Positions 1-64,000 of a stretch of 64,000 bases of DNA are shown here, piece after piece. Both the position numbers and the translations under genes were made by a program. The DNA is from Clostridiaceae bacterium (GTDB taxonomy: Bacteria > Bacillota > Clostridia > Lachnospirales > Lachnospiraceae), in NCBI GenBank assembly GCA_009911065.1, contig QXWR01000032.1, forward strand, positions 1-64,000, read 5' to 3'. Below the pieces are notes generated by a model. That model saw only the letters and a program-made list of their open reading frames with translations. It searched no databases and was not told where the DNA came from. Every line of letters starts with the position of its first letter. Position 1 is the stretch's first letter.

Positions 1-155
1 TTATTCATAAGAACCCGGACGTCAAGTATTCCCAATTTATCCTCTGCATGAGTTTTCCGAAGATTGGTATTTAAAAGCCGAGTTTCTATTATGTCTTCTG
101 GATTCAGTTTTAGGACAGCAGATAAAAACCCTTTCCGGGCTTTTTCGTCTGCCAT
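1..155 (-). CDS. Rpn/PD-(D/E)XK nuclease family transposase-like protein, N-terminal part only
   Basis: The first about 51 codons of a leftward gene are present; the rest lies beyond the left edge. The ATG at 155 has an AAGGAGA ribosome site a few bases upstream. The N-terminus ends in KLGILDVRVLMN, which matches from memory the conserved opening of the Rpn (recombination-promoting nuclease, YhgA-like) family, where the Asp of LGILDV is the first acidic residue of the PD-(D/E)XK core. Such genes are common, often multicopy, accessory genes in Lachnospiraceae. Whether this copy is intact cannot be seen. Confidence 0.7.
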   Translation of the reverse strand, partial: MADEKARKGFLSAVLKLNPEDIIETRLLNTNLRKTHAEDKLGILDVRVLMN

Positions 156-269
156 AACATTCTCCTTTCGTTTAATTTTCTTCCGCCGGGATAGAATCTA
201 CATTTAATCATTTGCCTTTATAGTGCATATCATATACGAAACATGAAAAAAAATCAATACTATCATACG

Positions 270-303
270 AAAAAGAAAAGACCTCGATTTCTCAAAGTCT
301 TTT
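270..303 (-). terminator. Intrinsic terminator after tRNA-Ala
   Basis: Read on the minus strand, a 12-bp stem with a GAAA tetraloop (AAAAGAC opening, GTCTTTT closing) is followed by CTTTTTC. It lies 4 nt past the 3' end of the tRNA-Ala gene. Confidence 0.75.
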
Positions 304-307
304 CTTA

Positions 308-380
308 TGGAGACAACGGGATTCGAACCCGCGGTCTCTACGTTGCGAACGTAGCGCTTTCCCAGCTAAGCTATGTCCCC
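308..380 (-). tRNA. tRNA-Ala(CGC)
   Basis: A 73-nt cloverleaf: acceptor stem GGGGACA/TGTCTCC, TTCGAAT T-loop, and anticodon stem CTACG/CGTAG enclosing TTCGCAA, so the anticodon is CGC. The third acceptor pair is G3:U70, the alanine identity element. The 3' CCA is not encoded. This is the second gene after tRNA-Val, with a hairpin between them. Confidence 0.9.
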
Positions 381-404
381 ATCTATTTAATTTTCCTAAA
401 GATT

Positions 405-440
405 GCAATAAAAATCTCTGCCGCCTAACGGCAGAGATAA
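405..440 (-). terminator. Terminator-like hairpin between tRNA-Val and tRNA-Ala
   Basis: On the minus strand CTCTGCCG pairs with CGGCAGAG around a TTAGG loop, followed by ATTTTTATT. It immediately follows the tRNA-Val 3' end. No clear separate promoter is visible for the downstream tRNA-Ala, so this terminator may be leaky or may serve as a processing hairpin. Confidence 0.65.
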
Positions 441-513
441 TGGAGACAACAGGGCTCGAACCTGCGACCCCATGCGTGTGATGCATGTGCTCTCCCAGCT
501 GAGCTATGCCTCC
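441..513 (-). tRNA. tRNA-Val(CAC)
   Basis: A 73-nt cloverleaf: acceptor GGAGGCA/TGTCTCC, anticodon stem CATGC/GCATG around ATCACAC (anticodon CAC), and GGTTCGAGCC T-arm. No CCA is encoded. A sigma-A promoter lies just upstream on the same strand. Confidence 0.92.
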
Positions 514-520
514 GTAGATC

Positions 521-548
521 ATTCTACCACATTTTCCAAAAAATGCAA
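521..548 (-). promoter_or_regulatory. Sigma-A promoter for tRNA-Val/tRNA-Ala
   Basis: On the minus strand a TTGCAT -35 and a TAGAAT -10 are separated by 16 bp. The -10 ends 8 nt before the tRNA-Val 5' end. Confidence 0.65.
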
Positions 549-691
549 CTGTTTTTTTGAAAAAAGAAAAAGTTTTTTTGATGGAAGATATAATCGTTAA
601 ATGACGGATTTCCGTTCAGCCGTTTTGGTTGAGATATATGTTAATTTTATAGATCATTCTTTCTTTGTGAATTATTATAAGACACGAAATA

Positions 692-1748
692 TTATTCAGT
701 AACTTCGTCTCGAAGGATACTGTAATGATTTTTTGTGTCATCACTAATTGTTATATTATTTTTTGATACAGAAAGATGAATATTAGTTGGAATCGCAAGG
801 CACATTTCGTCCATTCTACTTATAGGTGGCTTGATGTACTTAATAATATACTTGCCCATCTCTTTTCTTGCCTGATCGGTAAGCATATTCCACGCATCTT
901 CGCCTATTGCGTATCGGCCACCTTCCTCTACATACTTTGTCTTTAGGCGGTCCAAAAGCGCAGATGGTGTTGGATCAAAAACTATAAGAACAGGAGTAAG
1001 ACCAGCGATTCTTGCCTCATAAGGGAAACTCATTTCCTCACTAAAACGACCTTGCCCACTGGCTGCGATTGTGACGCGAAGTTTTAACTCATACGCTTCT
1101 TTGGAATCCTCAATATAGCAGTCTATCTGGCGCCCTTCGGTTGTTGGATTTCCATTATCATCCATTCGCTTTACAGGGGAATTTCTATGGGATATCGACT
1201 TCTCCACCTAAGCAACTGGCTAAAATCGGTTCAAAGAGGTATCCGGTTTCTTGAGCGCTTCGATTATCAATATCATAGATAAATTTGCGCCAACTCATCC
1301 AAGAGAACAGCAATGTATCCTCGCAGTTTCCATATTCCAACAGACATCGTGGTCCTATTTGTTCGGTTAAAGGGAATGGCTGAGTTTTTAAAATATTGTA
1401 AAATTTGAATCGTCTACGCCAAAGTTCTGAGAGGTTTTTCAGGTAAAGGTATATCACATTTTCCGTATTGGTAGATCCAGAGAGCTGCAAATAGTTTATG
1501 GCTTCTTCTATCGATACATTTGGAAGCTGTGCAACTCTTTTTTGGCGTAATTGTATAAAAACTTTCTTTGGCAAGTTTACAAAACGGCGCAGAAAACCAT
1601 ATTGGTTCACTTTCAAAAATGTCCAAATACGCAATGTGTACAAGCAACACAACATCTTTAGGTTTGATTTTCACCTCACCAGAGCATTACCAGAACCATG
1701 TTGCGAAAATGTTTTATAGAAAACCCTTTGCTGATGGGTTATTGGCAT
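692..1748 (-). pseudogene. Frameshifted type II restriction endonuclease (partner of the adjacent C5 methyltransferase)
   Basis: No single frame covers this gene. The ATG at 1748 is 4 nt after the methyltransferase stop and uses a GGAGG embedded in the end of that gene, so the two were translationally linked. Protein-like sequence then passes through three frame changes: near 1675, near 1575 (frame ending KESFYT to the frame starting QLRQKRVAQLPN) and near 1200 (ILASCLGG to SHRNSPVKR). The last segment contains RQIDCY followed by YELKLRV, a D...ExK arrangement typical of the PD-(D/E)XK nuclease core, then AASGQGRF and VFDPTP. From memory these blocks resemble ApaLI-like type II enzymes, but I am unsure of the subfamily. 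The fused product would be about 350 aa. It is most likely inactive while the methyltransferase stays intact. Three sequencing errors within 1 kb are less likely, since almost all other genes here are in frame. Confidence 0.7.
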
Positions 1749-1752
1749 ATCG

Positions 1753-2967
1753 TCATACCTCCATTCTTGCGTATTTATATGTTGGAATTTGTAGTGTACT
1801 CAGCATACTGCAGGTTTTTTGTAAAGCTGGACTTTTGGCTGTTGCCTTGGTGACATCAAATTTTGCCAAAGATGGCAACATTTCCTTAGATGAATTTCCA
1901 TCACATCGAATCATTTGTTTTGCCATTAGTTCTGCAAAAACAGGAGGGATTGCGTTCCCAATTTGAAGTATTTTCTGTGCATCCGTTCCATAAAATTTGA
2001 AAGAATCGGGAAAAGTCTGTATTCGAGCACATTCCCGAATTGTAAGCGTTCTGTTTTGCGTAGGATGGACAAATTCTGAAGGGGAAGCACTTGTTATAGT
2101 CAAGCACGGTTCGTTATATGATAACCGTTTCAAGCCAGAAGGCGCACCCCCTCTTTTCTCCGAAGGAGTTCCATCGCATACTCTTCTTGATGCTCTGCGC
2201 TTAAATGAATGGTGCTGTAAATGTTCTGGTAAGTCCCTCATTGTTTGCCCAATCTTTAGCATTGTGATTCTTTCTAACTGTATCCCCGTTTCTTTTTTTC
2301 GAACATGATCAATTTCAGGTATGTCACATGATTCTAAATCGCCTATTGCTTCTCGTAAAGTAAATGAGGATTTTTTATATATCGCACCAGAAGCTTTTTC
2401 GACAGGTTCTGGAAAATCAAAATCTTTTCCTTCTCGATTTCCCACGATAATCACTCGTTTCCTTCTCTGCGGTACTGCATATTCTTGCAAATACATCTTT
2501 TTTAAATAAACTGTATATCCAAGACGAATCATTCTCTTTATACATTCAACAATATAAGTACCTGCAGCCGTTGTCAAAATTCCTTCTACATTTTCCATCA
2601 TAAACCATCGGGGATAAAAAACTTCAAGAGCTTGTGCGTAGTTTTGTACTAATTGATTACGAGGATCATCCCAAAAACGATTTCCTGCTGTTGTGAATCC
2701 TTGACATGGAGGACCACCAATAATTAAATCTAATTCTCCATGTTGTAATCCGAGTTCATGCCTCAACTGGAGAAAATCGCAAGTTTCCAAATTGACATTA
2801 TGGCAATGATCTGCTCCAAAATTTGCATTGTAAGTTGCAATAGCAGGTTTTGCATTTTCAAAAGCAATTATAATGTCAACACCAGCATTTTTGAAGCCTA
2901 ACGAACAACCACCTGCTCCTGCAAATAAGCTAATTGCCTGCCATTGTTTTTTTTGCATATCCATCAT
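1753..2967 (-). CDS. DNA (cytosine-5-)-methyltransferase
   Basis: A 404-aa C5 cytosine methyltransferase that would protect DNA against the adjacent restriction enzyme. All main motifs are visible in order: motif I ISLFAGAGGCSLGF near residue 13, motif IV GGPPCQGF with the catalytic Cys near residue 88, motif VI MENVEGI, motif VIII QRRKRVIIVG, then IRECARIQTFPD and QIGNAIPPVFAELMA (motifs IX-X). The length is normal. The variable target-recognition region lies between motifs VIII and IX, and the target site cannot be predicted by eye. The gene is markedly more AT-rich than the housekeeping genes to the right, in keeping with horizontal acquisition. Upstream on its strand a TATAAT lies near 3013-3018, with no good -35. 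Its downstream partner is frameshifted, leaving this as a probable orphan methylase. Confidence 0.93.
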   Translation of the reverse strand: MMDMQKKQWQAISLFAGAGGCSLGFKNAGVDIIIAFENAKPAIATYNANFGADHCHNVNLETCDFLQLRHELGLQHGELDLIIGGPPCQGFTTAGNRFWDDPRNQLVQNYAQALEVFYPRWFMMENVEGILTTAAGTYIVECIKRMIRLGYTVYLKKMYLQEYAVPQRRKRVIIVGNREGKDFDFPEPVEKASGAIYKKSSFTLREAIGDLESCDIPEIDHVRKKETGIQLERITMLKIGQTMRDLPEHLQHHSFKRRASRRVCDGTPSEKRGGAPSGLKRLSYNEPCLTITSASPSEFVHPTQNRTLTIRECARIQTFPDSFKFYGTDAQKILQIGNAIPPVFAELMAKQMIRCDGNSSKEMLPSLAKFDVTKATAKSPALQKTCSMLSTLQIPTYKYARMEV

Positions 2968-3086
2968 CTTTAAACCTCATTATCATCTGCCTTAAACTCT
3001 AATTCTAATACCAATTATATCACGAAAGTGTGAATCCTTCGATAGTTATTCACAAGAAAAATAGACCGTATGATTTACATCAGGAT

Positions 3087-3135
3087 AAAAAAATAAGCGA
3101 TATCCAGTCGAAAGACCAAGTATCGCTTATTTTTT
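3087..3135. terminator. Bidirectional intrinsic terminator
   Basis: AATAAGCGATA pairs with TATCGCTTATT, flanked by A7 on one side and T6 on the other, with an inner GTC-GAAA-GAC hairpin. It ends the leftward lipoprotein gene and insulates the methyltransferase. Confidence 0.85.
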
Positions 3136-3173
3136 ACGAGCACCCATCTAATAAAATGGGGGGTTTTGCAAGA

Positions 3174-3794
3174 TTACTTTAATGCGTCAGCCGCTTCTTC
3201 AGCAGCAGCCATGGCCTCACTTAACTCTGTGGCCACCTTCGTCCAGTCATCCTGGATGGTATTCATAGCTTCGTGATCTTCTCCTTTGATGCTTGCCAGA
3301 AGTACATCGCAGTATACTTCCAATGTATCGGCATAGTCAGCGGAAGCTTTGGCCAGACGTTCATGGGCTTCCTCCAGTCCTTCCGGAACTGCGTCAAGAG
3401 CGGCAAAGTCAACAAAAGCCTTTTTGGTAGCACGGGTCTTTTCAATGGATTCAGCCAGAGCATCTGTGTTCTCCGGGTCTTCCTGAGCCAGCTGCATAAA
3501 TTCCATGGAAATGGTAATAAACTCTTCCGCAGCCTTATTCATGGTATCTACCTGCTCTAAGTATTCATCAACTGAGCCAGCAGCAGCTTTTTCAGCTTCC
3601 GTTGCCTCGGTTGTGGCTTCCGTAGTCGCTTCCGTGGTAGCGGCGGTGGTTGCCTCGGTTGTGGCAGCAGTAGTATCAGCAGCAACCGTAGTATCAGCAG
3701 CGGCAGGTTCGTCCTTACCGCCACAAGCAGTCAGCGCAGACAGCGCCATAGTAGTTACCATAACCGGAACTACCAGTTTTTTGAGTTTTAACAT
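3174..3794 (-). CDS. Lipoprotein of unknown function with Thr/Ala/Glu repeat linker
   Basis: A 206-aa protein. A Lys-rich start and hydrophobic stretch end in the lipobox LTAC (Cys about residue 24), so it should be lipidated and held on the outer face of the membrane. A low-complexity linker of about 40 residues follows (repeats of TTEAT/TEAT), then a helical, acidic C-terminal domain (about residues 75-206) with no Cys-metal motif or catalytic signature that I recognise. The linker is a spacer through the wall. It has its own sigma-A promoter and terminator, so it is probably monocistronic. The function is unknown; similar small helical lipoproteins are common in Lachnospiraceae. Confidence 0.85.
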   Translation of the reverse strand: MLKLKKLVVPVMVTTMALSALTACGGKDEPAAADTTVAADTTAATTEATTAATTEATTEATTEATEAEKAAAGSVDEYLEQVDTMNKAAEEFITISMEFMQLAQEDPENTDALAESIEKTRATKKAFVDFAALDAVPEGLEEAHERLAKASADYADTLEVYCDVLLASIKGEDHEAMNTIQDDWTKVATELSEAMAAAEEAADALK

Positions 3795-3834
3795 GATTAT
3801 CCTCCCTTAAATAATGAATCATAAAACCGAAATC

Positions 3835-3863
3835 ATTATAGAACGATTTGAAAAGATAATCAA
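3835..3863 (-). promoter_or_regulatory. Sigma-A promoter of the 206-aa lipoprotein
   Basis: On the minus strand a TTGATT -35, 17-bp spacer and TATAAT -10 lie about 40 nt upstream of the start codon. Confidence 0.7.
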
Positions 3864-3908
3864 GTGTAAAGATTTTTTTTAACACTTTTTTAATAAATAG
3901 TTTATACT

Positions 3909-5234
3909 TTACCAATCCTTTTTCAGTTCCATATTCCAGTCCACTGAAAATGGGCCGTTGTTCTGGGAATGTAAAGTTTTTATAATTTCAGCCCGGTCTC
4001 CGGCGCTGCTGTCCAAATCGTCCAAAGATTCGCCGGTCCAGTAAGCATAACCATTTAGATAGCTCTGATTAAAATCTTCCCAGGACCGGAAAGATTCCTG
4101 TGCCTTTTTGGCCGCTTCCAGGCATTTGTCCATGGCTTCTTCGTAGGTGCAGTAGCCGGCACCATAACCAAACCCCATAATCGTATTCACCCGGCTTAAA
4201 TCCCAGGCAGAGATTGCAGCGTCGCCATAGGCGCTCCAGGCGTCATAGGCAGCAAGAATGCTGTTGCAGACATCTTCCTCCTCCCCTGACTCTTCCAGCT
4301 GCTTTTTGAAGGAATCCCGGTCCCCTATACTGGATGGGTCAAACTTTTTTAAGGACTCCATGGCCCCTTGGTTGTGGCCTTCTTTCATAAGCCAGTCTGC
4401 CATTTCCATCAGTGCGGCGGCATCCTCAATGCCCCAGCTTTCGGCAAGGGACTGTTTGGCCTGAGAGGCCAATGCATCCAGCTGGCTGGTATCTGCTCCC
4501 ATATCGTGAAGGGCTTTGACGGTTTCCATAATGCTGGACCCATTGACCGTATCCAAAGCAGCGGTCATACTGGAAATAAAACCTTTGCTGCCCCGGTCTG
4601 CGGCCTGACCTTCAATGATTTCCAGAGAGAAAACGTTTCTGGCCTCATTTACATCATCATCGCTGCCAATAAGGAGGAGTCCATAATAACTGTCAGCGGT
4701 TTCTGCACAATAAATATAGGCACTTCCCTTGGTTCCGTTTGATTTGGCCACTCCTTCTCTTGCCAGACACAAATCAGCGCCTTGGGTGGTTTCTGCATCT
4801 ATATCGTTCCAGTCAACCGAAACGCCGGAACCCTTAAAAGTCAGGTGAATCAGATGGTCAGCATAATCGTTCAGACTTTCCATCTGTGCCGGATTTCCAG
4901 GAACGCTTCCCTTGGGGCTTCCCATGGCAATTCCCGAAAATCCTGAGCGGGAAGATCCTCCTTCCAGACCCATCATACTGGAATTGGCCTGTATCTGCAT
5001 ATCGCTTTGGGTAAGCCCCTTTAGCAAAGTCACCTTATACAAACCATCGGCAGAAGAATATTCTTCCGATTCTGGAAGAGGTTTTTGGCTTTGGGTTTGT
5101 GATTTGGCTGTTGCGGCGTCATTGGCATTTGACAGGACGGCAGAAGAGGCGTCTTTGGTTTCTTTAGAATTACCGCAGGCTGTGGCCATCATGCTTATAG
5201 ACACTGCAAACATAAGGATAATTGATTTTTTCAT
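3909..5234 (-). CDS. DUF1266-containing lipoprotein
   Basis: A 441-aa protein. The N-terminal signal ends in the lipobox MATACGNS (Cys 20), followed by a short Ser/Gln-rich linker. Residues about 50-210 form an unassigned domain (beginning SSADGLYKVTLLKG) that looks like a surface beta-rich module. The C-terminal third contains SAWDLSRVNTIMGFGYGAGY, a SWEDFNQSYLNGYAYW segment and the surrounding pattern typical of DUF1266 (AWDL.R.......GY.AGY....EA). The role of DUF1266 is not established. It is transcribed separately from the following lipoprotein, which has its own promoter. A GGGAGG ribosome site precedes the ATG. Confidence 0.8.
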   Translation of the reverse strand: MKKSIILMFAVSISMMATACGNSKETKDASSAVLSNANDAATAKSQTQSQKPLPESEEYSSADGLYKVTLLKGLTQSDMQIQANSSMMGLEGGSSRSGFSGIAMGSPKGSVPGNPAQMESLNDYADHLIHLTFKGSGVSVDWNDIDAETTQGADLCLAREGVAKSNGTKGSAYIYCAETADSYYGLLLIGSDDDVNEARNVFSLEIIEGQAADRGSKGFISSMTAALDTVNGSSIMETVKALHDMGADTSQLDALASQAKQSLAESWGIEDAAALMEMADWLMKEGHNQGAMESLKKFDPSSIGDRDSFKKQLEESGEEEDVCNSILAAYDAWSAYGDAAISAWDLSRVNTIMGFGYGAGYCTYEEAMDKCLEAAKKAQESFRSWEDFNQSYLNGYAYWTGESLDDLDSSAGDRAEIIKTLHSQNNGPFSVDWNMELKKDW

Positions 5235-5679
5235 GCTTTTTCCTCCCGTTACTCACGTTGTTTTAAGATTTGTGGCATAGCGATTATACCATGTTTTCCT
5301 CCGTTATACCACATGACAAAACATTTTTCTGACGAGAGGAAACAGGGGTGAAAAAAGAATCTGTAAATGGGAAAAAGGCGATTTTGCCATCTTTTTCAGG
5401 AGATATATACATGGAATAAGAAGATGAAATATGCTAAACTTATACATCGATATGAGCAGTATGGGGCGCGGTTTTGCGTGAGTGAAAAAGATTAAGATGG
5501 TTGATGTATAGGAAATTCAGCTTTGGCAATGCTCTGATTTAGATGGGTAAATGAAAGTTCTGACATGTTTGATCCATGTACGATTACAAAATTCTGGCAG
5601 TTGAAAGACTGCCGTTCTGTCTGGAAGATGTAAAGCTGTCGGGTTGTCTGAAAGACAGAAAAAACAAAGGAGGTAATAT
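5235..5679. other. 445-nt intergenic region between divergent genes, structured near glgX
   Basis: There is no convincing ORF. On the minus strand near 5282-5288 a TATAAT could be the -10 for the DUF1266 lipoprotein. Close to glgX a hairpin GGCAGTT-GAAA-GACTGCC (5596-5613) and a smaller TGTCT-GAA-AGACA hairpin (5646-5658) precede the AAAGGAGG ribosome site, so the glgX leader is structured. I do not recognise a known riboswitch class and see no clear sigma-A promoter on the plus strand. Confidence 0.5.
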
Positions 5680-7830
5680 ATGAATCTGTACAGCCAGAAA
5701 CTAACGTTGGATTATCCTGTTTCCGTTGTTCCTATGGGGGAGATTGCAGGATACCAGGTAAGGCCGGGTTTGTTTGACAGCAACGGCGCGACCGCCTCAG
5801 AGGTGGGGGTGAATTTTACGGTACACACCCAAAACGGACATTCCTGCGAACTTCTTTTGTTTCACAAAGGAGAAGAAGAACCTTATGCCATTCTTCCATT
5901 TCCGGATGAATATAAGGTTGGGGATGTGTATTCCATGATTGTATTTGGCCTGAAAATTGAAGAGTTTGAGTATGCTTACCGGATTGACGGAGAGTATCAG
6001 CCAGACAAAGGGCTTTTGTTTGACAAAGATGCGATTTTGCTTGACCCATATGCCAAGGCAGTGACCGGACAGGAGGTCTGGGGAGAAAAGATGGTAAAAC
6101 ATTACCATGCCAGGGTGGTCAAAGATGAGTTTGACTGGGGAGATATGCCTCAATCCAGCAAAAAATTAAGCGATCTGGTGATTTATGAACTTCATGTGCG
6201 GGGATTTACTTATCATCCTTCCTCAGGAGTCCAATTTCCAGGTACTTTTGCAGGAATCCGGGAGAAAATTCCGTATTTGAAAGAGCTTGGAATCAATGCA
6301 GTAGAGCTGATGCCGATATTTGAATTTGATGAGACCATGAATTCCCGGATGGTGGGAGACAAGCTGCTTTTGGATTATTGGGGCTATAACACGGTGAGTT
6401 TTTTTGCGCCAAACAGCAATTATGCATCCACCACAGAGTATAACCGGGAGGGAACCGAGTTAAAAGAACTGATTCGGGAGCTTCATAACAATGGAATTGA
6501 AGTGATTCTGGATGTGGTGTTTAACCACACTGCAGAAGGAAATGAATATGGACCTACTTTTTGCTTTAAAGGAATTGACAACAAAGTTTATTATATGCTG
6601 ACGCCGGAAGGAAATTATTTTAATTTCAGCGGATGCGGCAATACTTTAAACTGCAATCATCCCATTGTGAGACAGATGATTTTAGAATGTCTTCGCTATT
6701 GGACCATCAATTACCGGGTCGATGGATTCCGATTTGATTTAGCCAGCATTTTGGGAAGAAATGAAGATGGTTCGCCCATGAACAAGCCGCCTCTTTTAGA
6801 GAGTTTGGCTCATGACCCCCTTCTTGGAAATGTCAAATTGATTGCAGAGGCGTGGGACGCAGGGGGTATGTATCAGGTGGGACGTTTTCCGGCTCAAAAG
6901 CGCTGGGCAGAGTGGAACGGACGGTACCGGGATGCTTTGCGGGGCTATCTGAAAGGAGAGTGCTGGGAGGCATGGAATGCAGCTTGGAGTATTTCCGGAT
7001 CAGGGGATTTATATGGAGGATTTTCCCCAGATTACGACGGCAGCTATGCAGGTTACAATTCCTGCGTGAATTTTATCACTTGCCATGACGGATTTACCTT
7101 GTACGATCTTTATTCCTATAACGAAAAGCACAACGAAGCCAACGGCTGGAACAACACAGACGGGGCCAACGATAACCGAAGCTGGAACTGTGGGGTCGAG
7201 GGGGACACCACGGACCCAAAGGTATTAGAATTGCGCTTTCGCATGATTCGGAATGCCTGCGCCGTGTTAATGTGCAGCAGAGGCGCACCTATGTTTCTGG
7301 CAGGAGATGAGTTTGGGAATACTCAATACGGAAATAATAACAGTTATTGTCAGGACAATGAGATTTCCTGGCTGGACTGGGGACTTTTGGAGAAGAACCG
7401 GGAGCTGTTTGAGTTTTTCAAGTTTATGATTCATTATCGTCACAATCATCCGGTCATTCGGGGGAAAATGCCAGATGCAATCTGTGGTATGGCTCCTATT
7501 CATACCCATGATGTAAATGCAGATATTATGGAGATTCCCAGAGATGCGAAAACCATTGGAGTAAGCTTTGCTGGCTATGACAAGGACCAGGGAGCAGATG
7601 ATCTGGTGTATGTGGCAGTCAACACGTACTGGGAGAATGTGGAGATTACATTGCCAAAGCTTCATAAGAGAGGGGCCTGGTATTTAAGCGTCAATACTTA
7701 TGGAGACGGTATGGGGCGGTATTGTTATGATGAAAAGGACGAGGTGCGTATTGAGGGAAGCTTTATCATGCGTCCCCGGTCTGTCGCAGTGTTTACAGGA
7801 AGGGCGTTTTTAGCGTCGGAGAGACGATAG
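5680..7830 (+). CDS. glgX: Glycogen debranching enzyme / isoamylase-type GH13 protein
   Basis: A 716-aa cytoplasmic alpha-1,6-glucosidase of the isoamylase/GlgX type, which trims branches from glycogen or internalised maltodextrins. An N-terminal beta-sandwich (CBM48-like, about residues 20-120) precedes the GH13 barrel. Conserved regions are visible: region I DVVFNH (about 278-283), region II GFRFDLA with nucleophile D353, region III LIAEAWD with acid/base E390, and region IV FITCHDG with D470. The length agrees with GlgX/TreX proteins. The start is an ATG behind AAAGGAGG. It is monocistronic, flanked by a long structured leader and a strong terminator. Pullulanase-type specificity cannot be excluded by eye. 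Confidence 0.9.
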   Translation: MNLYSQKLTLDYPVSVVPMGEIAGYQVRPGLFDSNGATASEVGVNFTVHTQNGHSCELLLFHKGEEEPYAILPFPDEYKVGDVYSMIVFGLKIEEFEYAYRIDGEYQPDKGLLFDKDAILLDPYAKAVTGQEVWGEKMVKHYHARVVKDEFDWGDMPQSSKKLSDLVIYELHVRGFTYHPSSGVQFPGTFAGIREKIPYLKELGINAVELMPIFEFDETMNSRMVGDKLLLDYWGYNTVSFFAPNSNYASTTEYNREGTELKELIRELHNNGIEVILDVVFNHTAEGNEYGPTFCFKGIDNKVYYMLTPEGNYFNFSGCGNTLNCNHPIVRQMILECLRYWTINYRVDGFRFDLASILGRNEDGSPMNKPPLLESLAHDPLLGNVKLIAEAWDAGGMYQVGRFPAQKRWAEWNGRYRDALRGYLKGECWEAWNAAWSISGSGDLYGGFSPDYDGSYAGYNSCVNFITCHDGFTLYDLYSYNEKHNEANGWNNTDGANDNRSWNCGVEGDTTDPKVLELRFRMIRNACAVLMCSRGAPMFLAGDEFGNTQYGNNNSYCQDNEISWLDWGLLEKNRELFEFFKFMIHYRHNHPVIRGKMPDAICGMAPIHTHDVNADIMEIPRDAKTIGVSFAGYDKDQGADDLVYVAVNTYWENVEITLPKLHKRGAWYLSVNTYGDGMGRYCYDEKDEVRIEGSFIMRPRSVAVFTGRAFLASERR

Positions 7831-7877
7831 GGAGGATTTAAACGTTTGGGGTTAAAAAAGGGCAGAGGGCTTGAGTG

Positions 7878-7923
7878 AGGAACAGGAGAAGGTATTATTA
7901 AAATATTTTCCTGTTCCTTTTTT
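7878..7923 (+). terminator. Intrinsic terminator of glgX
   Basis: AGGAACAGGA pairs with TCCTGTTCCT across about 21 nt, followed by T6. Confidence 0.85.
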
Positions 7924-8015
7924 GATGTTTGTCCTGTTATTGTGCTGATTTAAAAGCGTGTAAAACACCATAAAATTATTTGTCAAAGAAAAAATGAAAA
8001 AAACGTAAAATATAG

Positions 8016-8044
8016 TTGACAAAAGAAGAATGCCGTGGTATTAT
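8016..8044 (+). promoter_or_regulatory. Sigma-A promoter of tRNA-Thr
   Basis: TTGACA, 17-bp spacer, TATTAT, ending about 40 nt upstream of the tRNA. A short TCGTTC/GAACGA hairpin lies between the promoter and the tRNA. Confidence 0.85.
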
Positions 8045-8085
8045 ATAAAAGGTCGTTCGAGAGGAACGAAACAAAAGAAAGAGAT

Positions 8086-8158
8086 GCTGCTATAGCACAG
8101 TAGGTAGTGCGCAACATTGGTAGTGTTGAGGTCACCAGTTCGATTCTGGTTAGCAGCT
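8086..8158 (+). tRNA. tRNA-Thr(GGT)
   Basis: Acceptor GCTGCTA/TAGCAGC; anticodon stem CAACA/TGTTG around TTGGTAG (anticodon GGT); AGTTCGATT T-loop. No CCA is encoded. A single-gene transcription unit with its own promoter and terminator. Confidence 0.93.
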
Positions 8159-8170
8159 CTGAAGTGATTA

Positions 8171-8220
8171 AAATAAAGGCTTTTCAAGGAAATTATTCTT
8201 TGAAATGTCTTTATTTTTTT
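8171..8220 (+). terminator. Intrinsic terminator of tRNA-Thr
   Basis: A long imperfect stem: AATAAAG with CTTTATT outside and TTTCAAGG with CTTTGAAA inside, followed by T7. Confidence 0.75.
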
Positions 8221-8553
8221 GTATTGTCTGAACCAATGATTCTTTTCTATTTTCTGTCTATTTTGAGGTGGGAATTTCGTGGTTTTGAGAAGAAATCATA
8301 CGATTACCATACTATTTACTAAGGGAGTGTGAACTGAACCATTAAATTTTAACGGGATTCGTGGAGAGATACTTGATAGTCCAACAATTTTTTGATCACA
8401 AATTTATTGTTTTCCCAGTATTGGTTTGTTATAATTTAGTTGATATAGTATAAAATTATGAAGTAGCAGAAAGTATATTTTGTATTGTGTGAGGATTTCC
8501 ATATCATTCTTAACATATATGAAATATGGATATAGTTGAAAGGATGTGTTTTT
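8221..8553 (+). other. AT-rich intergenic region before the antitoxin-like gene
   Basis: There is no supportable ORF or RNA gene. A possible weak sigma-A promoter (TTGGTT, 17 bp, TATAGT, about 8423-8451) could serve the downstream small gene. Confidence 0.4.
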
Positions 8554-8802
8554 ATGGCGTATGATACGTTAGTCAGGGAAGCGAAAGACCTTCCAGAAGA
8601 TATGATAGAGCAGGTAATTGATTTTATGAGATTTTTGAAATATGCTTCGAAAAAAGAGCAGACAAAGCATTCTATAAGTAATAATATTACATTTCGCAGA
8701 ACGGTAAATCCGTTAGCGGATGAATTTATTTCTATGGCAGAGGATTTTGACGAAACACCAGAATGTTTTACGGATAAAAGAGTTCTTAATGCAATAGGAT
8801 AA
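8554..8802 (+). CDS. DUF2281/VapB-like orphan antitoxin-type protein
   Basis: An 82-aa acidic protein starting MAYDTLVREAKDLPEDMIEQ. The opening (AYDTLVREAKDLPEDMIEQVIDFMRFLKY) reads like the N-terminal helices of DUF2281-type antitoxins, in which a helix of the LP.E....V.DF..FL type is followed by an unstructured tail. The start chosen is the ATG at 8554 behind AAAGGATG, rather than the upstream in-frame TTG at 8536. No toxin gene lies on either side: a terminator and tRNA-Thr are upstream, and the tRNA cluster promoter follows 41 nt downstream. It is therefore a solitary antitoxin or a relic. The family assignment is tentative. Confidence 0.6.
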   Translation: MAYDTLVREAKDLPEDMIEQVIDFMRFLKYASKKEQTKHSISNNITFRRTVNPLADEFISMAEDFDETPECFTDKRVLNAIG

Positions 8803-8843
8803 TTATCTTACAGGAAAAATTTTGGGAAATTTTGCGAAATTCC

Positions 8844-8872
8844 TTGACAGAATGAAATTGGTGTTGTATAAT
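8844..8872 (+). promoter_or_regulatory. Consensus sigma-A promoter of the five-tRNA cluster
   Basis: A perfect TTGACA, 17-bp spacer and perfect TATAAT, 21 nt before tRNA-Asn. Confidence 0.92.
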
Positions 8873-8893
8873 ACCCTCGTTGTTCGCTGATAT

Positions 8894-8966
8894 TCCTCGA
8901 TAGCTCAGTCGGTAGAGCACGCGGCTGTTAACCGCGCTGTCGTAGGTTCAAGTCCTACTCGGGGAG
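8894..8966 (+). tRNA. tRNA-Asn(GTT)
   Basis: Acceptor TCCTCGA/TCGGGGA; anticodon stem CGCGG/CCGCG around CTGTTAA (GTT). First gene of the cluster. No CCA encoded. Confidence 0.94.
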
Positions 8967-8993
8967 TTTGGTCCATGGCGACCGGCATTTTGT

Positions 8994-9065
8994 GGCCCCA
9001 TGGTCAAGCGGTTAAGACATCGCCCTTTCACGGCGGTAACACGAGTTCGAATCTCGTTGGGGTCA
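8994..9065 (+). tRNA. tRNA-Glu(TTC)
   Basis: Acceptor GGCCCCA/TGGGGTC; anticodon loop CTTTCAC (TTC) in stem TCGCC/GGCGG; T-loop GTTCGAATC. Second gene of the cluster. Confidence 0.94.
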
Positions 9066-9081
9066 TTGGCAGTGAAATTTC

Positions 9082-9155
9082 GGACCTTTAGCTCAGTTGG
9101 TTAGAGCAACCGGCTCATAACCGGTCGGTCCTGGGTTCGAGTCCCCGAAGGTCCA
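9082..9155 (+). tRNA. tRNA-Met(CAT), elongator-type acceptor
   Basis: Acceptor GGACCTT/AAGGTCC with a normal G1:C72 pair, so it is not the initiator. Anticodon stem ACCGG/CCGGT around CTCATAA (CAT). A lysidine-modified tRNA-Ile2 cannot be excluded by eye. Confidence 0.9.
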
Positions 9156-9191
9156 TTGTAAGTACTTTTTCAACTGTATTAAGAAAGATCT

Positions 9192-9265
9192 GGCCCGGTG
9201 GCTCAGCTGGTTAGAGCGCCGCCCTGTCACGGCGGAGGTCGTGGGTTCGAATCCCATCCGGGTCG
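9192..9265 (+). tRNA. tRNA-Asp(GTC)
   Basis: Acceptor GGCCCGG/CCGGGTC with discriminator G; anticodon stem CCGCC/GGCGG around CTGTCAC (GTC). Confidence 0.94.
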
Positions 9266-9379
9266 CTGCAGTCAAAACGCACAGAAGTGGGTTTTGTCCA
9301 GTTAAGATTTAAGAAAGGATTTCACGGTGAGCAGTGAGAGTTCTGTGTGAGATCAATGAATTAAGAGGTTCTTATATTT

Positions 9380-9463
9380 GCGGGTATGGTGGAATAGGCA
9401 GACACAAGAGACTTAAAATCTCTCGGGAGCAATCTCGTGCCGGTTCAAGTCCGGCTACCCGCA
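9380..9463 (+). tRNA. tRNA-Leu(TAA)
   Basis: An 84-nt class II tRNA with a long variable arm (CGGGAGCAATCTCG). Acceptor GCGGGTA/TACCCGC; anticodon stem AGAGA/TCTCT around CTTAAAA (TAA). Last gene of the cluster. Confidence 0.94.
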
Positions 9464-9470
9464 TCATGTG

Positions 9471-9513
9471 GCGCGAAGCAGAGCATATGCGGTTTTAGCT
9501 TCGCGTCTTTTTT
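9471..9513 (+). terminator. Intrinsic terminator of the tRNA cluster
   Basis: CGCGAAGC pairs with GCTTCGCG, followed by TCTTTTTT, 8 nt after tRNA-Leu. Confidence 0.85.
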
Positions 9514-9616
9514 GCGTATAAAAGTGATAAAGCTGGCAAAAATTTCAGTAAGCGAGACAACCGTTTCAAGCAGTTTCATAAAGAAAAGAAAAACGGAAAA
9601 AAGGAGGCCAGAATGG

Positions 9617-9847
9617 ATGAGCAGGCTGAATGTAAAATTTGAAGATCCGAGAGAAGTGGCGGATTTTGTAAACCGGGTGGAAAAGTACCCATATGCAATG
9701 GATTTATCCAGAGGCAGCGTGGTGGTGGACGCCAAGTCTTTGATGGGAATATTAGTTTTGGGACTTGGTCAGGTGGTGAGTCTTCGGATTTATGCAGACG
9801 AGTGCAGCCAGCTGCGGGAGGAAATAGAACCTTACATTATGGCATAA
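9617..9847 (+). CDS. HPr-like domain protein without the phospho-His
   Basis: A 76-aa protein with the HPr fold signature. The segment DAKSLMGILVLGLG aligns with the Ser46 region of HPr (NLKSIMGVMSLG), so the regulatory Ser is kept. Where HPr has GIHARPA with catalytic His15, this protein has EDPREVAD, with no His at all in the region. It cannot carry PTS phosphate on His, which makes it more like a regulatory Crh-type protein. The ATG at 9617 is chosen because AAGGAGG lies 9 nt upstream; the longer open frame runs back into tRNA-Leu. It is followed 58 nt later by a DUF815 ATPase, perhaps co-transcribed. Confidence 0.75.
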   Translation: MSRLNVKFEDPREVADFVNRVEKYPYAMDLSRGSVVVDAKSLMGILVLGLGQVVSLRIYADECSQLREEIEPYIMA

Positions 9848-9905
9848 GAAAAAGGGAATCCATGTCATTTTCATGTAAACCGAAACAAAAGGGAGAAGGA
9901 TAAAG

Positions 9906-11210
9906 ATGTACAGAATTGTTTCCAGATTGCTGATTTACGGCGACATGCCAGAAGATACGATTTTGATGGAGTTAGCAGATATTGTCCGTCAGATGGATGA
10001 GGGAAGCCAGAATAAGGAAGAGCTGACGACCCGCGTGTATACTCAGATTCGACATCTTTTACAGGTAGCCACAGATTATGGGTTTGACAGAAATCTATGG
10101 CATAATTATTTGACCTTTTTGCTGATTACCAGTGAAAATCCGTTCAGCATTACCTGTGAGAAAGTAGGGGCCAATGAGGGAAGCGTCAATGATTTTGCCA
10201 AAGGAGATTTCCGGGCGTTCCAAGAACTGTTTGCCTATGATTTCAGCCGGGTGGAAGAGGTTTTGGGAGTAGACTGTTTTCGCAGAATTTCCAATTATCA
10301 GGCCATTGGAAAAAAAGAGCGGATGTATAATAAAAATGTCAGCGAAAAGGTGCAGGCATTAAGCGTGAAGCTGGAGCAGGCAAAAGATGAAAATGATTTT
10401 TTTGACTGTGTGACCGGATTTTACAGAGATTACGGGGTGGGGATGTTTGGACTAAACAAGGCGTTTCGCATCACATCCGGTTCTTTGGGACGGGTGGTTT
10501 TCCACCCCATTAACAATATGGACATGGTGATGCTGAAGGATTTGGTGGGATATGAGATTCAGAAAAAGAAGCTTATTGACAATACCAAGGCTTTTGTTCA
10601 GGGAAAGAAAGCCAACAACGTGCTGCTGTTTGGTGACAGCGGCACCGGCAAATCCACCAGCATCAAAGCCATTGTCAATGAATTTTACCCACAGGGTCTT
10701 CGGATGATTGAAATCTACAAACATCAGTTTAAAGATTTGTCAGCTGTGATTGCTCAGATTAAAAACCGGAATTACAAGTTTATTATTTATATGGATGACC
10801 TTTCCTTTGAAGAATTTGAGGTGGAGTACAAGTTTTTAAAGGCAGTGATTGAAGGGGGCGTGGAGACGCGTCCAGACAATATTTTAATCTATGCCACCTC
10901 CAACCGGCGTCATCTGATTAAGGAAAACTGGAGCGACCGGGATGACATGGAACATGGAGGCGGAATACACCGGTCTGATACCATGGAAGAGAAGCTGTCT
11001 TTGGTAAACCGATTCGGCGTTACCATCAGTTTCTCCAAGCCGTCCCAGAAGGAATATTTCCACATTGTAAAAGAGTTGGCAGACCGGGTGGGAATCACTA
11101 TAGAAGAAAAGGAGCTTTTTGCAGAGGCCAACAAGTGGGAGCTTTCCCACGGGGGAATTTCCGGACGGACAGCTCAGCAGTTTATAAACTATCTGCTGGG
11201 ACAGATGTAA
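9906..11210 (+). CDS. DUF815 family AAA+ ATPase
   Basis: A 434-aa cytoplasmic ATPase. Residues 1-200 form a helical N-terminal region. The AAA core starts with NNVLLFGDSGTGKST (Walker A about 243-251) and has FIIYMDDLSFEEFE (Walker B about 292-302), a sensor-1-like ILIYATSNRRHL with the Asn, and a C-terminal Arg-containing lid. The pattern NRRHLI..NWSD.DD..H..D...EKLSL..RFG is the DUF815 signature. The cellular role is unknown. Neighbours are an HPr-like regulator upstream and a lysozyme with its own promoter downstream. The start is supported by GGGAGAAGG upstream. Confidence 0.88.
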   Translation: MYRIVSRLLIYGDMPEDTILMELADIVRQMDEGSQNKEELTTRVYTQIRHLLQVATDYGFDRNLWHNYLTFLLITSENPFSITCEKVGANEGSVNDFAKGDFRAFQELFAYDFSRVEEVLGVDCFRRISNYQAIGKKERMYNKNVSEKVQALSVKLEQAKDENDFFDCVTGFYRDYGVGMFGLNKAFRITSGSLGRVVFHPINNMDMVMLKDLVGYEIQKKKLIDNTKAFVQGKKANNVLLFGDSGTGKSTSIKAIVNEFYPQGLRMIEIYKHQFKDLSAVIAQIKNRNYKFIIYMDDLSFEEFEVEYKFLKAVIEGGVETRPDNILIYATSNRRHLIKENWSDRDDMEHGGGIHRSDTMEEKLSLVNRFGVTISFSKPSQKEYFHIVKELADRVGITIEEKELFAEANKWELSHGGISGRTAQQFINYLLGQM

Positions 11211-11338
11211 AAAGCAAGGGATGTTGACCACACTAGATGGTATGTTTTAAATGATTTTTTTGATCTATCGGAAAAATATTTCAGGATAAAATTTAACACT
11301 TTTGCAAAGAATTTTCAAAAATTGTAATAAATTCTTCC

Positions 11339-11367
11339 TTGCATAGAAAACCAAGTGCTGGTACAAT
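11339..11367 (+). promoter_or_regulatory. Sigma-A promoter of the GH25 lysozyme
   Basis: TTGCAT, 17-bp spacer, TACAAT. This promoter overlaps an alternative upstream in-frame TTG, which argues for the downstream ATG at 11405 as the real start. Confidence 0.65.
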
Positions 11368-11404
11368 ATTTTCATTCGTAGATGAAGAAAGGGATGACTG
11401 GTTT

Positions 11405-12343
11405 ATGGGACAAGGATGGGTAATTGGCATGTTGACGGGAGCTTTGATTTTTCAGATTGCGGCAGGGGCAGTTGCGCCGGCTTATGGAAAGTTGGAGGAA
11501 CGTTTAACCGTGCAGGACGGACAGTTTATCCGTGCCAATGGGACAGCCATTGAAGGAGCTGTGGCCAAAGGAATTACCGTTTCAAAGTACCAGAACCGGG
11601 CAGGGGAGATTGACTGGGGCAGGGTGGCAGGAGACCATGTGACCTTTGCCATGATACGCCTGGGCTATCATGAAGATTTGGACCCGTACTTTGATGAGAA
11701 TATGCAGGGGGCCATCAATCAGGGAATCAGCGCCGGGGTGTTTTTGTATACCCAGGCTATGGATGTGGAGACAGCCAGAGAAGAAGCCCGGTTTGTTCTG
11801 GAGAAAATAAAGGATTATCCCGTATCCTATCCAGTGGCTTATGATGTGGAGTCTCAGTATCTTTTGGATATGGGGAAGACGCCGGAAGAACTGGCATGGC
11901 AGGTCAACGCATTTTGTGAGGTCATAGCAGAGGCTGGATACCGTCCTGTGGTGTATGGGAATCACCGATGGCTGACTTCCTACATTGACACATCTCAGAT
12001 TCCTTATGATATTTGGTATGCCCGGTATGAAACTTCGGTCAATGAATTTCCCAACCGGACCATCTGGCAGTACACGGATGCAGGGCAGGTGGACGGGATT
12101 CAGGGCGAAGTGTGTATAGAGATTGCCTTTGCGAACTACCAGGATTTGTTTCCAGGAACCGGATGGCGGCAGATTAATGGAAACCGGTATTATTATAAGG
12201 ATTACGCAAAGCAGACCGGATGGCTTCAACTGGAGGATGGCTGGTACTTTTTAAAGGAGGACGGCAGCATGGTTTTTGGAGAAGCCTATGAGGTAGAGGG
12301 AGTTATGTACCAGTTTGATGAGAACGGAAAATGGGTGGAATGA
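11405..12343 (+). CDS. Secreted GH25-family lysozyme with C-terminal cell-wall-binding repeats
   Basis: 312 aa from the ATG at 11405. A hydrophobic N-terminal segment (about residues 5-25) acts as signal or anchor. The GH25 muramidase domain (about 52-255) shows KGITVSKYQN...IDW, FAMIRLGYHEDLDPYF, VFLYTQA, YPVAYDVES (D147, E149, the catalytic DxE pair), VVYGNHRWL and IWQYTDAG. GH25 enzymes normally start GIDVS with a catalytic-site Asp; here that position is Thr. The C-terminus (about 262-312) has glycine/aromatic repeats (WRQINGNRYYYKDYAKQTGW, then WYFLKEDGSM) of the cell-wall/choline-binding type. It should cut peptidoglycan glycan chains outside the cell. A terminator follows. Confidence 0.87.
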   Translation: MGQGWVIGMLTGALIFQIAAGAVAPAYGKLEERLTVQDGQFIRANGTAIEGAVAKGITVSKYQNRAGEIDWGRVAGDHVTFAMIRLGYHEDLDPYFDENMQGAINQGISAGVFLYTQAMDVETAREEARFVLEKIKDYPVSYPVAYDVESQYLLDMGKTPEELAWQVNAFCEVIAEAGYRPVVYGNHRWLTSYIDTSQIPYDIWYARYETSVNEFPNRTIWQYTDAGQVDGIQGEVCIEIAFANYQDLFPGTGWRQINGNRYYYKDYAKQTGWLQLEDGWYFLKEDGSMVFGEAYEVEGVMYQFDENGKWVE

Positions 12344-12391
12344 TGTTTTAAACACCCTGTAAGAAGTCATAAAAGTAAAAGAAAACTATTG

Positions 12392-12439
12392 TCACTCAAA
12401 CGTCGATTTTGTAAGATCAGCGTTTGAGTGATTTTTTTG
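12392..12439 (+). terminator. Intrinsic terminator of the lysozyme gene
   Basis: TCACTCAAACG pairs with CGTTTGAGTGA across an 18-nt loop, followed by T7. Confidence 0.85.
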
Positions 12440-12545
12440 TTTCAGACAATTTCAACCAATCGTTTCTGATAACCGAGAACGGTTTCTTTTCATTTGTTTG
12501 GCCGCATTTTTGGGAGCTGGAAATAGACAGTTTTTCTGTCCTTCG

Positions 12546-12707
12546 TCAGGTTTGTGGATTTCCCAGTTGATTTTGTGTCAGAAATTCTTTCAGAATCAGG
12601 TTGATGTATTGGGAAAAGGACCGGTCATCGGCTTCTGCCAGAATTTTTAACTGTTCAATAATATCGGCATCTAAAGTGACGCTGACCTTTGTTTTTAATG
12701 GTTTCAT
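12546..12707 (-). CDS. Small ribbon-helix-helix (Arc/CopG-like) DNA-binding protein
   Basis: A 53-aa leftward protein. It begins MKPLKTKVSVTLDADIIEQL; the VSVTLD strand, a helix (IIEQLKILAEA) and the turn DDRSFSQYINLILKEFL form a classic ribbon-helix-helix with the expected spacing. Start ATG 12707 with AAGGAG upstream. Such proteins bind DNA as dimers and often repress their own promoter. No toxin gene is adjacent: the neighbours are the lysozyme terminator and the divergent MBOAT gene. The divergent region carries three GTAGG-centred direct repeats, plausible operators that would also cover the MBOAT promoter. Confidence 0.8.
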   Translation of the reverse strand: MKPLKTKVSVTLDADIIEQLKILAEADDRSFSQYINLILKEFLTQNQLGNPQT

Positions 12708-12734
12708 ACAATACTCCTTTTTCGTATACTATAG

Positions 12735-12800
12735 CATTTTGTAGGTTTAAGTATTGACTTATCGCATAAAGTAGGATAAAGTAATATTTTGTAGGATTAA
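12735..12800 (+). promoter_or_regulatory. Three direct repeats (TTTTGTAGGWTTAA type), candidate operator
   Basis: ATTTTGTAGGTTTAA, ATAAAGTAGGATAAA and ATTTTGTAGGATTAA have their GTAGG cores at 12741, 12771 and 12791, spaced 30 and 20 bp, so all lie on one DNA face. They lie between divergent genes and overlap a possible rightward promoter (TTGACT 12754-12759, 17 bp, TAAAGT) and the leftward -10 TATAGT near 12727-12732. Operator function is inferred. Confidence 0.55.
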
Positions 12801-12834
12801 AAATCAGACAATAACTTTGTGGGGATAATGAGAG

Positions 12835-14346
12835 ATGATCTATATTTCACTGTATTTTTATGTGTTTGTGGGAGGAATGGTATTATTATATTATGTTTTG
12901 CCAAAGAAATTCCGGTGGCTTGTCCTTTTAGCTGGGAGCATAGGATTTTATTACAAAATTTCACAAAAAGGTTTTTGGGTGTTTCTTGCTACCTTAGCGG
13001 CTGGATACGGATTGGGAATCGGATTGGAGTCTGGAAAAAGGGAGAAAGAAAAAAAGCTGACGGATGAGACGAAAGAATCAGGGAGAGCCGGGAAGGCAAA
13101 GGAGGGAAAAAAGCCGGGAAGATGGCTTCTTGTTGTGGGCATTTTTCTTCTGGCAGTTCCTTTGGTGGTCACAAAGAACGGGGATTTTGTCTTAAAGTCC
13201 TTGTTACATAGAAAATCCTATCCATGGATTGTGCCGGTGGGAATGTCTTTTTATACCTTGCAGATGATTTCTTATTTGGTGGATGTTTTTCGCGGGAAAA
13301 TCAAGGCTTTGAGAAATCCGGGAAAGTTTGCTTTGTTTGTCACATTTTTTCCCCAGGTGGTTCAAGGTCCCATTCCCCGGTATGAACAACTGGGAAATCA
13401 GCTTTATGAAGGGCATCCATTTGAAGAAAAAGAATTTTGCAAAGGGCTGCAGCTGATTGTGTGGGGATTTTTTCTGAAATTTATGATTGCGGACAAAGCA
13501 TCGATTGTGGTCAACCAGGTGTTTGACCATTGGAAAGCCTACCAGGGAGGTTATGTGCTTGTGGCAGGGGTGTTGTACAGCATTCAGCTGTACACCGATT
13601 TTTTATCCTGTGTGTGTCTGTCAAAAGGAGTGGCAGAGCTGTTTGGGATTCATCTGGCCGATAATTTCCGGCGTCCTTATCTGGCAGAATCGGTAAAAGA
13701 ATTTTGGGGAAGGTGGCACATTTCTTTAAGCAGCTGGCTGCGGGACTATATTTACATTCCCCTGGGAGGAAACCGGAAAGGAAGATTTCGGAAATATGTT
13801 CACATTTTTGTGGTGTTTACCATCAGCGGAATCTGGCATGGGGCAGGGTATAAGTATTTGTTTTGGGGATGGGTCCACGGCATTTATCAGATTGGGGGAG
13901 ATCTGACAAAGGGACTGCAAAATAAGATGTATGATCGTCTGCACATGGCAGAAGGAGGAAAAGCGAGGACCTGGTGCAGGCGGCTTGGAACCTGGTTTTT
14001 GGTGATGATCGCCTGGATTATTTTTCGGGCGGACAGTCTCCGGGAAGGCATTGCCATGGTTTATAAAATGATTACCGTGTATAACCCCTGGATTTTTTTC
14101 GACGATTCCCTGCTGAGGTTGGGCCTTTCTTGGAAGGAATGGGGAATGCTGGGGATTTCCTTGTGGGTGCTTTGCAAGGTGGAACAGACGCAGGAAAAGG
14201 AAGCTTTGGATGTGAGGGACCGGATTTTAAGACAGCCGCTGGTCCTTCAGTGGGGACTCTATCTGGCAGCGGTGGCATTTATCATGGTGTTTGGAACTTA
14301 TGGGTTTGGGTTTAACGCTGCAGATTTTATTTATGGAGGATTTTGA
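12835..14346 (+). CDS. MBOAT family membrane O-acyltransferase (AlgI/DltB-like)
   Basis: A 503-aa polytopic membrane protein that passes acyl groups (usually acetyl) across the membrane to a surface polymer. Family blocks are clear: VPVGMSFYTLQMISYLVDV (135-151), FFPQVVQGPIPRYEQL, FWGRWHISLSSWLRDYIYIP with H295, and GIWHGAGYKYLFWGWVHG with the catalytic-type H335. A charged cytoplasmic loop (about 67-96) is inserted near the N-terminus. The match to FWxRWHISLSxWLRDYIYIPLGGNR suggests an AlgI/PatA-like subgroup. It is followed with a tiny gap by an SGNH partner, the usual two-protein arrangement. The substrate (teichoic acid, capsule or peptidoglycan) cannot be deduced. Confidence 0.92.
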   Translation: MIYISLYFYVFVGGMVLLYYVLPKKFRWLVLLAGSIGFYYKISQKGFWVFLATLAAGYGLGIGLESGKREKEKKLTDETKESGRAGKAKEGKKPGRWLLVVGIFLLAVPLVVTKNGDFVLKSLLHRKSYPWIVPVGMSFYTLQMISYLVDVFRGKIKALRNPGKFALFVTFFPQVVQGPIPRYEQLGNQLYEGHPFEEKEFCKGLQLIVWGFFLKFMIADKASIVVNQVFDHWKAYQGGYVLVAGVLYSIQLYTDFLSCVCLSKGVAELFGIHLADNFRRPYLAESVKEFWGRWHISLSSWLRDYIYIPLGGNRKGRFRKYVHIFVVFTISGIWHGAGYKYLFWGWVHGIYQIGGDLTKGLQNKMYDRLHMAEGGKARTWCRRLGTWFLVMIAWIIFRADSLREGIAMVYKMITVYNPWIFFDDSLLRLGLSWKEWGMLGISLWVLCKVEQTQEKEALDVRDRILRQPLVLQWGLYLAAVAFIMVFGTYGFGFNAADFIYGGF

Positions 14347-14372
14347 GAACAAAAGAGGACGGAGGATTTGTT

Positions 14373-15935
14373 GTGGCACAGAAAAGGGAAACTAGGAAAA
14401 AACGGGGAGCATTTGTTTTAAAGTCCATTGTGTTTTTATGTCTGATGGGAATTGTGATTGGCGGGGTGAACCGGACTCTTACCCTCAAATACCGGCATAA
14501 TGTGACCAATCCCCTGACAGAGACTTACAAAGGATTTTACCGGATGAAGCCGGGGACCGTGGATGTTTTGATTCTTGGAAGCAGTCAGGCGGCATCTGGA
14601 ATCAATCCACAGGAGCTTTATAATGGCTTTGGGGTAAGAAGCTATAACCTGGGAAGCAATCATCAAAGCCTGTGGGCTTCTTATTTCTGGCTGAAAGAGG
14701 CTTATAAATACCAGTCTCCAAAGGCAGTGATTTTAGACTGTTATGAGCTTTTCCGGGACTGTAAAGGGGATGAGATTGCAACTCGTCAGGCTTTTGACGA
14801 AATGCGGTGGGGACTGGTAAAATGGGAGGCAGTTAAGACAATCTGCAGTTTGAACGAGGAATTGTCTTGGCAAAGTTATTTTCTCACCAATCTCCGTTTT
14901 CATAGCCGGTGGACGGGACTGAATGAAAATGATTTTACCTGGGGAGAGTTTGCTTTCGTGCCCCAGTTAAAGGGATTCTGGCTGTACCGGGGCAAATGCG
15001 GGTTTCAGGAGTTTACGCCTTTTGAGGCGGATTATGAAAGGGAAAAGCAAGGACAAAAGGAAACACAAAATCCGGCAGACAATTTGGAGCAGACGATTTT
15101 TCAGGAACCGGCAAAGGAGTATCTGGATAAGATTTTTCGTCTCTGTCAGGACCATGGCACAGAATTGATTTTAATAAAAACCCCTACTATGGCGCAGACT
15201 TTGGAGCGGCACAATGCTTTGGCCGATTATGCAGGTAAATATGGCCTTGGATTTTATGATTTTAATGAGAAAAAGCTGTATGAAGAGATTGGATTTGATT
15301 ATGGACAGGATATGAGCGACAACAACACCAAGGGAGATAAAAATGCCCACTCCAATCCCTCAGGAGCCAGAAAGATAACCAGCTATATGGGAAAGGAGTT
15401 GTCAGAGCAATACGGGCTGGGTTCCCGAAAGGATGATCAGTGGGAAGAAACCAGGGATTTTGGCGACGGAGTCTGGAAGGATTTTCAGCTTCGGTATGAA
15501 ACTCGTATGGAAAATTATCTGGAAATGCTGAACGATTCCCGGTATACGGTGTTCATTGGGGTTAAGGAGGATGGATGTTCTTATCTTGGGGAAGGGATTC
15601 AAAAGAAATTGCAAGAATTGGGGCTGAAATCAGACTGGACAAAAGAAGAGAAAAAAAGCTATTTTGCAGTGGTGGAAGCAGGACGGGTTTTAAGTGAGAA
15701 AATGTCAAAAGAGCGGTTGGAGGAGCTGGGGTCTTTTCGGGAAGGCAAGGTAATTTATCAGATTGTTAGCGCAGGAGGGGAAAGCGGCAATGACTGTTCC
15801 ATTAAAATCAATGGAGGGGAACAGGCAAAACGAAAACGGGGATGGAACATTGTGGTGTATAACCATGAGCTTCGGTGCGTGGTAGATTCGGTTTGCTTTG
15901 ATGTAGGGACCCAGGAGCTGACAGCCACCCGGTAA
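14373..15935 (+). CDS. SGNH-hydrolase-like partner (AlgJ/DltD-type) with C-terminal ILEI/FAM3-like domain
   Basis: 520 aa from the GTG at 14373, which has GGAGG 7 nt upstream; a TTG at 14343 overlapping the previous stop is the alternative. One N-terminal TM helix (about 14-33) anchors an extracytoplasmic domain. VLILGSSQAASGINP (about 65-79) carries the SGNH nucleophile Ser block, and NAHSNPSGARKI, near residue 335, the Asp/His-type block. It should complete acyl transfer started by the MBOAT protein just upstream. Residues about 391-520 form a separate module: YTVFIGVKEDG, SYFAVVEAGRVLSEKM, IKINGG and RGWNIVVYNHELRCVVDSVCFD. By memory this resembles the interleukin-like EMT inducer (ILEI/FAM3/PANDER) fold seen at the ends of some bacterial surface-polymer enzymes. 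Confidence 0.78.
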   Translation: MAQKRETRKKRGAFVLKSIVFLCLMGIVIGGVNRTLTLKYRHNVTNPLTETYKGFYRMKPGTVDVLILGSSQAASGINPQELYNGFGVRSYNLGSNHQSLWASYFWLKEAYKYQSPKAVILDCYELFRDCKGDEIATRQAFDEMRWGLVKWEAVKTICSLNEELSWQSYFLTNLRFHSRWTGLNENDFTWGEFAFVPQLKGFWLYRGKCGFQEFTPFEADYEREKQGQKETQNPADNLEQTIFQEPAKEYLDKIFRLCQDHGTELILIKTPTMAQTLERHNALADYAGKYGLGFYDFNEKKLYEEIGFDYGQDMSDNNTKGDKNAHSNPSGARKITSYMGKELSEQYGLGSRKDDQWEETRDFGDGVWKDFQLRYETRMENYLEMLNDSRYTVFIGVKEDGCSYLGEGIQKKLQELGLKSDWTKEEKKSYFAVVEAGRVLSEKMSKERLEELGSFREGKVIYQIVSAGGESGNDCSIKINGGEQAKRKRGWNIVVYNHELRCVVDSVCFDVGTQELTATR

Positions 15936-15969
15936 AGGAGGGGGATGGTCAAGAAAAGAGAAGAAAAAC

Positions 15970-15998
15970 TTGACAAATTCCTTTGGTTAGCGTAAAAT
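15970..15998 (+). promoter_or_regulatory. Consensus sigma-A promoter of the metNIQ leader
   Basis: TTGACA, 17-bp spacer, TAAAAT. Predicted transcription start is near 16005, giving a leader of about 275 nt before metN that contains a Met-rich ORF and a terminator. A short ACAAGA/TCTTGT inverted repeat lies at 16013-16025. Confidence 0.85.
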
Positions 15999-16063
15999 AC
16001 GCTCATGGGTCTTTACAAGATTCTTGTTGATTGGTTTCGTTTATTTAAGGATGGAGAATCGTT

Positions 16064-16162
16064 ATGGATAACCGGACAAGCCTGCAGATGAATAAGATGG
16101 GGATGAGCGGCATGATGATGTGCATGTGCCGCATGTTCGTATGCTTAAAAAGTGTTGGATAA
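16064..16162 (+). CDS. Methionine/cysteine-rich leader peptide (32 aa) upstream of metNIQ
   Basis: ATG 16064 is preceded by AAGGATGGAG with good spacing and ends at TAA 16160-16162. Nine of 32 residues are Met and three are Cys, most of them in the core MGMSGMMMCMCRMFVC. It sits between a consensus promoter and an intrinsic terminator, with the methionine transporter genes next. Inside it, GCGGCA (16107-16112) can pair with TGCCGC (16127-16132), and GCATG-TTCG-TATGC forms a second hairpin (16131-16144). This is the layout of an amino-acid attenuation leader in which ribosome stalling at Met/Cys codons would decide read-through. Function is inferred. The alternative is a small metal-binding Met/Cys peptide. 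Confidence 0.8.
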   Translation: MDNRTSLQMNKMGMSGMMMCMCRMFVCLKSVG

Positions 16163-16220
16163 CTGCATGGATTGTGAGAAGAATTGGATGGTTCCGGTGA
16201 AGAATGGACGGATACTTTAA

Positions 16221-16252
16221 GATCGCAAGCCCTGGCAGGTTTGCGATTTTTT
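16221..16252 (+). terminator. Intrinsic terminator (attenuator) in the metNIQ leader
   Basis: ATCGCAAGCC pairs with GGTTTGCGAT around CTGGCA, followed by T6. It lies 58 nt after the leader ORF stop and 30 nt before the metN start. A candidate competing pairing is CTTAAA..GT (16144-16153) with ACTTTAAG (16214-16221), which only touches the base of the terminator, so the antiterminator is not settled. No SAM-I (S-box) consensus and no true T-box stem I is seen. Confidence 0.85.
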
Positions 16253-16281
16253 ATTTCCAAAAGAAAGGAGCAGTGATAGCA

Positions 16282-17295
16282 TTGGAAGAACCCATTATAC
16301 AACTGCGGAAGGTAGGGAAGGAGTTTAAGACCGCCAACGGTCCGGTGGTAGCTTTGGATGACATTAATCTGGACATTAGCCGGGGAGAGATTTTTGGCAT
16401 TATCGGTTTGTCCGGAGCGGGAAAGAGCACTTTGGTGCGGTGTATCAATATGCTGGAGACCCCCACTTCCGGGGAAGTGATTTTTGAGGGGGAGAATCTG
16501 GCGGCTCAGAACGATAAACAGAAGCGGATGGCCAGACGGTCCATGGGAATGATTTTTCAGCAGTTTAATCTGCTGGCCCAAAGGAACGTGCTGCGAAACG
16601 TCTGCTTTCCCATGGAGATTGCGGGAATATCCAGACAGGAAGGGAAAAAGCGGGCGATGGAACTTTTGGAGCTGGTAGGGCTGGCAGACCGGGCCAAGGC
16701 TTATCCGGCTCAGCTATCCGGAGGTCAGAAGCAGCGGGTGGCCATTGCAAGGGCCTTGGCCACCAACCCAAAAGTGATTTTGTGCGATGAGGCTACCAGC
16801 GCCCTAGATCCCAATACCACCAAGTCCATCCTGAACTTGTTAAAAGAGATCAACAAGACCATGGGTGTGACCGTGATCGTCATCACCCATGAGATGGCTG
16901 TGATTGAAGCCATCTGTGACCGGGTGGCGATCATTGATCAGAGCCATATTGCAGAGCTGGGAACCGTTTCGGAAATTTTTTCAGAGCCAAAGTCCAAAAT
17001 TGGCCGACAGCTGATTTTGGGAGATGCAGTCAATCAGGTGAAGTTCAGCGACTCTAAGCTTCTTCGAATTACCTTTGACGGAAGAGAGTCCACAGAGCCA
17101 GTGATCTCCAATCTGGTTCTTGCCTGCAAGGTTCCGGTGAATATTATGTATGCAGCCACAAAAGACATTAAAGGAACTGCCATGGGCCAAATGATTCTTC
17201 AGCTTCCAGAGGAAGAGTCGGATGCCAACCGGGTGGTCAATTATCTAAAGACCATTCAGGTTCCTTTTGAGGAGGTGACAAAATATGACGTATGA
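16282..17295 (+). CDS. metN: Methionine ABC transporter, ATP-binding protein
   Basis: 337 aa from a TTG start at 16282 with AAAGGAG 11 nt upstream; a GTG at 16273 is closer to the site but too near. The longer open frame back to 16204 would run through the terminator hairpin and is rejected. Walker A GLSGAGKST, Q-loop FQQFNLL, signature LSGGQKQR, Walker B VILCDEATSALD and the H-loop THE are all present. The C-terminal 90 residues (from about VNQVKFSD) form the NIL/ACT-like domain that binds methionine and inhibits MetN in known transporters. metI starts 11 nt before its stop, so they are translationally coupled. Confidence 0.95.
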   Translation: MEEPIIQLRKVGKEFKTANGPVVALDDINLDISRGEIFGIIGLSGAGKSTLVRCINMLETPTSGEVIFEGENLAAQNDKQKRMARRSMGMIFQQFNLLAQRNVLRNVCFPMEIAGISRQEGKKRAMELLELVGLADRAKAYPAQLSGGQKQRVAIARALATNPKVILCDEATSALDPNTTKSILNLLKEINKTMGVTVIVITHEMAVIEAICDRVAIIDQSHIAELGTVSEIFSEPKSKIGRQLILGDAVNQVKFSDSKLLRITFDGRESTEPVISNLVLACKVPVNIMYAATKDIKGTAMGQMILQLPEEESDANRVVNYLKTIQVPFEEVTKYDV

Positions 17296-17950
17296 TGCAG
17301 CAACCATGACCATGTTAAAGACTGCCATTTGGGAGACCTTTTATATGGTGGCCCTTTCTTCTTTCTTTGCCTATACAATTGGTATGCCTCTTGGAATTGT
17401 GCTGGTGGTGACGGATACGGACGGGATCTATCCCATTCCCTGGCTGCAAAAGATTCTGGGTCTTGCCATTAACCTGTTACGATCCGTACCGTTTTTGATT
17501 TTGCTGTTTATTGTGCTTCCTCTTTCCAAGATTGTCATTGGCACCCGAATCGGCTCTCCGGCGATTGTCATTCCTTTGACCATTGCAGCGGCTCCGTATA
17601 TTGCCCGGGTGGTGGAATCTTCGTTCCGGGAGATTGACGGGGGAGTAATTGAGGCGGCAAAGTCCATGGGAGCTTCCACATGGCAGATTATCTGGAAGGT
17701 GTTGCTGCCAGAATCCCGGCCATCCCTTCTTTTGGGAGCGGCCCTGGCGGTTACGACCATTTTAAGCTATTCTGCTATGGCTGGATTTACCGGCGGCGGC
17801 GGCCTGGGGGCAGTTGCCATCAACTATGGGTATTATCGGTATGAGCCGGGGCTGATGTGGGTGGCGGTGGTACTTTTGGTGGTGATGGTGCAGATTATTC
17901 AGGAGATCGGAACCTGGCTTTCCAAAAAGGGAGACAAGAGGATTCGGTGA
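17285..17950 (+). CDS. metI: Methionine ABC transporter, permease
   Basis: A 221-aa inner-membrane permease with about five TM helices. The EAA loop is visible as VIEAAKSMGASTWQIIWKVLLPES, the contact with MetN. The MetI-typical TILSYSAMAGFTGGGGLGAVAINYGYYRY follows. It overlaps metN by 11 nt. The first codons (MTYDAATMTMLKTAIWETFYMV) suit the family start. Next in the operon is the binding lipoprotein. Confidence 0.95.
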   Translation: MTYDAATMTMLKTAIWETFYMVALSSFFAYTIGMPLGIVLVVTDTDGIYPIPWLQKILGLAINLLRSVPFLILLFIVLPLSKIVIGTRIGSPAIVIPLTIAAAPYIARVVESSFREIDGGVIEAAKSMGASTWQIIWKVLLPESRPSLLLGAALAVTTILSYSAMAGFTGGGGLGAVAINYGYYRYEPGLMWVAVVLLVVMVQIIQEIGTWLSKKGDKRIR

Positions 17951-18038
17951 TTTATCAGCCCAAAAGGGCGGGAAACGTTCTTTTGGCTGTTGGCAAATGC
18001 CATATAAATCAATATTCTTATACGAGGAGGAATCAATT

Positions 18039-18959
18039 ATGAAAAAATCAGTGATCGCATTGGCAGTAACCGTGTTTACGGCAGCAGCTTTGACTGCATG
18101 CGGCGGCGGTAAAGGTGAGACCACAGGGACTCAGACCACAGCAGCAGAGAGTAAGGAGACCACAGCAGCTTCCAACGATTCAGAAACAAAAGAAACCCAG
18201 GAGAGCGAGGCTGCACCGGCTGCCGGTGAGTTGAAAAAGATTGTAGTAGGGGCAAGTCCTGCGCCTCATGCAGAGATTTTACGGGCAGCAAAAGATGTGC
18301 TGGCAGCAAAGGGATATGAGCTGGAGATTATGGAGTATGTGGATTACATTCAGCCCAATCTGGCTCTGGAATCTGCAGATCTGGATGCCAACTATTTCCA
18401 GCATCTTCCGTATTTGGAGTCGTTTAATGGAGAAAACAACACAAAGCTGGTATCTGCAGCTGCCATTCACTACGAGCCTTTTGGGATTTATGCAGGAAAA
18501 GCAGCTTCCCTTAACGAGCTGCCGGACGGAGCGACGGTTGCGGTTCCCAATGACACCAGCAATGAGGCGAGAGCGTTGCTTTTGCTGGAAGCGCAGGGCC
18601 TGATCAAGCTGAAAGAAGGCGCAGATCTGACGGTTACAAAAAATGATATTGTGGAAAATCCGAAGAATTTGAATCTGTATGAGGTGGAAGCCGCACAGAT
18701 TCCCCGTGTGGTGGAAGATGTGGACATTGCAGTAATTAACGGCAACTATGCCATTGAAGCAGGATTTAAGGTGTCAGAGGCTCTGGCTGTGGAGGATTCC
18801 CAGTCAATCGCAGCAACTACTTACGGAAATGTGGTAGCAGTGCGGGAAGGCCATGAGAAGGACGAAAATATTGTGGCTCTTGTGGAGGCTTTAACCAGCG
18901 ATGAAGTGAAGGCGTTTATTGAGAGCACCTATGAGGGCGCAGTGGTGCCCCTGTTCTAA
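18039..18959 (+). CDS. metQ: Methionine-binding lipoprotein (NlpA/MetQ family)
   Basis: 306 aa from the ATG at 18039, behind GAGGAGG. The signal ends in the lipobox ALTAC (Cys about 20), followed by a Thr/Ser/Glu-rich linker. The binding domain opens KKIVVGASPAPHAEIL and contains LDANYFQHLPYLE, IHYEPFGIYAGK, VAVPNDTSNEARALLLLE and VINGNYAIEAGF, all typical of MetQ/NlpA. It is tethered outside the membrane and delivers L- or D-methionine (or related substrates) to MetI. A strong terminator follows. The Met-rich leader supports methionine as a substrate. Confidence 0.95.
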   Translation: MKKSVIALAVTVFTAAALTACGGGKGETTGTQTTAAESKETTAASNDSETKETQESEAAPAAGELKKIVVGASPAPHAEILRAAKDVLAAKGYELEIMEYVDYIQPNLALESADLDANYFQHLPYLESFNGENNTKLVSAAAIHYEPFGIYAGKAASLNELPDGATVAVPNDTSNEARALLLLEAQGLIKLKEGADLTVTKNDIVENPKNLNLYEVEAAQIPRVVEDVDIAVINGNYAIEAGFKVSEALAVEDSQSIAATTYGNVVAVREGHEKDENIVALVEALTSDEVKAFIESTYEGAVVPLF

Positions 18960-18992
18960 ATCAGAGAATCGGACAAGCTTTTTGTGAGAGGA

Positions 18993-19030
18993 GGGAGAGA
19001 ACGGATTTTAAACGGTTCTCTCCCTTTTTT
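18993..19030 (+). terminator. Intrinsic terminator of metNIQ
   Basis: GGGAGAGAAC pairs with GTTCTCTCCC across a short loop, followed by T6. Confidence 0.88.
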
Positions 19031-19086
19031 CAGGAACCTTTTGGGGGAATGACGCATAGACTGCAGATAGGAAAGCGGGGGTGTTT

Positions 19087-19355
19087 ATGCGTATTTATGA
19101 TTTAAAAAAAAAGAAGTGATTAATATTTGCGATTGTAAGCGGCTGGGATTTGTGGGAGATGTGGAGTTTGACGAAAAGACCGGATGCATCACCCATCTGA
19201 TCGTGCCAGGTCCTGGCTGTCTGTGCGGAATTTTCGGACGGGAAAAAGAATATGTGATTCCCTTTTGTGATGTGAAGCAGATTGGGGACGACATTATTCT
19301 GGTGGAGATTAAGAAGCTGAAAGATGCGGAGAAAGCATGTCCAAACACGCCTTAG
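19087..19355 (+). CDS. YlmC/YmxH family sporulation protein (PRC-barrel), split by a -1 frameshift at an A9 run
   Basis: In the zero frame ATG 19087 gives MRIYDLKKKK and stops at TGA 19117. The -1 frame continues from GAAGTGATTAAT as EVINICDCKRLGFVGDVEFD and runs to 19355. Joined, MRIYDLKKKEVINICDCKRLGF matches the family opening (MRL.DLR.KEVINICDCKRLGF), so the gene is one unit needing a -1 step. The step falls in nine A residues (19104-19112) containing A AAA AAG in the zero frame (19107-19113), the dnaX-type slippery heptamer. The body has THLIVPGPG, FGREKEYVIPFCDVKQIG and DIILVEI, the small PRC-barrel typical of these proteins. Options are programmed or transcriptional slippage, a recent mutation, or a homopolymer sequencing error. 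The short GTG-started frame at 19116 has only a weak ribosome site. Confidence 0.8.
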
Positions 19356-19382
19356 TAAATGTGTAAATATTCCATAAGCCCG

Positions 19383-19411
19383 TTGACTTGTTTTTCCAGA
19401 TGAATTATAAT
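19383..19411 (+). promoter_or_regulatory. Sigma-A promoter of the yicC-gmk-rpoZ operon
   Basis: TTGACT, 17-bp spacer, perfect TATAAT, about 45 nt before the yicC start. Confidence 0.85.
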
Positions 19412-19457
19412 GGGGCATGTAATTGTATTCATTCTATAGAAAGAGCAGGGGATTCGG

Positions 19458-20336
19458 ATGATAAGAAGTATGACCGGTTTTGGTCGTTTTGAGGACATTA
19501 CACCAGAGCATAAGATCACGGCAGAGATAAAGGCTGTGAATCACAGGTATCTGGATTTGACCATCAAGATGCCAAAGCGCTTTAATTGTTTTGAGGCAAG
19601 AATCCGCAGCCTGCTGAAAAAATACATCCAGCGGGGCAAGGTGGATGTTTTTATCAGCTATGAAAATTATGCAGAGCAGAAATTTTGCGTGAAGTACAAT
19701 GAAGCTCTTGCGGCTGAGTACATGGATTATTTTAAAAAGATGGAAGACCAGTTTGGAATTGAAAATGATGTGAAGGTATCCATGCTGGCCAGAATGCCGG
19801 AAGTTTTGTTTATGGAGTCAGCTTTGGAGGACGAGGAGCAAGTATGGAAATTGGTGTCCTGGGCTTTGGAGGAGGCGTCAAAACCATTTGTGGAATCTCG
19901 GACTCAGGAAGGGGAGCGGCTAAGGCAAGACCTTTTTGGCAAGCTTGATTACATGGAAGAACGGATTGATTTTATAGAGCAGCGTTCTCCAACCATACTT
20001 ACGGAATATCAGACCAAGTTAGAGACCAAAGTGAAGGAGCTTTTGGAGAACAATCACATAGAGGAAAGCCGGATTGTGACGGAAGTGGCTCTCTTTGCAG
20101 ATAAAATCTGCGTGGATGAGGAGACCGTGCGTCTGCGCAGCCATATTAAGACCACCCGCAAGGAACTGGAAGATGGCAAAGAAGTAGGGAGAAAGCTGGA
20201 TTTTATTGCCCAGGAGATGAACCGGGAGGCCAATACGATTTTGAGCAAGTCTCAGGATTTGGAGGTTTCCAACTGTGCCATTGCGTTAAAGACCGAGATT
20301 GAGAAGGTGCGGGAGCAGATTCAAAATATTGAATAA
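19458..20336 (+). CDS. yicC: YicC/YloC family endoribonuclease
   Basis: A 292-aa cytoplasmic protein. The start MIRSMTGFGR is diagnostic of the YicC/YloC family. The body contains EIKAVNHRYLDL, RGKVDVF, and near the end a helical region KEVGRKLDFIAQEMNREANTILSKS, the conserved C-terminal DUF1732-type motif. Members are reported as endoribonucleases. As in Bacillus (yloC-gmk-rpoZ) it leads a gmk-rpoZ operon, with gmk 18 nt downstream. The length is normal. Confidence 0.93.
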   Translation: MIRSMTGFGRFEDITPEHKITAEIKAVNHRYLDLTIKMPKRFNCFEARIRSLLKKYIQRGKVDVFISYENYAEQKFCVKYNEALAAEYMDYFKKMEDQFGIENDVKVSMLARMPEVLFMESALEDEEQVWKLVSWALEEASKPFVESRTQEGERLRQDLFGKLDYMEERIDFIEQRSPTILTEYQTKLETKVKELLENNHIEESRIVTEVALFADKICVDEETVRLRSHIKTTRKELEDGKEVGRKLDFIAQEMNREANTILSKSQDLEVSNCAIALKTEIEKVREQIQNIE

Positions 20337-20354
20337 GCAGCGAGGGGCAGACCG

Positions 20355-20978
20355 ATGAAAAGAAAAGGAATACTGGCAGTTGTATCTGGATTTTCCGGAG
20401 CAGGAAAGGGAACCCTGATGAAGGCGCTTCTTGAGACTTATGGGGAGCAGTATGCCCTTTCCATCTCTGCAACCACCCGGAAGCCGCGGCCAGGGGAGGA
20501 AGAGGGAAAAGATTATTTCTTTGTATCAAAGGAACGATTCCAGCAGATGATTCAAGAGGACGCACTGATTGAACATGCCTGTTATGTGGGAAATTACTAT
20601 GGCACGCCCAAAGAGTATGTGACCCGCCAGATGGAGGCAGGCCGGGATGTGATTTTGGAGATTGAGATTCAGGGGGCTTTTAAGGTAAAAGAGATTTTTC
20701 CTGACGCGCTTCTTTTGTTTGTGACGCCTCCCTCGGCAGCAGAGCTGGAGAGACGGCTGCGGGGAAGAAAGACTGAGACAGAGGAAGTCATCCGGGACCG
20801 GCTGCGGCGGGCTTTTGAGGAAGCAAAGTATATGGAGCAGTATGATTATCTTCTGATCAATGATGATTTAAAGACTTGCGTCCAGGAGATGAACCAGCTG
20901 ATTCAGGCGCAGCATTTGCGGACAGGCAGCAGCCGGGAATGGATTTTAGGGATGAAAGAGGAATTAGAGTCCCTGTGA
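20355..20978 (+). CDS. gmk: Guanylate kinase
   Basis: A 207-aa enzyme making GDP from GMP and ATP. P-loop SGFSGAGKGT (about residues 10-19), GMP-binding segment SATTRKPRPGE, DYFFVS, and EIEIQGAFKVK with the family DIDxQGA-like block (here E at the Asp positions). LLINDDL closes the CORE domain. Normal length. Second in the yicC operon. Confidence 0.95.
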   Translation: MKRKGILAVVSGFSGAGKGTLMKALLETYGEQYALSISATTRKPRPGEEEGKDYFFVSKERFQQMIQEDALIEHACYVGNYYGTPKEYVTRQMEAGRDVILEIEIQGAFKVKEIFPDALLLFVTPPSAAELERRLRGRKTETEEVIRDRLRRAFEEAKYMEQYDYLLINDDLKTCVQEMNQLIQAQHLRTGSSREWILGMKEELESL

Positions 20979-21017
20979 GAAAATTTCAGAAAATCATGGA
21001 TTTGGAAAGGAGCTTTT

Positions 21018-21386
21018 ATGTTACATCCATCCTATACGGATTTGATCAATGTAGTAAACAGCGAGGTAGAGCCAGGGGAACATCCGGTGGTGCAGAGCCG
21101 TTATTCCATTGTGCTTGCTTCTGCCAAACGGGCGCGTCAGTTGATTGAGGCTGCTGATCCCATGTCAGGAGATGCAGGGAAGAAGCCTTTGTCCGAGGCG
21201 ATTCAGGAGATATATGAAGGCAAGGTAAAGATCATTGGAGATGACTCTACGGACGAAGAGGAGCTGATGGATTTGGAGGAAGAGGACAGTCTGAAAGGGA
21301 ATCTGAACAATGAAAACCTTTCCCAAGGGACAGAGGAAAAGGGAGATTCTCTTCACCAGGAAGAAGAAAGCCACAAAGAGGGATAA
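21018..21386 (+). CDS. rpoZ: DNA-directed RNA polymerase omega subunit
   Basis: 122 aa. MLHPSYTDLINVVN, SRYSIVLASAKRARQL and KPLSEAIQEIYEGKVKI form the omega core (about residues 1-75). The C-terminal about 45 residues are a highly acidic, probably disordered tail (TDEEELMDLEEEDS and onwards), longer than in Bacillus omega. AAAGGAG precedes the ATG. It lies between gmk and rimO in one operon. Confidence 0.93.
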   Translation: MLHPSYTDLINVVNSEVEPGEHPVVQSRYSIVLASAKRARQLIEAADPMSGDAGKKPLSEAIQEIYEGKVKIIGDDSTDEEELMDLEEEDSLKGNLNNENLSQGTEEKGDSLHQEEESHKEG

Positions 21387-21459
21387 GTGCAGGCAGGCCG
21401 TCTCAGGCAGTTTACGGAGATGGCTTTTTCTTCATAAACAGAACCTTACAGGAGATTTT

Positions 21460-22821
21460 ATGAAATTATGTATGATATCATTAGGGTGTGACAAAAATTT
21501 GGTAGATGCAGAAAATATGCTGGGGCTTCTTCGCCGGGATGGACACACCTTTACCGATGAGGAACAGGAAGCAGAAGGGATTATTGTCAACACCTGCTGT
21601 TTTATCGGAGATGCCAAAGAGGAGAGCATTAACACAATTTTGGAGATGGCAGGATATAAGGAGACGGGGAAATGTCAGGTACTTCTCGTCACCGGATGTC
21701 TGGCTCAGCGCTATAAGGAAGAGATTTTTAAGGAGATTCCAGAGGTGGACGGGATTGTAGGCACAGCAGCTTACGATCAGATTCATCAGGCTCTTTTGGA
21801 GGCAGCCGCCGGGAAAAAGGCGTTTTTTGTTCCATTGCCCCAGGGGATTTCCAAGGTGGAGACCGAAAGGATTTTGACAACTGGCGGTTATTATGGATTT
21901 TTGAAAATCGCAGAAGGATGCGACAAGCATTGTACTTATTGTATTATTCCAAGTCTTCGGGGCAGTTATCGGAGCATGCCTTTGGAGCAGCTGGAAAAAG
22001 AGGCCCAGATGCTGGCCAAAAAGGGAGTGCGGGAGCTGATTTTAGTGGCTCAGGAGACCACGTTGTATGGAGTAGATTTGTACGGAAAGAAAAGTTTGCC
22101 TCAACTTCTTCACCGGCTGGCAAAGATTCCCGGCATTTACTGGATTCGGATTCAGTACTGTTATCCGGAAGAGATTACCGATGAGTTGATTGATGCCATT
22201 AAGAGCGAGGAAAAAGTGTGCCACTATCTGGATATTCCCATACAACATGCCAGCGACCGGATATTAAAGCGCATGGGCAGGCGGACTGATCAGGCGTCCA
22301 TCCGGCAGATGATTCATAAGCTTCGGGAAGAGATTCCAGACATTGCCCTTCGGACCACTTTGATTTCCGGCTTTCCGGGAGAGACAAAAGAGGACCATGA
22401 GGAGCTGATGGAATTTGTAAACGAGATGGAGTTTGAGCGGTTGGGCGTATTTCCCTATTCTCCAGAAGAGGGAACCCCGGCAGCCACTTTCCCGGAACCG
22501 ATTCCAGAGGAAGTGAAGGCAGCCAGACGGGATGAAATCATGGAGTTGCAACAGGAGATTGCCTTTGAAAAGTCTTTGGCCATGGTGGGAAAGGTGCTGG
22601 ATGTGATGATTGAGGGAAAGGTATCCGGAGAACCGGCTTATGTGGCAAGGACCTACATGGATGGGCCGGGAGTGGACGGATATTTGTTTTTAAACAGCGA
22701 AGAGCTTTTTCTGTCAGGGGATTTTGTCCGGGTCAAGGTGACTGGGGCTTTGGAATACGATCTGATGGGAGAAGTGTACGATGGTTCAGACAAGGAGGGA
22801 TACCATGAATCTTCCCAATAA
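21460..22821 (+). CDS. rimO: Ribosomal protein S12 methylthiotransferase
   Basis: 453 aa from the ATG at 21460 with CAGGAG upstream; an open frame extends further back into rpoZ but lacks support. The UPF0004 domain opens MKLCMISLGCDKNLVDAENM, with NTCCFIG and TGCLAQRY giving the three Cys of the auxiliary Fe-S cluster. The radical SAM motif is CDKHCTYCIIP. The C-terminal TRAM-type region follows FPYSPEEGTPAA. It methylthiolates the conserved Asp of uS12. The stop overlaps the start of pgsA by 17 nt. Normal length. Confidence 0.95.
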   Translation: MKLCMISLGCDKNLVDAENMLGLLRRDGHTFTDEEQEAEGIIVNTCCFIGDAKEESINTILEMAGYKETGKCQVLLVTGCLAQRYKEEIFKEIPEVDGIVGTAAYDQIHQALLEAAAGKKAFFVPLPQGISKVETERILTTGGYYGFLKIAEGCDKHCTYCIIPSLRGSYRSMPLEQLEKEAQMLAKKGVRELILVAQETTLYGVDLYGKKSLPQLLHRLAKIPGIYWIRIQYCYPEEITDELIDAIKSEEKVCHYLDIPIQHASDRILKRMGRRTDQASIRQMIHKLREEIPDIALRTTLISGFPGETKEDHEELMEFVNEMEFERLGVFPYSPEEGTPAATFPEPIPEEVKAARRDEIMELQQEIAFEKSLAMVGKVLDVMIEGKVSGEPAYVARTYMDGPGVDGYLFLNSEELFLSGDFVRVKVTGALEYDLMGEVYDGSDKEGYHESSQ

Positions 22822-23347
22822 ACTGACGATTTTAAGAGTGATTCTGATTCCGTTTTTTGTGGTGTCTTTGCTGGTGTTTCATGGAGAAATCCGCTTTCTC
22901 CGCTATCTGGCTGCTTCCATTTTTATTGTGGCAAGCCTGACGGATATGCTGGACGGAAAGATTGCCAGAAAATATAACCTGGTGACAAATTTCGGGAAGT
23001 TTATGGACCCTCTGGCAGATAAGCTTCTGGTGTGTTCTGCGCTTATTTGCCTGGTAGAGTTAGGGCAGCTTCCCGCATGGATGGTGATTGTGATTGTCAG
23101 CAGGGAATTTATCATCAGCGGTTTCAGACTGGTGGCGGCTGAGCAGGGGATTGTAATTGCTGCCAGCTATTGGGGGAAATTTAAGACTACGTTTCAGATG
23201 ATTGCAGTGATTTTGATGATTGTCAATCTTCCGGCCCTTCATTTGGTGACAGGAATGTGTACTTGGGCTGCCCTGATTCTCACAATCGTTTCACTGGCAG
23301 ATTACATTATGAAAAATCATAAAGTGCTTACAGGAGGACAAATGTAA
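22805..23347 (+). CDS. pgsA: CDP-diacylglycerol--glycerol-3-phosphate 3-phosphatidyltransferase
   Basis: 180 aa from the ATG at 22805 (AAGGAGG 22792-22798), preferred over ATG 22781. It makes phosphatidylglycerol phosphate, first step to PG and cardiolipin. The CDP-alcohol phosphotransferase motif D..DG..AR........G...D...D is complete in DMLDGKIARKYN...GKFMDPLADKLL. It has four or more TM helices and begins MNLPNKLTILRV, typical of PgsA. It overlaps rimO, with cinA 2 nt downstream. Confidence 0.95.
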   Translation: MNLPNKLTILRVILIPFFVVSLLVFHGEIRFLRYLAASIFIVASLTDMLDGKIARKYNLVTNFGKFMDPLADKLLVCSALICLVELGQLPAWMVIVIVSREFIISGFRLVAAEQGIVIAASYWGKFKTTFQMIAVILMIVNLPALHLVTGMCTWAALILTIVSLADYIMKNHKVLTGGQM

Positions 23348-23349
23348 AA

Positions 23350-24597
23350 ATGATTGTAGAACTGGTTTCCGTAGGAACAGAACTGCTGTTAGGCAATATT
23401 GTCAACACCAACACTCAGTTTTTGGCAGAGCAGTGCGCCGCGCTGGGGTTGTCCATGTATCATCAGGTGACGGTGGGGGACAATGAAGAGCGGCTGGCAG
23501 AGGTGGTCCGCACGGCTTTAAAACGGTCGGATATTGTGATTTTTACCGGGGGTCTGGGTCCTACGGAGGATGATCTGACAAAAGAGGTCTGTGCCAAGGT
23601 TATGGGGCTTCCTTTAAGGGAGGATTCCCACACCAAGCAGAGGATTGAAGCCTATTTGAAAAACAGCATTTTTAAGGAGATTCCGGATAACAACTGGAAA
23701 CAGGCAATGGTTCCCAAAGGAGCGATTGTTCTGGATAATCCAAACGGCACTGCGCCGGGACTGATTTTGGAAAGCGGGAATCAGGCGGTGATTTTGCTTC
23801 CCGGACCTCCGTCAGAGCTGTATCCTTTGTTTAAACAGCAGGTGTATCCTTATCTGAAAAAGCTGCAGCCGGAAGTGATCCGCTCTCAGATGGTTAAAAT
23901 CTGCGGCGTAGGGGAAAGCCAGGTGGAGGACCAGCTGCTGGATTTGATTGATCAGCAGACCAATCCCACGATCGCCACTTATGCAAAGACCGGAGAGGTT
24001 CATCTGCGGGTAACAGCCCGGGGGAAAAACGAGGAAGAGGCAAAAAGGCTGACAAAACCAGTGGTGAAAGAAATCAAAAACCGTTTTGGAGAACATGTAT
24101 ATTCGGTGCGGGAGGAGGAGACTTTGGAGATGGCAGTGGTGCGGCTTTTGCAGAAGTACGAGCTGACGGTAACCACAGCGGAATCTTGTACCGGCGGGCT
24201 GATCGCAGGCCGGATTGTCAATGTTCCCGGAGCGTCGGATGTGTTTCGGGAGGGATTTGTCACCTACTCCAACAAGGCGAAGCGGAAATACTTGGATGTG
24301 AGCAAAAGCACTTTGAAAAAGTACGGGGCGGTCAGCAGCGAGACAGCCCGTGAGATGGCCATTGGGGGCGTGTTTGCAACCGATTGTGATGCCTGTGTGG
24401 CTGTGACTGGCATTGCCGGTCCCGACGGGGGGAGCGAGGAGAAACCAGTGGGCCTGGTTTACATCGCTGCCTGTGTGAAGGGAAAGGTCACAGTAAAGAA
24501 ATATCAGTTCAGAGGCAACCGGGCGAAGGTTCGTGAGATGGCAGTGGTGCGGGCGCTGGATCTGCTGCGGCGGTCGATTCTGGAACAGTATCGGTAA
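23350..24597 (+). CDS. cinA: CinA-like protein (competence/damage-inducible; nicotinamide-nucleotide deamidase domain)
   Basis: 415 aa. The N-terminal MoaB/MogA-like domain has VSVGTELLLGNIVNTN and FTGGLGPTEDDLTKE; the C-terminal CinA domain (from about 255) has TTAESCTGGLIAGRI, EGFVTYSNKAK and VTGIAGPDGGSEEKPVGLVYIA, the deamidase/pyrophosphatase signature. It starts 2 nt after pgsA. In many Firmicutes recA follows, but here unknown genes do. Confidence 0.94.
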   Translation: MIVELVSVGTELLLGNIVNTNTQFLAEQCAALGLSMYHQVTVGDNEERLAEVVRTALKRSDIVIFTGGLGPTEDDLTKEVCAKVMGLPLREDSHTKQRIEAYLKNSIFKEIPDNNWKQAMVPKGAIVLDNPNGTAPGLILESGNQAVILLPGPPSELYPLFKQQVYPYLKKLQPEVIRSQMVKICGVGESQVEDQLLDLIDQQTNPTIATYAKTGEVHLRVTARGKNEEEAKRLTKPVVKEIKNRFGEHVYSVREEETLEMAVVRLLQKYELTVTTAESCTGGLIAGRIVNVPGASDVFREGFVTYSNKAKRKYLDVSKSTLKKYGAVSSETAREMAIGGVFATDCDACVAVTGIAGPDGGSEEKPVGLVYIAACVKGKVTVKKYQFRGNRAKVREMAVVRALDLLRRSILEQYR

Positions 24598-24611
24598 GGA
24601 GGGGCAAAGAC

Positions 24612-25922
24612 ATGGCACACAACTGGAAGCGGCAGGCGTCCCTGGCTTATGGCTGCGCTTTGACGCGGCTGGCTTTAAATGTATACTTGTATTTTGAGGA
24701 ATGGCCAGAATGGTGTGACAAAGGTTTTTCGTGTCAGAAAGAGCTGGACGAATCCTACATGAACCTTTTGGGCAGGTATCTTTCCGGCGACAGTGAAAAG
24801 CTGTTAAACGAGCTGGATGATTTCCGGGACCGAGTTCAAAAAGAAGCTTCTCTGGTAATGGCGTATTCGGACGGGTTTCAGATTTATGAATATGTTTTAA
24901 ACCGGGTGGAGCGCAGATTTAAAAAGGGCAGGATTTTTCCAGTGGAAGAATCGGCATTTGTGGGGAATTTGATGCGCTATGTGGCTTCTGCCAGAGAGGG
25001 AGCGGTGCAGTACCAGCGGATTGGGCAGATTGTAGGACAGCTGCCGGTGCGTTTTACCAAACAGAAATATTTTTCTATGATCCATGATGGTCTGACGACT
25101 TACATCGGTTCGGATTTGGCAGGTCTAAACGACATGATGTTTCAGCTGAAAAGCGGGAGCATGGCAGCTTTGAGGGAAGGATACCAGGAAGAATACAAAG
25201 AATTTAATGAAACCCTTTCCAGCCTTTCGAATCTTTCTTTTAAGGACTTAAAAGAAGAAGCATATGATCATGCTGTGGCTCAAATCATGTCCGGGGCTGA
25301 AAAACTGACCAGTCTTTCCGGATATTGGGTCCATATGCAGGAAATGGCCAATGATCTGTATATTTTGTGTCTTACTGGATTGGATGCAGTGCGGGAGATA
25401 GCAGAAGAGGATTCTGGCGCAGGGATTTTAAAAGGATTGTGGCAGCAATATGAAAAAGGCAGCCGAAACATTCCAAAGGAACTGACCGAACGTCTGCCAA
25501 AGCTGGAGGGAATCCAAGAAGAGTATACAGAAAAATACCAGCGGCTGGATTTCCACTGGGAGGACAGCGCCGATGAGACAGGGCAAAAAGGGCAGATGGT
25601 GGATTTGCTTATGTCTGGAAGCACCTTTGTTTCTCTTAAAAAGAGCAGAGAAAGGAAAAATGTAACCAAAGAGGATGTAAAAAAGGTGGCGGACGATTAT
25701 TTTGCCTCTGTGGGGTCCGTATTTTCCTCCTGTCCAAAACCAGTGGCGCGGGCCATTATGGCTTTTACGTTGTCTTGTCTTCCGGTATTTCTCAATTCGC
25801 CGGATGATCTGCAGGCATACATTCAGGACAGTTTAAGTTGTTGTTCCGATCCGGCGGAAAAGGAAGCCTGTATGGACCTTTTGATGCAGCTGATGGAGAG
25901 GGATGGGTATGAACTGGTATGA
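24612..25922 (+). CDS. Conserved-looking protein of unknown function
   Basis: A 436-aa soluble, mostly helical protein that I do not recognise. It has no signal peptide, TM helix or catalytic motif. Features: an aromatic N-terminus (about 20-40), ELDDFRDRVQKEASLVMAYSDGFQIYEYVLNRVERRF near 65-105, FTKQKYFSMIHDGLTTYIGSDL, and a C-terminal CPKPVARAIMAFTLSCLP with several Cys. AAGGAGGGGC precedes the ATG, and the end overlaps the next ORF. It sits in an operon ending with DUF2953 and gerW genes, hinting at a sporulation or envelope role, by context only. Confidence 0.75.
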   Translation: MAHNWKRQASLAYGCALTRLALNVYLYFEEWPEWCDKGFSCQKELDESYMNLLGRYLSGDSEKLLNELDDFRDRVQKEASLVMAYSDGFQIYEYVLNRVERRFKKGRIFPVEESAFVGNLMRYVASAREGAVQYQRIGQIVGQLPVRFTKQKYFSMIHDGLTTYIGSDLAGLNDMMFQLKSGSMAALREGYQEEYKEFNETLSSLSNLSFKDLKEEAYDHAVAQIMSGAEKLTSLSGYWVHMQEMANDLYILCLTGLDAVREIAEEDSGAGILKGLWQQYEKGSRNIPKELTERLPKLEGIQEEYTEKYQRLDFHWEDSADETGQKGQMVDLLMSGSTFVSLKKSRERKNVTKEDVKKVADDYFASVGSVFSSCPKPVARAIMAFTLSCLPVFLNSPDDLQAYIQDSLSCCSDPAEKEACMDLLMQLMERDGYELV

Positions 25923-26262
25923 GCATCTGTATATGGGAGAAGAGGCCAAGAAAAGGCGTTATGGAATCTTGCAAGGGCTGCGGGAGGGAAAGCTGCTGCC
26001 TGAAGTTTATGTGATTATGCCGCCGGAGAGAGGGAATAATCTTCTTGAGATTGTTCCTGCCCCGCTCTTAAAAAACCTGCCATACAGTCAGAGAGAGCTG
26101 TTTGTCATTGGGGTTGCAGTCACATACTGGGAAGCTCTTAAAGTGGCAGGACAGATTGTAGATGAACTGTATCATAAGACCGGGGGATTTTGTCTGGAGG
26201 ATTTGATTCGGTCAGATGTGGAGATGAATGTTAGGACGCACTCTAAGGAGGGAACATGCTGA
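25909..26262 (+). CDS. Small protein of unknown function
   Basis: 117 aa from the ATG at 25909 (ATG 25903 is the alternative), overlapping the previous gene by 14 nt. No known motif. LYMGEEAKKRRYGILQGLREGKLLPEVYVIMPPERGNNLLEIVPAPLL suggests a short N-terminal helix and a beta-rich middle, and the protein seems cytoplasmic. The stop overlaps the DUF2953 gene by 7 nt, so it is tightly coupled to that unit. Confidence 0.7.
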   Translation: MNWYEHLYMGEEAKKRRYGILQGLREGKLLPEVYVIMPPERGNNLLEIVPAPLLKNLPYSQRELFVIGVAVTYWEALKVAGQIVDELYHKTGGFCLEDLIRSDVEMNVRTHSKEGTC

Positions 26263-27281
26263 CTGCCGTATGGACGGTGTTGGGAATACTGAAAATTGCA
26301 GGATTTATCCTGCTTGGAATATTGGGTTTTCTTCTGGCAGGGCTTCTTCTTTTGTTGTTTGTGCCGGTTCGCTATCAGGCGGCAGGAATCTTTTATAACA
26401 AGCCAGCGGGAAGGGCCAAAGTGAGCTGGCTGTTTCCGGTGCTGTCTATAAAGGCTGTTTATGAGGAGAAGCTGGTTCTGGCAGTAAGAGTGGTTGGAAT
26501 CCGGATTTTTTCCATGGAAAAAGTGTTTGGAAAGAAGGATGAAACAAAAGAAGAATCTGGGAAAGAACCAAAAGAAAATGAGACCGGGGAAGAGAGTGAT
26601 TGGGACGGGGGAGATGATTTTAAGACAGAGGAGTCTTCAACTGGAATGACCGAAAAAGAAGGCCAGAAGCCAGAACCACTTCACTCTGAAACGTTAAATC
26701 AAACAAAGACAAAGAAAAAGAAAAAGGACGTTAAAAACAAAGCTTCAACAAAAAAACGGAAAAAGGCCCCAAAAAGAAAGAAGAAGTTTTCTCTTAAAAA
26801 GCTTCTTGTCTCATGGAAAGAAAAATTACTGGGAATAAAGAAGCAATTCATAGGAAAACTACAGAAGATAAAGAATCAGTGGAAAGAAAAGCTGCAGCGT
26901 ATAAAAGACCGCTTTATGCAGTTGGAGAACAAGAAAGAAAAGCTGAAGGAGTTTTGGAATGATCCGGCCAACCGCCATACGCTTCATTTGCTGAAACGGC
27001 AGATCATTGCTTTAATCAAACATATTTTGCCGAGAAAGATTTCCGGACGGGTTCGTTTTGGATTGGAAGACCCCTATACCATGGGGCAGGTGCTGACGTT
27101 CATCAGTCCATTCTATGGTTTTTATGCAAAAAAAGTGGAAGTGATTCCTGTATTTGGAGAAAAAGTCATAGAAGGGGAAGGAGAGATCAAAGGCAGAATC
27201 CGCATAGGAACCCTTTTGTGGATTGGGCTTAAAATGCTGTTTGACAAAAATTTCAGAAAGCTTTTAAAAAAATATTTATAA
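26256..27281 (+). CDS. DUF2953 domain-containing membrane protein (YtfI-like)
   Basis: 341 aa. A single N-terminal TM helix (about 8-36) is followed by FVPVRYQ and a short domain. A long Lys/Glu-rich linker (about 95-235, with runs such as TKKKKKD and KKRKKAPKRKKK) precedes the C-terminal DUF2953 core: ISGRVRFGLEDPYTMGQVLTFISPFYGF, VIPVFGEKVIEGEGEIKGRIR. In Bacillus the DUF2953 protein YtfI is next to YtfJ (GerW), the same pairing as here, so a sporulation or germination link is likely. The basic linker is longer than I would expect. Confidence 0.83.
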   Translation: MLTAVWTVLGILKIAGFILLGILGFLLAGLLLLLFVPVRYQAAGIFYNKPAGRAKVSWLFPVLSIKAVYEEKLVLAVRVVGIRIFSMEKVFGKKDETKEESGKEPKENETGEESDWDGGDDFKTEESSTGMTEKEGQKPEPLHSETLNQTKTKKKKKDVKNKASTKKRKKAPKRKKKFSLKKLLVSWKEKLLGIKKQFIGKLQKIKNQWKEKLQRIKDRFMQLENKKEKLKEFWNDPANRHTLHLLKRQIIALIKHILPRKISGRVRFGLEDPYTMGQVLTFISPFYGFYAKKVEVIPVFGEKVIEGEGEIKGRIRIGTLLWIGLKMLFDKNFRKLLKKYL

Positions 27282-27340
27282 TGGGAAAAGGATTTTGATG
27301 GGAAAAATAGGTCCGGTTTCATGGACGAGAAGGAGGAGCT

Positions 27341-27733
27341 ATGTCAGAGAATCATTTTACATCAACCGTAGAGGCCCTGTTTCGGGGTATGGACCAGTTT
27401 GTGACCACTAAGACTGTAGTGGGAGAGGCAGTTAAAATTGACGACGCCATTATTCTTCCCCTGGTGGACGTGACCTGCGGCATGGCAGCAGGGTCTTTTG
27501 CAGACAATGGAAAGCACAACGGGGGAGGCGGATTAAGTGCAAAAATGAGTCCCAGCGCAGTGCTTGTGATTCAAAACGGCGTGACCCGGCTGGTGAATGT
27601 AAAGCAGCAGGATGCAGTTACAAAAGTTCTGGATATGGTGCCGGATCTTGTGAGCAAATTTACAGACGGCAAGAAAAAGGAAATTTCTCCAGACGCTATG
27701 AAAGCGGCAAAAGAGATGGCAGCAGAGGATTGA
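27341..27733 (+). CDS. GerW family sporulation protein (YtfJ)
   Basis: 130 aa. STVEALFRGMDQFVTTKTVVGEAVKIDDAIILPLVDVTCGMAAGS, the Gly-rich GGGGLSAKMSPSAVLVIQNG and LDMVPDLVSKF are the GerW/YtfJ pattern. These are forespore-linked proteins needed for normal lysozyme-dependent steps in germination in Bacillus. AGGAGG precedes the ATG. It directly follows the DUF2953 gene, as in Bacillus. Confidence 0.92.
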   Translation: MSENHFTSTVEALFRGMDQFVTTKTVVGEAVKIDDAIILPLVDVTCGMAAGSFADNGKHNGGGGLSAKMSPSAVLVIQNGVTRLVNVKQQDAVTKVLDMVPDLVSKFTDGKKKEISPDAMKAAKEMAAED

Positions 27734-27795
27734 AAACGCATGGAACAGCAGGCGGCTGCATATACTGTCAGTAAAAGGTAGAGCCGGAGGTTCTT

Positions 27796-27933
27796 ATGAA
27801 GCGGGTCCTTGGGCTGATGCTGTTTTGTTTTGGAATCGGAATGACGCTTCTTCTGTTCATTCCGGAGACCATTTCAACACTGATTTTTATTATCGCCTGT
27901 TTAATCCTTGGGTATCACTTATTTTGCTGTTGA
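27796..27933 (+). CDS. 45-aa membrane peptide of unknown function
   Basis: ATG 27796 with GGAGG 5 nt upstream. MKRVLGLMLFCFGIGMTLLLF and IFIIACLILGYHLFCC make two hydrophobic segments separated by IPETIST, so it is likely a two-helix membrane peptide. It follows gerW in the same orientation and precedes a strong terminator. I recall similar small proteins in related bacteria but cannot name one. Confidence 0.7.
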   Translation: MKRVLGLMLFCFGIGMTLLLFIPETISTLIFIIACLILGYHLFCC

Positions 27934-28015
27934 AATTGAGATTTCAAATTTGACCTTCGCGGCATTGGTCAAGTGCCTGTGCAGGCACAGCGTTTGTTTT
28001 ATTGTTTGCGGAGAT

Positions 28016-28064
28016 AAAAAACCGGTGGAAGACTTCTTGATAATTGTCTTCCACCGGTTTTTTT
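28016..28064. terminator. Strong bidirectional terminator
   Basis: A5 ACCGGTGGAAGAC pairs with GTCTTCCACCGGT T6 across a 12-nt loop. It ends the rightward gerW operon and the leftward rpmB gene, whose stop codon overlaps the last base or two. Confidence 0.92.
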
Positions 28065-28248
28065 ATGCTCTCTCTACCAGGCCGGAGCGCAGGCAGGAAG
28101 TACATACGTACATCTTCTTTGCGCCGCCATTGACTTTAACCTTGACAGATTTTACATTGGCTTTCCAGATCGCATTGGATCTTCTATGGGAATGGCTCAC
28201 ATTATTGCCGAAGTGAGCAGCCTTTTGACAAATTGCACATTTAGCCAT
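28063..28248 (-). CDS. rpmB: 50S ribosomal protein bL28
   Basis: 61 aa. MAKCAICQKAAHFGNNVSHSHRRSNAIWKAN is the bL28 start. It is the C+ form, with CAIC near the start and CTSC near the end making a four-Cys zinc site. AAGGAGG precedes the ATG. Monocistronic with its own promoter and terminator. Confidence 0.96.
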   Translation of the reverse strand: MAKCAICQKAAHFGNNVSHSHRRSNAIWKANVKSVKVKVNGGAKKMYVCTSCLRSGLVERA

Positions 28249-28304
28249 GATCGCACCTCCTTAACCATACAAATTATCCCCTGTTAGGAACCCACAACAC
28301 ATTT

Positions 28305-28333
28305 ATCATAACAAATAATCAGGCATTTGGCAA
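28305..28333 (-). promoter_or_regulatory. Sigma-A promoter of rpmB
   Basis: On the minus strand TTGCCA, 17-bp spacer, TATGAT, about 55 nt before the rpmB start. Confidence 0.7.
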
Positions 28334-28380
28334 GCAGAAAATTCTTTTTTATACATCTTTTTCTAAGACTTTTTAAGGCA

Positions 28381-31300
28381 TTATACACATTCCAGCATAT
28401 TTTTCTGAGCAGTGGCCAACATGAGTTTAATCCGGTTTAACTGGTTGACTTCACTGGCTCCTGGATCGTAATCAATGGCAATTACATTGGCCCCTGGATT
28501 TTTGCGCCTCAGCTCTTTGATCACACCCTTCCCTACAATGTGGTTGGGCAGACATCCAAAAGGCTGGGTGCAGATAATGTTTTTCACACCAGACTGAATC
28601 AGCTCCAGCATCTCGCCGGTGAGAAACCATCCTTCCCCGGTCTGGTTGCCCAAAGACACAAAATCCTGGGCCATGCCCGCCAATTCCCGGATGCGGGAAG
28701 GGGGAGTAAAGTGACGGCTTTTTTCCAGCTCTCTGCGGGCTACCCGGCGCAGGTATTCTAACAGGGAGATGCCCAAATTGCACAACCAGGCAGCAGACTG
28801 TTTTCCTCCTAAATGTTCCGCTTTAAAATTGCTGTTGTAAAAACAGTAAAGGAGGAAATCCATCAAGTCTGGCATCACCGCCTCAGCCCCTTCTGCCTCC
28901 AAAAGGTCCACAATGTGGTTGTTGGCCAGAGGAGAGAATTTTACCAGAATCTCTCCCACAATACCTACTTTTGGTTTTTCCAGATTCCGTCTTGGCAGAT
29001 CGTCAAATTCCCGGATAATGCCCCGAAGATTCCGGCCAAATTCCATCATTCCCGCAGATTTTGAGGACAGGCTGGCAATGCAGCGGGCCTTCCATTTGGC
29101 GTGAAGGGCATTGGCTGCGCCAGGAGTCTGCTCATAGGGGCGGGTGGCGTAAAGCACCCGCATAAATACATCTCCGTACACAATGGCCTGCATGGCCTTT
29201 GTCACCAGAGACGGGGTGATCTTAAAGCCAGGGTTGGTCTCCATGCCGTTGGCGTTTACTGAGATCACCGGAACTTGGGGCATACCTGCTTTTTCCAAAG
29301 CCCGACGGATAAAGCCTATGTAGTTGGAGGCCCGGCAGCCCCCGCCGGTCTGGCTCATCAGTACCGCCGTGTGGTTTAGATCATATCGGCCGGAAAGGAG
29401 GGCTTCCATAATCTGTCCAATGACAATGAGAGACGGGTAGCAGGCATCGTTGTTCACATATTGGAGTCCCACGTCAATGGCAGAGCGCGTGTCGTTTTTC
29501 AGCACCTCCACCTGATAGCCAAAAGCCTGCAAGACCGGTTCCAGCAGATCAAAATGGATGGGAGACATTTGGGGACAAAGGAGGGTGTAGGTCTTTTTCA
29601 TCTCCTTGGTAAACACCGTCCGGTTATAGGAGCTGGAAACCACATGGCGCTCATATCGTTTCTGACGCCGGACCCTGAGGGCAGCGATGAGAGAGCGGAT
29701 GCGAATGCGGGCGGCTCCTAAGTTATTGACTTCATCAATCTTTAATACAGTATAAATCTTGTCAGACCCGGAAAGAATATCGTGAACCTGGTCTGTGGTC
29801 ACAGCATCTAAGCCGCAGCCAAAGGAATTTAGCTGAATCAGGTCAAGGAAATCATTTTGTTTTACAAAAGAGGCCGCTTTATACAGACGGGAGTGGTACA
29901 TCCACTGATCGGTTACAACCAAAGGCCGCTCTGGTTCTGCCAGATGGGAAATGGAATCTTCGGTCAGCACAGCCAGTCCGTAGGAGGTAATCAGTTCCGG
30001 GATTCCATGGTGGATTTCCGGATCTGCATGGTAAGGCCGTCCAGCTAAAACAATACCGCATTGGTTGTGGTCCTTTAGCCACTGAATGGTTTCCTCCCCT
30101 TTCTTTTCCATATCCGTTCGGGATTTTATAAGCTCTTTCCAACCTGCATGGGCAGCTTTTTGAATCTCAACGGAAGAGATCTGATATTCTTTTCCAAACT
30201 CCACAATCAGCTGTCTGGTGAGAATTTCCTCGCTTGTAAAGGCGAGAAAGGGGTTCATAAAATGAATGTGAAATTCTGCCAGCTCTTCCACGTTGTTTTT
30301 GATATTTTCCGCGTAGGATGTGACCATGGGGCAGTTAAAATGGTTGCCTGCCCCGGGAGTTTCGTTTCGCTCATAAGGAATGCAGGGATAAAAAATCTCT
30401 GAGATTCCCTGTTTGATCAACCAGGCAATATGGCCGTGAACCAGCTTGGCAGGATAGCATTCCGACTCGCTGGGAATGGACTCAATCCCCAGTTCGTAAA
30501 GGTTTTTGGTAGACTGGGGAGATAAAGTTACACAAAAGCCCAGCTCCCGGAAAAATACCGCCCAAAAGGGAAAGTTTTCGTACATGTTTAAAACCCTGGG
30601 AATCCCGATGATTCCCCGCGGGGCAATGTCCGGAGTCAGAGATTCATAGTCAAACATCCGGTGGTATTTGTAGTCAAACAGGTTTGGTATTTCTTTCCGG
30701 GCCTTTTCTTTTCCCAGGCCCCGCTCACACCGGTTGCCGCTGACATACTGTCTTCCTCCCTCAAAACGGTTGACCGTAAGGACGCAATGGTTGGTGCAGC
30801 CCTTACAGCGGGTCATGGAAGTCTCATAGGAAAGAGAGACGATTTTTTCCAAAGGCATCATGGAAGTTTTGCGGACATGGCTGTGGCGCTCTCTGGCTAT
30901 GAGGGCTGCCCCAAAGGCTCCCATGATTCCTGCAATATCTGGACGGACTGCCTCGCACCCGGAGATCTTTTCAAAACTTCGCAAAACGGCATCATTGTAA
31001 AAGGTTCCCCCCTGAACGACTACATGTCGGCCAAGATCCGATGGGTTGGTGATTTTGATTACCTTAAACAGGGCGTTTTTGATCACAGAGTAGGCAAGCC
31101 CTGCAGAGATGTCTGCCACAGAAGCTCCCTCTTTCTGCGCCTGTTTTACGTTGGAATTCATAAACACCGTACAGCGGGTGCCAAGGTCGGTTGGATTGGG
31201 GGCAAACAGGGCTTCCTTTGCAAAATCCTCCACCTGATAGTTGAGAGATTTGGCGAAGGTCTCAATAAAAGAGCCGCAGCCAGAAGAGCAGGCTTCGTTT

Positions 31301-32619
31301 AGCTGAACGCTGTCCACAGTGCCGTCTTTTATCTTAATGCATTTCATGTCCTGTCCCCCAATGTCCAGGATACAGTCCACTTCCGGCTCAAAAAAGGCGG
31401 CGGCATAGTAGTGGGAGATGGTTTCCACTTCTCCTTCATCCAGGAGAAATGCGGATTTTAACAAAGCCTCCCCATATCCTGTGGAACAGGACCAGGCAAT
31501 GTTAGCTTTTTTAGGCAGCTGGGTACGGATTTCTTCCATGGCGCGGATGGCCGTGGCCAGAGGACTTCCGTTGTTGCCGGAGTAAAAATGATACAAAAGG
31601 CTGCCGTCCGCTCCAACAAGAGCTACCTTGGTGGTGGTGGAACCAGCGTCAATTCCCAAATAACAGTCCCCTTCATACTGGGAAAGATCCGCTTTTTTTA
31701 CACTGTGGCATTTATGGCGATTACAGAAATTTTCATAATCTTTGGTCGAGATAAAAAGGGGTTCCATTCGGTGAAGTTCCGCATCCAGGGAGATTTTGGA
31801 ATTTAACCGGTGGATGAAATGGCTTAAAGAGACGGAAACATCTGCATCTTTATTCATGGCAGCGCCTAAAGCAGCAAACAGATGAGAATGGTTTGGAGCT
31901 ACGATGTGGGCGGCATCCAGATGCAAAGTGCGGGTAAAGGCACGGCGCAGCTCTGGCAGAAAGTGGAGAGGGCCTCCGAGAAAAGCCACGGTCCCCCGGA
32001 TTGGCTTGCCGCAGGCAAGACCGCTGATGGTCTGGTTTACCACTGCCTGAAAAATAGATGCAGCCAGATCTTCCCTGGTGGCTCCCTCATTAATCAGGGG
32101 CTGAATGTCCGACTTTGCGAACACACCGCACCGGGCTGCAATGGGGTAGATCATCTGATAATTTTTGGCATATTCATTGAGTCCCATGGCATCTGTTTGA
32201 AGAAGAGAAGCCATCTGGTCAATGAAAGAGCCGGTGCCCCCGGCACAAATGCCGTTCATTCTCTGGTCAATGCCGCCGGTAAAGTAGATAATCTTGGCAT
32301 CCTCGCCTCCCAGTTCAATGGCTACGTCGGTTTGAGGGGCTTCGGCCTTTAGGGCAGCGGCCACAGCCACTACCTCCTGGATAAAGGGAACGCCCAGGTG
32401 ACGGGAGAGGGTAAGTCCGCCGGAGCCGGTAATGCTGGGACTTACCATAATCTCCCCAAGCTGCTCTTTGGCTCTGGACAGCAGAAGGGCAAGTGTCTCC
32501 TGGATATTTGCATAGTGACGCTGGTAATCGGAAAATACAATCTGATTGTTACAGGAAACGGCAATCTTGACCGTTGTGGAGCCAATGTCGATTCCTAATG
32601 AATTGGAATGTATGTTCAT
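28381..32619 (-). CDS. 2-hydroxyacyl-CoA dehydratase activase-like giant protein (BadF/BcrA/HgdC-type ATPase, DUF2229)
   Basis: About 1412 aa from ATG 32619 (its nearest GGAGG is about 20 nt away, so the start is uncertain). Two ASKHA-fold activase domains in tandem: [15 protein letters not shown] at about residue 7 with IELGGEDAK and [15 protein letters not shown], and [15 protein letters not shown] at about 320 with [10 protein letters not shown] and [14 protein letters not shown]. The CSSGCG-type Cys pair would bind the shared Fe-S cluster of HgdC. Then RCKGCTNHC (about 605), a DUF2229 region ([19 protein letters not shown], about 660) and an HgdB/D-like C-terminal half. Related proteins use ATP to drive low-potential electron transfer, but the substrate of this long form is not established. 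Large single gene, no operon partners. Confidence 0.88.
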
Positions 32620-32833
32620 ATGTTCGGGAAAATCCCCAGCCTCCTTTTGTCTTCTAATCTGTATTTGGCACCGTTTACTGTAACACAAAATAAAAAAGAA
32701 TACAATTTATAGAACCGTAAAAAATCGGTTAAGATTTGCGGGAAATTTGTGGAAACATAGAGAAGAATAGACAGACAATAAGATGCGTCTGGTGAACCAT
32801 AAGGGTGCAGAAGCTGGAAGTGACACAATCTGT

Positions 32834-32862
32834 TTGACAAAACCCCGGTCAGAAACTATAAT
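32834..32862 (+). promoter_or_regulatory. Consensus sigma-A promoter of the corA leader
   Basis: TTGACA, 17-bp spacer, TATAAT. Predicted start near 32869 leaves a leader of about 235 nt before corA. Confidence 0.9.
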
Positions 32863-32903
32863 GGAAACGGAAGAAAAAAACCAGAAAAAAGGAGGCGGCA
32901 TAA

Positions 32904-32996
32904 ATGGACGGTGGTCCTGCGTATTCCATAGACGCGGATGACATACGAATGCAGAAACCTGCACTGCCGTTTCCGGAAATCCGGCGGCGTATCTGA
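32904..32996 (+). CDS. 30-aa leader peptide upstream of corA (acidic and proline-rich)
   Basis: ATG 32904 has an excellent AAAGGAGG 8 nt upstream and stops at TGA 32994. The peptide carries an acidic patch SIDADD and a proline/arginine end PALPFPEIRRR. It lies in the 5' leader of corA, and its codons for KPAL form one arm of a long-range RNA stem. Enterobacterial mgtA and corA leaders encode short acidic/proline peptides whose translation controls the Mg transporter gene. The resemblance here is in layout and composition, not proven homology. No neighbour shares this ORF. Confidence 0.65.
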   Translation: MDGGPAYSIDADDIRMQKPALPFPEIRRRI

Positions 32997-33056
32997 TTTC
33001 GGATAAGCATCTTTTTTTTCGCCTTTTCCGGATGCAGTGCAGGTGGAAGTCTGCAC
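32957..33056 (+). promoter_or_regulatory. Switchable leader RNA of corA (two mutually exclusive stems)
   Basis: Stem A: ACCTGCACTG (32957-32966, inside the leader ORF) pairs perfectly with CAGTGCAGGT (33035-33044). Stem B: GTGCAG (33037-33042) pairs with CTGCAC (33051-33056). They share bases, so only one can form. A T8 run (33012-33019) lies inside the stem A loop and is not preceded by a good terminator stem. A third hairpin GGCAAA/TTTGCC (33058-33075) follows. A ribosome on the leader ORF would block stem A. No M-box consensus is seen. Confidence 0.55.
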
Positions 33057-33104
33057 GGGCAAATGATGTTTTGCCACAAAACGGGAGAGGAAAGGAGAAT
33101 AGAG

Positions 33105-34046
33105 ATGATTCGGATTTTTAAGACAGAAGAAGGAACCATTCACCAGAAGGATGAGGCGGAGAGCGGCTGCTGGATTGCCCTGACTGACCCTACTGCCACA
33201 GAGATACTGGAGATTGCAAACCGGTATGACATTGACCCAGACCATGTGAAGGCGCCGTTAGATGAGGAGGAGCGGTCCCGTATTGAAAACGAGGACAACT
33301 ACAGTCTGATTTTAGTGGACATTCCTGTGATTGAGGAGCGAAATGAGAAGGACTGGTATGTGACCATTCCTCTTGGCATCATTACCACAGAGGAGGCGAT
33401 TGTGACGGTGTGTCTGGAGGACACGCCGGTTCTGACTGCTTTTATGGACGGGCGGGTGCGGGATTTTTACACCAATATGAGAACCCGGTTTATCCTGCAG
33501 ATCTTATATAAAAATGCTTCTTTGTATTTGCAGTATCTGCGGATGATTGACAAAAAGAGCGAGGTGGTGGAGCGGGAGCTTCACAAATCCCAAAAGAACC
33601 GGGAACTGATTGAGCTTTTGGAGCTGGAGAAAAGTCTGGTGTACTTTACCACCTCCCTCCGGTCCAATGAGGTAGTGTTTGAGAAGCTTCTGAAAAATGA
33701 GAAGATCAAGAAATATCCGGAAGATACGGAGCTTTTGGAGGACGTGATCATTGAGAACAAGCAGGCCATTGAGATGGCCAACATTTACAGCGGCATCTTA
33801 AGCGGAACGATGGATGCCTTTGCCTCGGTGATCTCCAACAATCTGAATATTGTCATGAAATTTTTGGCAACCATCACCATTGTCATGTCCATTCCCACCA
33901 TGGTGGCAAGTTTTTACGGCATGAATGTGAATCCGGCAGGTATGCCCTATGCCCAAAGTCTGTATGGCTTTTGGGTGGTTCTTGGATTTGCGGTGGTGCT
34001 GTCTTTGATTGTGGCAATGATTTTTTCTAAGAAAAACCTGTTTTAA
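33105..34046 (+). CDS. corA: CorA family divalent cation (Mg2+/Co2+) transporter
   Basis: 313 aa from ATG 33105 (AAAGGAG 7 nt upstream), preferred to the open frame from 33063. A large N-terminal cytoplasmic domain rich in acidic helices (EEERSRIENEDNYSLILVDIP) and a long stalk helix lead to two C-terminal TM helices, with the selectivity motif YGMNVNP between them. It forms a pentameric channel for Mg2+ uptake. A structured leader with a small ORF precedes it; a rhomboid-like gene follows after 14 nt. Confidence 0.93.
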   Translation: MIRIFKTEEGTIHQKDEAESGCWIALTDPTATEILEIANRYDIDPDHVKAPLDEEERSRIENEDNYSLILVDIPVIEERNEKDWYVTIPLGIITTEEAIVTVCLEDTPVLTAFMDGRVRDFYTNMRTRFILQILYKNASLYLQYLRMIDKKSEVVERELHKSQKNRELIELLELEKSLVYFTTSLRSNEVVFEKLLKNEKIKKYPEDTELLEDVIIENKQAIEMANIYSGILSGTMDAFASVISNNLNIVMKFLATITIVMSIPTMVASFYGMNVNPAGMPYAQSLYGFWVVLGFAVVLSLIVAMIFSKKNLF

Positions 34047-34060
34047 AGAAAGGGCTGCAG

Positions 34061-34912
34061 ATGAAATTTTTTTATGAATTTGAGAGAAAGTACTACCGGT
34101 ATGCCATCCCGAATCTGATGTATTACATTGTGATTCTCTATGCAGTAGGGCTGGCGGTCTATGTGGTAAATCCTATGATGTACTGGAATATTTATGGGAA
34201 TTATCTTTCTCTGGATGGAAGGGCGATTCTCCATGGTCAGATCTGGAGGCTTTTAACCTTTTTGATTTTCCCTCCTTCCTTTGGAATGTTCCGGTTTACC
34301 AGTATATTTTTTGGCATTATTGCCCTGTTTATGTATCACAGCCTGGGGCAGACGCTGGAGAATGTGTGGGGCGCTTTCCGGTTTAATGTGTTTTTCTTTA
34401 TGGGAATGCTTGCCCAGGCCCTTGCCTGTATTCTTGGATATGTGATTTTTCGGCAGGACTGGATGCTGACCACCGGATTTTTAAATTCGTCCATTTTCCT
34501 TGCCTTTGCCATGTATTTTCCGGATGTTCAGTTTTTGATGTTTTTTGTGCTTCCGGTAAAGGCCAAATGGCTGGCTGTGGCAGAGTGTGCCGTATATTTG
34601 TACAGTTTTATTTTCGGCAATGCCGCTACCCGGTGTGAGCTGGTGGTGTCTCTGGCCAATGTGCTCGTGTTCTTTTTCATGACCAGGAATTTTAAGCGAT
34701 TTGCACCAAAAGAAATCCGGCGGAAAAAGACGTTTCAGAAGGAGACAAAGATTCTTCCAAAAGGAGCTACCCGCCATCGGTGCGCTGTGTGCGGCAGGAC
34801 GGAAAAAGATGGGGAAGAGCTGGAGTTTCGGTACTGCTCCAAATGCGAAGGCAGTTATGAGTATTGTCAGGACCATCTCTATACCCATAAGCATGTGAAA
34901 AAAGAGGAATAA
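34061..34912 (+). CDS. Rhomboid-like membrane protein with C-terminal Cys/His domain
   Basis: A 283-aa protein with about six TM helices (roughly 17-205). The layout (GRAILHGQIWRLLTFLIFPPS, then FTSIFFGIIALFMYHSLGQTLENVWGAFRFNVFFFMGM) is rhomboid-like, but the protease GxSG motif is not visible; the corresponding segment is TTGFLNSSIFLAFA. It is therefore probably a non-proteolytic pseudo-rhomboid. The C-terminal cytosolic tail (about 238-283) has CAVC, CSKC, YEYCQDHLYTHKH, a likely zinc site. The gene ends with a short duplicated AAAAGAGGAAT at the stop. It lies between corA and pyk. Confidence 0.75.
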   Translation: MKFFYEFERKYYRYAIPNLMYYIVILYAVGLAVYVVNPMMYWNIYGNYLSLDGRAILHGQIWRLLTFLIFPPSFGMFRFTSIFFGIIALFMYHSLGQTLENVWGAFRFNVFFFMGMLAQALACILGYVIFRQDWMLTTGFLNSSIFLAFAMYFPDVQFLMFFVLPVKAKWLAVAECAVYLYSFIFGNAATRCELVVSLANVLVFFFMTRNFKRFAPKEIRRKKTFQKETKILPKGATRHRCAVCGRTEKDGEELEFRYCSKCEGSYEYCQDHLYTHKHVKKEE

Positions 34913-34958
34913 AAGAGGAATAAAAATATATAAAAATCGGTGAAAAATGGAGGATAAA

Positions 34959-36395
34959 ATGAAAAAAACAAAGATTATATGTACCATGGGTCCAAACAGT
35001 GACAATCCAGAGGTGATGAAGGCTCTGATTTTGGGCGGAATGGATGTGGCCCGGTTTAACTTTTCCCATGGAACCCACGAGGAGCAGAAGGCAAGACTGG
35101 ACCTTTTGAAGAAATTGCGGGAAGAGCTGGACATTCCGGTGGCAGCCCTTTTAGACACCAAGGGACCGGAGATCCGCACCGGGCTTTTGGAGGGAGAGGG
35201 GAAAGTGACCCTCACAGAAGGTCAGGAGTATACTCTTACCACCAGAGAGATTGCGGGAAATGAAAAGATTGGCCACATTAATTACAGCGGTCTGTCAGAG
35301 GATGTGGAGCCAGGAAATCGGATTCTCATTGACGATGGCCTGATTGAGCTTTTGGTAGTGGCGGTAAAAGGAGAGGAGATTGTCTGTAAGGTCATTAACG
35401 GCGGGGAGCTGGGCCAGAGAAAAGGGGTCAATGTGCCTGGGGTGAAGATTAAGCTTCCGGCCCTCACAGACAAGGATAAAGAGGACATTCGGTTTGGCAT
35501 TGAGCAAGGATTTGACTTTATCGCCGCATCGTTTGTGCGGACTCCAGATGCCATTGAGGAGATCAAGGGGATTCTGGAAGAGTCTGGGTCCACCATGCAG
35601 GTGATTGCAAAGATTGAGAATGCGGAAGGCATGGAGAATCTGGACCGGATTATTGCAGCCAGCGACGGCATTATGGTGGCCAGAGGAGATTTGGGAGTGG
35701 AGATTCCTGCCGAGCAGGTGCCGCACATTCAAAAAACCATTATCCGCAAATGTAATATGGCCTGCAAGACCGTAATTACTGCCACCCAGATGTTAGATTC
35801 CATGATTCGCAATCCCCGTCCCACCAGAGCAGAGGTGACGGATGTGGCCAATGCGGTTTATGACGGCACGGATGTGGTCATGCTGTCCGGGGAGACGGCT
35901 GCAGGAAAGTATCCGGTGGAAGCTTTAAAAATGATGGTGCAGATCTGTGAGGCTTCCGAGCAGTATTTGGATACAGGAGCTTACCGTCAAAGACGGGTGT
36001 CAGCAGAACATGCCACCAACATTTCCAATGCAGTGTGCTACTCTTCCGTATCCACAGCTCACAACTTACATGCAAAGGTAATCATTGCCCCCAGCATTAC
36101 CGGATATACCACACGGCTGCTGTCCAAATGGAGACCAGGTGTTTTGGTGGTGGGTCTTTCTCCCAGCGCTGCGGCAGTTCGCCAGATGCAGATTTACTGG
36201 GGTGTGAAACCTTTTCAGGCCAAGCGGGCAGAATCTACAGATGTGCTGATTGAATCCTCTCTGGATCTTTTGAAGGAGAAGAACGTTATTGAGGACGGAG
36301 ATGTGGTGGTGGTGACGGCTGGAGTGGTAAACCGAATCAGCCGCAACAAGCCGGCAACCCACACAAATATTATGCGGATTATTGAGGTGGACTAA
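34959..36395 (+). CDS. pyk: Pyruvate kinase
   Basis: 478 aa from ATG 34959: GGAGG at 34949-34953 overlaps the upstream ATG at 34947, so the second ATG is preferred. It converts PEP and ADP to pyruvate and ATP in glycolysis. KIICTMGPNSDN, RFNFSHG, LLDTKGPEIRTG, IAKIENAEGMENLDRII and MVARGDLGVEIP are diagnostic, and MLSGETAAGKYP lines the catalytic barrel. The C-terminal domain is the standard length without an added PEP-utiliser domain. lysA follows 6 nt later. Confidence 0.97.
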   Translation: MKKTKIICTMGPNSDNPEVMKALILGGMDVARFNFSHGTHEEQKARLDLLKKLREELDIPVAALLDTKGPEIRTGLLEGEGKVTLTEGQEYTLTTREIAGNEKIGHINYSGLSEDVEPGNRILIDDGLIELLVVAVKGEEIVCKVINGGELGQRKGVNVPGVKIKLPALTDKDKEDIRFGIEQGFDFIAASFVRTPDAIEEIKGILEESGSTMQVIAKIENAEGMENLDRIIAASDGIMVARGDLGVEIPAEQVPHIQKTIIRKCNMACKTVITATQMLDSMIRNPRPTRAEVTDVANAVYDGTDVVMLSGETAAGKYPVEALKMMVQICEASEQYLDTGAYRQRRVSAEHATNISNAVCYSSVSTAHNLHAKVIIAPSITGYTTRLLSKWRPGVLVVGLSPSAAAVRQMQIYWGVKPFQAKRAESTDVLIESSLDLLKEKNVIEDGDVVVVTAGVVNRISRNKPATHTNIMRIIEVD

Positions 36396-36401
36396 AGGGA
36401 C

Positions 36402-37670
36402 ATGGAAAAAAGACCATTTGTGACAAAACAACAGCTGGAAGAGATTGTCCGGCAGTACCCCACGCCGTTTCATCTGTATGATGAAAAGGGGATTCGGGAA
36501 AATGTAGCAAAGCTTCGGGAGGCGTTTTCCTGGAATCCGGGTTTTAAAGAGTACTTTGCAGTGAAGGCAACGCCAAATCCTTCTATTTTAAATATTTTAA
36601 AAGAGTGTGGCTGCGGTACAGACTGTTCTTCAGCCACAGAGCTGATGCTGTCCGATGCAGTGGGATTATCCGGAAAAGAGATTATGTTTTCTTCCAACAA
36701 TACACCTGTGGGAGAATTTAAGCAGGCAGGAGATTTGGGAGCCATCATCAATTTAGATGACATTACCCATATTTCCAGTGTGGAAGAAGAGCTGGGTTTT
36801 ATTCCAGAAACCATTTCCTGCCGGTACAATCCGGGAGGTGTTTTTGAGGTCAGCAATGGGATTATGGACAATCCGGGAGAGGCCAAATACGGCATGACGT
36901 TTGATCAGCTTGCAGACGCTTTTTGCATTTTGAAAGAAAAAGGGGCGAAAGAGCTGGGAATACATGCCTTTCTTGCCAGCAACACAGTGACCAATGATTA
37001 TTATCCCATGCTGGCCAAGGTGCTTTTTGAGACGGCAGTCCGGCTGAAGGAAAAGACTGGGATTGGTCCTAAATTCATTAATCTGTCTGGAGGCGTGGGG
37101 GTGGCTTACCATCCGGACCAAAAGCCCAATGACATAGGAATCATCGGAAAAGGCGTACAGAAGGTTTATGAGGAGGTTCTCACGCCTGCCGGCATGGGAG
37201 ATGCTGCCATTTATACAGAGCTTGGACGGTTTATGCTGGCTCCTTATGGATGTCTGGTGACAAAGGCCATACATGAAAAACATACCTACAAAGAATACAT
37301 TGGGGTAGATGCCTGTGCGGTGGACTTAATGCGTCCTGCCATGTACGGGGCATATCACCATATTACAGTGGCAGGAAAAGAGGAGGCTCTCTGTGACCAT
37401 ATGTATGATGTGACAGGTTCCCTGTGTGAGAATAACGACAAGTTTGCCGTGGACCGGATGCTTCCGGAAATTGAGATGGGAGATTTGCTGGTCATTCACG
37501 ACACAGGCGCCCACGGATATTCTATGGGGTATAATTACAACGGGAAATTACGGTCTGCAGAGCTGCTTTTAAAGGAAGACGGCACAGTGGAGCAGATTCG
37601 GCGGGCTGAGACGTATCAGGATTATTTTGCCACGTTAAAAGACTGCAGAATGATGAAAAAATATTTGTGA
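36402..37670 (+). CDS. lysA: Diaminopimelate decarboxylase (LysA-type, PLP fold III)
   Basis: 422 aa. It removes CO2 from meso-diaminopimelate to give lysine. The PLP lysine lies in EYFAVKATPNPSIL; the Gly-rich INLSGGVGVAYHPDQ binds the PLP phosphate; the C-terminal beta domain has YGAYHHITV and HDTGAHGYSMGYNYNGKLRS. It is somewhat divergent from Bacillus LysA (HAFLASN where many have HIGS), so another fold III amino-acid decarboxylase is possible. It is co-transcribed with pyk and ends at a bidirectional terminator. Confidence 0.85.
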   Translation: MEKRPFVTKQQLEEIVRQYPTPFHLYDEKGIRENVAKLREAFSWNPGFKEYFAVKATPNPSILNILKECGCGTDCSSATELMLSDAVGLSGKEIMFSSNNTPVGEFKQAGDLGAIINLDDITHISSVEEELGFIPETISCRYNPGGVFEVSNGIMDNPGEAKYGMTFDQLADAFCILKEKGAKELGIHAFLASNTVTNDYYPMLAKVLFETAVRLKEKTGIGPKFINLSGGVGVAYHPDQKPNDIGIIGKGVQKVYEEVLTPAGMGDAAIYTELGRFMLAPYGCLVTKAIHEKHTYKEYIGVDACAVDLMRPAMYGAYHHITVAGKEEALCDHMYDVTGSLCENNDKFAVDRMLPEIEMGDLLVIHDTGAHGYSMGYNYNGKLRSAELLLKEDGTVEQIRRAETYQDYFATLKDCRMMKKYL

Positions 37671-37718
37671 TAAGATAGAGCAAGGCAGAGGGCTGTGTTT
37701 GATTCAAATTTATAAAAA

Positions 37719-37764
37719 GAAAAGGCTGACAGACAGGAATAACCGTGTGCGTCAGCCTTTTTTA
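37719..37764. terminator. Bidirectional terminator between lysA and ychF
   Basis: AAAAGGCTGAC pairs with GTCAGCCTTTT across a 20-nt loop, with A-rich and T-rich flanks serving both converging genes. Confidence 0.88.
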
Positions 37765-37794
37765 TGAAGCAGGATCAGCAGTTTAGAGACCAAG

Positions 37795-38892
37795 TCAGAC
37801 ATTAAACCGGAACAGAATTACATCTCCGTCCTTTACCACATAATCTTTTCCTTCCAGGCCCACCAATCCTTTTTCTTTTGCCTTGGCATAAGTGCCGCAG
37901 TCCAGCAGATCTTGGTAGTTGACCACCTCAGCGCGAATAAAGCCCCGTTCAAAGTCCGAGTGGATTTTGCCTGCTGCCTGGGGCGCTTTTGTGCCGACTT
38001 TAATGGTCCAGGCACGGGTTTCATCTTCCCCGGAGGTCAGAAAACTGATCAGTCCAAGAAGGCGGTAGCTGGCGGCAATCAGTTTGTCCAGACCCGATTC
38101 ACTAAGTCCAAGGGCCTCTAAGTATTCTTCCTTCTCTTCATCCTCCAGCTCTGCAATCTCCTGTTCGATCTGTGCGCTGATGACAAAGACCCCGGAATTG
38201 GTTTTGGCGGCCATTTCCCGCACTGCAGTTACATGGCAGTTGGAAGCCCCGTCATCCGACAGATCGTCCTCAGCCACATTGGCAGCAAAAATAACCGGCT
38301 TGCAGGTTAAAAGGTTTAAGGAGCGGACAAAGGCCATCTGGTCTTCGTCGCTGCTTTCATAAGCAGAAGCCGGGTTCCCCTCTTCCAAAATGGACTGAAG
38401 CTCTTTTAAAACCGCCAGCTCTTTGGCAAGGGACTTGTCGTTGTTGGCAGACCGGGCGGTTTTGGCGATTCTCCGTTCCAGAATTTCCAAATCTGAAAAG
38501 ATCAGTTCCAGCTGAATGGTATCAATGTCCCGGACCGGGTCTACGGTTCCCTCCACATGAATCACATTGGGGTCCTCAAAACAGCGAACCACATGAACCA
38601 CAGCGTCCACTTCCCGAATATTGGCAAGAAACTGATTCCCCAGGCCCTCTCCCTTGGAAGCGCCTTTTACCAGTCCGGCAATGTCAACAAATTCAATGAC
38701 AGCCGGAGTGACTTTTTTCGAGTGGTACAAATCCCCTAACAGCTTTAAACGCCGGTCCGGGACGGTAACAATTCCTATGTTCGGGTCAATGGTGCAGAAG
38801 GGATAGTTGGCGGACTCTGCGCCTGCTTTGGTTAGTGAGTTAAAAAGGGTGCTTTTCCCCACATTGGGGAGACCGACGATACCTAGTTTCAT
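37795..38892 (-). CDS. ychF: Redox-regulated/ribosome-associated ATPase YchF (Obg family)
   Basis: 365 aa from ATG 38892, behind AAAAAGGAG. MKLGIVGLPNVGKSTLFNSLTKAG (G1), DIAGLVKGASKGEGLGNQFL (G3), and the NxxE-type G4 change of the family (FAANVAEDD) give ATP rather than GTP use. A coiled middle domain and a C-terminal TGS domain (TSGEDETRAWTIKVGTKAPQAAGKIHSDFERGFIRAEV) follow. Single-gene unit. Confidence 0.96.
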   Translation of the reverse strand: MKLGIVGLPNVGKSTLFNSLTKAGAESANYPFCTIDPNIGIVTVPDRRLKLLGDLYHSKKVTPAVIEFVDIAGLVKGASKGEGLGNQFLANIREVDAVVHVVRCFEDPNVIHVEGTVDPVRDIDTIQLELIFSDLEILERRIAKTARSANNDKSLAKELAVLKELQSILEEGNPASAYESSDEDQMAFVRSLNLLTCKPVIFAANVAEDDLSDDGASNCHVTAVREMAAKTNSGVFVISAQIEQEIAELEDEEKEEYLEALGLSESGLDKLIAASYRLLGLISFLTSGEDETRAWTIKVGTKAPQAAGKIHSDFERGFIRAEVVNYQDLLDCGTYAKAKEKGLVGLEGKDYVVKDGDVILFRFNV

Positions 38893-39223
38893 TTGTTTTT
38901 CTCCTTTTTGAGTTTTATAGGTGATTCCATTCCGGTTTGTAATCATCTTTCTTAAAAATTTTAAATTTCACTTGCATTTCACGCCAATTAATTGTAGCAT
39001 AGAATCGGAAAGATGAAAAGACCAAACCTTATTTGGGAGTAAAGGTACGATCCGAGGGTTAAAATGTAAAAAACATGTTGGGATTTGCAAGGGAGATCTT
39101 GTTTGAAAAAAGTGAATCTTGTCGAATGGTGACAAACGATGGAGAAATATGTCGTTCGAATGTGTTTGATTTTCAGTTATTTTGACGGTAAAATAGAGGA
39201 AACATCGAAAGGAGATAATGGGA
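38893..39223. promoter_or_regulatory. Divergent promoter region of ychF and lgt
   Basis: Rightward: TTGATT (39166-39171), 17 bp, TAAAAT (39189-39194), 30 nt before lgt, a good sigma-A promoter. Leftward: TTACAA, 17 bp, TATAAA (38914-38942) could serve ychF but leaves a very short leader. Nothing else is recognised in the region. Confidence 0.65.
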
Positions 39224-40135
39224 ATGGAAGGTGCAGATATCGCTTTCGTACATCTGGGTATTGCAATTAAGCATTTGCGGAATGAGATTAACATTTTTGG
39301 ATTTCCAATTGCATATTATGGGATGATCATTGGCTTGGGTATGTTAGTCGGTATCTGGGTAGCGCAGGAAGATGCGAAGGTACGGGAGCAAGACCCGGAG
39401 CTTTATCTTGACTTTGCTCTGTATGCAATTATTTTTGCTATTATCGGAGCAAGGATTTATTATGTGGTTTTTCAGTGGGACAACTATAAGGATAATCTGC
39501 TGCAGATTTTTAATCTGCGGGCCGGCGGTCTGGCAATTTACGGTGGTGTAATCGGCGCAGTATTGACGCTGATTGTATATGCGCGAATCCACAAACAGTC
39601 ATTTTTGTCAATGGCAGATACAGGCGTTATGGGGCTGGTGGTAGGACAGATTATCGGCAGGTGGGGAAACTTCTTCAACTGCGAAGCATTTGGCGGCTAT
39701 ACAGACAGTCTGTTTGCCATGAGGATCAAGCTGTTTCTGGTAAACGAGAATATGTTGACCGCCGACATCTTAAATCATCGGATTGTAAGAAACGGAGTGG
39801 AATACATTCAGGTACATCCTACGTTTCTTTATGAGTCCGTCTGGAATCTTGGCCTGTTTCTCTTTATGATCTGGTATCGGCAGAACAAGAAATTCAACGG
39901 AGCCATGATGTGCGTTTACCTGTTTGGTTACGGATTGGGAAGATTCTGGATTGAAGGATTGCGGGCAGATCAGTTGATCTTTTTTAATACCGGTATCCCG
40001 GTATCCCAAGCTTTGTCACTGGTGTTAATTCTGGTGTCTGTCCTGATTTGGATTATTGAACGCCAGAAAATGAAAAAACGAAGAAGGAGAAGAGGGTATG
40101 TTAGCTGCAAAGGAAGATTTGATGAGAGACATTGA
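39224..40135 (+). CDS. lgt: Prolipoprotein diacylglyceryl transferase
   Basis: 303 aa from ATG 39224 (GGAG 9 nt upstream; ATG 39218 is too close). It moves diacylglycerol from phosphatidylglycerol to the lipobox Cys of prolipoproteins, such as the three in this window. Seven TM helices; the Lgt signature GRWGNFFNCEAFG is clear, with VHPTFLYESVWNLGLF and YGLGRFWIEGLR at the C-terminal side. A basic tail ends the protein. A Spo0E-like small gene overlaps its last 38 nt. Confidence 0.96.
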   Translation: MEGADIAFVHLGIAIKHLRNEINIFGFPIAYYGMIIGLGMLVGIWVAQEDAKVREQDPELYLDFALYAIIFAIIGARIYYVVFQWDNYKDNLLQIFNLRAGGLAIYGGVIGAVLTLIVYARIHKQSFLSMADTGVMGLVVGQIIGRWGNFFNCEAFGGYTDSLFAMRIKLFLVNENMLTADILNHRIVRNGVEYIQVHPTFLYESVWNLGLFLFMIWYRQNKKFNGAMMCVYLFGYGLGRFWIEGLRADQLIFFNTGIPVSQALSLVLILVSVLIWIIERQKMKKRRRRRGYVSCKGRFDERH

Positions 40136-40253
40136 GACGGCAAGGAAACGTTTGGATGGAAGTATTGAAAGGAGGGAAGATTACGATTCCATCTATCAAA
40201 ACAGTGTGGAGTTGGATCGGCTAATAGAACTATATATTGCGTCCGGATTCTAA
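40098..40253 (+). CDS. Spo0E-like aspartyl-phosphate phosphatase family protein (51 aa)
   Basis: ATG 40098 lies inside the 3' end of lgt in another frame, with AAGGAGAAGAGGG upstream; TAA is at 40251. A two-helix protein: DLMRDIETARKRLDGSI, then YDSIYQNSVELDRLIELYIA. The SVELDRLI block corresponds to the SxxLDxLI motif of the Spo0E family, whose members remove phosphate from Spo0A~P. The size is typical. Given the sporulation genes nearby, a role in delaying sporulation is plausible, but specificity is inferred. Confidence 0.75.
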   Translation: MLAAKEDLMRDIETARKRLDGSIERREDYDSIYQNSVELDRLIELYIASGF

Positions 40254-40273
40254 TGTACAAGGTACATATTGCG

Positions 40274-40303
40274 GCGGCTGGCGAAAAGTCAGCCGCTTTT
40301 TTT
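40274..40303 (+). terminator. Intrinsic terminator of lgt and the Spo0E-like gene
   Basis: GCGGCTG pairs with CAGCCGC around GCGAAAAGT, followed by T7. Confidence 0.88.
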
Positions 40304-40313
40304 GAAAAAAAAC

Positions 40314-40342
40314 TTGATATTTTTTTGTTTTTATACTAGAAT
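40314..40342 (+). promoter_or_regulatory. Sigma-A promoter of the mraZ division cluster
   Basis: TTGATA, 17-bp spacer, TAGAAT, about 80 nt upstream of mraZ. Confidence 0.8.
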
Positions 40343-40351
40343 AAATCTATG

Positions 40352-40386
40352 AGTGGTGGAAAGTGGTTAAAAGTGGCGGGAAATGG
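40352..40386 (+). promoter_or_regulatory. MraZ-binding repeats (four boxes at 10-bp period)
   Basis: AGTGG at 40352, 40362 and 40372 and AATGG at 40382, each separated by exactly 5 nt. MraZ is known to bind such GTGG/TGGG repeats spaced one helical turn apart upstream of its own operon. The boxes lie just downstream of the -10, where bound MraZ would block transcription of the cluster. Confidence 0.85.
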
Positions 40387-40423
40387 TAACCGGGTGGTTT
40401 GTTAGGGCGGCAGGTGGAAGCGT

Positions 40424-40845
40424 ATGTTCATGGGTGAGTACAACCATACAGTGGATGCGAAGGGGCGTTTAATCGTCCCATCGAAGTTCAGAGAGCAGCT
40501 GGGGGACGAGTTCGTAGTGACGAAGGGCCTTGATGGCTGCCTGTTTGTATATGAGAACACCGAATGGAAAGCCCTGGAAGAAAAACTTCACGCCCTCCCC
40601 CTTACCAATGCCAATGCCCGAAAGTTTTCCCGTTTTTTTCTGGCGGGAGCCACCACCTGCGAAGTAGACAAGCAGGGGCGGATTCTTCTGCCAGCAGTGC
40701 TGCGGGATTTTGCCGGCATTGACAAGGAAGCGGTTTTGGTGGGAGTGGGAAGCAGGATTGAGATTTGGAACCGGGAGGCATGGAATCAGTCCAATACCTA
40801 TGACGACATGGAAGAGATTGCAGAAAATATGGAAGGTCTTGGAAT

Positions 40846-40849
<4 letters not shown>
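40424..40849 (+). CDS. mraZ: Transcriptional regulator MraZ
   Basis: 141 aa. [43 protein letters not shown] and the second repeat [24 protein letters not shown] are the two AbrB-like MraZ halves (DxKGR and DxQGR). It represses the division and wall cluster by binding the repeats upstream. The stop overlaps the rsmH start (ATGA type). Confidence 0.97.
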
Positions 40850-41802
<953 letters not shown>

Positions 41803-41838
41803 AAAGGGGAATATCCCCTGTGAAAGGAGGAATTTTAT

Positions 41839-42318
41839 ATGGCTGCCAGAAGAAAAGCCCCCCTTGGCCATGAATATGTATATGGAAACGCGGCCAGGGT
41901 TATGGAACCAGCAGAAAAGGAGAAACGGCAGAAACAAAGGCCGGCCCGCCGGAAGGTAGTAAGCTACACGGTGTGGCGAAATCAGGAGAAGGCGCTTCAT
42001 ATGAATCTTCCTTATGTGATCATGCTGACTTTGGCCGTGTTTTGTGTTTTGGTGATCTGTGTAAATTATCTTCATATTCAGTCAGACATCTCCACACGGC
42101 TGGCGAACATTGAAAAGCTGGAGAAAGGCGTGGAGCAGTTAAAGGCAGAGAACGACGCTTTGGAGACCCGGATTAATACAAGCATTGATTTGGATTATAT
42201 CTATAAGGTGGCTACAGAAGAGCTGGGCATGGTGTATGCCAACCGAAATCAGGTTCGCCTGTATGATAAGACAGAAAGTGAGTATGTAAGGCAGTATGAG
42301 GACATCCCAAAAGAATAG
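41839..42318 (+). CDS. ftsL: FtsL/DivIC-like cell division protein
   Basis: 159 aa. A basic cytoplasmic N-terminal stretch (about 1-52), one TM helix (about 55-75, LPYVIMLTLAVFCVLVICV) and an extracellular leucine-zipper-like coiled coil (about 80-115, RLANIEKLEKGVEQLKAENDALETRI) followed by a conserved-looking tail. Position between rsmH and the PBP genes and topology both fit FtsL. The septal complex FtsL-DivIC-FtsQ would use it. AAAGGAGG precedes the ATG. It overlaps the next gene by 23 nt. Confidence 0.82.
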   Translation: MAARRKAPLGHEYVYGNAARVMEPAEKEKRQKQRPARRKVVSYTVWRNQEKALHMNLPYVIMLTLAVFCVLVICVNYLHIQSDISTRLANIEKLEKGVEQLKAENDALETRINTSIDLDYIYKVATEELGMVYANRNQVRLYDKTESEYVRQYEDIPKE

Positions 42319-44551
42319 TGCAAGGGGAAGAAAGGGAAAAAAACGTACTTTTACAAGAAACATGCAGAAAAAGCTGGCGATTGCGGTTATCGTGATTACG
42401 CTGGCTTTGTTTGCATTAATCTACGTAATTTATGATATTATTCAGAAAAACGAGACCAGCTATACTCAGATTGTTCTGTCCCAGCAGGACTACGAAAGCC
42501 GGCCGATTCCCTATAAACGGGGAGATATTATGGACCGGAACGGAACGTATCTTGCCATGACCAACAAAGTCTATAATCTGATTTTGGACCCCAGACAGAT
42601 CATGTCCGATGAGGAGAATTATCTGGAAGCGTCGGTATCGGCTCTGGTCAGTGTATTTGGCTATGATCCCAATACCATCCGGACTTTAATCCGGGAAAAT
42701 GCCTCCAAACAATATATCCGTTATGAGCGGCAGCTTTCCTATGAGCAGAAAGACGCATTTGACACTTTGAAAAAAGAGATGAATGAGAAAAATGCAGCCA
42801 ATAACTCTAAAGAGAGAGTGCGGGGCGTGTGGTTTGAGGAGGAATATAAGAGAATTTATCCCTATAATTCCCTGGCATGCAGTGTGGTGGGATTTGTCAA
42901 CAGCGACGGCATTGACGGGGCGGTGGGAATTGAAAAGTCTTATAATGATTATCTCATTGGCACCAACGGAAGAGAATACGGGTATTTGAACGACGACTCC
43001 AATCTGGAACGGGTGATCAAATCTGCCACAAGCGGCAATACGGTAGTCTCCACCATTGATTTGAAGATTCAGGATGTGGTGGAGAAAAATATTCAGCTCT
43101 GGCAGGACGGAATCGGGTCGGACCGGGTGGGGGTGGTGGTGATGAACCCGAACAACGGGGAAGTGCTGGCCATGGCCAATAGCCAGAAATTTGATTTAAA
43201 CAATCCAAGAGATTTGACGGGCCGTTTTTCCCAGGCAGAGATTCGGGAATTTGGGCTGAAGGAAGCCATGGATACCTATAACCGGAAGCACAAAGATGAG
43301 ACGTCCATTACCTTAGAACAGGTGACAGACCATTTTTCCTCGGATGAAATCGATTCTTTCGGAAAACAGGTGGCATGGAATCAGATTTGGCGGAATTTTT
43401 GTGTCAGCGACACTTATGAGCCAGGATCTCCCCAAAAGATTTTTACTATAGCAGCTGCTATGGAAGAGGGAATCATTGACGGTAGCGAAACATTCTTGTG
43501 CGACGGGGTTCAGTCTGTAGGCGGCTGGGACATTGACTGTGTAATTAAAAGCGGCCATGGAAATCTGACGGTCACAGAGTCTCTTATGCAGTCTTGCAAT
43601 GACTGTATGATGCAGATTGCAGCCATGACCGGAAAAAGCCGGTTTTCCAAATATCAGAAGATATTCGGGTTCGGGGCGAAGACAGGAATTGATCTGCCAG
43701 GAGAGGCAGACACCAAAAATGTGGTTTATAATGAGGATAACATGAACCCCACGTCTCTTGCCACCAACTCCTTTGGGCAGAATTATAACTGCACGATGAT
43801 TCAGATGGCAGCCGCCTACTGTTCGGTGATCAACGGAGGTTCTTACTATGAACCTCATGTAGTCCGGCAGATTTTAAACAGCCAGGGAGCGGTGATTAAG
43901 CGGGTGGAGCCAAAACTGGTGCGGGAAACCGTGTCAGAGAGCACAGCCAATTATCTGAAGGAAGCGTTGTTTCGTACGGTGGCGGAAGGCACCGGCAAAG
44001 CCGCGGCAGTGGAGGGATACGAGATTGGGGGAAAGACTGGCACAGCAGAGAAATATCCCAGACAGAACAAAAATTATCTGGTTTCCTTCTGTGGATTTGC
44101 GCCGGTGCATAATCCCCAGGTGCTGGTGTATGTGGTGATTGATGTGCCTCATGTTCCAAGCTATGAGCAGCCTCACAGTTCTTATGCCAGCGGGGTGTTT
44201 CAGAAGATTATGACAGAGATTTTGCCTTATTTAAACATTTTCCCCATAGAAGATCCGGAAAATGAAGATCTGGACGAATCCCTGCCAGAGAGAGAGGGAA
44301 TCACAGACAATACCAATTCCATGACTCCTGGTGAGACAGAGCCGCAGGAGACAAAGGTTTATCAGACAGATGAATACATAGAGTCTGGAGAAGAACCTGG
44401 AAGGGGAGTGCCTGGACAACTTCCGGCCGGAGCTGCAGAAAGCGGAGCCGGGGAAAGCTCTGCCCTGGAAAGCTCCGGGGAGGAAAGTGGGGCTTCCAGT
44501 GAGAGTGGAGCTGGCGGCGAGAGCGCTTCCTCCGAAGAAAATGAGGGGTGA
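42296..44551 (+). CDS. Class B penicillin-binding protein (FtsI/PBP2-type transpeptidase)
   Basis: 751 aa. A short cytoplasmic part and TM helix (about 24-50) are followed by the PBP dimerisation domain (RGDIMDRNGTYLA) and transpeptidase. Catalytic Ser is in YEPGSPQKIFT (SxxK, Ser about 378; the usual sequence is STFK), SxN is SCNDC and KTG is GGKTGTAEK. A Ser/Gly/Glu-rich tail of about 90 residues ends the protein outside the cell. It cross-links septal peptidoglycan with FtsW. The start overlaps ftsL by 23 nt, with a weak ribosome site, suggesting coupling. It has a second class B PBP gene next door, so either could be FtsI and the other SpoVD-like. Confidence 0.9.
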   Translation: MRTSQKNSARGRKGKKRTFTRNMQKKLAIAVIVITLALFALIYVIYDIIQKNETSYTQIVLSQQDYESRPIPYKRGDIMDRNGTYLAMTNKVYNLILDPRQIMSDEENYLEASVSALVSVFGYDPNTIRTLIRENASKQYIRYERQLSYEQKDAFDTLKKEMNEKNAANNSKERVRGVWFEEEYKRIYPYNSLACSVVGFVNSDGIDGAVGIEKSYNDYLIGTNGREYGYLNDDSNLERVIKSATSGNTVVSTIDLKIQDVVEKNIQLWQDGIGSDRVGVVVMNPNNGEVLAMANSQKFDLNNPRDLTGRFSQAEIREFGLKEAMDTYNRKHKDETSITLEQVTDHFSSDEIDSFGKQVAWNQIWRNFCVSDTYEPGSPQKIFTIAAAMEEGIIDGSETFLCDGVQSVGGWDIDCVIKSGHGNLTVTESLMQSCNDCMMQIAAMTGKSRFSKYQKIFGFGAKTGIDLPGEADTKNVVYNEDNMNPTSLATNSFGQNYNCTMIQMAAAYCSVINGGSYYEPHVVRQILNSQGAVIKRVEPKLVRETVSESTANYLKEALFRTVAEGTGKAAAVEGYEIGGKTGTAEKYPRQNKNYLVSFCGFAPVHNPQVLVYVVIDVPHVPSYEQPHSSYASGVFQKIMTEILPYLNIFPIEDPENEDLDESLPEREGITDNTNSMTPGETEPQETKVYQTDEYIESGEEPGRGVPGQLPAGAAESGAGESSALESSGEESGASSESGAGGESASSEENEG

Positions 44552-44664
44552 AAAATTGCTGCCTTTAAGAACATAATAGCTGAAAAAGGGTACCTTCCAA
44601 AAATACAGTTCTAAATAAAGTCCTCCTTCATATATTTTACTGATAAGCAGGATGGAGAATTGCC

Positions 44665-46479
44665 ATGGGTTTTGACGGGACATACAAAGGGGCAGCCGGG
44701 AAGAAAGACCAGGACAGTTCGTTCCTTTTGGGGATTCCCAGCCAGACCCGGCACCGGAAGAAAATTACGGTATTGTGCTTTTTGCTGCTTTTTGCTTCCA
44801 CAGGGCTGATGGTCCGTCTTGGATATCTGATGTTATATTGTTCGGAGCACTACAGCCAGATGGCAGAGGACTTACATCAGAGAGAGCGGACCATCAAAGC
44901 AGCAAGGGGAAGGATTCTGGACGCCAACGGGGTGGTGGTGGCCACCAACCGGACCGTCTGCACCATCTCGGTAATCTACAATCAGGTGAAGGACAGAGAA
45001 CAGGTGATTCGGGTTTTGTGTGACGAGCTGGGACTTTCTGAGGAAGGAGTGCGCAAAAAGGTGGAAAAGCGCAGCTCCCGCGAGATTATCCGTACCAATG
45101 TGGACAAAGAGATTGGAGATAAAATCCGGGATTACCATCTGGCCGGAGTCAAGGTGGATGAGGATTATAAGCGGTATTATCCCTTTGACTCTCTGGCTTC
45201 CAAGGTTCTTGGTTTTACCGGCGGGGACAATCAGGGAATCCTTGGATTGGAGGTGATTTATGAGGATTATTTAAAGGGAATCAATGGTTTGATTCTCACC
45301 ACCACCGACGCGGCGGGAGTGGAGGTGGAAAACACCTTTGAAGACCGGGTGGAACCGGTGGCGGGCAATGATTTAATGATCAGTCTGGATGTGAATATAC
45401 AGCAGTATGCGGAACAGGCAGCCTATGAGACCATGGAGAAAAAACACGCCAACCGAGTGTCTGTGATTGTGATGAACCCGAAAAACGGGGAGATTATGGC
45501 CATGGCCAATGTGCCAGAGTTTAATCTAAACGATCCCTTTACCTTAAATGTGGAGGCTCCCCAGGGGATTTCTTCCGGGGAAAAGCAGGAACTTTTAAAC
45601 CAAATGTGGAGAAATCCCAGCATCAACGACACCTATGAACCAGGTTCCACTTTTAAGATTATCACTGCGGCAGCCGGACTGGAGGCAGGGGCAGTATCCC
45701 TAGAAGATTCCTTTTCCTGTCCGGGATTTCGGATTGTGGAAGACCGGAAGATTCGCTGTCACAAAGTAGGAGGCCATGGGGCGGAGACGTTTTTACAGGG
45801 GGTTATGAATTCCTGCAACCCAGTATTTATCGATGTGGGCCAAAGGCTGGGGGTAGATTCCTATTATCAGTATTTTGAACAGTTTGGTTTAAAGCAAAAA
45901 ACCGGAATCGACCTGCCGGGAGAGGCCGGGACCATTATGCACAAAAAAGAAAACATGGGACCTGTGGAGCTGGCCACCGTTTCCTTTGGCCAGTCCTTTC
46001 AGATTACACCCATTCAGCTGATTACTACTGCAGCGAGTATTGTAAACGGAGGGAACCGGGTGACGCCCCATTTTGCCGTAAAGACCATAAGCGGGGACCA
46101 GACCTCCATACACCGGTTTGAATATCCGGTGACAAAACAGATTGTGTCCCCGGACACCAGCGAAAAAATGCGTTTTGTCTTAGAGCAGGTGGTGGCGGAG
46201 GGAAGCGGCAAAAAAGCGTCCCTTCCAGGATTTCGCATCGGGGGAAAGACTGCCACCTCGGAAAAACTTCCCCGAAGCCTGAAAAAATATATTTCTTCTT
46301 TTGTGGGGTTTGCGCCTGCCGATGACCCTCAGGTTATCGCTCTGATTACCATTGACGAACCCCAGGGAGTCTACTACGGAGGAACCATTGCGGCCCCGGT
46401 CATTGCTGATATTTTTAAAAATATTCTGCCTTATCTGGGAATAGAGGAAAAATCTGTATCAAGTCATTTGAATCAATAG
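44665..46479 (+). CDS. Class B penicillin-binding protein (SpoVD/FtsI-like) with a KTA third motif
   Basis: 604 aa. N-terminal TM helix (about 33-55), dimerisation domain (RGRILDANGVVVATN) and transpeptidase. SxxK is in YEPGSTFKIIT and SxN in NSCNP. The third motif is GGKTATSEK (Lys about 528), so the usual KTG is KTA. FVGFAPADDPQVIALITIDEPQGVYYGGTIAAPV is typical of clostridial SpoVD/FtsI proteins. No PASTA domain follows, unlike Bacillus SpoVD. It is separated by 113 nt from the previous PBP gene. It may act in septal or spore-cortex peptidoglycan synthesis. Confidence 0.9.
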   Translation: MGFDGTYKGAAGKKDQDSSFLLGIPSQTRHRKKITVLCFLLLFASTGLMVRLGYLMLYCSEHYSQMAEDLHQRERTIKAARGRILDANGVVVATNRTVCTISVIYNQVKDREQVIRVLCDELGLSEEGVRKKVEKRSSREIIRTNVDKEIGDKIRDYHLAGVKVDEDYKRYYPFDSLASKVLGFTGGDNQGILGLEVIYEDYLKGINGLILTTTDAAGVEVENTFEDRVEPVAGNDLMISLDVNIQQYAEQAAYETMEKKHANRVSVIVMNPKNGEIMAMANVPEFNLNDPFTLNVEAPQGISSGEKQELLNQMWRNPSINDTYEPGSTFKIITAAAGLEAGAVSLEDSFSCPGFRIVEDRKIRCHKVGGHGAETFLQGVMNSCNPVFIDVGQRLGVDSYYQYFEQFGLKQKTGIDLPGEAGTIMHKKENMGPVELATVSFGQSFQITPIQLITTAASIVNGGNRVTPHFAVKTISGDQTSIHRFEYPVTKQIVSPDTSEKMRFVLEQVVAEGSGKKASLPGFRIGGKTATSEKLPRSLKKYISSFVGFAPADDPQVIALITIDEPQGVYYGGTIAAPVIADIFKNILPYLGIEEKSVSSHLNQ

Positions 46480-46508
46480 TTGATTATTCTGGCAAAAAGA
46501 CGTATACT
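46480..46508 (+). promoter_or_regulatory. Possible internal sigma-A promoter before mraY
   Basis: TTGATT, 17-bp spacer, TATACT, right after the PBP stop and about 45 nt before mraY. It would give extra expression of the downstream wall genes. Confidence 0.6.
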
Positions 46509-46553
46509 ATTGGATGTAAAAAATATAGGATACATAAACAATAGGGGTGCAGC

Positions 46554-47522
46554 ATGATTAACGAAACCATACTAGCGATCATTATTGCTTTTGCCATCAG
46601 CGCTATTCTCTGCCCAGTGGTGATACCGTTTCTCCACAAATTAAAGTTCGGGCAGCAGGTCCGCAGCGACGGACCCCAGGCACATTTGAAAAAGCAGGGA
46701 ACGCCTACCATGGGCGGGCTGGTAATTTTAACCAGCATTATTATCACGTCTTTATTTTATATCCGGAGCTATCCAAAGATTATCCCAGTGCTGTTTGTGA
46801 CCGTGGGATTTGGGATAATCGGATTTTTGGACGATTACATCAAGATTGTCATGAAACGGTCAGAAGGGCTGAATCCAAAGCAAAAGCTGGCAGGACAGAT
46901 TGTGATTACCGGTGTGTTTGTGTTCTATCTGATGAACTCAGGCGAGGTGGGAAATGAGGCTTTGATTCCCTTTACAGGAGGATTTGACGGAGGATACTTC
47001 CTGGATTTGGGAATCTGGTTTGCGCCGTTTGTATTTTGTGTGGTTTTAGGCACGGACAACGGGGTGAATTTTACGGACGGGCTGGATGGGCTTTGTACCA
47101 GCGTGACGATTCTGGTAGCCACGTTTATGACCATTGTGGCTTTGGGAGAGGGAAGCGGTATCAGTCCCATTACCGGAGCAGTGGTGGGAAGTCTTCTTGG
47201 CTTTCTTCTGTTTAATGTTTATCCGGCCAGGGTGTTTATGGGAGACACTGGCTCTCTTGCCCTTGGCGGATTTGTGGCTTCCAGCGCACTTATGATGCAG
47301 ATGCCCTTTTTTATTCCTGTCATCGGTCTGATTTATCTGGTGGAAGTGCTGTCTGTAATCATGCAGGTCAGTTATTTTAAGGCCACGAAGGGAAAACGGA
47401 TTTTTAAAATGGCGCCCATTCACCATCACTTTGAACTGTGCGGGTGGTCGGAGACCAGGGTGGTGGCGGTGTTTTCCATTACTACGGCAATTCTCTGCCT
47501 GTTGGCATATTTGGGGTTGTGA
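46554..47522 (+). CDS. mraY: Phospho-N-acetylmuramoyl-pentapeptide-transferase
   Basis: 322 aa, about ten TM helices. It makes lipid I from UDP-MurNAc-pentapeptide and undecaprenyl phosphate. GTPTMGGLVIL near the start, GFLDDYIK (catalytic DD), NFTDGLDGLC, FMGDTGSLALGG and MAPIHHHFEL (His-rich loop) are all family motifs. Normal length. Confidence 0.97.
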   Translation: MINETILAIIIAFAISAILCPVVIPFLHKLKFGQQVRSDGPQAHLKKQGTPTMGGLVILTSIIITSLFYIRSYPKIIPVLFVTVGFGIIGFLDDYIKIVMKRSEGLNPKQKLAGQIVITGVFVFYLMNSGEVGNEALIPFTGGFDGGYFLDLGIWFAPFVFCVVLGTDNGVNFTDGLDGLCTSVTILVATFMTIVALGEGSGISPITGAVVGSLLGFLLFNVYPARVFMGDTGSLALGGFVASSALMMQMPFFIPVIGLIYLVEVLSVIMQVSYFKATKGKRIFKMAPIHHHFELCGWSETRVVAVFSITTAILCLLAYLGL

Positions 47523-47538
47523 TTAGGAGGATAAAAAT

Positions 47539-48894
47539 ATGGACGATCAAAAAGTACTGGTGGCAGGGGCCGGAAAAAGCGGCATGGCCGCAGCGAAGCT
47601 TCTCCTGAGTTTAGGCGGCGAGGTGGTGCTCTATGACAGCAATCCGGGTCTGGACAAAAATAAGCTGAAGGAACGGTTTGGCCAGGGGGCCAGAATTACG
47701 GTTCTCTTGGGAGAACTGTCAAGACCTGGGCTGGTAGGGGTAGAGCTGGCCATTATTAGTCCAGGAATCTCTTTGGATGCTCCTTTTGTGGCTGTGCTGG
47801 ATGAGGCAAAGATTCCCATATGGGGCGAGATTCAGCTGGCTTATCATGTGTCAAAGGGCCGGCTGGTGGCCATAACCGGGACAAACGGGAAGACCACCAC
47901 AACTGCGCTTACCGGAGCGATTTTACATGCCTGGTTTGACGAGGTGTTTGTTACAGGAAATATAGGGATTCCCTGTACTGAGCTGGCCCTTGCCACTTCC
48001 GACCAGTCTGTGACTGTGGCTGAGGTGTCAAGTTTCCAGTTGGAGACCATCATGGATTACCGGCCGGATATCAGCGCCATTTTAAACATTACTCCGGATC
48101 ATTTAAACCGTCACGGAACCATGGCGAACTATATTGAGATCAAGGAGCGGATCACGGTCAATCAGACAGAGCGGGACTGGGTGGTGCTCAACTATGAAGA
48201 TCCCATTTTGCGGGAGCTGGGGGAGAGTGAACGGTTAAAACCCAAGGTGTTTTTCTTCAGCAGCAAGCGTTCTCTGCCAGAAGGAATGTATCTGGACGGG
48301 GAACAGATTGTCTATGCTCATGATGGGAAAAAAGAGCCGGTGGTACATACTCATGAAATGCAGCTGTTAGGCAGGCATAACCACGAGAACGTTATGGCGG
48401 CGGCCGCCATTGCCGTTCAGATGGGGGTTTCCCTGGAAGTGATTCGCAGAGTGGTTCGGGAATTTAAAGCGGTGGAGCACCGGATTGAATTTGTGCGGGA
48501 GCGGGCCGGAGTCCGGTATTACAACGATTCCAAGGGAACTAACCCGGATGCGGCCATTCAGGCCATCCGCGCCATGCCAGGTCCTACGGTTTTGATTGCC
48601 GGGGGATATGACAAGAACAGCGAGTACGATACCTGGGTGGCAGAGTTTGCCGGAAAGGTCAAATATCTGGTGCTCATCGGCCAGACCAGAGATAAGATTG
48701 CCGAGTGCGCCCATGCCCATGGATTCCATGAGATCATGTACGCGGAAGATATGGCGGAGGCAGTCCGGGTGTGCGCAGCCTATGCGGATTCCGGCGACAG
48801 CGTGCTTTTGTCTCCTGCCTGTGCAAGCTGGGGCATGTTTGACAATTATGAGCAGCGGGGAAAGATCTTTAAGGAGTACGTCAGAAACCTGTAA
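47539..48894 (+). CDS. murD: UDP-N-acetylmuramoylalanine--D-glutamate ligase
   Basis: 451 aa. It adds D-Glu to UDP-MurNAc-L-Ala. The Rossmann-type N-terminus VLVAGAGKSGMAAAKLL, ATP site AITGTNGKTTTTALTGAIL, NITPDHLNRHGTM, and EHRIEFVRERAGVRYYNDSKGTNPDA are diagnostic. It has AGGAGG upstream and follows mraY by 16 nt. Confidence 0.97.
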   Translation: MDDQKVLVAGAGKSGMAAAKLLLSLGGEVVLYDSNPGLDKNKLKERFGQGARITVLLGELSRPGLVGVELAIISPGISLDAPFVAVLDEAKIPIWGEIQLAYHVSKGRLVAITGTNGKTTTTALTGAILHAWFDEVFVTGNIGIPCTELALATSDQSVTVAEVSSFQLETIMDYRPDISAILNITPDHLNRHGTMANYIEIKERITVNQTERDWVVLNYEDPILRELGESERLKPKVFFFSSKRSLPEGMYLDGEQIVYAHDGKKEPVVHTHEMQLLGRHNHENVMAAAAIAVQMGVSLEVIRRVVREFKAVEHRIEFVRERAGVRYYNDSKGTNPDAAIQAIRAMPGPTVLIAGGYDKNSEYDTWVAEFAGKVKYLVLIGQTRDKIAECAHAHGFHEIMYAEDMAEAVRVCAAYADSGDSVLLSPACASWGMFDNYEQRGKIFKEYVRNL

Positions 48895-48911
48895 CAGGAA
48901 ACCAAGAGGGA

Positions 48912-50066
48912 ATGGGAGAGGAGGGAGAGCATCTGGCAAAAAAGAATAAGCCCAGGCGCTTCTATGATTACAGCCTGCTGTTCTGTGTTATATTTCTGAT
49001 GGCTTTCGGCCTTTTGATGATATACAGCGCCAGCTCATACACGGCGCAGCTGCAGCATGACGATGCTTCCTACTACATGATGAGGCAGCTAAAGATTGCC
49101 ATGGGAGGATTGGGAATCGCCCTGTTTCTTTCCAAATTAGATTACCACTGGTATGCCCGTTTCGCGCTTCTTGCCTATGTGCTTTCTTATGTGTTGATGA
49201 TTTCCGTGGCATTGGTGGGAAAGGATTCCCACGGAAGCCGGCGCTGGCTGAAGATCGGAGGAATCACCTTTCAGCCCACTGAGTTTGTAAAGATTGTGCT
49301 GATTGTCCTTTTGGCGGTGGTGATTACCCATATGGGGAAGCGAATCAATTCTTTAAGATCCGTGGGAGTGGTGGCTGCTTTGACCCTTCCCATTGCAGGG
49401 CTGGTGGCTGCCAACAACCTAAGTTCTGGCATTATTATTGTCGGCATTGCTTTTTTCATGTTATTTGTGGCATGCGACAAAGGGTGGCCTTTTTATCTGT
49501 GCGGCCTTGGGGCAACGGTGGTTATTGTGACTGCAGGAGTGTGGGCACCCTGGATGGAGAAAGTCAAGCTTCTAAAAGCTTATCAGCTGGAGCGGATTTT
49601 TGTGTGGCTGGACCCGGAGGCCTATCCAAGGGACGGCGGATTTCAGGTGCTTCAGGGACTGTATGCCATTGGCTCCGGAGGGCTTATGGGCAAGGGACTG
49701 GGAGAAAGCATTCAGAAGATGGGATTTGTGCCAGAGGCTCAGAACGATTATATTTTTGCGATTATCTGTGAGGAGATGGGACTTTTTGGGGCAGGTCTGG
49801 TGATTGTGATTTTTCTGTTTCTGATTTACCGGTTTATGCTGATTGCGGTCAATGCGCCGGATTTGTTTGGTTCCCTTTTGGTGGTGGGAGTCATGGGGCA
49901 TATTGCCATTCAGGTGGTTTTAAATATTGCCGTTGTGACCAATACCATTCCAAATACCGGGATTACCCTGCCGTTTATCAGCTATGGAGGTACATCGGTG
50001 CTGTTTTTGATGATTGAGATGGGAATGGTGCTCAGTGTGTCGAACCAGATTCGGCTGGAGAAATGA
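48912..50066 (+). CDS. ftsW: FtsW/SEDS-family peptidoglycan glycosyltransferase
   Basis: 384 aa, about ten TM helices. GLLMIYSASSY in TM1, KDSHGSRRWLKIGGITFQPTEFVKI (the SEDS extracellular loop and conserved QPSE/QPTE), EAQNDYIFAIICEEMGL and GITLPFISYGGTS are SEDS marks. It polymerises lipid II with the partner class B PBP. ATG 48912 has a poor ribosome site; a CTG at 48933, 7 nt after GGAGGG, is an alternative start. murG, usually next, is absent here. Confidence 0.95.
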   Translation: MGEEGEHLAKKNKPRRFYDYSLLFCVIFLMAFGLLMIYSASSYTAQLQHDDASYYMMRQLKIAMGGLGIALFLSKLDYHWYARFALLAYVLSYVLMISVALVGKDSHGSRRWLKIGGITFQPTEFVKIVLIVLLAVVITHMGKRINSLRSVGVVAALTLPIAGLVAANNLSSGIIIVGIAFFMLFVACDKGWPFYLCGLGATVVIVTAGVWAPWMEKVKLLKAYQLERIFVWLDPEAYPRDGGFQVLQGLYAIGSGGLMGKGLGESIQKMGFVPEAQNDYIFAIICEEMGLFGAGLVIVIFLFLIYRFMLIAVNAPDLFGSLLVVGVMGHIAIQVVLNIAVVTNTIPNTGITLPFISYGGTSVLFLMIEMGMVLSVSNQIRLEK

Positions 50067-50144
50067 GCCGGCAGGAAAACAGTGACACATTTTGGATTTT
50101 CTGCATAGGATAGAGTAGAGGCAGATACACCAGGAGGTAGGGGA

Positions 50145-51398
50145 TTGTCTTTTATTCGGGTCCAGGGTCTGAAAAGCCTGCAGGGGAAAATTGAAATTCA
50201 GGGTTCTAAAAATGCGGTGCTGCCGATTATGGCGGCAGCGCTGCTTCATAAGGGAATGGCAGTCATTAAAAATGTGCCAAGAATCCAAGATGTGTTTTGT
50301 ATGCTGGAAATTCTGAAAGCTTTGGGATGTAGTTATCAGTTTGAGGGGCATGAACTGACCCTGGATACCAGGGATTTGTGCTCGTATAAGGTGCCGGAGA
50401 GGGAAGGGAGACAAATGCGGTCCTCTGTGATGCTTTTGGGTCCGCTGCTTGGACGGCTTCATCAGGCATGGACCTGCTATCCGGGAGGCTGCGTGATCGG
50501 AAAGCGACCCATAGATCTGCATTTGTCTGCTCTTGAGAAACTGGGGGCAAAAATTGAGCCGAAAGAGGATGGGATTTTTGTAACGGGCGAAAGGTTATCC
50601 GGGACGGATGTGCATCTTTTGTTTCCCAGCGTGGGGGCCACGGAGAATGTGCTGATGGCCGGAGCCGCAGCCAGAGGCACTACCCGGATTTTTGGGGCGG
50701 CAAAAGAGCCGGAGATTCAGACGCTGTGTGATTTTCTAAACCGGCTGGGAGCAAAGGTTTGTGGAATTGGAACCGATGTTTTGACTGTGGAAGGCAAAAA
50801 CACATTTCAGGATGTGGAATTTACGGTGCCAGGAGACCGGATTGTGGCAGGCACTTATTTAGGGGCAGTTATGGCGGCCGGAGGTGAAATATGTCTTACA
50901 GGAGTCCCTGTAAGACATATGGAAGGGACTTTGGATGTGGTTCGAAAAACCGGCTGTCAGGTTGAGGCGTGGGGGGAGGAGATTCGGGCCTTTATGAGGG
51001 GGCGGCCCTTGCCGGTGCAGGTGTGTACAGGGCCTTATCCGGAATTTTCCACAGACCTTCAGTCGGTAATGCTTTCCGTAGCAGCCGTGGCCGAGGGCAA
51101 TTCCCAAATCCAGGAAAATGTATTTGAGGAAAGATTTGCCACTGGAAAAGAATTGCAGAAATTGGGAACACAGATTATAATAAAAGACAGAACTGCCTTT
51201 GTAACCGGAAGATACCCTTTAAAAGGCGGAGAGGTTTACGCCCTGGATTTAAGGGGCGGCGCTGCTCTTACGGTGGCGGGGCTTGCGGCAGAAGGAGAAA
51301 GCCGGATTCATGGCTGTTTCTATATCTGCAGAGGATATGAAGATATCTGCAGGGACCTTTCAGCAGTGGGAGCAAGGGTTTCAATGGAAGAGGAATAG
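50145..51398 (+). CDS. murA: UDP-N-acetylglucosamine 1-carboxyvinyltransferase
   Basis: 417 aa from a TTG start behind AGGAGG. It is the first committed step of peptidoglycan synthesis (PEP plus UDP-GlcNAc). LQGKIEIQGSKNAVLPIMAA binds substrate; the active-site Cys is in YPGGCVIGKRPIDLH (fosfomycin target); GATENVLMAGAAA and STDLQSVMLS are further family blocks. Such TTG starts are common here. Immediately followed by ftsQ. Confidence 0.95.
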   Translation: MSFIRVQGLKSLQGKIEIQGSKNAVLPIMAAALLHKGMAVIKNVPRIQDVFCMLEILKALGCSYQFEGHELTLDTRDLCSYKVPEREGRQMRSSVMLLGPLLGRLHQAWTCYPGGCVIGKRPIDLHLSALEKLGAKIEPKEDGIFVTGERLSGTDVHLLFPSVGATENVLMAGAAARGTTRIFGAAKEPEIQTLCDFLNRLGAKVCGIGTDVLTVEGKNTFQDVEFTVPGDRIVAGTYLGAVMAAGGEICLTGVPVRHMEGTLDVVRKTGCQVEAWGEEIRAFMRGRPLPVQVCTGPYPEFSTDLQSVMLSVAAVAEGNSQIQENVFEERFATGKELQKLGTQIIIKDRTAFVTGRYPLKGGEVYALDLRGGAALTVAGLAAEGESRIHGCFYICRGYEDICRDLSAVGARVSMEEE

Positions 51399-51401
51399 AC
51401 C

Positions 51402-52121
51402 ATGCAGGGAACAGGAAGCAGGAAAAAAAAGATCATAAGGATTGGGGCGGCAGTGCTCCTTATTGTGGCACTGCTGTTCTCCATCCGTATTTCCAAGGTG
51501 GAGGTGACAGGGAATGAGTGGTATACAAAGGAGCAGATGGAGCAGATTCTGTTTCCGGATTCCATGAGCCGGATTACGGTGTTTTGTTTTTTGCAGGACC
51601 GTTTAAAGGAACATATCAAGATTCCTTTTGTGGAGGACTATGATATTGTCTTCCAGAAACCCAATCAGGTGGAAGTGATTGTTTATGAAAAAAGTGTAGT
51701 CGGATATGTGTCTTATATGAATAGTTATATGTATTTTGACAAGGATGGGATCATTATTGAAAGCGCCAATGAAGCCTTGCCGGGAGTGCCTTTGATTACA
51801 GGTCTGACGTTCGGACAGATCGTTCTCCACCAGAAATTGCCGGTGGAGAGGCCGGAGGTGTTTGATGAGATTTTGAATCTGACCCAGATTCTTTCCATCT
51901 ATGACATGCAGATCGACCGGATTCAGTATGGCAATTTTGGGGAGACTACCTTGTATTTAAAGGATTTGGAAGTGCTTCTTGGGAACAGTGGGAATTTAAA
52001 CGGAAAGATCTCGGAGCTAAATGATATGCTTCCACAGCTGGAAGGATTGAAAGGAGTGCTTCATCTTGAGGATTATGATGAAGCGAATATTCGAAGCGGA
52101 TATACCCTGGATCCCAAGTGA
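51402..52121 (+). CDS. ftsQ: Cell division protein FtsQ/DivIB-like
   Basis: 239 aa. A basic start, one TM helix (about 12-29, IGAAVLLIVALLFSI) and the POTRA domain opening ISKVEVTGNEWYTKEQM (about 30-100), then a beta domain. Ends acidic. It scaffolds FtsL/DivIC and PBP at the septum. It starts 3 nt after murA and precedes ftsZ. Confidence 0.87.
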   Translation: MQGTGSRKKKIIRIGAAVLLIVALLFSIRISKVEVTGNEWYTKEQMEQILFPDSMSRITVFCFLQDRLKEHIKIPFVEDYDIVFQKPNQVEVIVYEKSVVGYVSYMNSYMYFDKDGIIIESANEALPGVPLITGLTFGQIVLHQKLPVERPEVFDEILNLTQILSIYDMQIDRIQYGNFGETTLYLKDLEVLLGNSGNLNGKISELNDMLPQLEGLKGVLHLEDYDEANIRSGYTLDPK

Positions 52122-52189
52122 GAAACTCTTGTTTGGACCCGCCCAGGAAGAAATACGAGAAAAACTTGTGAAGTTTTGTAAAATAACGG

Positions 52190-52218
52190 TTGATATTTTT
52201 ATTAAAATCACATATTAT
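52190..52218 (+). promoter_or_regulatory. Sigma-A promoter of ftsZ
   Basis: TTGATA, 17-bp spacer, TATTAT, about 80 nt before the TTG start of ftsZ. It gives ftsZ independent expression from the cluster. Confidence 0.75.
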
Positions 52219-52297
52219 ATTAGATAAGCCAGATTGAAAGCTCCTATTAAGGTGAGGCATGGGAACGGATCTGAGAGGGTTGAAGGAGGAAAAAGTC

Positions 52298-53530
52298 TTG
52301 TTAGAGATTAAGATAAATGAAGCGGAAAACTCCGCAAGAATCGTGGTGATCGGTGTGGGGGGCGCAGGGAACAATGCAGTAAACCGTATGATTGATGAGA
52401 ATATTGCCGGTGTGGAATTTATTGGCATTAATACGGACAAGCAGGCCCTTCAGTTTTGCAAGGCGCCGACTGCCATGCAGATCGGTGAGAAGCTTACCAA
52501 GGGGCTTGGGGCAGGAGCAAAGCCAGAGGTGGGACAGAAAGCGGCTGAGGAAAGTTCTGAAGAGCTGGCTCAGGTTATGAAGGGGGCAGACATGGTATTT
52601 GTCACCTGCGGCATGGGCGGCGGCACAGGAACCGGCGCTGCGCCGGTTATTGCCCGTCTGGCTAAAGATATGGGAATCCTGACTGTGGGCGTGGTGACAA
52701 AACCTTTCCGCTTTGAGGCCAAGACCCGTATGACCAACGCTTTAAGCGGCATTGAGCGGCTGAAAGACAGCGTGGACACTTTGATCGTTATCCCCAATGA
52801 TAAGCTTCTGGAGATTGTGGACCGCCGGACTACCATGCCAGATGCCCTTAAGAAAGCAGATGAAGTGTTACAGCAGGCGGTCCAAGGAATTACGGATTTG
52901 ATCAATGTTCCAGGACTGATTAATCTGGACTTTGCGGATGTGCAGACCGTTATGACAGACAAGGGGATTGCTCATATTGGTATTGGACATGCCAAGGGAG
53001 ACGAGAAGGCTTTAGAGGCTGTGAAGCAGGCAGTGGCCAGTCCTCTTTTGGAGACCACCATTGAGGGGGCTACCCATGTAATCATTAACATTTCCGGAGA
53101 CATCAGTCTGATTGAGGCAAACGAAGCTGCCAGCTTTGTACAGGAACTGGCAGGAGATGACGCTAATATTATCTTTGGAGCCATGTATGATGAGAATGCC
53201 CAGGATGAGGCCAGTATTACGGTCATTGCAACCGGTCTGGACGGTCATGGGGTCAACACGCCGGTCAACAAAGCTATGGCAGGTTTTGGAGGCTACAAGC
53301 CTAAGATGCCAAACGGAATGAATTTCCAGGGTTCTGGAGCAAATTCTGCCGCAGCAGCTGCAGAGGCCAGCGCCACAGCCCGGACTGCGCCTCAGCCTAT
53401 GGGGCAGCAGGGACCTCGTCCCATGCAGCAGGGAGGAGTTCCGCAAGGAGCGCCGGCTCCCGCCGCATACCGTCCCATGAACCGGGATGTGCAGATTAAC
53501 ATACCAGATTTTCTGAAGAATAAAAGATAG
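52298..53530 (+). CDS. ftsZ: Cell division protein FtsZ
   Basis: 410 aa from a TTG start at 52298, chosen because GGAGG lies 8 nt upstream and [31 protein letters not shown] fits the family start. The tubulin signature [18 protein letters not shown]-type T7 loop ([11 protein letters not shown]) and [12 protein letters not shown] are clear. A Gln/Pro/Ala-rich linker (about 330-395) leads to the C-terminal peptide [11 protein letters not shown], the conserved tail that binds FtsA/ZipA-type partners. ftsA is not in this cluster. Confidence 0.97.
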
Positions 53531-53560
53531 GACATAACCGCCCGGAGCCTGAAAGACACG

Positions 53561-53597
53561 CATTGGAGGAGCCAGAAGGAAGAAGGCTCTTCCAATG
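53561..53597. other. Stem-loop between convergent ftsZ and a hypothetical gene
   Basis: CATTGGAGGAGCC pairs with GGCTCTTCCAATG. No T-run follows on either side, so it is not a canonical intrinsic terminator. It could be a 3' RNA-protecting hairpin or Rho-linked structure. Confidence 0.45.
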
Positions 53598-53606
53598 GGG
53601 AGGATT

Positions 53607-54062
53607 TCAGATCTTGATTTCTTTTGTGCAGCGGATAAAGAATGCAGGACACATAGACTGTAATATTTTTTCTATGTCGCCGCCAGATGTATTTCCTACA
53701 AAACAGTCACAAAGCAGCTGAAAGTCGAATTTTTCAAGAGAGAGGATTCGAAACCAGAGAGAGGGAGGATGGAGAATCGTTTTGTAATAGGATGGTACGG
53801 ATGTTTCGGACAAAGGAACGAAAGATTCCATCCGGTCATACTCCGCAATATAGATTCCGCCGTGTTTTTTTCCAGATTCTTTCATCAAAAGCAATGGTTC
53901 GCATGAGGTCAGAGACTGGACCTTCATGTTGTTCTTGCCGAATCGGCAGAACCATACATGACCATTCTGGTCAATTTTTTTCTTATGTTCCATATAAAAA
54001 TCCACATAGTTGGGAGTTCGTATTTTAAACAAAGGATAAATGTTGTCTTTTTTTAAATGCAT
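53607..54062 (-). CDS. Hypothetical protein (151 aa), unknown function
   Basis: A leftward ORF supported by a strong upstream promoter and a GGGGGA ribosome-like site 11 nt before ATG 54062. It has no recognisable motif. The middle has KVQSLTSCEPLLLMKESGKKHGGIYIAEYDRMESFVPLSE, and the C-terminus contains several Cys (LLCDCF, MCPAFFIRC). No signal peptide or TM helix. It converges with ftsZ and is divergent from spoIIGA. A competing rightward frame in the same DNA lacks a ribosome site. Confidence 0.65.
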   Translation of the reverse strand: MHLKKDNIYPLFKIRTPNYVDFYMEHKKKIDQNGHVWFCRFGKNNMKVQSLTSCEPLLLMKESGKKHGGIYIAEYDRMESFVPLSETSVPSYYKTILHPPSLWFRILSLEKFDFQLLCDCFVGNTSGGDIEKILQSMCPAFFIRCTKEIKI

Positions 54063-54104
54063 GCAGCAGGATTCCCCCTTTTTTCAGACACAGTTCCTGA
54101 AGGT

Positions 54105-54133
54105 ATTATAGTATAAAATTTGTATTATCGCAA
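54105..54133 (-). promoter_or_regulatory. Sigma-A promoter of the 151-aa hypothetical gene
   Basis: On the minus strand TTGCGA, 17-bp spacer, perfect TATAAT, about 43 nt before the start codon. Confidence 0.75.
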
Positions 54134-54153
54134 CCGTTACTTTTCTTGTCTTT

Positions 54154-54222
54154 TTTTGTCATGCAAAAAATTCTGGAATCTGTCTGTCTTTGACAAAAAT
54201 TTCCATAAGATATGTGTATAAT
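54154..54222 (+). promoter_or_regulatory. spoIIG-type promoter (long spacer) with Spo0A-box-like sites
   Basis: A consensus TTGACA (54190-54195) and TATAAT (54217-54222) are 21 bp apart, too far for normal sigma-A use. The Bacillus spoIIG promoter likewise has near-consensus elements 22 bp apart and needs Spo0A~P bound over the -35. Here TTTTTGTCAAAG (minus strand, overlapping the -35) and TTTTGTCATG (54154-54163) resemble the 0A box TTTTGTCGAA. Spo0A control is inferred from this layout. Confidence 0.65.
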
Positions 54223-54255
54223 AGGGTGGAAAAAAGGAGGTGGGGCAAGAAGAAC

Positions 54256-55101
54256 GTGACAGTCACGTTGTATCTGGATGTGTTTTTTCTGGTGAATTTC
54301 GGGATGGATTATCTGCTGCTGTTGATGGTAAAACGGCTTCTCCATCTGCCGGCTTCCTTTGGAAGGCTTTGTATGGCTGCCGGACTGGGAGCCGGATGGG
54401 CATGTGTTGATTTGCTTTTTCCTGTACATACCCAATGGGTACGGCTGTTTCTTACCTGGGTTGGGGCAGGGGGAGTCATGGTGATGGCTGCCTTTGCAGT
54501 CAGAGCTTTCTGGCGCAGTTCATGGGAAATTCGCCGGTTGGTCTCCTGTCTTGTGGCTTTTTGGATGGTCAGCGCTTTGGCGGGAGGAATTTTAAGTACA
54601 CTGGGAGAACAGACTTTTGCCGGAGAGTATCTGGCCGGCACCCGGGCAGTTTGTCAATGGCGGCTGTTTCCTCTGTGTTTTTGGGCGGCAGGAATTTATT
54701 TTGGAGTATGCGCGTGTATACAGGCAGTGGGGAGAAAGTCCAGAGAGCAAAGTCTGCTGGTGCAGGTAAAACTGTTTTATCAGGGGGCGGAAAAGAAAGT
54801 GACTGCTTTGTGGGATACAGGCAACCAGCTGTATGAGCCTTATGGAGGCCAGCCGGTTCATGTGATTACCAGTCAGGCGTTTCGCCCTTTGTGTAAAACA
54901 ATGCCAAATATGGTTTACATTCCTTTTCGGGCAGTTGGAACCGAATGTGGAATGATTCCAGGAATACGGATTGACTTTATGGAAGTGGAAAAAGAAGGGA
55001 AGGTGGTGCGGCGTTACGAGCGTCCCTGGCTGGCAGTCAGCCAAAAGCCATTATCGGTTGGACACCGGTATGAGATGCTTCTGCATGGGGAGGAAACATG
55101 A
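54256..55101 (+). CDS. spoIIGA: Sporulation sigma-E factor-processing peptidase
   Basis: 281 aa from a GTG at 54256; the only strong ribosome site (AAAGGAGG, ending 54240) is 15 nt away, so the start is tentative. The N-terminal half has about five TM helices ([27 protein letters not shown] onward). The C-terminal aspartic protease half has ALWDTGNQL with the active-site Asp in DTGN. In the septal membrane it cuts the pro-sequence from sigma-E during sporulation, in response to SpoIIR. It ends within a base of the sigE ATG. Confidence 0.93.
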
Positions 55102-55102
55102 G

Positions 55103-55888
55103 ATGAAAGAAGCAGCAAAGAGAAAGAACCTAAAGGAGTTGGAAAGAATGATAGTAAAGGTTTCCATACCAAATCGATTTCAATTTAAGGCGGCATCGTC
55201 CTTTACCACGATGCTTTGGCAAAAACAGGGGGAAGTTCATTACATAGGCGGAGCTGATATACTGCCGCCCCCTTTTGATGCAAAGGAAGAGGCGGAGATG
55301 ATTGCCCTTTTGGGAACGGAACGGGAGAAGGAAGCCCGATCTCTCTTAATTGAGCATAATCTGCGTCTGGTAGTGTATATTGCGAAGAAATTTGACAATA
55401 CCTGTGTGGGGGTGGAGGATCTGATCTCCATCGGCACCATTGGGTTAATCAAGGCGATTAATACGTTTAACCCAGAGAAAAATATCAAGCTGGCTACCTA
55501 TGCTTCCCGCTGTATTGAAAACGAAATTCTGATGTATCTGCGCAGGAACAACAAGACCCGCATGGAGGTGTCTATTGATGAGCCTTTAAATGTGGATTGG
55601 GATGGCAATGAACTGCTCTTGTCGGATATTCTGGGTACTGATGAGGATATTATTTATCGGGATTTGGAGGATGAGACAGAAAAGAGCTTGTTAAAACACG
55701 CCATCAGCCGCTTAAGCCCCAGAGAGCGGAAGATTGTAGAACTGCGTTATGGGCTGAAGGATGTGGATGGAAACGAGATGACCCAAAAAGAAGTGGCAGA
55801 TCTCCTGGGAATCTCCCAGTCGTACATTTCCCGTCTGGAAAAGAAGATTATGAAACGTCTGAAAAAGGAAATCGTCCGGCTTGAGTGA
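55103..55888 (+). CDS. sigE: RNA polymerase sporulation sigma factor sigma-E (SpoIIGB)
   Basis: 261 aa from ATG 55103 (GGGGAGG 9 nt upstream). The N-terminal about 30-40 residues are the charged pro-peptide removed by SpoIIGA. Region 2 is [44 protein letters not shown], then [22 protein letters not shown]. Region 4 is [12 protein letters not shown] with the helix-turn-helix [22 protein letters not shown]. It directs mother-cell transcription. The stop overlaps spoIIP by 8 nt. Confidence 0.96.
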
Positions 55889-57050
55889 CTGGGTGGTTTG
55901 GCTGGTGAGGGGAATGACGGTGCTGCTGGGGAGCTGTTACCCTGCCATTTGGCCGGAGAGAAAGCCAGAACCCCAATGGGGAAAAGATCCCTCTTATGCT
56001 TTGTATGAGAATTACAGGTATACGTATGATACATACGTATACCTTTTTTGGGATGAAAGCACATATGCAGGACCAGAAGACGCAGGAGTGATGTCACCTG
56101 GCATAAAGTGGAACCACATGGGAGATTCTGCCAAAGATCATCCAGCGTTAAAGGACAGTCAGGAGGACAACAGTCCGGGACCAAAGGAAACATCTGGAAA
56201 CAGTCAGGAAGAGGAGAGCGGGGAAAATCGGATTGCCGATTCAGCCGGAACCGGAGAAACACCGGAAAATGGGGATGGGGAAAATGTGCAGGCATTGGCA
56301 AAGCTTCGGGATTATGATTATCTTATGAAACATTTTTACAGCGTTCACACTTCCACCACGGCTCCCAGAGATCTGATGAAAGCAGAGGAGCTTATCACCA
56401 CGGATCTTCATCTGGAAAAGGATTCTAAGAATCCGCAGATTTTAATTTATCACACCCATTCTCAGGAAACTTATAAGGACTACGGGCCGGAGAATCCGGA
56501 TGCTACGGTGGTGGGCGCCGGAAACTATCTGACCCGGCTTCTGGAAGAAAAAGGGTGGAATGTGATTCACGATACATCCAGTTATGATTTAAAGGGCGGG
56601 AAGCTGGACCGGAGCAAAGCTTACAACTATGCCCTGGAAGGAATCAGCAAAATTTTAAAGGAAAATCCGTCTATACAGGTGGTTTTAGACCTGCACCGGG
56701 ACGGGGTGAAGGAGTCTCTTCATCTGGTCTCAGAGGTTGGGGGAAAGCCCACGGCAAACATTATGTTTTTTCAAGGAATGAGCCGGACGCCTGAGGGAGA
56801 GATTGCTTATCTTCCCAATCCTTTTTTGAAAGAGAATCTGGCTTTTACGTTACAGATGCAGCTGGACGCAGCACAGCGGTTTCCAGGATATACCAGAAAA
56901 ATTTATATGAAGGGGCTGCGGTACAACCTGCATCTTCGCCCCAGGTCAGCCCTGATTGAGGTAGGCGCTCAGACCAACAGCGGCCAGGAGGCTATGAACG
57001 CTATGGAGCCTCTGGCAGAACTTTTAGATAGAGTGTTGCAAGGCGGATGA
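55881..57050 (+). CDS. spoIIP: Stage II sporulation protein P (peptidoglycan amidase/endopeptidase)
   Basis: 389 aa from TTG 55881 (GTG 55893 also possible). A weakly hydrophobic N-terminal segment ([20 protein letters not shown]) could anchor it. A Ser/Glu/Asp-rich linker (about 75-140) precedes the SpoIIP domain: [48 protein letters not shown] and [19 protein letters not shown], with His and Glu residues expected to bind zinc. It works with SpoIID/SpoIIM in engulfment. It usually follows gpr; here it follows sigE, and a terminator-like palindrome lies inside its N-terminal coding part. Confidence 0.9.
56016..56049 (+). terminator. Perfect terminator-like palindrome inside the spoIIP coding sequence
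   Basis: AGGTATACGTATG pairs with CATACGTATACCT around ATA (13 perfect pairs), followed by T6. It lies 128 nt after the sigE stop and codes for [12 protein letters not shown] in spoIIP. It could terminate most spoIIGA-sigE transcripts and limit spoIIP. Confidence 0.7.
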
Positions 57051-57258
57051 AAAAATGGTATATTACATTAAAAGTCCTGCCGCAAAACAAGCGGCATCGA
57101 TTCAGGTATGCCCATTTAGGTATGTTCATCTAGGATGGATTTGGAACCAGCAAAAAAGGGATGGACCGGGAAGATGAGAGGAAGAACCAGGGGGCGGCGG
57201 TAAACGGGAATGGACTTTGCTGCTGTCTGGAGAGAAGGAAAGGAAGAAGATAATAAAG

Positions 57259-59064
57259 ATGGACCAAAGCAAAATTCGGAATTTTTGTATTATAGCCCAT
57301 ATTGATCATGGAAAGTCTACTTTGGCAGACCGGATTATTGAGATGACCGGTCTTTTAACCAGCCGGGAGATGCAGTCTCAGGTGCTGGACAATATGGATT
57401 TGGAGCGGGAGAGAGGCATTACCATCAAGGCCCAGGCAGTGCGGACTGTATACCAGGCCAAGGATGGAAAGGAGTATATTTTTAATCTGATTGACACTCC
57501 GGGACATGTGGACTTTAACTATGAGGTGAGCCGGAGTCTGGCTGCCTGCGACGGGGCGGTTCTGGTGGTGGATGCGGCTCAGGGCATTGAGGCGCAGACA
57601 TTGGCCAATGTGTATCTGGCCCTGGACAATGATCTGGATGTGGTGCCAGTGATCAACAAAGTGGACCTTGCAAGCGCTGAACCGGACCGGGTGGCAGAGG
57701 AGATTGAGGATGTGATCGGAATTGAGGCCCAGGATGCGCCCCGGATCTCAGCCAAGACCGGGTATCATGTGGAGGATGTGCTGGAAGCGATTGTCCACAA
57801 GGTGCCAGCTCCCACGGGAGATCCGGATGCGCCTCTGCAGGCGCTGATTTTTGACTCGGTGTATGACTCCTACAAAGGGGTGATTGTATTTTGCCGGGTA
57901 GTGGAAGGGACGGTAAAGAAAGGGGTCCGGATTCGGATGATGGCCACAAAAGCAGAGGCGGAAGTGGTGGAGACCGGATATTTTGGCGCAGGCCAGTTTA
58001 TTCCCTGCGAAGCATTAAGCGCCGGCATGGTGGGATATTTGACTGCAAGCATTAAAAATGTAAAGGATACCATGGTGGGAGACACGGTGACAGACGCAGG
58101 CCGCCCCTGCAAAAATCCCCTCCCTGGATATAAGAAGGTTACTTCCATGGTGTACTGCGGACTTTATCCGGCAGATGGAGCCAGATACAATGACCTTAGG
58201 GAGGCTTTGGAGAAGCTTCAGCTAAACGATGCCTCTCTGTTTTTTGAGCCGGAGACATCCGTTGCCCTTGGATTTGGATTCCGGTGCGGATTTTTGGGAC
58301 TGTTGCACCTGGAGATTATTCAGGAAAGACTGGAGCGGGAATACAATCTGGATTTAGTGACCACAGCTCCCAGCGTGGTGTACCACATTCACAAGAAAAA
58401 CGGGGAGATGATGGAACTGACCAATCCTACCAACATGCCGGACCCAACGGAGATTGACTATATGGAGGAGCCGATTGTGTCAGCGGAGATCATGGTGACT
58501 ACAGAGTTTGTGGGGGCCATTATGACCCTCTGTCAGGAGCGGAGAGGCGTGTACAAGGGCATGGATTACATGGAGGAAACCAGAGCGCTGCTGAAATACG
58601 ATCTGCCTCTCAATGAGATTATCTATGATTTCTTTGACGCTTTGAAATCCCGGTCTAGGGGATATGCCTCTTTTGACTATGATTTAAAGGGATATGAGCA
58701 GGCAGAGCTGGTGAAACTGGATATTTTGGTGAACCGGGAGGAAGTGGATGCCTTATCTTTTATTGTCCATGGGGCTTCGGCTTATGAGAGGGGCAGAAAG
58801 ATGTGTGAAAAGTTAAAGGAGGAGATTCCCCGCCATCTGTTTGAGATTCCCATTCAGGCGGCAGTAGGCGGGAAGATTATCGCCAGAGAGACTGTGAAGG
58901 CAGTGCGCAAGGATGTGCTGGCCAAATGTTATGGAGGCGATATTTCCCGGAAGAAGAAACTGTTGGAAAAACAAAAGGAGGGCAAAAAGCGGATGCGTCA
59001 GATTGGCAGTGTGGAAATTCCGCAGAAAGCCTTTATGAGTGTGCTGAAATTAGATGATGAATAA
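57259..59064 (+). CDS. lepA: Elongation factor 4 (LepA)
   Basis: 601 aa from ATG 57259; the open frame back to 57217 lacks support. [18 protein letters not shown] (G1), [22 protein letters not shown] (G3), [13 protein letters not shown] (G4) and the LepA-specific C-terminal domain ([44 protein letters not shown]) identify it. A ribosomal GTPase that back-translocates or aids assembly under stress. Overlaps hemW by 11 nt. Confidence 0.97.
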
Positions 59065-60292
59065 ACGAGAACTAGAGCTTTATATTCATATTCCGTTTTG
59101 TGCAAGAAAATGCGCTTACTGCGATTTTCTTTCTTTTGCAGTTCCTGAGCGGACCTACCGGGATTATATGGATAAGCTGATTGAGGAAATCTATGGTCAG
59201 AGCCGCTGCTTTTTGGACAGCTCTGTTACCAGCATTTTTGTGGGCGGAGGCACTCCGTCCATTTTGCCGCCGGAGCTTGTGGAAGAATTGTTTGCTGTAA
59301 TCCATGAGTGTTTTTCGGTTGCGGAAAATGCAGAGATCACCATTGAGTCCAACCCAGGCACATTGACCATGGAGAAGCTGGAGGTGTACCGGGAAAGCAA
59401 AATCAACCGAATCAGTCTGGGGCTGCAGTCTGCGGATGATCATGAATTGAAGTTTTTGGGGCGTATTCATACCTTTGACGATTTTTTGAAAAGTTATCAG
59501 CGGGCCAGACAGGCTGGATTTAACAATATCAGCGTGGATTTGATGTCTGCCCTCCCAGGACAAAATGCCCATTCCTGGAAAAATACTTTGAAGAAAGTGA
59601 TCATGTTAAAGCCAGAGCATATTTCGGCTTACAGCCTGATGATTGAAGAAGGCACGTTGTTTTATGAATGGTATGGGGAGGAAGGAGAGAGCGGGAAAAT
59701 CGATGTGCCGGTCCGCAGCATTCTGCCTGGGGATGGCAGAAACCGCCGGATGGAGCTTCCTCCCCTTCCAGATGAGGATACGGACCGGGAGATTTATCGT
59801 CTCACCGGAAGTATTTTAGGCGCCCAGGGGTATGGCCGGTATGAGATTTCCAACTATGCCAGACCTGGATATGAGTGCCGCCACAACATTGGATACTGGA
59901 CTGGTGTGGACTATTTGGGGCTGGGACTGGGGGCTTCTTCCTATATTGGCGGTTTCCGTTACCACAATGTAACCGAACTGCGGGAATATTTGTCGTTAGA
60001 TCTAAAGGTAGCCGGAGCAGCGGCCAGAGATATTAAGGAGCTGACTTTAGAGGAGAAGATGGAAGAGTTTATGTTTTTGGGGCTTCGAATGATGCGGGGC
60101 GTGTCAGGAAACGATTTCCTTGGGAGGTTTGGCCGGAATATGTGGAAGCTTTACGAACCGGTGTTTGAAAAGCTGGAAAAATGGCAGTTGATTGAGATAA
60201 ATCCTCCCTGGGTCCGTCTGACAAACCATGGAATTGATATCAGCAACCGGGTGTTTGGCGAGTTCCTTTTTGATCATTCATCCCATGTCTGA
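59054..60292 (+). CDS. hemW: Radical SAM heme chaperone HemW (coproporphyrinogen oxidase-like)
   Basis: 412 aa. [21 protein letters not shown] has the CxxxCxxC-F radical SAM motif of Hem[32 protein letters not shown] and [10 protein letters not shown] are conserved. A stretch of about 35 residues ([20 protein letters not shown] and onward) is inserted before [11 protein letters not shown] and looks unlike most homologues. The lepA-hemW order is usual in Firmicutes. Confidence 0.94.
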
Positions 60293-60299
60293 AAAAGAA

Positions 60300-60335
60300 A
60301 ACCTTACTTTCTTTGAAAAAAGGTTCCCTTTTTTC
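60300..60335 (+). terminator. Possible weak intrinsic terminator after hemW
   Basis: AACCTT pairs with AAGGTT (6 bp), followed by CCCTTTTTT. Confidence 0.4.
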
Positions 60336-60417
60336 GGTATTTTTGGTACAATAGAAAAAAAGATGTGGGGCAATCAGAAAACACCTGATTTTTTAGGGAA
60401 ATGAATGGAGGAAATGT

Positions 60418-63099
60418 ATGGCACTTGCAGACAAAACAGCTTCCGGATTGGCAGAGAAGCAGGCTGAAATGAAATTTCTGGCAAAGATGTCCAATAAAAT
60501 GAGCACCCCGATTAACGCAGTTATTCGAAATAACGAGATGATATTACGGGAGACGAAGGAAAGTCATACCGCCACTTATTCTATCGGAATACAGGCGGCA
60601 GGGAAGTCGCTTTCACTGGTGGTAAATAATATTTTGGAGCTTATGAACATGGATAATGGGACTTTCAAACTGGAGGAAGCCCCATATTCTACTTTATCTG
60701 TGCTTCAGGATGTGATTTCTTATGCAGAATACAATGCAGAGAAGAAAAATCTGGAGTTCCATTTGAAGATTGATGAGAACATGCCGGAGAAGTTATCCGG
60801 GGATGCCATCCGGCTGACTCAGCTGTTAAATAACCTTTTGTCTAATGCCATTCGATTTACTCAGGAAGGGTTTGTGGAGCTTTTGATTCGGTGGCAGAGT
60901 CCAAAGGAGGGAGAGCCAAAGGATTACGGCACACTTTTGGTAGAGGTAAAAGACAGCGGTATTGGCATGGATTCAGCGGCAGTGGACCAGATTCGGAAAA
61001 GCTTTTTAGGGGCAGGAGGACGAAAAGCCTGCGACATAAACCGAACCGAGCTGGGACTTCCGGTTGTGATTCGCCTTCTGGATTCTATGGGAACCCAGCT
61101 GAAGGTGGAGAGTGAACGGTATAAGGGAAGTGTTTTTTCTTTTGGTATCCGGCAAAGAATAATTGATCCAAAACCCATTGGAAAGCTGGAGAGCAGTGAT
61201 AACAGTCCTATTTTTACAAACCGGATGGAAGAAGAGTTTGCTGCTCCAGGGGCGAGAATTTTGGTTGTGGATGACAATGTGATGAACCTGGATTTGGTCC
61301 GGGGAATGTTAAAAAATACCAAGATTCAGATTGACACAGCCTTTAATGGTGAGGAAGCTTTAAAGAAACTGGAAAATAATCTGTATCACATTATTTTTCT
61401 GGACCATGTGATGTCGGTTTTGGATGGGATCGAAACGTTAAAGCAGATACAAGAGCGGAATCTGTGTCCCGACACGCCGATAATTGTGCTTACTGCCAAT
61501 ATGATTCCAGACGCCAAGACTCATTACCGGGAAATTGGTTTTACCGATTACCTTCCAAAGCCCATCAGTCCAAGACCTCTTAGCACAATGGTGAGAAGAT
61601 ATTTGCCGGAGGAACTGGTGCAAGAAAAATGGGAGGTTTCTCAGGAGGAAGAAGGGATGGTTTCGTCTTCCGAGACACCAGTAAGACTTCCTTTTTTGGC
61701 GCGGATCTCTCCGTTTTTGGACGTGGCTACAGGAATGTCTTACTTTGCGGACAGCGAGGAATTTTATGAGGAAATGCTTCAGTGTTACCTGGATAACAGC
61801 TCTTATGACGACATTCAGGGCTGCTATGACAGACAGGACTGGGATAACTACCGGATTCTGGTCCATGCTTTAAAAAGCACGTCTTTATCCATTGGAGCGG
61901 TGGAGCTTTCCGCCCAGGCAAAAGAGATGGAGATGGCTTCCAAGGAAGGGCGGATTTTGGATATTTATTCCAGCCATGACGCCATGATGAAAAATTACGG
62001 TCGTCTGATGGAACAGATACAAGAGGCTTTGGATGAACCTTCCGGAGGCATAACGGCTCTTCCCCAGATTCAGGAAGAAAAGGCATGTATCCTGGTGATT
62101 GACGATGACGTGATGAATCTGCGGATTGCAGAGAAGATGCTGGAAGAAAGGTACCGGATTGAATGTGTGAAATCTGGCAGGGAGGCTCTTGTGTTCTTGG
62201 AGAAGGCTCTTCCCAATCTGATTCTTCTGGATTTACATATGCCGGAGATGGATGGCTATGAGGTTTTGGATTATCTTCAGTCAGAGCCAAGATACCGAGA
62301 TATTCCGGTGATTTTCCTGACTGCGGACAATGACCGGGAGACCGAGGTCAAGGGATTCCGCAAAGGAGCACAGGACTTTATTGTAAAGCCTTTTGTGGCA
62401 GACATTATGATTTCCCGTGTAGATCGTATTTTAGAGCTGAGCCGTCTGCAAAAAGATTTGCAGCGGGAGGTGGTTAAGCAGACAAGAACTGCGGAAGAAC
62501 GGCGGGAGAAGGTAGAACGGCTGTCTTCTCAGATTATGAAAACTTTGGCAGGGACCATTGATGCAAAGGACAAATATACCAAGGGCCATTCCACCCGGGT
62601 TGCGGATTATGCGGTGAAGATTGCAAAGAAGCTTGGAAAATCAGAGAAGGACCAGGGAGATATTTATTATTTAGGATTGCTTCATGACATTGGTAAGATT
62701 GGTATTCCTGACCGGATTATCAATAAGACCACCCGGCTGACCGATGAGGAATATGAGATCATAAAGACCCATCCCATTGTGGGGGCGGAGATTTTGGAAA
62801 ATATTTCCGAGCTGCCGGAACTGGTGTTAGGAGCACGGTGGCACCATGAGCGATATGACGGGAGTGGTTATCCCGACGGCTTAAAGGGGACAGAGATTCC
62901 GGAGATGTCAAGAATCATTGGGGTGGCGGATGCTTATGACGCCATGACTTCCAACCGCAGCTACCGGGATGTGCTTCCCCAAGATGTGGTGCGCGCAGAG
63001 ATTGAAAAGGGCAGGGGCAATCAGTTTGATCCTCTTTTTGCCGATATGATGCTGGAGCTGATTGATGAGGACATTCATTATCAGATGCGGGAAAACTAA
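60418..63099 (+). CDS. Hybrid pseudo-histidine-kinase / REC / HPt / REC / HD-GYP protein
   Basis: 893 aa, no TM or PAS sensor domain. Order: HisKA-like (15-85), HATPase (about 120-245), REC1 (about 280-400, phospho-Asp D329), HPt (about 440-545, HALKSTS with H483), REC2 (about 555-675, D605) and HD-GYP (about 705-893; HD at 756-757, HHERYDGSGYP). In the HisKA H-box the usual MSHEIRTP is MSNKMSTP, so the phospho-His is Asn26. The ATPase G2 box is RTELGL instead of GTGLGL. It probably cannot autophosphorylate, but REC and HPt residues are intact and the HD-GYP domain should hydrolyse c-di-GMP. GGAGG precedes the ATG. Confidence 0.88.
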   Translation: MALADKTASGLAEKQAEMKFLAKMSNKMSTPINAVIRNNEMILRETKESHTATYSIGIQAAGKSLSLVVNNILELMNMDNGTFKLEEAPYSTLSVLQDVISYAEYNAEKKNLEFHLKIDENMPEKLSGDAIRLTQLLNNLLSNAIRFTQEGFVELLIRWQSPKEGEPKDYGTLLVEVKDSGIGMDSAAVDQIRKSFLGAGGRKACDINRTELGLPVVIRLLDSMGTQLKVESERYKGSVFSFGIRQRIIDPKPIGKLESSDNSPIFTNRMEEEFAAPGARILVVDDNVMNLDLVRGMLKNTKIQIDTAFNGEEALKKLENNLYHIIFLDHVMSVLDGIETLKQIQERNLCPDTPIIVLTANMIPDAKTHYREIGFTDYLPKPISPRPLSTMVRRYLPEELVQEKWEVSQEEEGMVSSSETPVRLPFLARISPFLDVATGMSYFADSEEFYEEMLQCYLDNSSYDDIQGCYDRQDWDNYRILVHALKSTSLSIGAVELSAQAKEMEMASKEGRILDIYSSHDAMMKNYGRLMEQIQEALDEPSGGITALPQIQEEKACILVIDDDVMNLRIAEKMLEERYRIECVKSGREALVFLEKALPNLILLDLHMPEMDGYEVLDYLQSEPRYRDIPVIFLTADNDRETEVKGFRKGAQDFIVKPFVADIMISRVDRILELSRLQKDLQREVVKQTRTAEERREKVERLSSQIMKTLAGTIDAKDKYTKGHSTRVADYAVKIAKKLGKSEKDQGDIYYLGLLHDIGKIGIPDRIINKTTRLTDEEYEIIKTHPIVGAEILENISELPELVLGARWHHERYDGSGYPDGLKGTEIPEMSRIIGVADAYDAMTSNRSYRDVLPQDVVRAEIEKGRGNQFDPLFADMMLELIDEDIHYQMREN

Positions 63100-63145
63100 T
63101 TGTGGATGAATTGGTTTTTCACATACAGGAAGGGAGTTTTTCATT

Positions 63146-64000
63146 ATGGGGATTTTAGGGGCGTTTGTGGTTCCCCATCCTCCTCTGATTATACCGGAGG
63201 TGGGAAAAGGCCAGGAGAGAAGGATTCAGAAAACCATTGATGCATACCAGGCAGTCGCCAAGCGGATTGGGGAGCTTTGTCCGGAGACCATTGTGATGAT
63301 CTCCTCCCATCAGGTAATGTATGCCAACTATTTTCACGTGTCTCCAGGAGAGGGGGCAAAAGGGGATTTTGGACGATTTGGCGTAGGACAGGTGAGATTT
63401 TCGGCTGCCTATGACACAGAATTTGTAAGACAGTTTACCGGTCTGGCACAGGAGGAGAAGCTGCCTGTAGGAACCGACGGGGAGACGGATTGTCAGCTGG
63501 ATCACGGTACCATGGTGCCTTTGTATTTTGTCAATCAGCAATGGAACCAATATCGTCTGGTTCGGATTGGGCTGTCCGGACTGTCTTTGATGAAGCATTA
63601 TGAGGTAGGGCAGTGTATCCAAAAAGCGGCGGAGGGATTAGGGAGAAAGATTGTGGTTATTGCCAGCGGAGATTTGTCCCACTGTCTCAAGGAAGATGGT
63701 CCCTATGGGTTTCAAAAGGAGGGACCAGAGTATGACCGGCAGGTGATGGATGCTCTAAAAAGAGGGGATTTTGGAAGTCTTTTGGATTTTCCGGAGGAAC
63801 TTTGCAACAAGGCGGGAGAATGCGGCCATCGCACGCTGGTGATGATGGCGGGAACCTTAGACCGGATGAGTACAAAGGTTCGCTGTCTTTCCTATGAGGG
63901 ACCTTTTGGCGTGGGTTATGGAGTCTGCGAGTATCTTCCAGAGGGAAAGCAGCCGGACCGGAACTTTAAGGAGCTTCACGAAGACAAGGAGAGGGCGAGA
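63146..64000 (+). CDS. AmmeMemoRadiSam system protein, MEMO/LigB-like domain (runs off the right edge)
   Basis: At least 285 codons are open to the window end. ATG 63146 follows AGGAAGGGAG. The start MGILGAFVVPHPPLIIPEVGKG, ETIVMISSHQVMYANYF, LDHGTMVPLYFV and VVIASGDLSHCLKEDGPYG are the extradiol-dioxygenase (LigB)/MEMO pattern with His/Asp ligands. In related bacteria this domain is followed by an AMMECR1 domain in one protein and forms part of the AmmeMemoRadiSam set with a radical SAM enzyme. That part lies beyond the edge. Confidence 0.82.
   Translation, partial: MGILGAFVVPHPPLIIPEVGKGQERRIQKTIDAYQAVAKRIGELCPETIVMISSHQVMYANYFHVSPGEGAKGDFGRFGVGQVRFSAAYDTEFVRQFTGLAQEEKLPVGTDGETDCQLDHGTMVPLYFVNQQWNQYRLVRIGLSGLSLMKHYEVGQCIQKAAEGLGRKIVVIASGDLSHCLKEDGPYGFQKEGPEYDRQVMDALKRGDFGSLLDFPEELCNKAGECGHRTLVMMAGTLDRMSTKVRCLSYEGPFGVGYGVCEYLPEGKQPDRNFKELHEDKERAR

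Follow-up and report, generated by a model that had tools for sequence, protein, structure and literature searches.

The methionine genes of Firmicutes are usually attributed to SAM riboswitches or Met T-boxes. The metNIQ operon in the 64,000-nt stretch of Lachnospiraceae DNA analyzed here (contig QXWR01000032.1, positions 1 to 64,000; hereafter, the window) raises the question of how it is controlled, as an Rfam scan of the window returned tRNA as the only family reaching the cutoff, with both the SAM riboswitch (RF00162) and the T-box (RF00230) unmatched. These two elements are hence rejected for the window metN, in line with the initial annotation, in which neither had been seen. That annotation had read a methionine-rich ORF and a terminator in front of metN as a candidate attenuator responding to methionyl-tRNA. 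Comparison with relatives supports this reading: the Met codons, the ORF, its position before metN and the terminator are all conserved, and the terminator covaries strongly. A ribosome-mediated transcription attenuator, dependent on charged methionyl-tRNA, is the best explanation for the control of metNIQ, and we consider it likely.

Organization of the Leader Region and the metNIQ Operon

The leader region lies between an upstream ORF, which ends at 15935, and metN at 16273, and all its features lie on the forward strand. A sigma-A type promoter, TTGACA-17-TAAAAT (15970..15998), matches the consensus at 11 of 12 positions. The promoter scan of the window is weak by itself (two promoter-like sites vs. 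2.8 in shuffles); among the 45 non-redundant Lachnospiraceae leaders compared below (window counted), the promoter is kept in 44, at most 230 nt from the leader ATG, and the 17-base spacer in 43. The -10 element lies inside a palindrome, AGCGTAAAATACGCT (15989-16003), at least five of whose six arm positions are kept in 24 of 44 leaders, the window among them. Without mismatch, GCGTANAATACGC occurs a single time in the genome; the palindrome, if an operator, is thus local.

A ribosome binding site, GGAG (16053..16056), is located 7 nt 5' of the ATG of the leader ORF (16064..16162). This ORF of 32 codons encodes the peptide MDNRTSLQMNKMGMSGMMMCMCRMFVCLKSVG, with nine ATG codons (start counted) and three TGC codons; promoter, ribosome site and codon counts all agree with the initial annotation. 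Leader codons 5-9 (16076..16090) constitute segment 1, a possible protector that could pair with segment 2, although in the window this pairing is a near tie. An ORF-internal hairpin follows at 16107..16132. Segment 2, the putative antiterminator arm TGCATGGATTGTGAGA (16164..16179), is a conserved word starting one base past the leader stop codon.

The intrinsic terminator (16219..16253) is built of a 5' arm (segment 3, 16219-16231), a six-base loop and a 3' arm (16238-16250), forming 13 pairs, followed by a T-rich tail; a terminator scan of the window gave two terminator-like sites vs. 1.8 in shuffles. A gap of 22 nt separates it from position 16273, where metN probably starts with GTG. The operon itself encodes a methionine ABC transporter ATPase with a NIL domain (metN, 16273..17295), a permease (metI, 17285..17950) and an NlpA-family substrate-binding lipoprotein (metQ, 18039..18959; domain scan from 18042). 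The top NCBIfam matches of these products are MetN, MetI and MetQ, all under the curated cut-offs, and the Pfam NIL and NlpA lipoprotein domains score above the Pfam cut-offs.

Upstream of the leader region, two ORFs at 12835-15935 resemble, as judged by eye, a membrane O-acyltransferase and its partner; for the second of them, NCBIfam gave no match and Pfam a sub-threshold match only. The tRNA genes for Asn, Glu, Met, Asp and Leu form a cluster of five at 8893-9465, about 7 kb upstream.

The Leader ORF Is Not a Chance ORF

The internal Met fraction of the leader, 0.25, is the highest among the 707 window ORFs of 20-60 aa. The maximum reached in 100 dinucleotide-Markov copies of the window, which contain 109,705 ORFs, is 0.24, and none of these ORFs has at least eight internal Met within 40 aa. 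A chance ORF is therefore rejected, as the Met fraction exceeds that of every Markov-copy ORF.

Across the 45 leaders, which measure 28-59 codons and contain 8-13 Met each, the ribosome site and the open reading frame are retained. Start codons aside, Met occurs 415 times in these leaders, far ahead of the next residue, Cys (130). Insertions and deletions in the core of the ORF are multiples of three, whole codons being gained or lost. In the 16 sequences from the genus, 12 of the 32 peptide columns do not vary, among them the non-Met positions Q8, G16, C22, R23, F25 and C27. The C-termini differ among genera: MCRMFVC, MCCVSAW, MCGMYLRG, MCSMTLRG and MCRTFSDV.

Conservation and Distribution

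At the DNA level, 15 of the 23 further genus genomes match the leader region, against none of 37 genomes from outside the genus. The metN gene is present in 17 of the 24 genus genomes, and all 16 leader-bearing genomes (window counted) fall among these. The seventeenth, L141 (G017), retains the promoter and has no Met leader ORF. A search of plasmid DNA for the leader gave no match.

A profile of the 16 peptides, used at E 0.01, matched 12 of 397 family genomes and revealed leaders in further genera. Two of the matching genomes belong to the window's own genus, and one match inside the family, L034, turned out to be no leader and was rejected. Outside the family, profile searches of 392 genomes of the order and 391 of the class yielded four matches (L115, L116, L171 and L172), none of which sits before metN. 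The genome contigs were also scanned with a codon-restricted DNA pattern for M-x-M-x-M-M-x-x-M, ATGRAYATGNNNATGATGNNYGRCATG, which recovered 53 loci: 33 with metN directly downstream, 2 leaders ending at the locus edge and 18 others, for which metN was not found within 1,500 nt. Among the loci preceding metN are those of Hungatella hathewayi, H. effluvii, Lacrimispora celerecrescens, [Clostridium] citroniae and Candidatus Enterocloster faecavium.

Merging of identical DNA around the stop reduced 59 leader loci to 41. L111, L113, L114 and L117 were added; L112, with a leader identical to that of L111, and the truncated L058 were excluded, and the later finds L149-L152 stand outside the counts of 45. 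Forty-four of the 45 leaders precede metN, and the remaining one is truncated by the locus end. L084 has no terminator inside its locus and is absent from the arm-energy, word, shared-word and first folding counts (n = 44); L008 has no promoter within 230 nt and is absent from the transcript-start folding set (n = 43).

The distribution was also approached from metN, for which 86 of 200 family genomes gave a match; 30 loci were examined among the matches listed. A leader precedes 11 of these 30, and all 11 sit among the 13 metN with at least 71% identity to that of the window. The other two of the 13 are L148, with a T-box, and L161, a partial match with a promoter and a terminator but no ORF. 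L035, which is not among the 30, has a leader in front of a metN 68% identical to that of the window. For the 17 more distant metN among the matches listed, the screen found no Met leader of this kind; a T-box is present at one of these, L159.

Some loci deserve separate mention. In L161 (G158), the terminator is retained and the near-stop word described below is absent; its metN should stay shut unless some other control exists. L157 has an unlike Met-rich short ORF, MIKYLMPVMCNSMHSHDNFIKRYGRMRMCMPMRALS, about 319 nt upstream of metN, which may be a chance ORF or a distant leader. L151 and L152 contain highly divergent Met leaders upstream of metN, and in L152 the word TGTATGGATTGTG makes up the final ORF codons.

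Covarying Terminator and ORF-Internal Hairpin

RNA elements were compared in an alignment (A4) of 30 of the 44 leaders, hand-picked and thinned of near-identical ones; the pairing registers for the covariation counts were set by hand from the same alignment. A4 omits the most divergent leaders (L029, L033, L035, L055, L066 and L072), and the percentages drawn from it are likely optimistic. An intrinsic terminator is located between the ORF and metN in 44 of the 45 leaders, the last one being truncated by the locus end. In A4, it comprises 11 pairs, with double changes at five.

The hairpin inside the ORF pairs codons 15-17 with codons 22-23; 98% of its A4 cells are paired, with the reservation just given, and double changes occur at three of six pairs. 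Terminator and ORF hairpin together contain 49 double-change cells, vs. 12.5 in shuffles, a count reached by 0 of 500 shuffles, and RNAalifold recovers both elements unaided. Over the 45 leaders, AGC occurs with CGC, AAC with CGT and TTC with CGA, i.e., Ser, Asn or Phe at codon 15 with synonymous Arg codons at 23, and Gly16 GGC changes to Asp GAC along with Cys22 TGC to TGT. A few misfit pairs (AAC or TGC with CGA) are present. In the window, the hairpins annotated at the Met-rich end correspond to a predicted 6-pair stem (16107-16112/16127-16132) nested in a longer fold.

The Near-Stop Word and Its Two Possible Partners

Close to the leader stop lies a conserved word, TGYATGGATTGTGA, with complementarity to two regions, the terminator 5' arm and the early ORF codons. 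The segment logic of the trp leader serves here as comparison: the complementarities give trp-like segments 1:2, 2:3 and 3:4. The possible pairing of the early ORF codons with the near-stop word is an addition to what had been annotated. Located past the leader stop or spanning it, the word TGYATGGATTGTGATT is matched at 12 or more of its 16 positions in 34 of 44 leaders and is more conserved than its flanking sequence. L026, L052, L062 and L065 have it with one additional base, and in L035, L066 and L072 a clear near-stop word was not found. Its position relative to the stop varies and in some leaders falls inside the ORF, so the word behaves as an RNA element. Its start lies at least 11 nt downstream of the first stop-codon base in 17 of 44 leaders, i.e., at or past the edge of the ribosome.

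For helix 2:3, between the word and the terminator 5' arm, 86.6% of the cells are paired in register vs. 18-46% in slid registers (A4; likely optimistic). There are no compensatory double changes in the 30 sequences, and 463 of 500 shuffles do as well, because the near-stop word hardly varies. Of the covarying antiterminator that the initial annotation had looked to for support, the complementarity is thus conserved and the covariation is missing. At several positions, A/G or C/U changes in the terminator arm keep the pairing with U or G in the word. In the window, the duplex energy does not stand out from that of shuffled arms (z +0.55); over 44 leaders, the mean z is -1.1, and nine fall within the best 5%. 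Cognate arms have only a slight advantage over non-cognate ones, with means of -15.9 vs. -15.4 kcal/mol and a mean cognate rank of 0.38 of the list.

For helix 1:2, between codons ~5-9 and the word, 91.9% of the cells are paired vs. 18-51% when slid (A4, with the same optimism). Two double changes are present; the pairing is reached by 3 of 500 shuffles and the double changes by 41-50 of 500. Codons ~5-9 and the terminator 5' arm also have a word in common, up to 10 nt long. The longest common word measures 5.75 nt on average for these codons, vs. 4.03 when shuffled and 4.02 for codons 10-18. Permutation among species reaches this value in 0 of 5000 cases and within clades in 14 of 5000 overall, with 336, 1923 and 77 of 5000 for the individual clades; hence, much of the shared-word signal follows the clade. 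RNAalifold offers a rival partner for the near-stop word, namely the last part of the ORF (columns 77-81).

Folding with a Masked Ribosome

In the simulation, the ribosome was masked and the RNA 3' of the mask was folded, with the 3' arm of the terminator not yet made. With the RNA begun at its likely start (43 leaders), the median number of 2:3 pairs is 0.3 for naked RNA, 11.9 with the ribosome at codon 9 and 5.3 with the ribosome at the stop. When folding starts 20 nt before the ATG (44 leaders), the medians are 0.7 naked, ~12 at codons 7-20 and 5.1 at the stop; with a 16-nt ribosome edge, the stop-state median drops to 1.5 pairs (44 leaders). These modeled medians display the three-state logic of the trp leader, though not cleanly. 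In transcript-start folding, the codon-9 state leads the naked state by more than three pairs in 25 of 43 leaders; its lead over the stop state is as large in 20 of 43, and the complete three-state pattern appears in only 15 of the 43. From 20 nt before the ATG, codon 9 has the advantage over the naked RNA in 25 of 44 leaders and over the stop state in 21 of 44.

For the window itself, 8 to 11 pairs of 2:3 form with the ribosome at codon 9 and 4 to 5 at the stop. Its naked fold is a near tie, with 1.9 or 10.4 pairs when the 3' end shifts by one base; the protector is therefore not robust in the window. The naked full transcript has 0.8 terminator pairs when started 20 nt before the ATG vs. 11.8 from the likely start. 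When the complete transcript is folded to equilibrium, the terminator remains favored although the ribosome is stalled (median 11.4 pairs), which implies that the switch would have to be kinetic, antitermination winning by forming first.

Proposed Mechanism and Alternative Explanations

When Met-tRNA is ample, the ribosome would arrive at the stop codon and cover segment 2 in leaders where this segment starts near the stop, as in the window; alternatively, it would depart, leaving segment 1 in the early ORF codons to pair with segment 2. With segment 2 occupied, segment 3 would be free, and the terminator (3:4) would form. Under a shortage of Met-tRNA, the ribosome would stall at one of the many Met codons and keep segment 1 unavailable. 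During the stall, segment 2 would capture segment 3 ahead of the synthesis of the terminator 3' arm, resulting in read-through into metNIQ. If the ORF is not translated, pairing 1:2 and termination are expected in many leaders. The covarying ORF hairpin probably pauses the polymerase, giving the ribosome time to load and to catch up.

The Met richness could also be part of an arrest sequence, the peptide halting the ribosome upon binding of methionine or SAM in a TnaC-like manner. The 12 invariant columns in the genus, non-Met residues included, speak for such a function. However, G16, C22 and R23 belong to the ORF-internal RNA hairpin, whose covariation includes both synonymous and non-synonymous sites, and Q8 falls within segment 1; furthermore, the C-terminal part differs across genera, and the core tolerates the loss or gain of whole codons. 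Nascent-chain arrest thus seems rather improbable, and the leader, as an example of an ORF carrying a covarying RNA hairpin, cautions against equating peptide conservation with peptide function. It is improbable as well that the ORF serves as a general sensor of translation speed or initiation, for example of the initiator fMet-tRNA, the internal Met codons not being sensed individually. A methionine link via the initiator tRNA has been suggested for the Streptococcus fthC uORF (PMC11109978), and the staphylococcal met T-box is described as preferring the initiator tRNA (PMC3771891), both according to the available parts of these papers; the 8-13 Met codons retained in each of the 45 leaders would nevertheless be left unexplained.

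An RNA binding some other ligand, or a protein-binding site, with the ORF being incidental, would account for a near-stop word conserved above its surroundings and for the palindrome over the -10 element in 24 of 44 leaders. Yet, the window has no matching Rfam family for such an element, and the ORF with its ribosome site is retained in 45 leaders, which makes this explanation very improbable. Cys-tRNA, offered as an alternative signal in the initial annotation, is the weaker candidate for the main signal: the conserved Cys codon 22 is required by the ORF-internal hairpin, and the Cys counts are low (2-4 per leader). A small metal-binding protein, suggested by the richness in Met and Cys, is unlikely, given that length and C-terminus vary and that the association is with metN. 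The attenuator dependent on methionyl-tRNA remains the preferred explanation.

Relation to Known Leaders

Like the trp, his, leu and ilv attenuators, the Met leader combines an ORF rich in the relevant amino acid with putative protector and antiterminator segments, a terminator and a stop near segment 2. It differs in that its amino acid also initiates translation, in the extra covarying hairpin within the ORF and in its first internal Met codons, which adjoin or fall in segment 1. Leader-peptide attenuation is likewise described, in the available parts of the papers, for other amino acids and operons: the ilv-leu operon of Staphylococcus aureus has a Leu-rich attenuator peptide (PMC5794164), and His leaders have been predicted in Firmicutes (PMC2965389).

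Among the matches listed in the full-text literature (titles and beginnings of abstracts, a body from which subscription papers are mostly absent), a Met leader was not recognized in Firmicutes or Lachnospiraceae. The statement of the initial annotation that none is known there holds to this extent, but a Met leader had been proposed elsewhere: in Streptomyces lividans TK24, the Met-bearing leader metL, MSTTSDRTPATEATTTPGARCMCRRMCAF, directly before metNIQ, was proposed from RNA-seq (PMC8079986). As far as the available text of that paper goes, metL resembles the Lachnospiraceae leader in bearing Met, in its place before metNIQ and in a similar CMCR-M string. In contrast, it is actinobacterial, has a leaderless transcript, no typical terminator and few Met codons; the likeness is one of features. 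Judged from sequence, the leader type described here, which precedes the methionine-import operon of numerous gut-type bacteria, is probably a classical switch with an unusual amino acid.

Methionyl-tRNA and SAM as Proposed Signals

The Met-specific T-box and the SAM riboswitch serve the same pathway in Firmicutes, but their RNA binds tRNA or SAM directly, and a leader ORF is unnecessary. Rfam was run on all 30 metN loci, and a T-box above the cutoff is located upstream of metN in two leaderless relatives (L148:2743-3009 and L159:2562-2820, both on the minus strand). The specifier triplet in the aligned stem I, read from the alignment at what we take to be the specifier position of T-boxes, is AUG in both. 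These AUG-reading T-boxes support Met-tRNA as the input to metNIQ.

As methionine is needed for initiation too, the sensing of its starvation is complicated. A band response is conceivable, albeit doubtful: since Met serves both elongation and fMet-tRNA initiation and the terminating fold is adopted by many leaders when untranslated, metNIQ might be read through only at an intermediate shortage of Met-tRNA and be shut again when initiation fails. If so, the early Met codons by the protector helix, together with the large number of Met codons, would permit a response before initiation suffers. It belongs to the same tentative reading that the leader and the AUG-reading T-box may replace each other at metNIQ within the family.

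If Hungatella, Lacrimispora, Enterocloster and other Lachnospiraceae share a conserved Met-codon attenuator, methionine would join the amino acids that this phylum senses through ribosome stalling. The attenuator would also show a leader peptide and a T-box alternating at one operon and would provide a clean test of how the shortage of the amino acid that starts every protein is sensed.

The genome of the window contains one SAM riboswitch, located upstream of metK, and exactly one is present in 21 of the 24 genus genomes. With metK behind a SAM riboswitch, SAM and Met-tRNA would be sensed separately. Five SAM riboswitches were listed with their downstream ORF: one locus ends too early, and the other four, L091, L092, L094 and L105, from the window genome and three relatives, precede metK.
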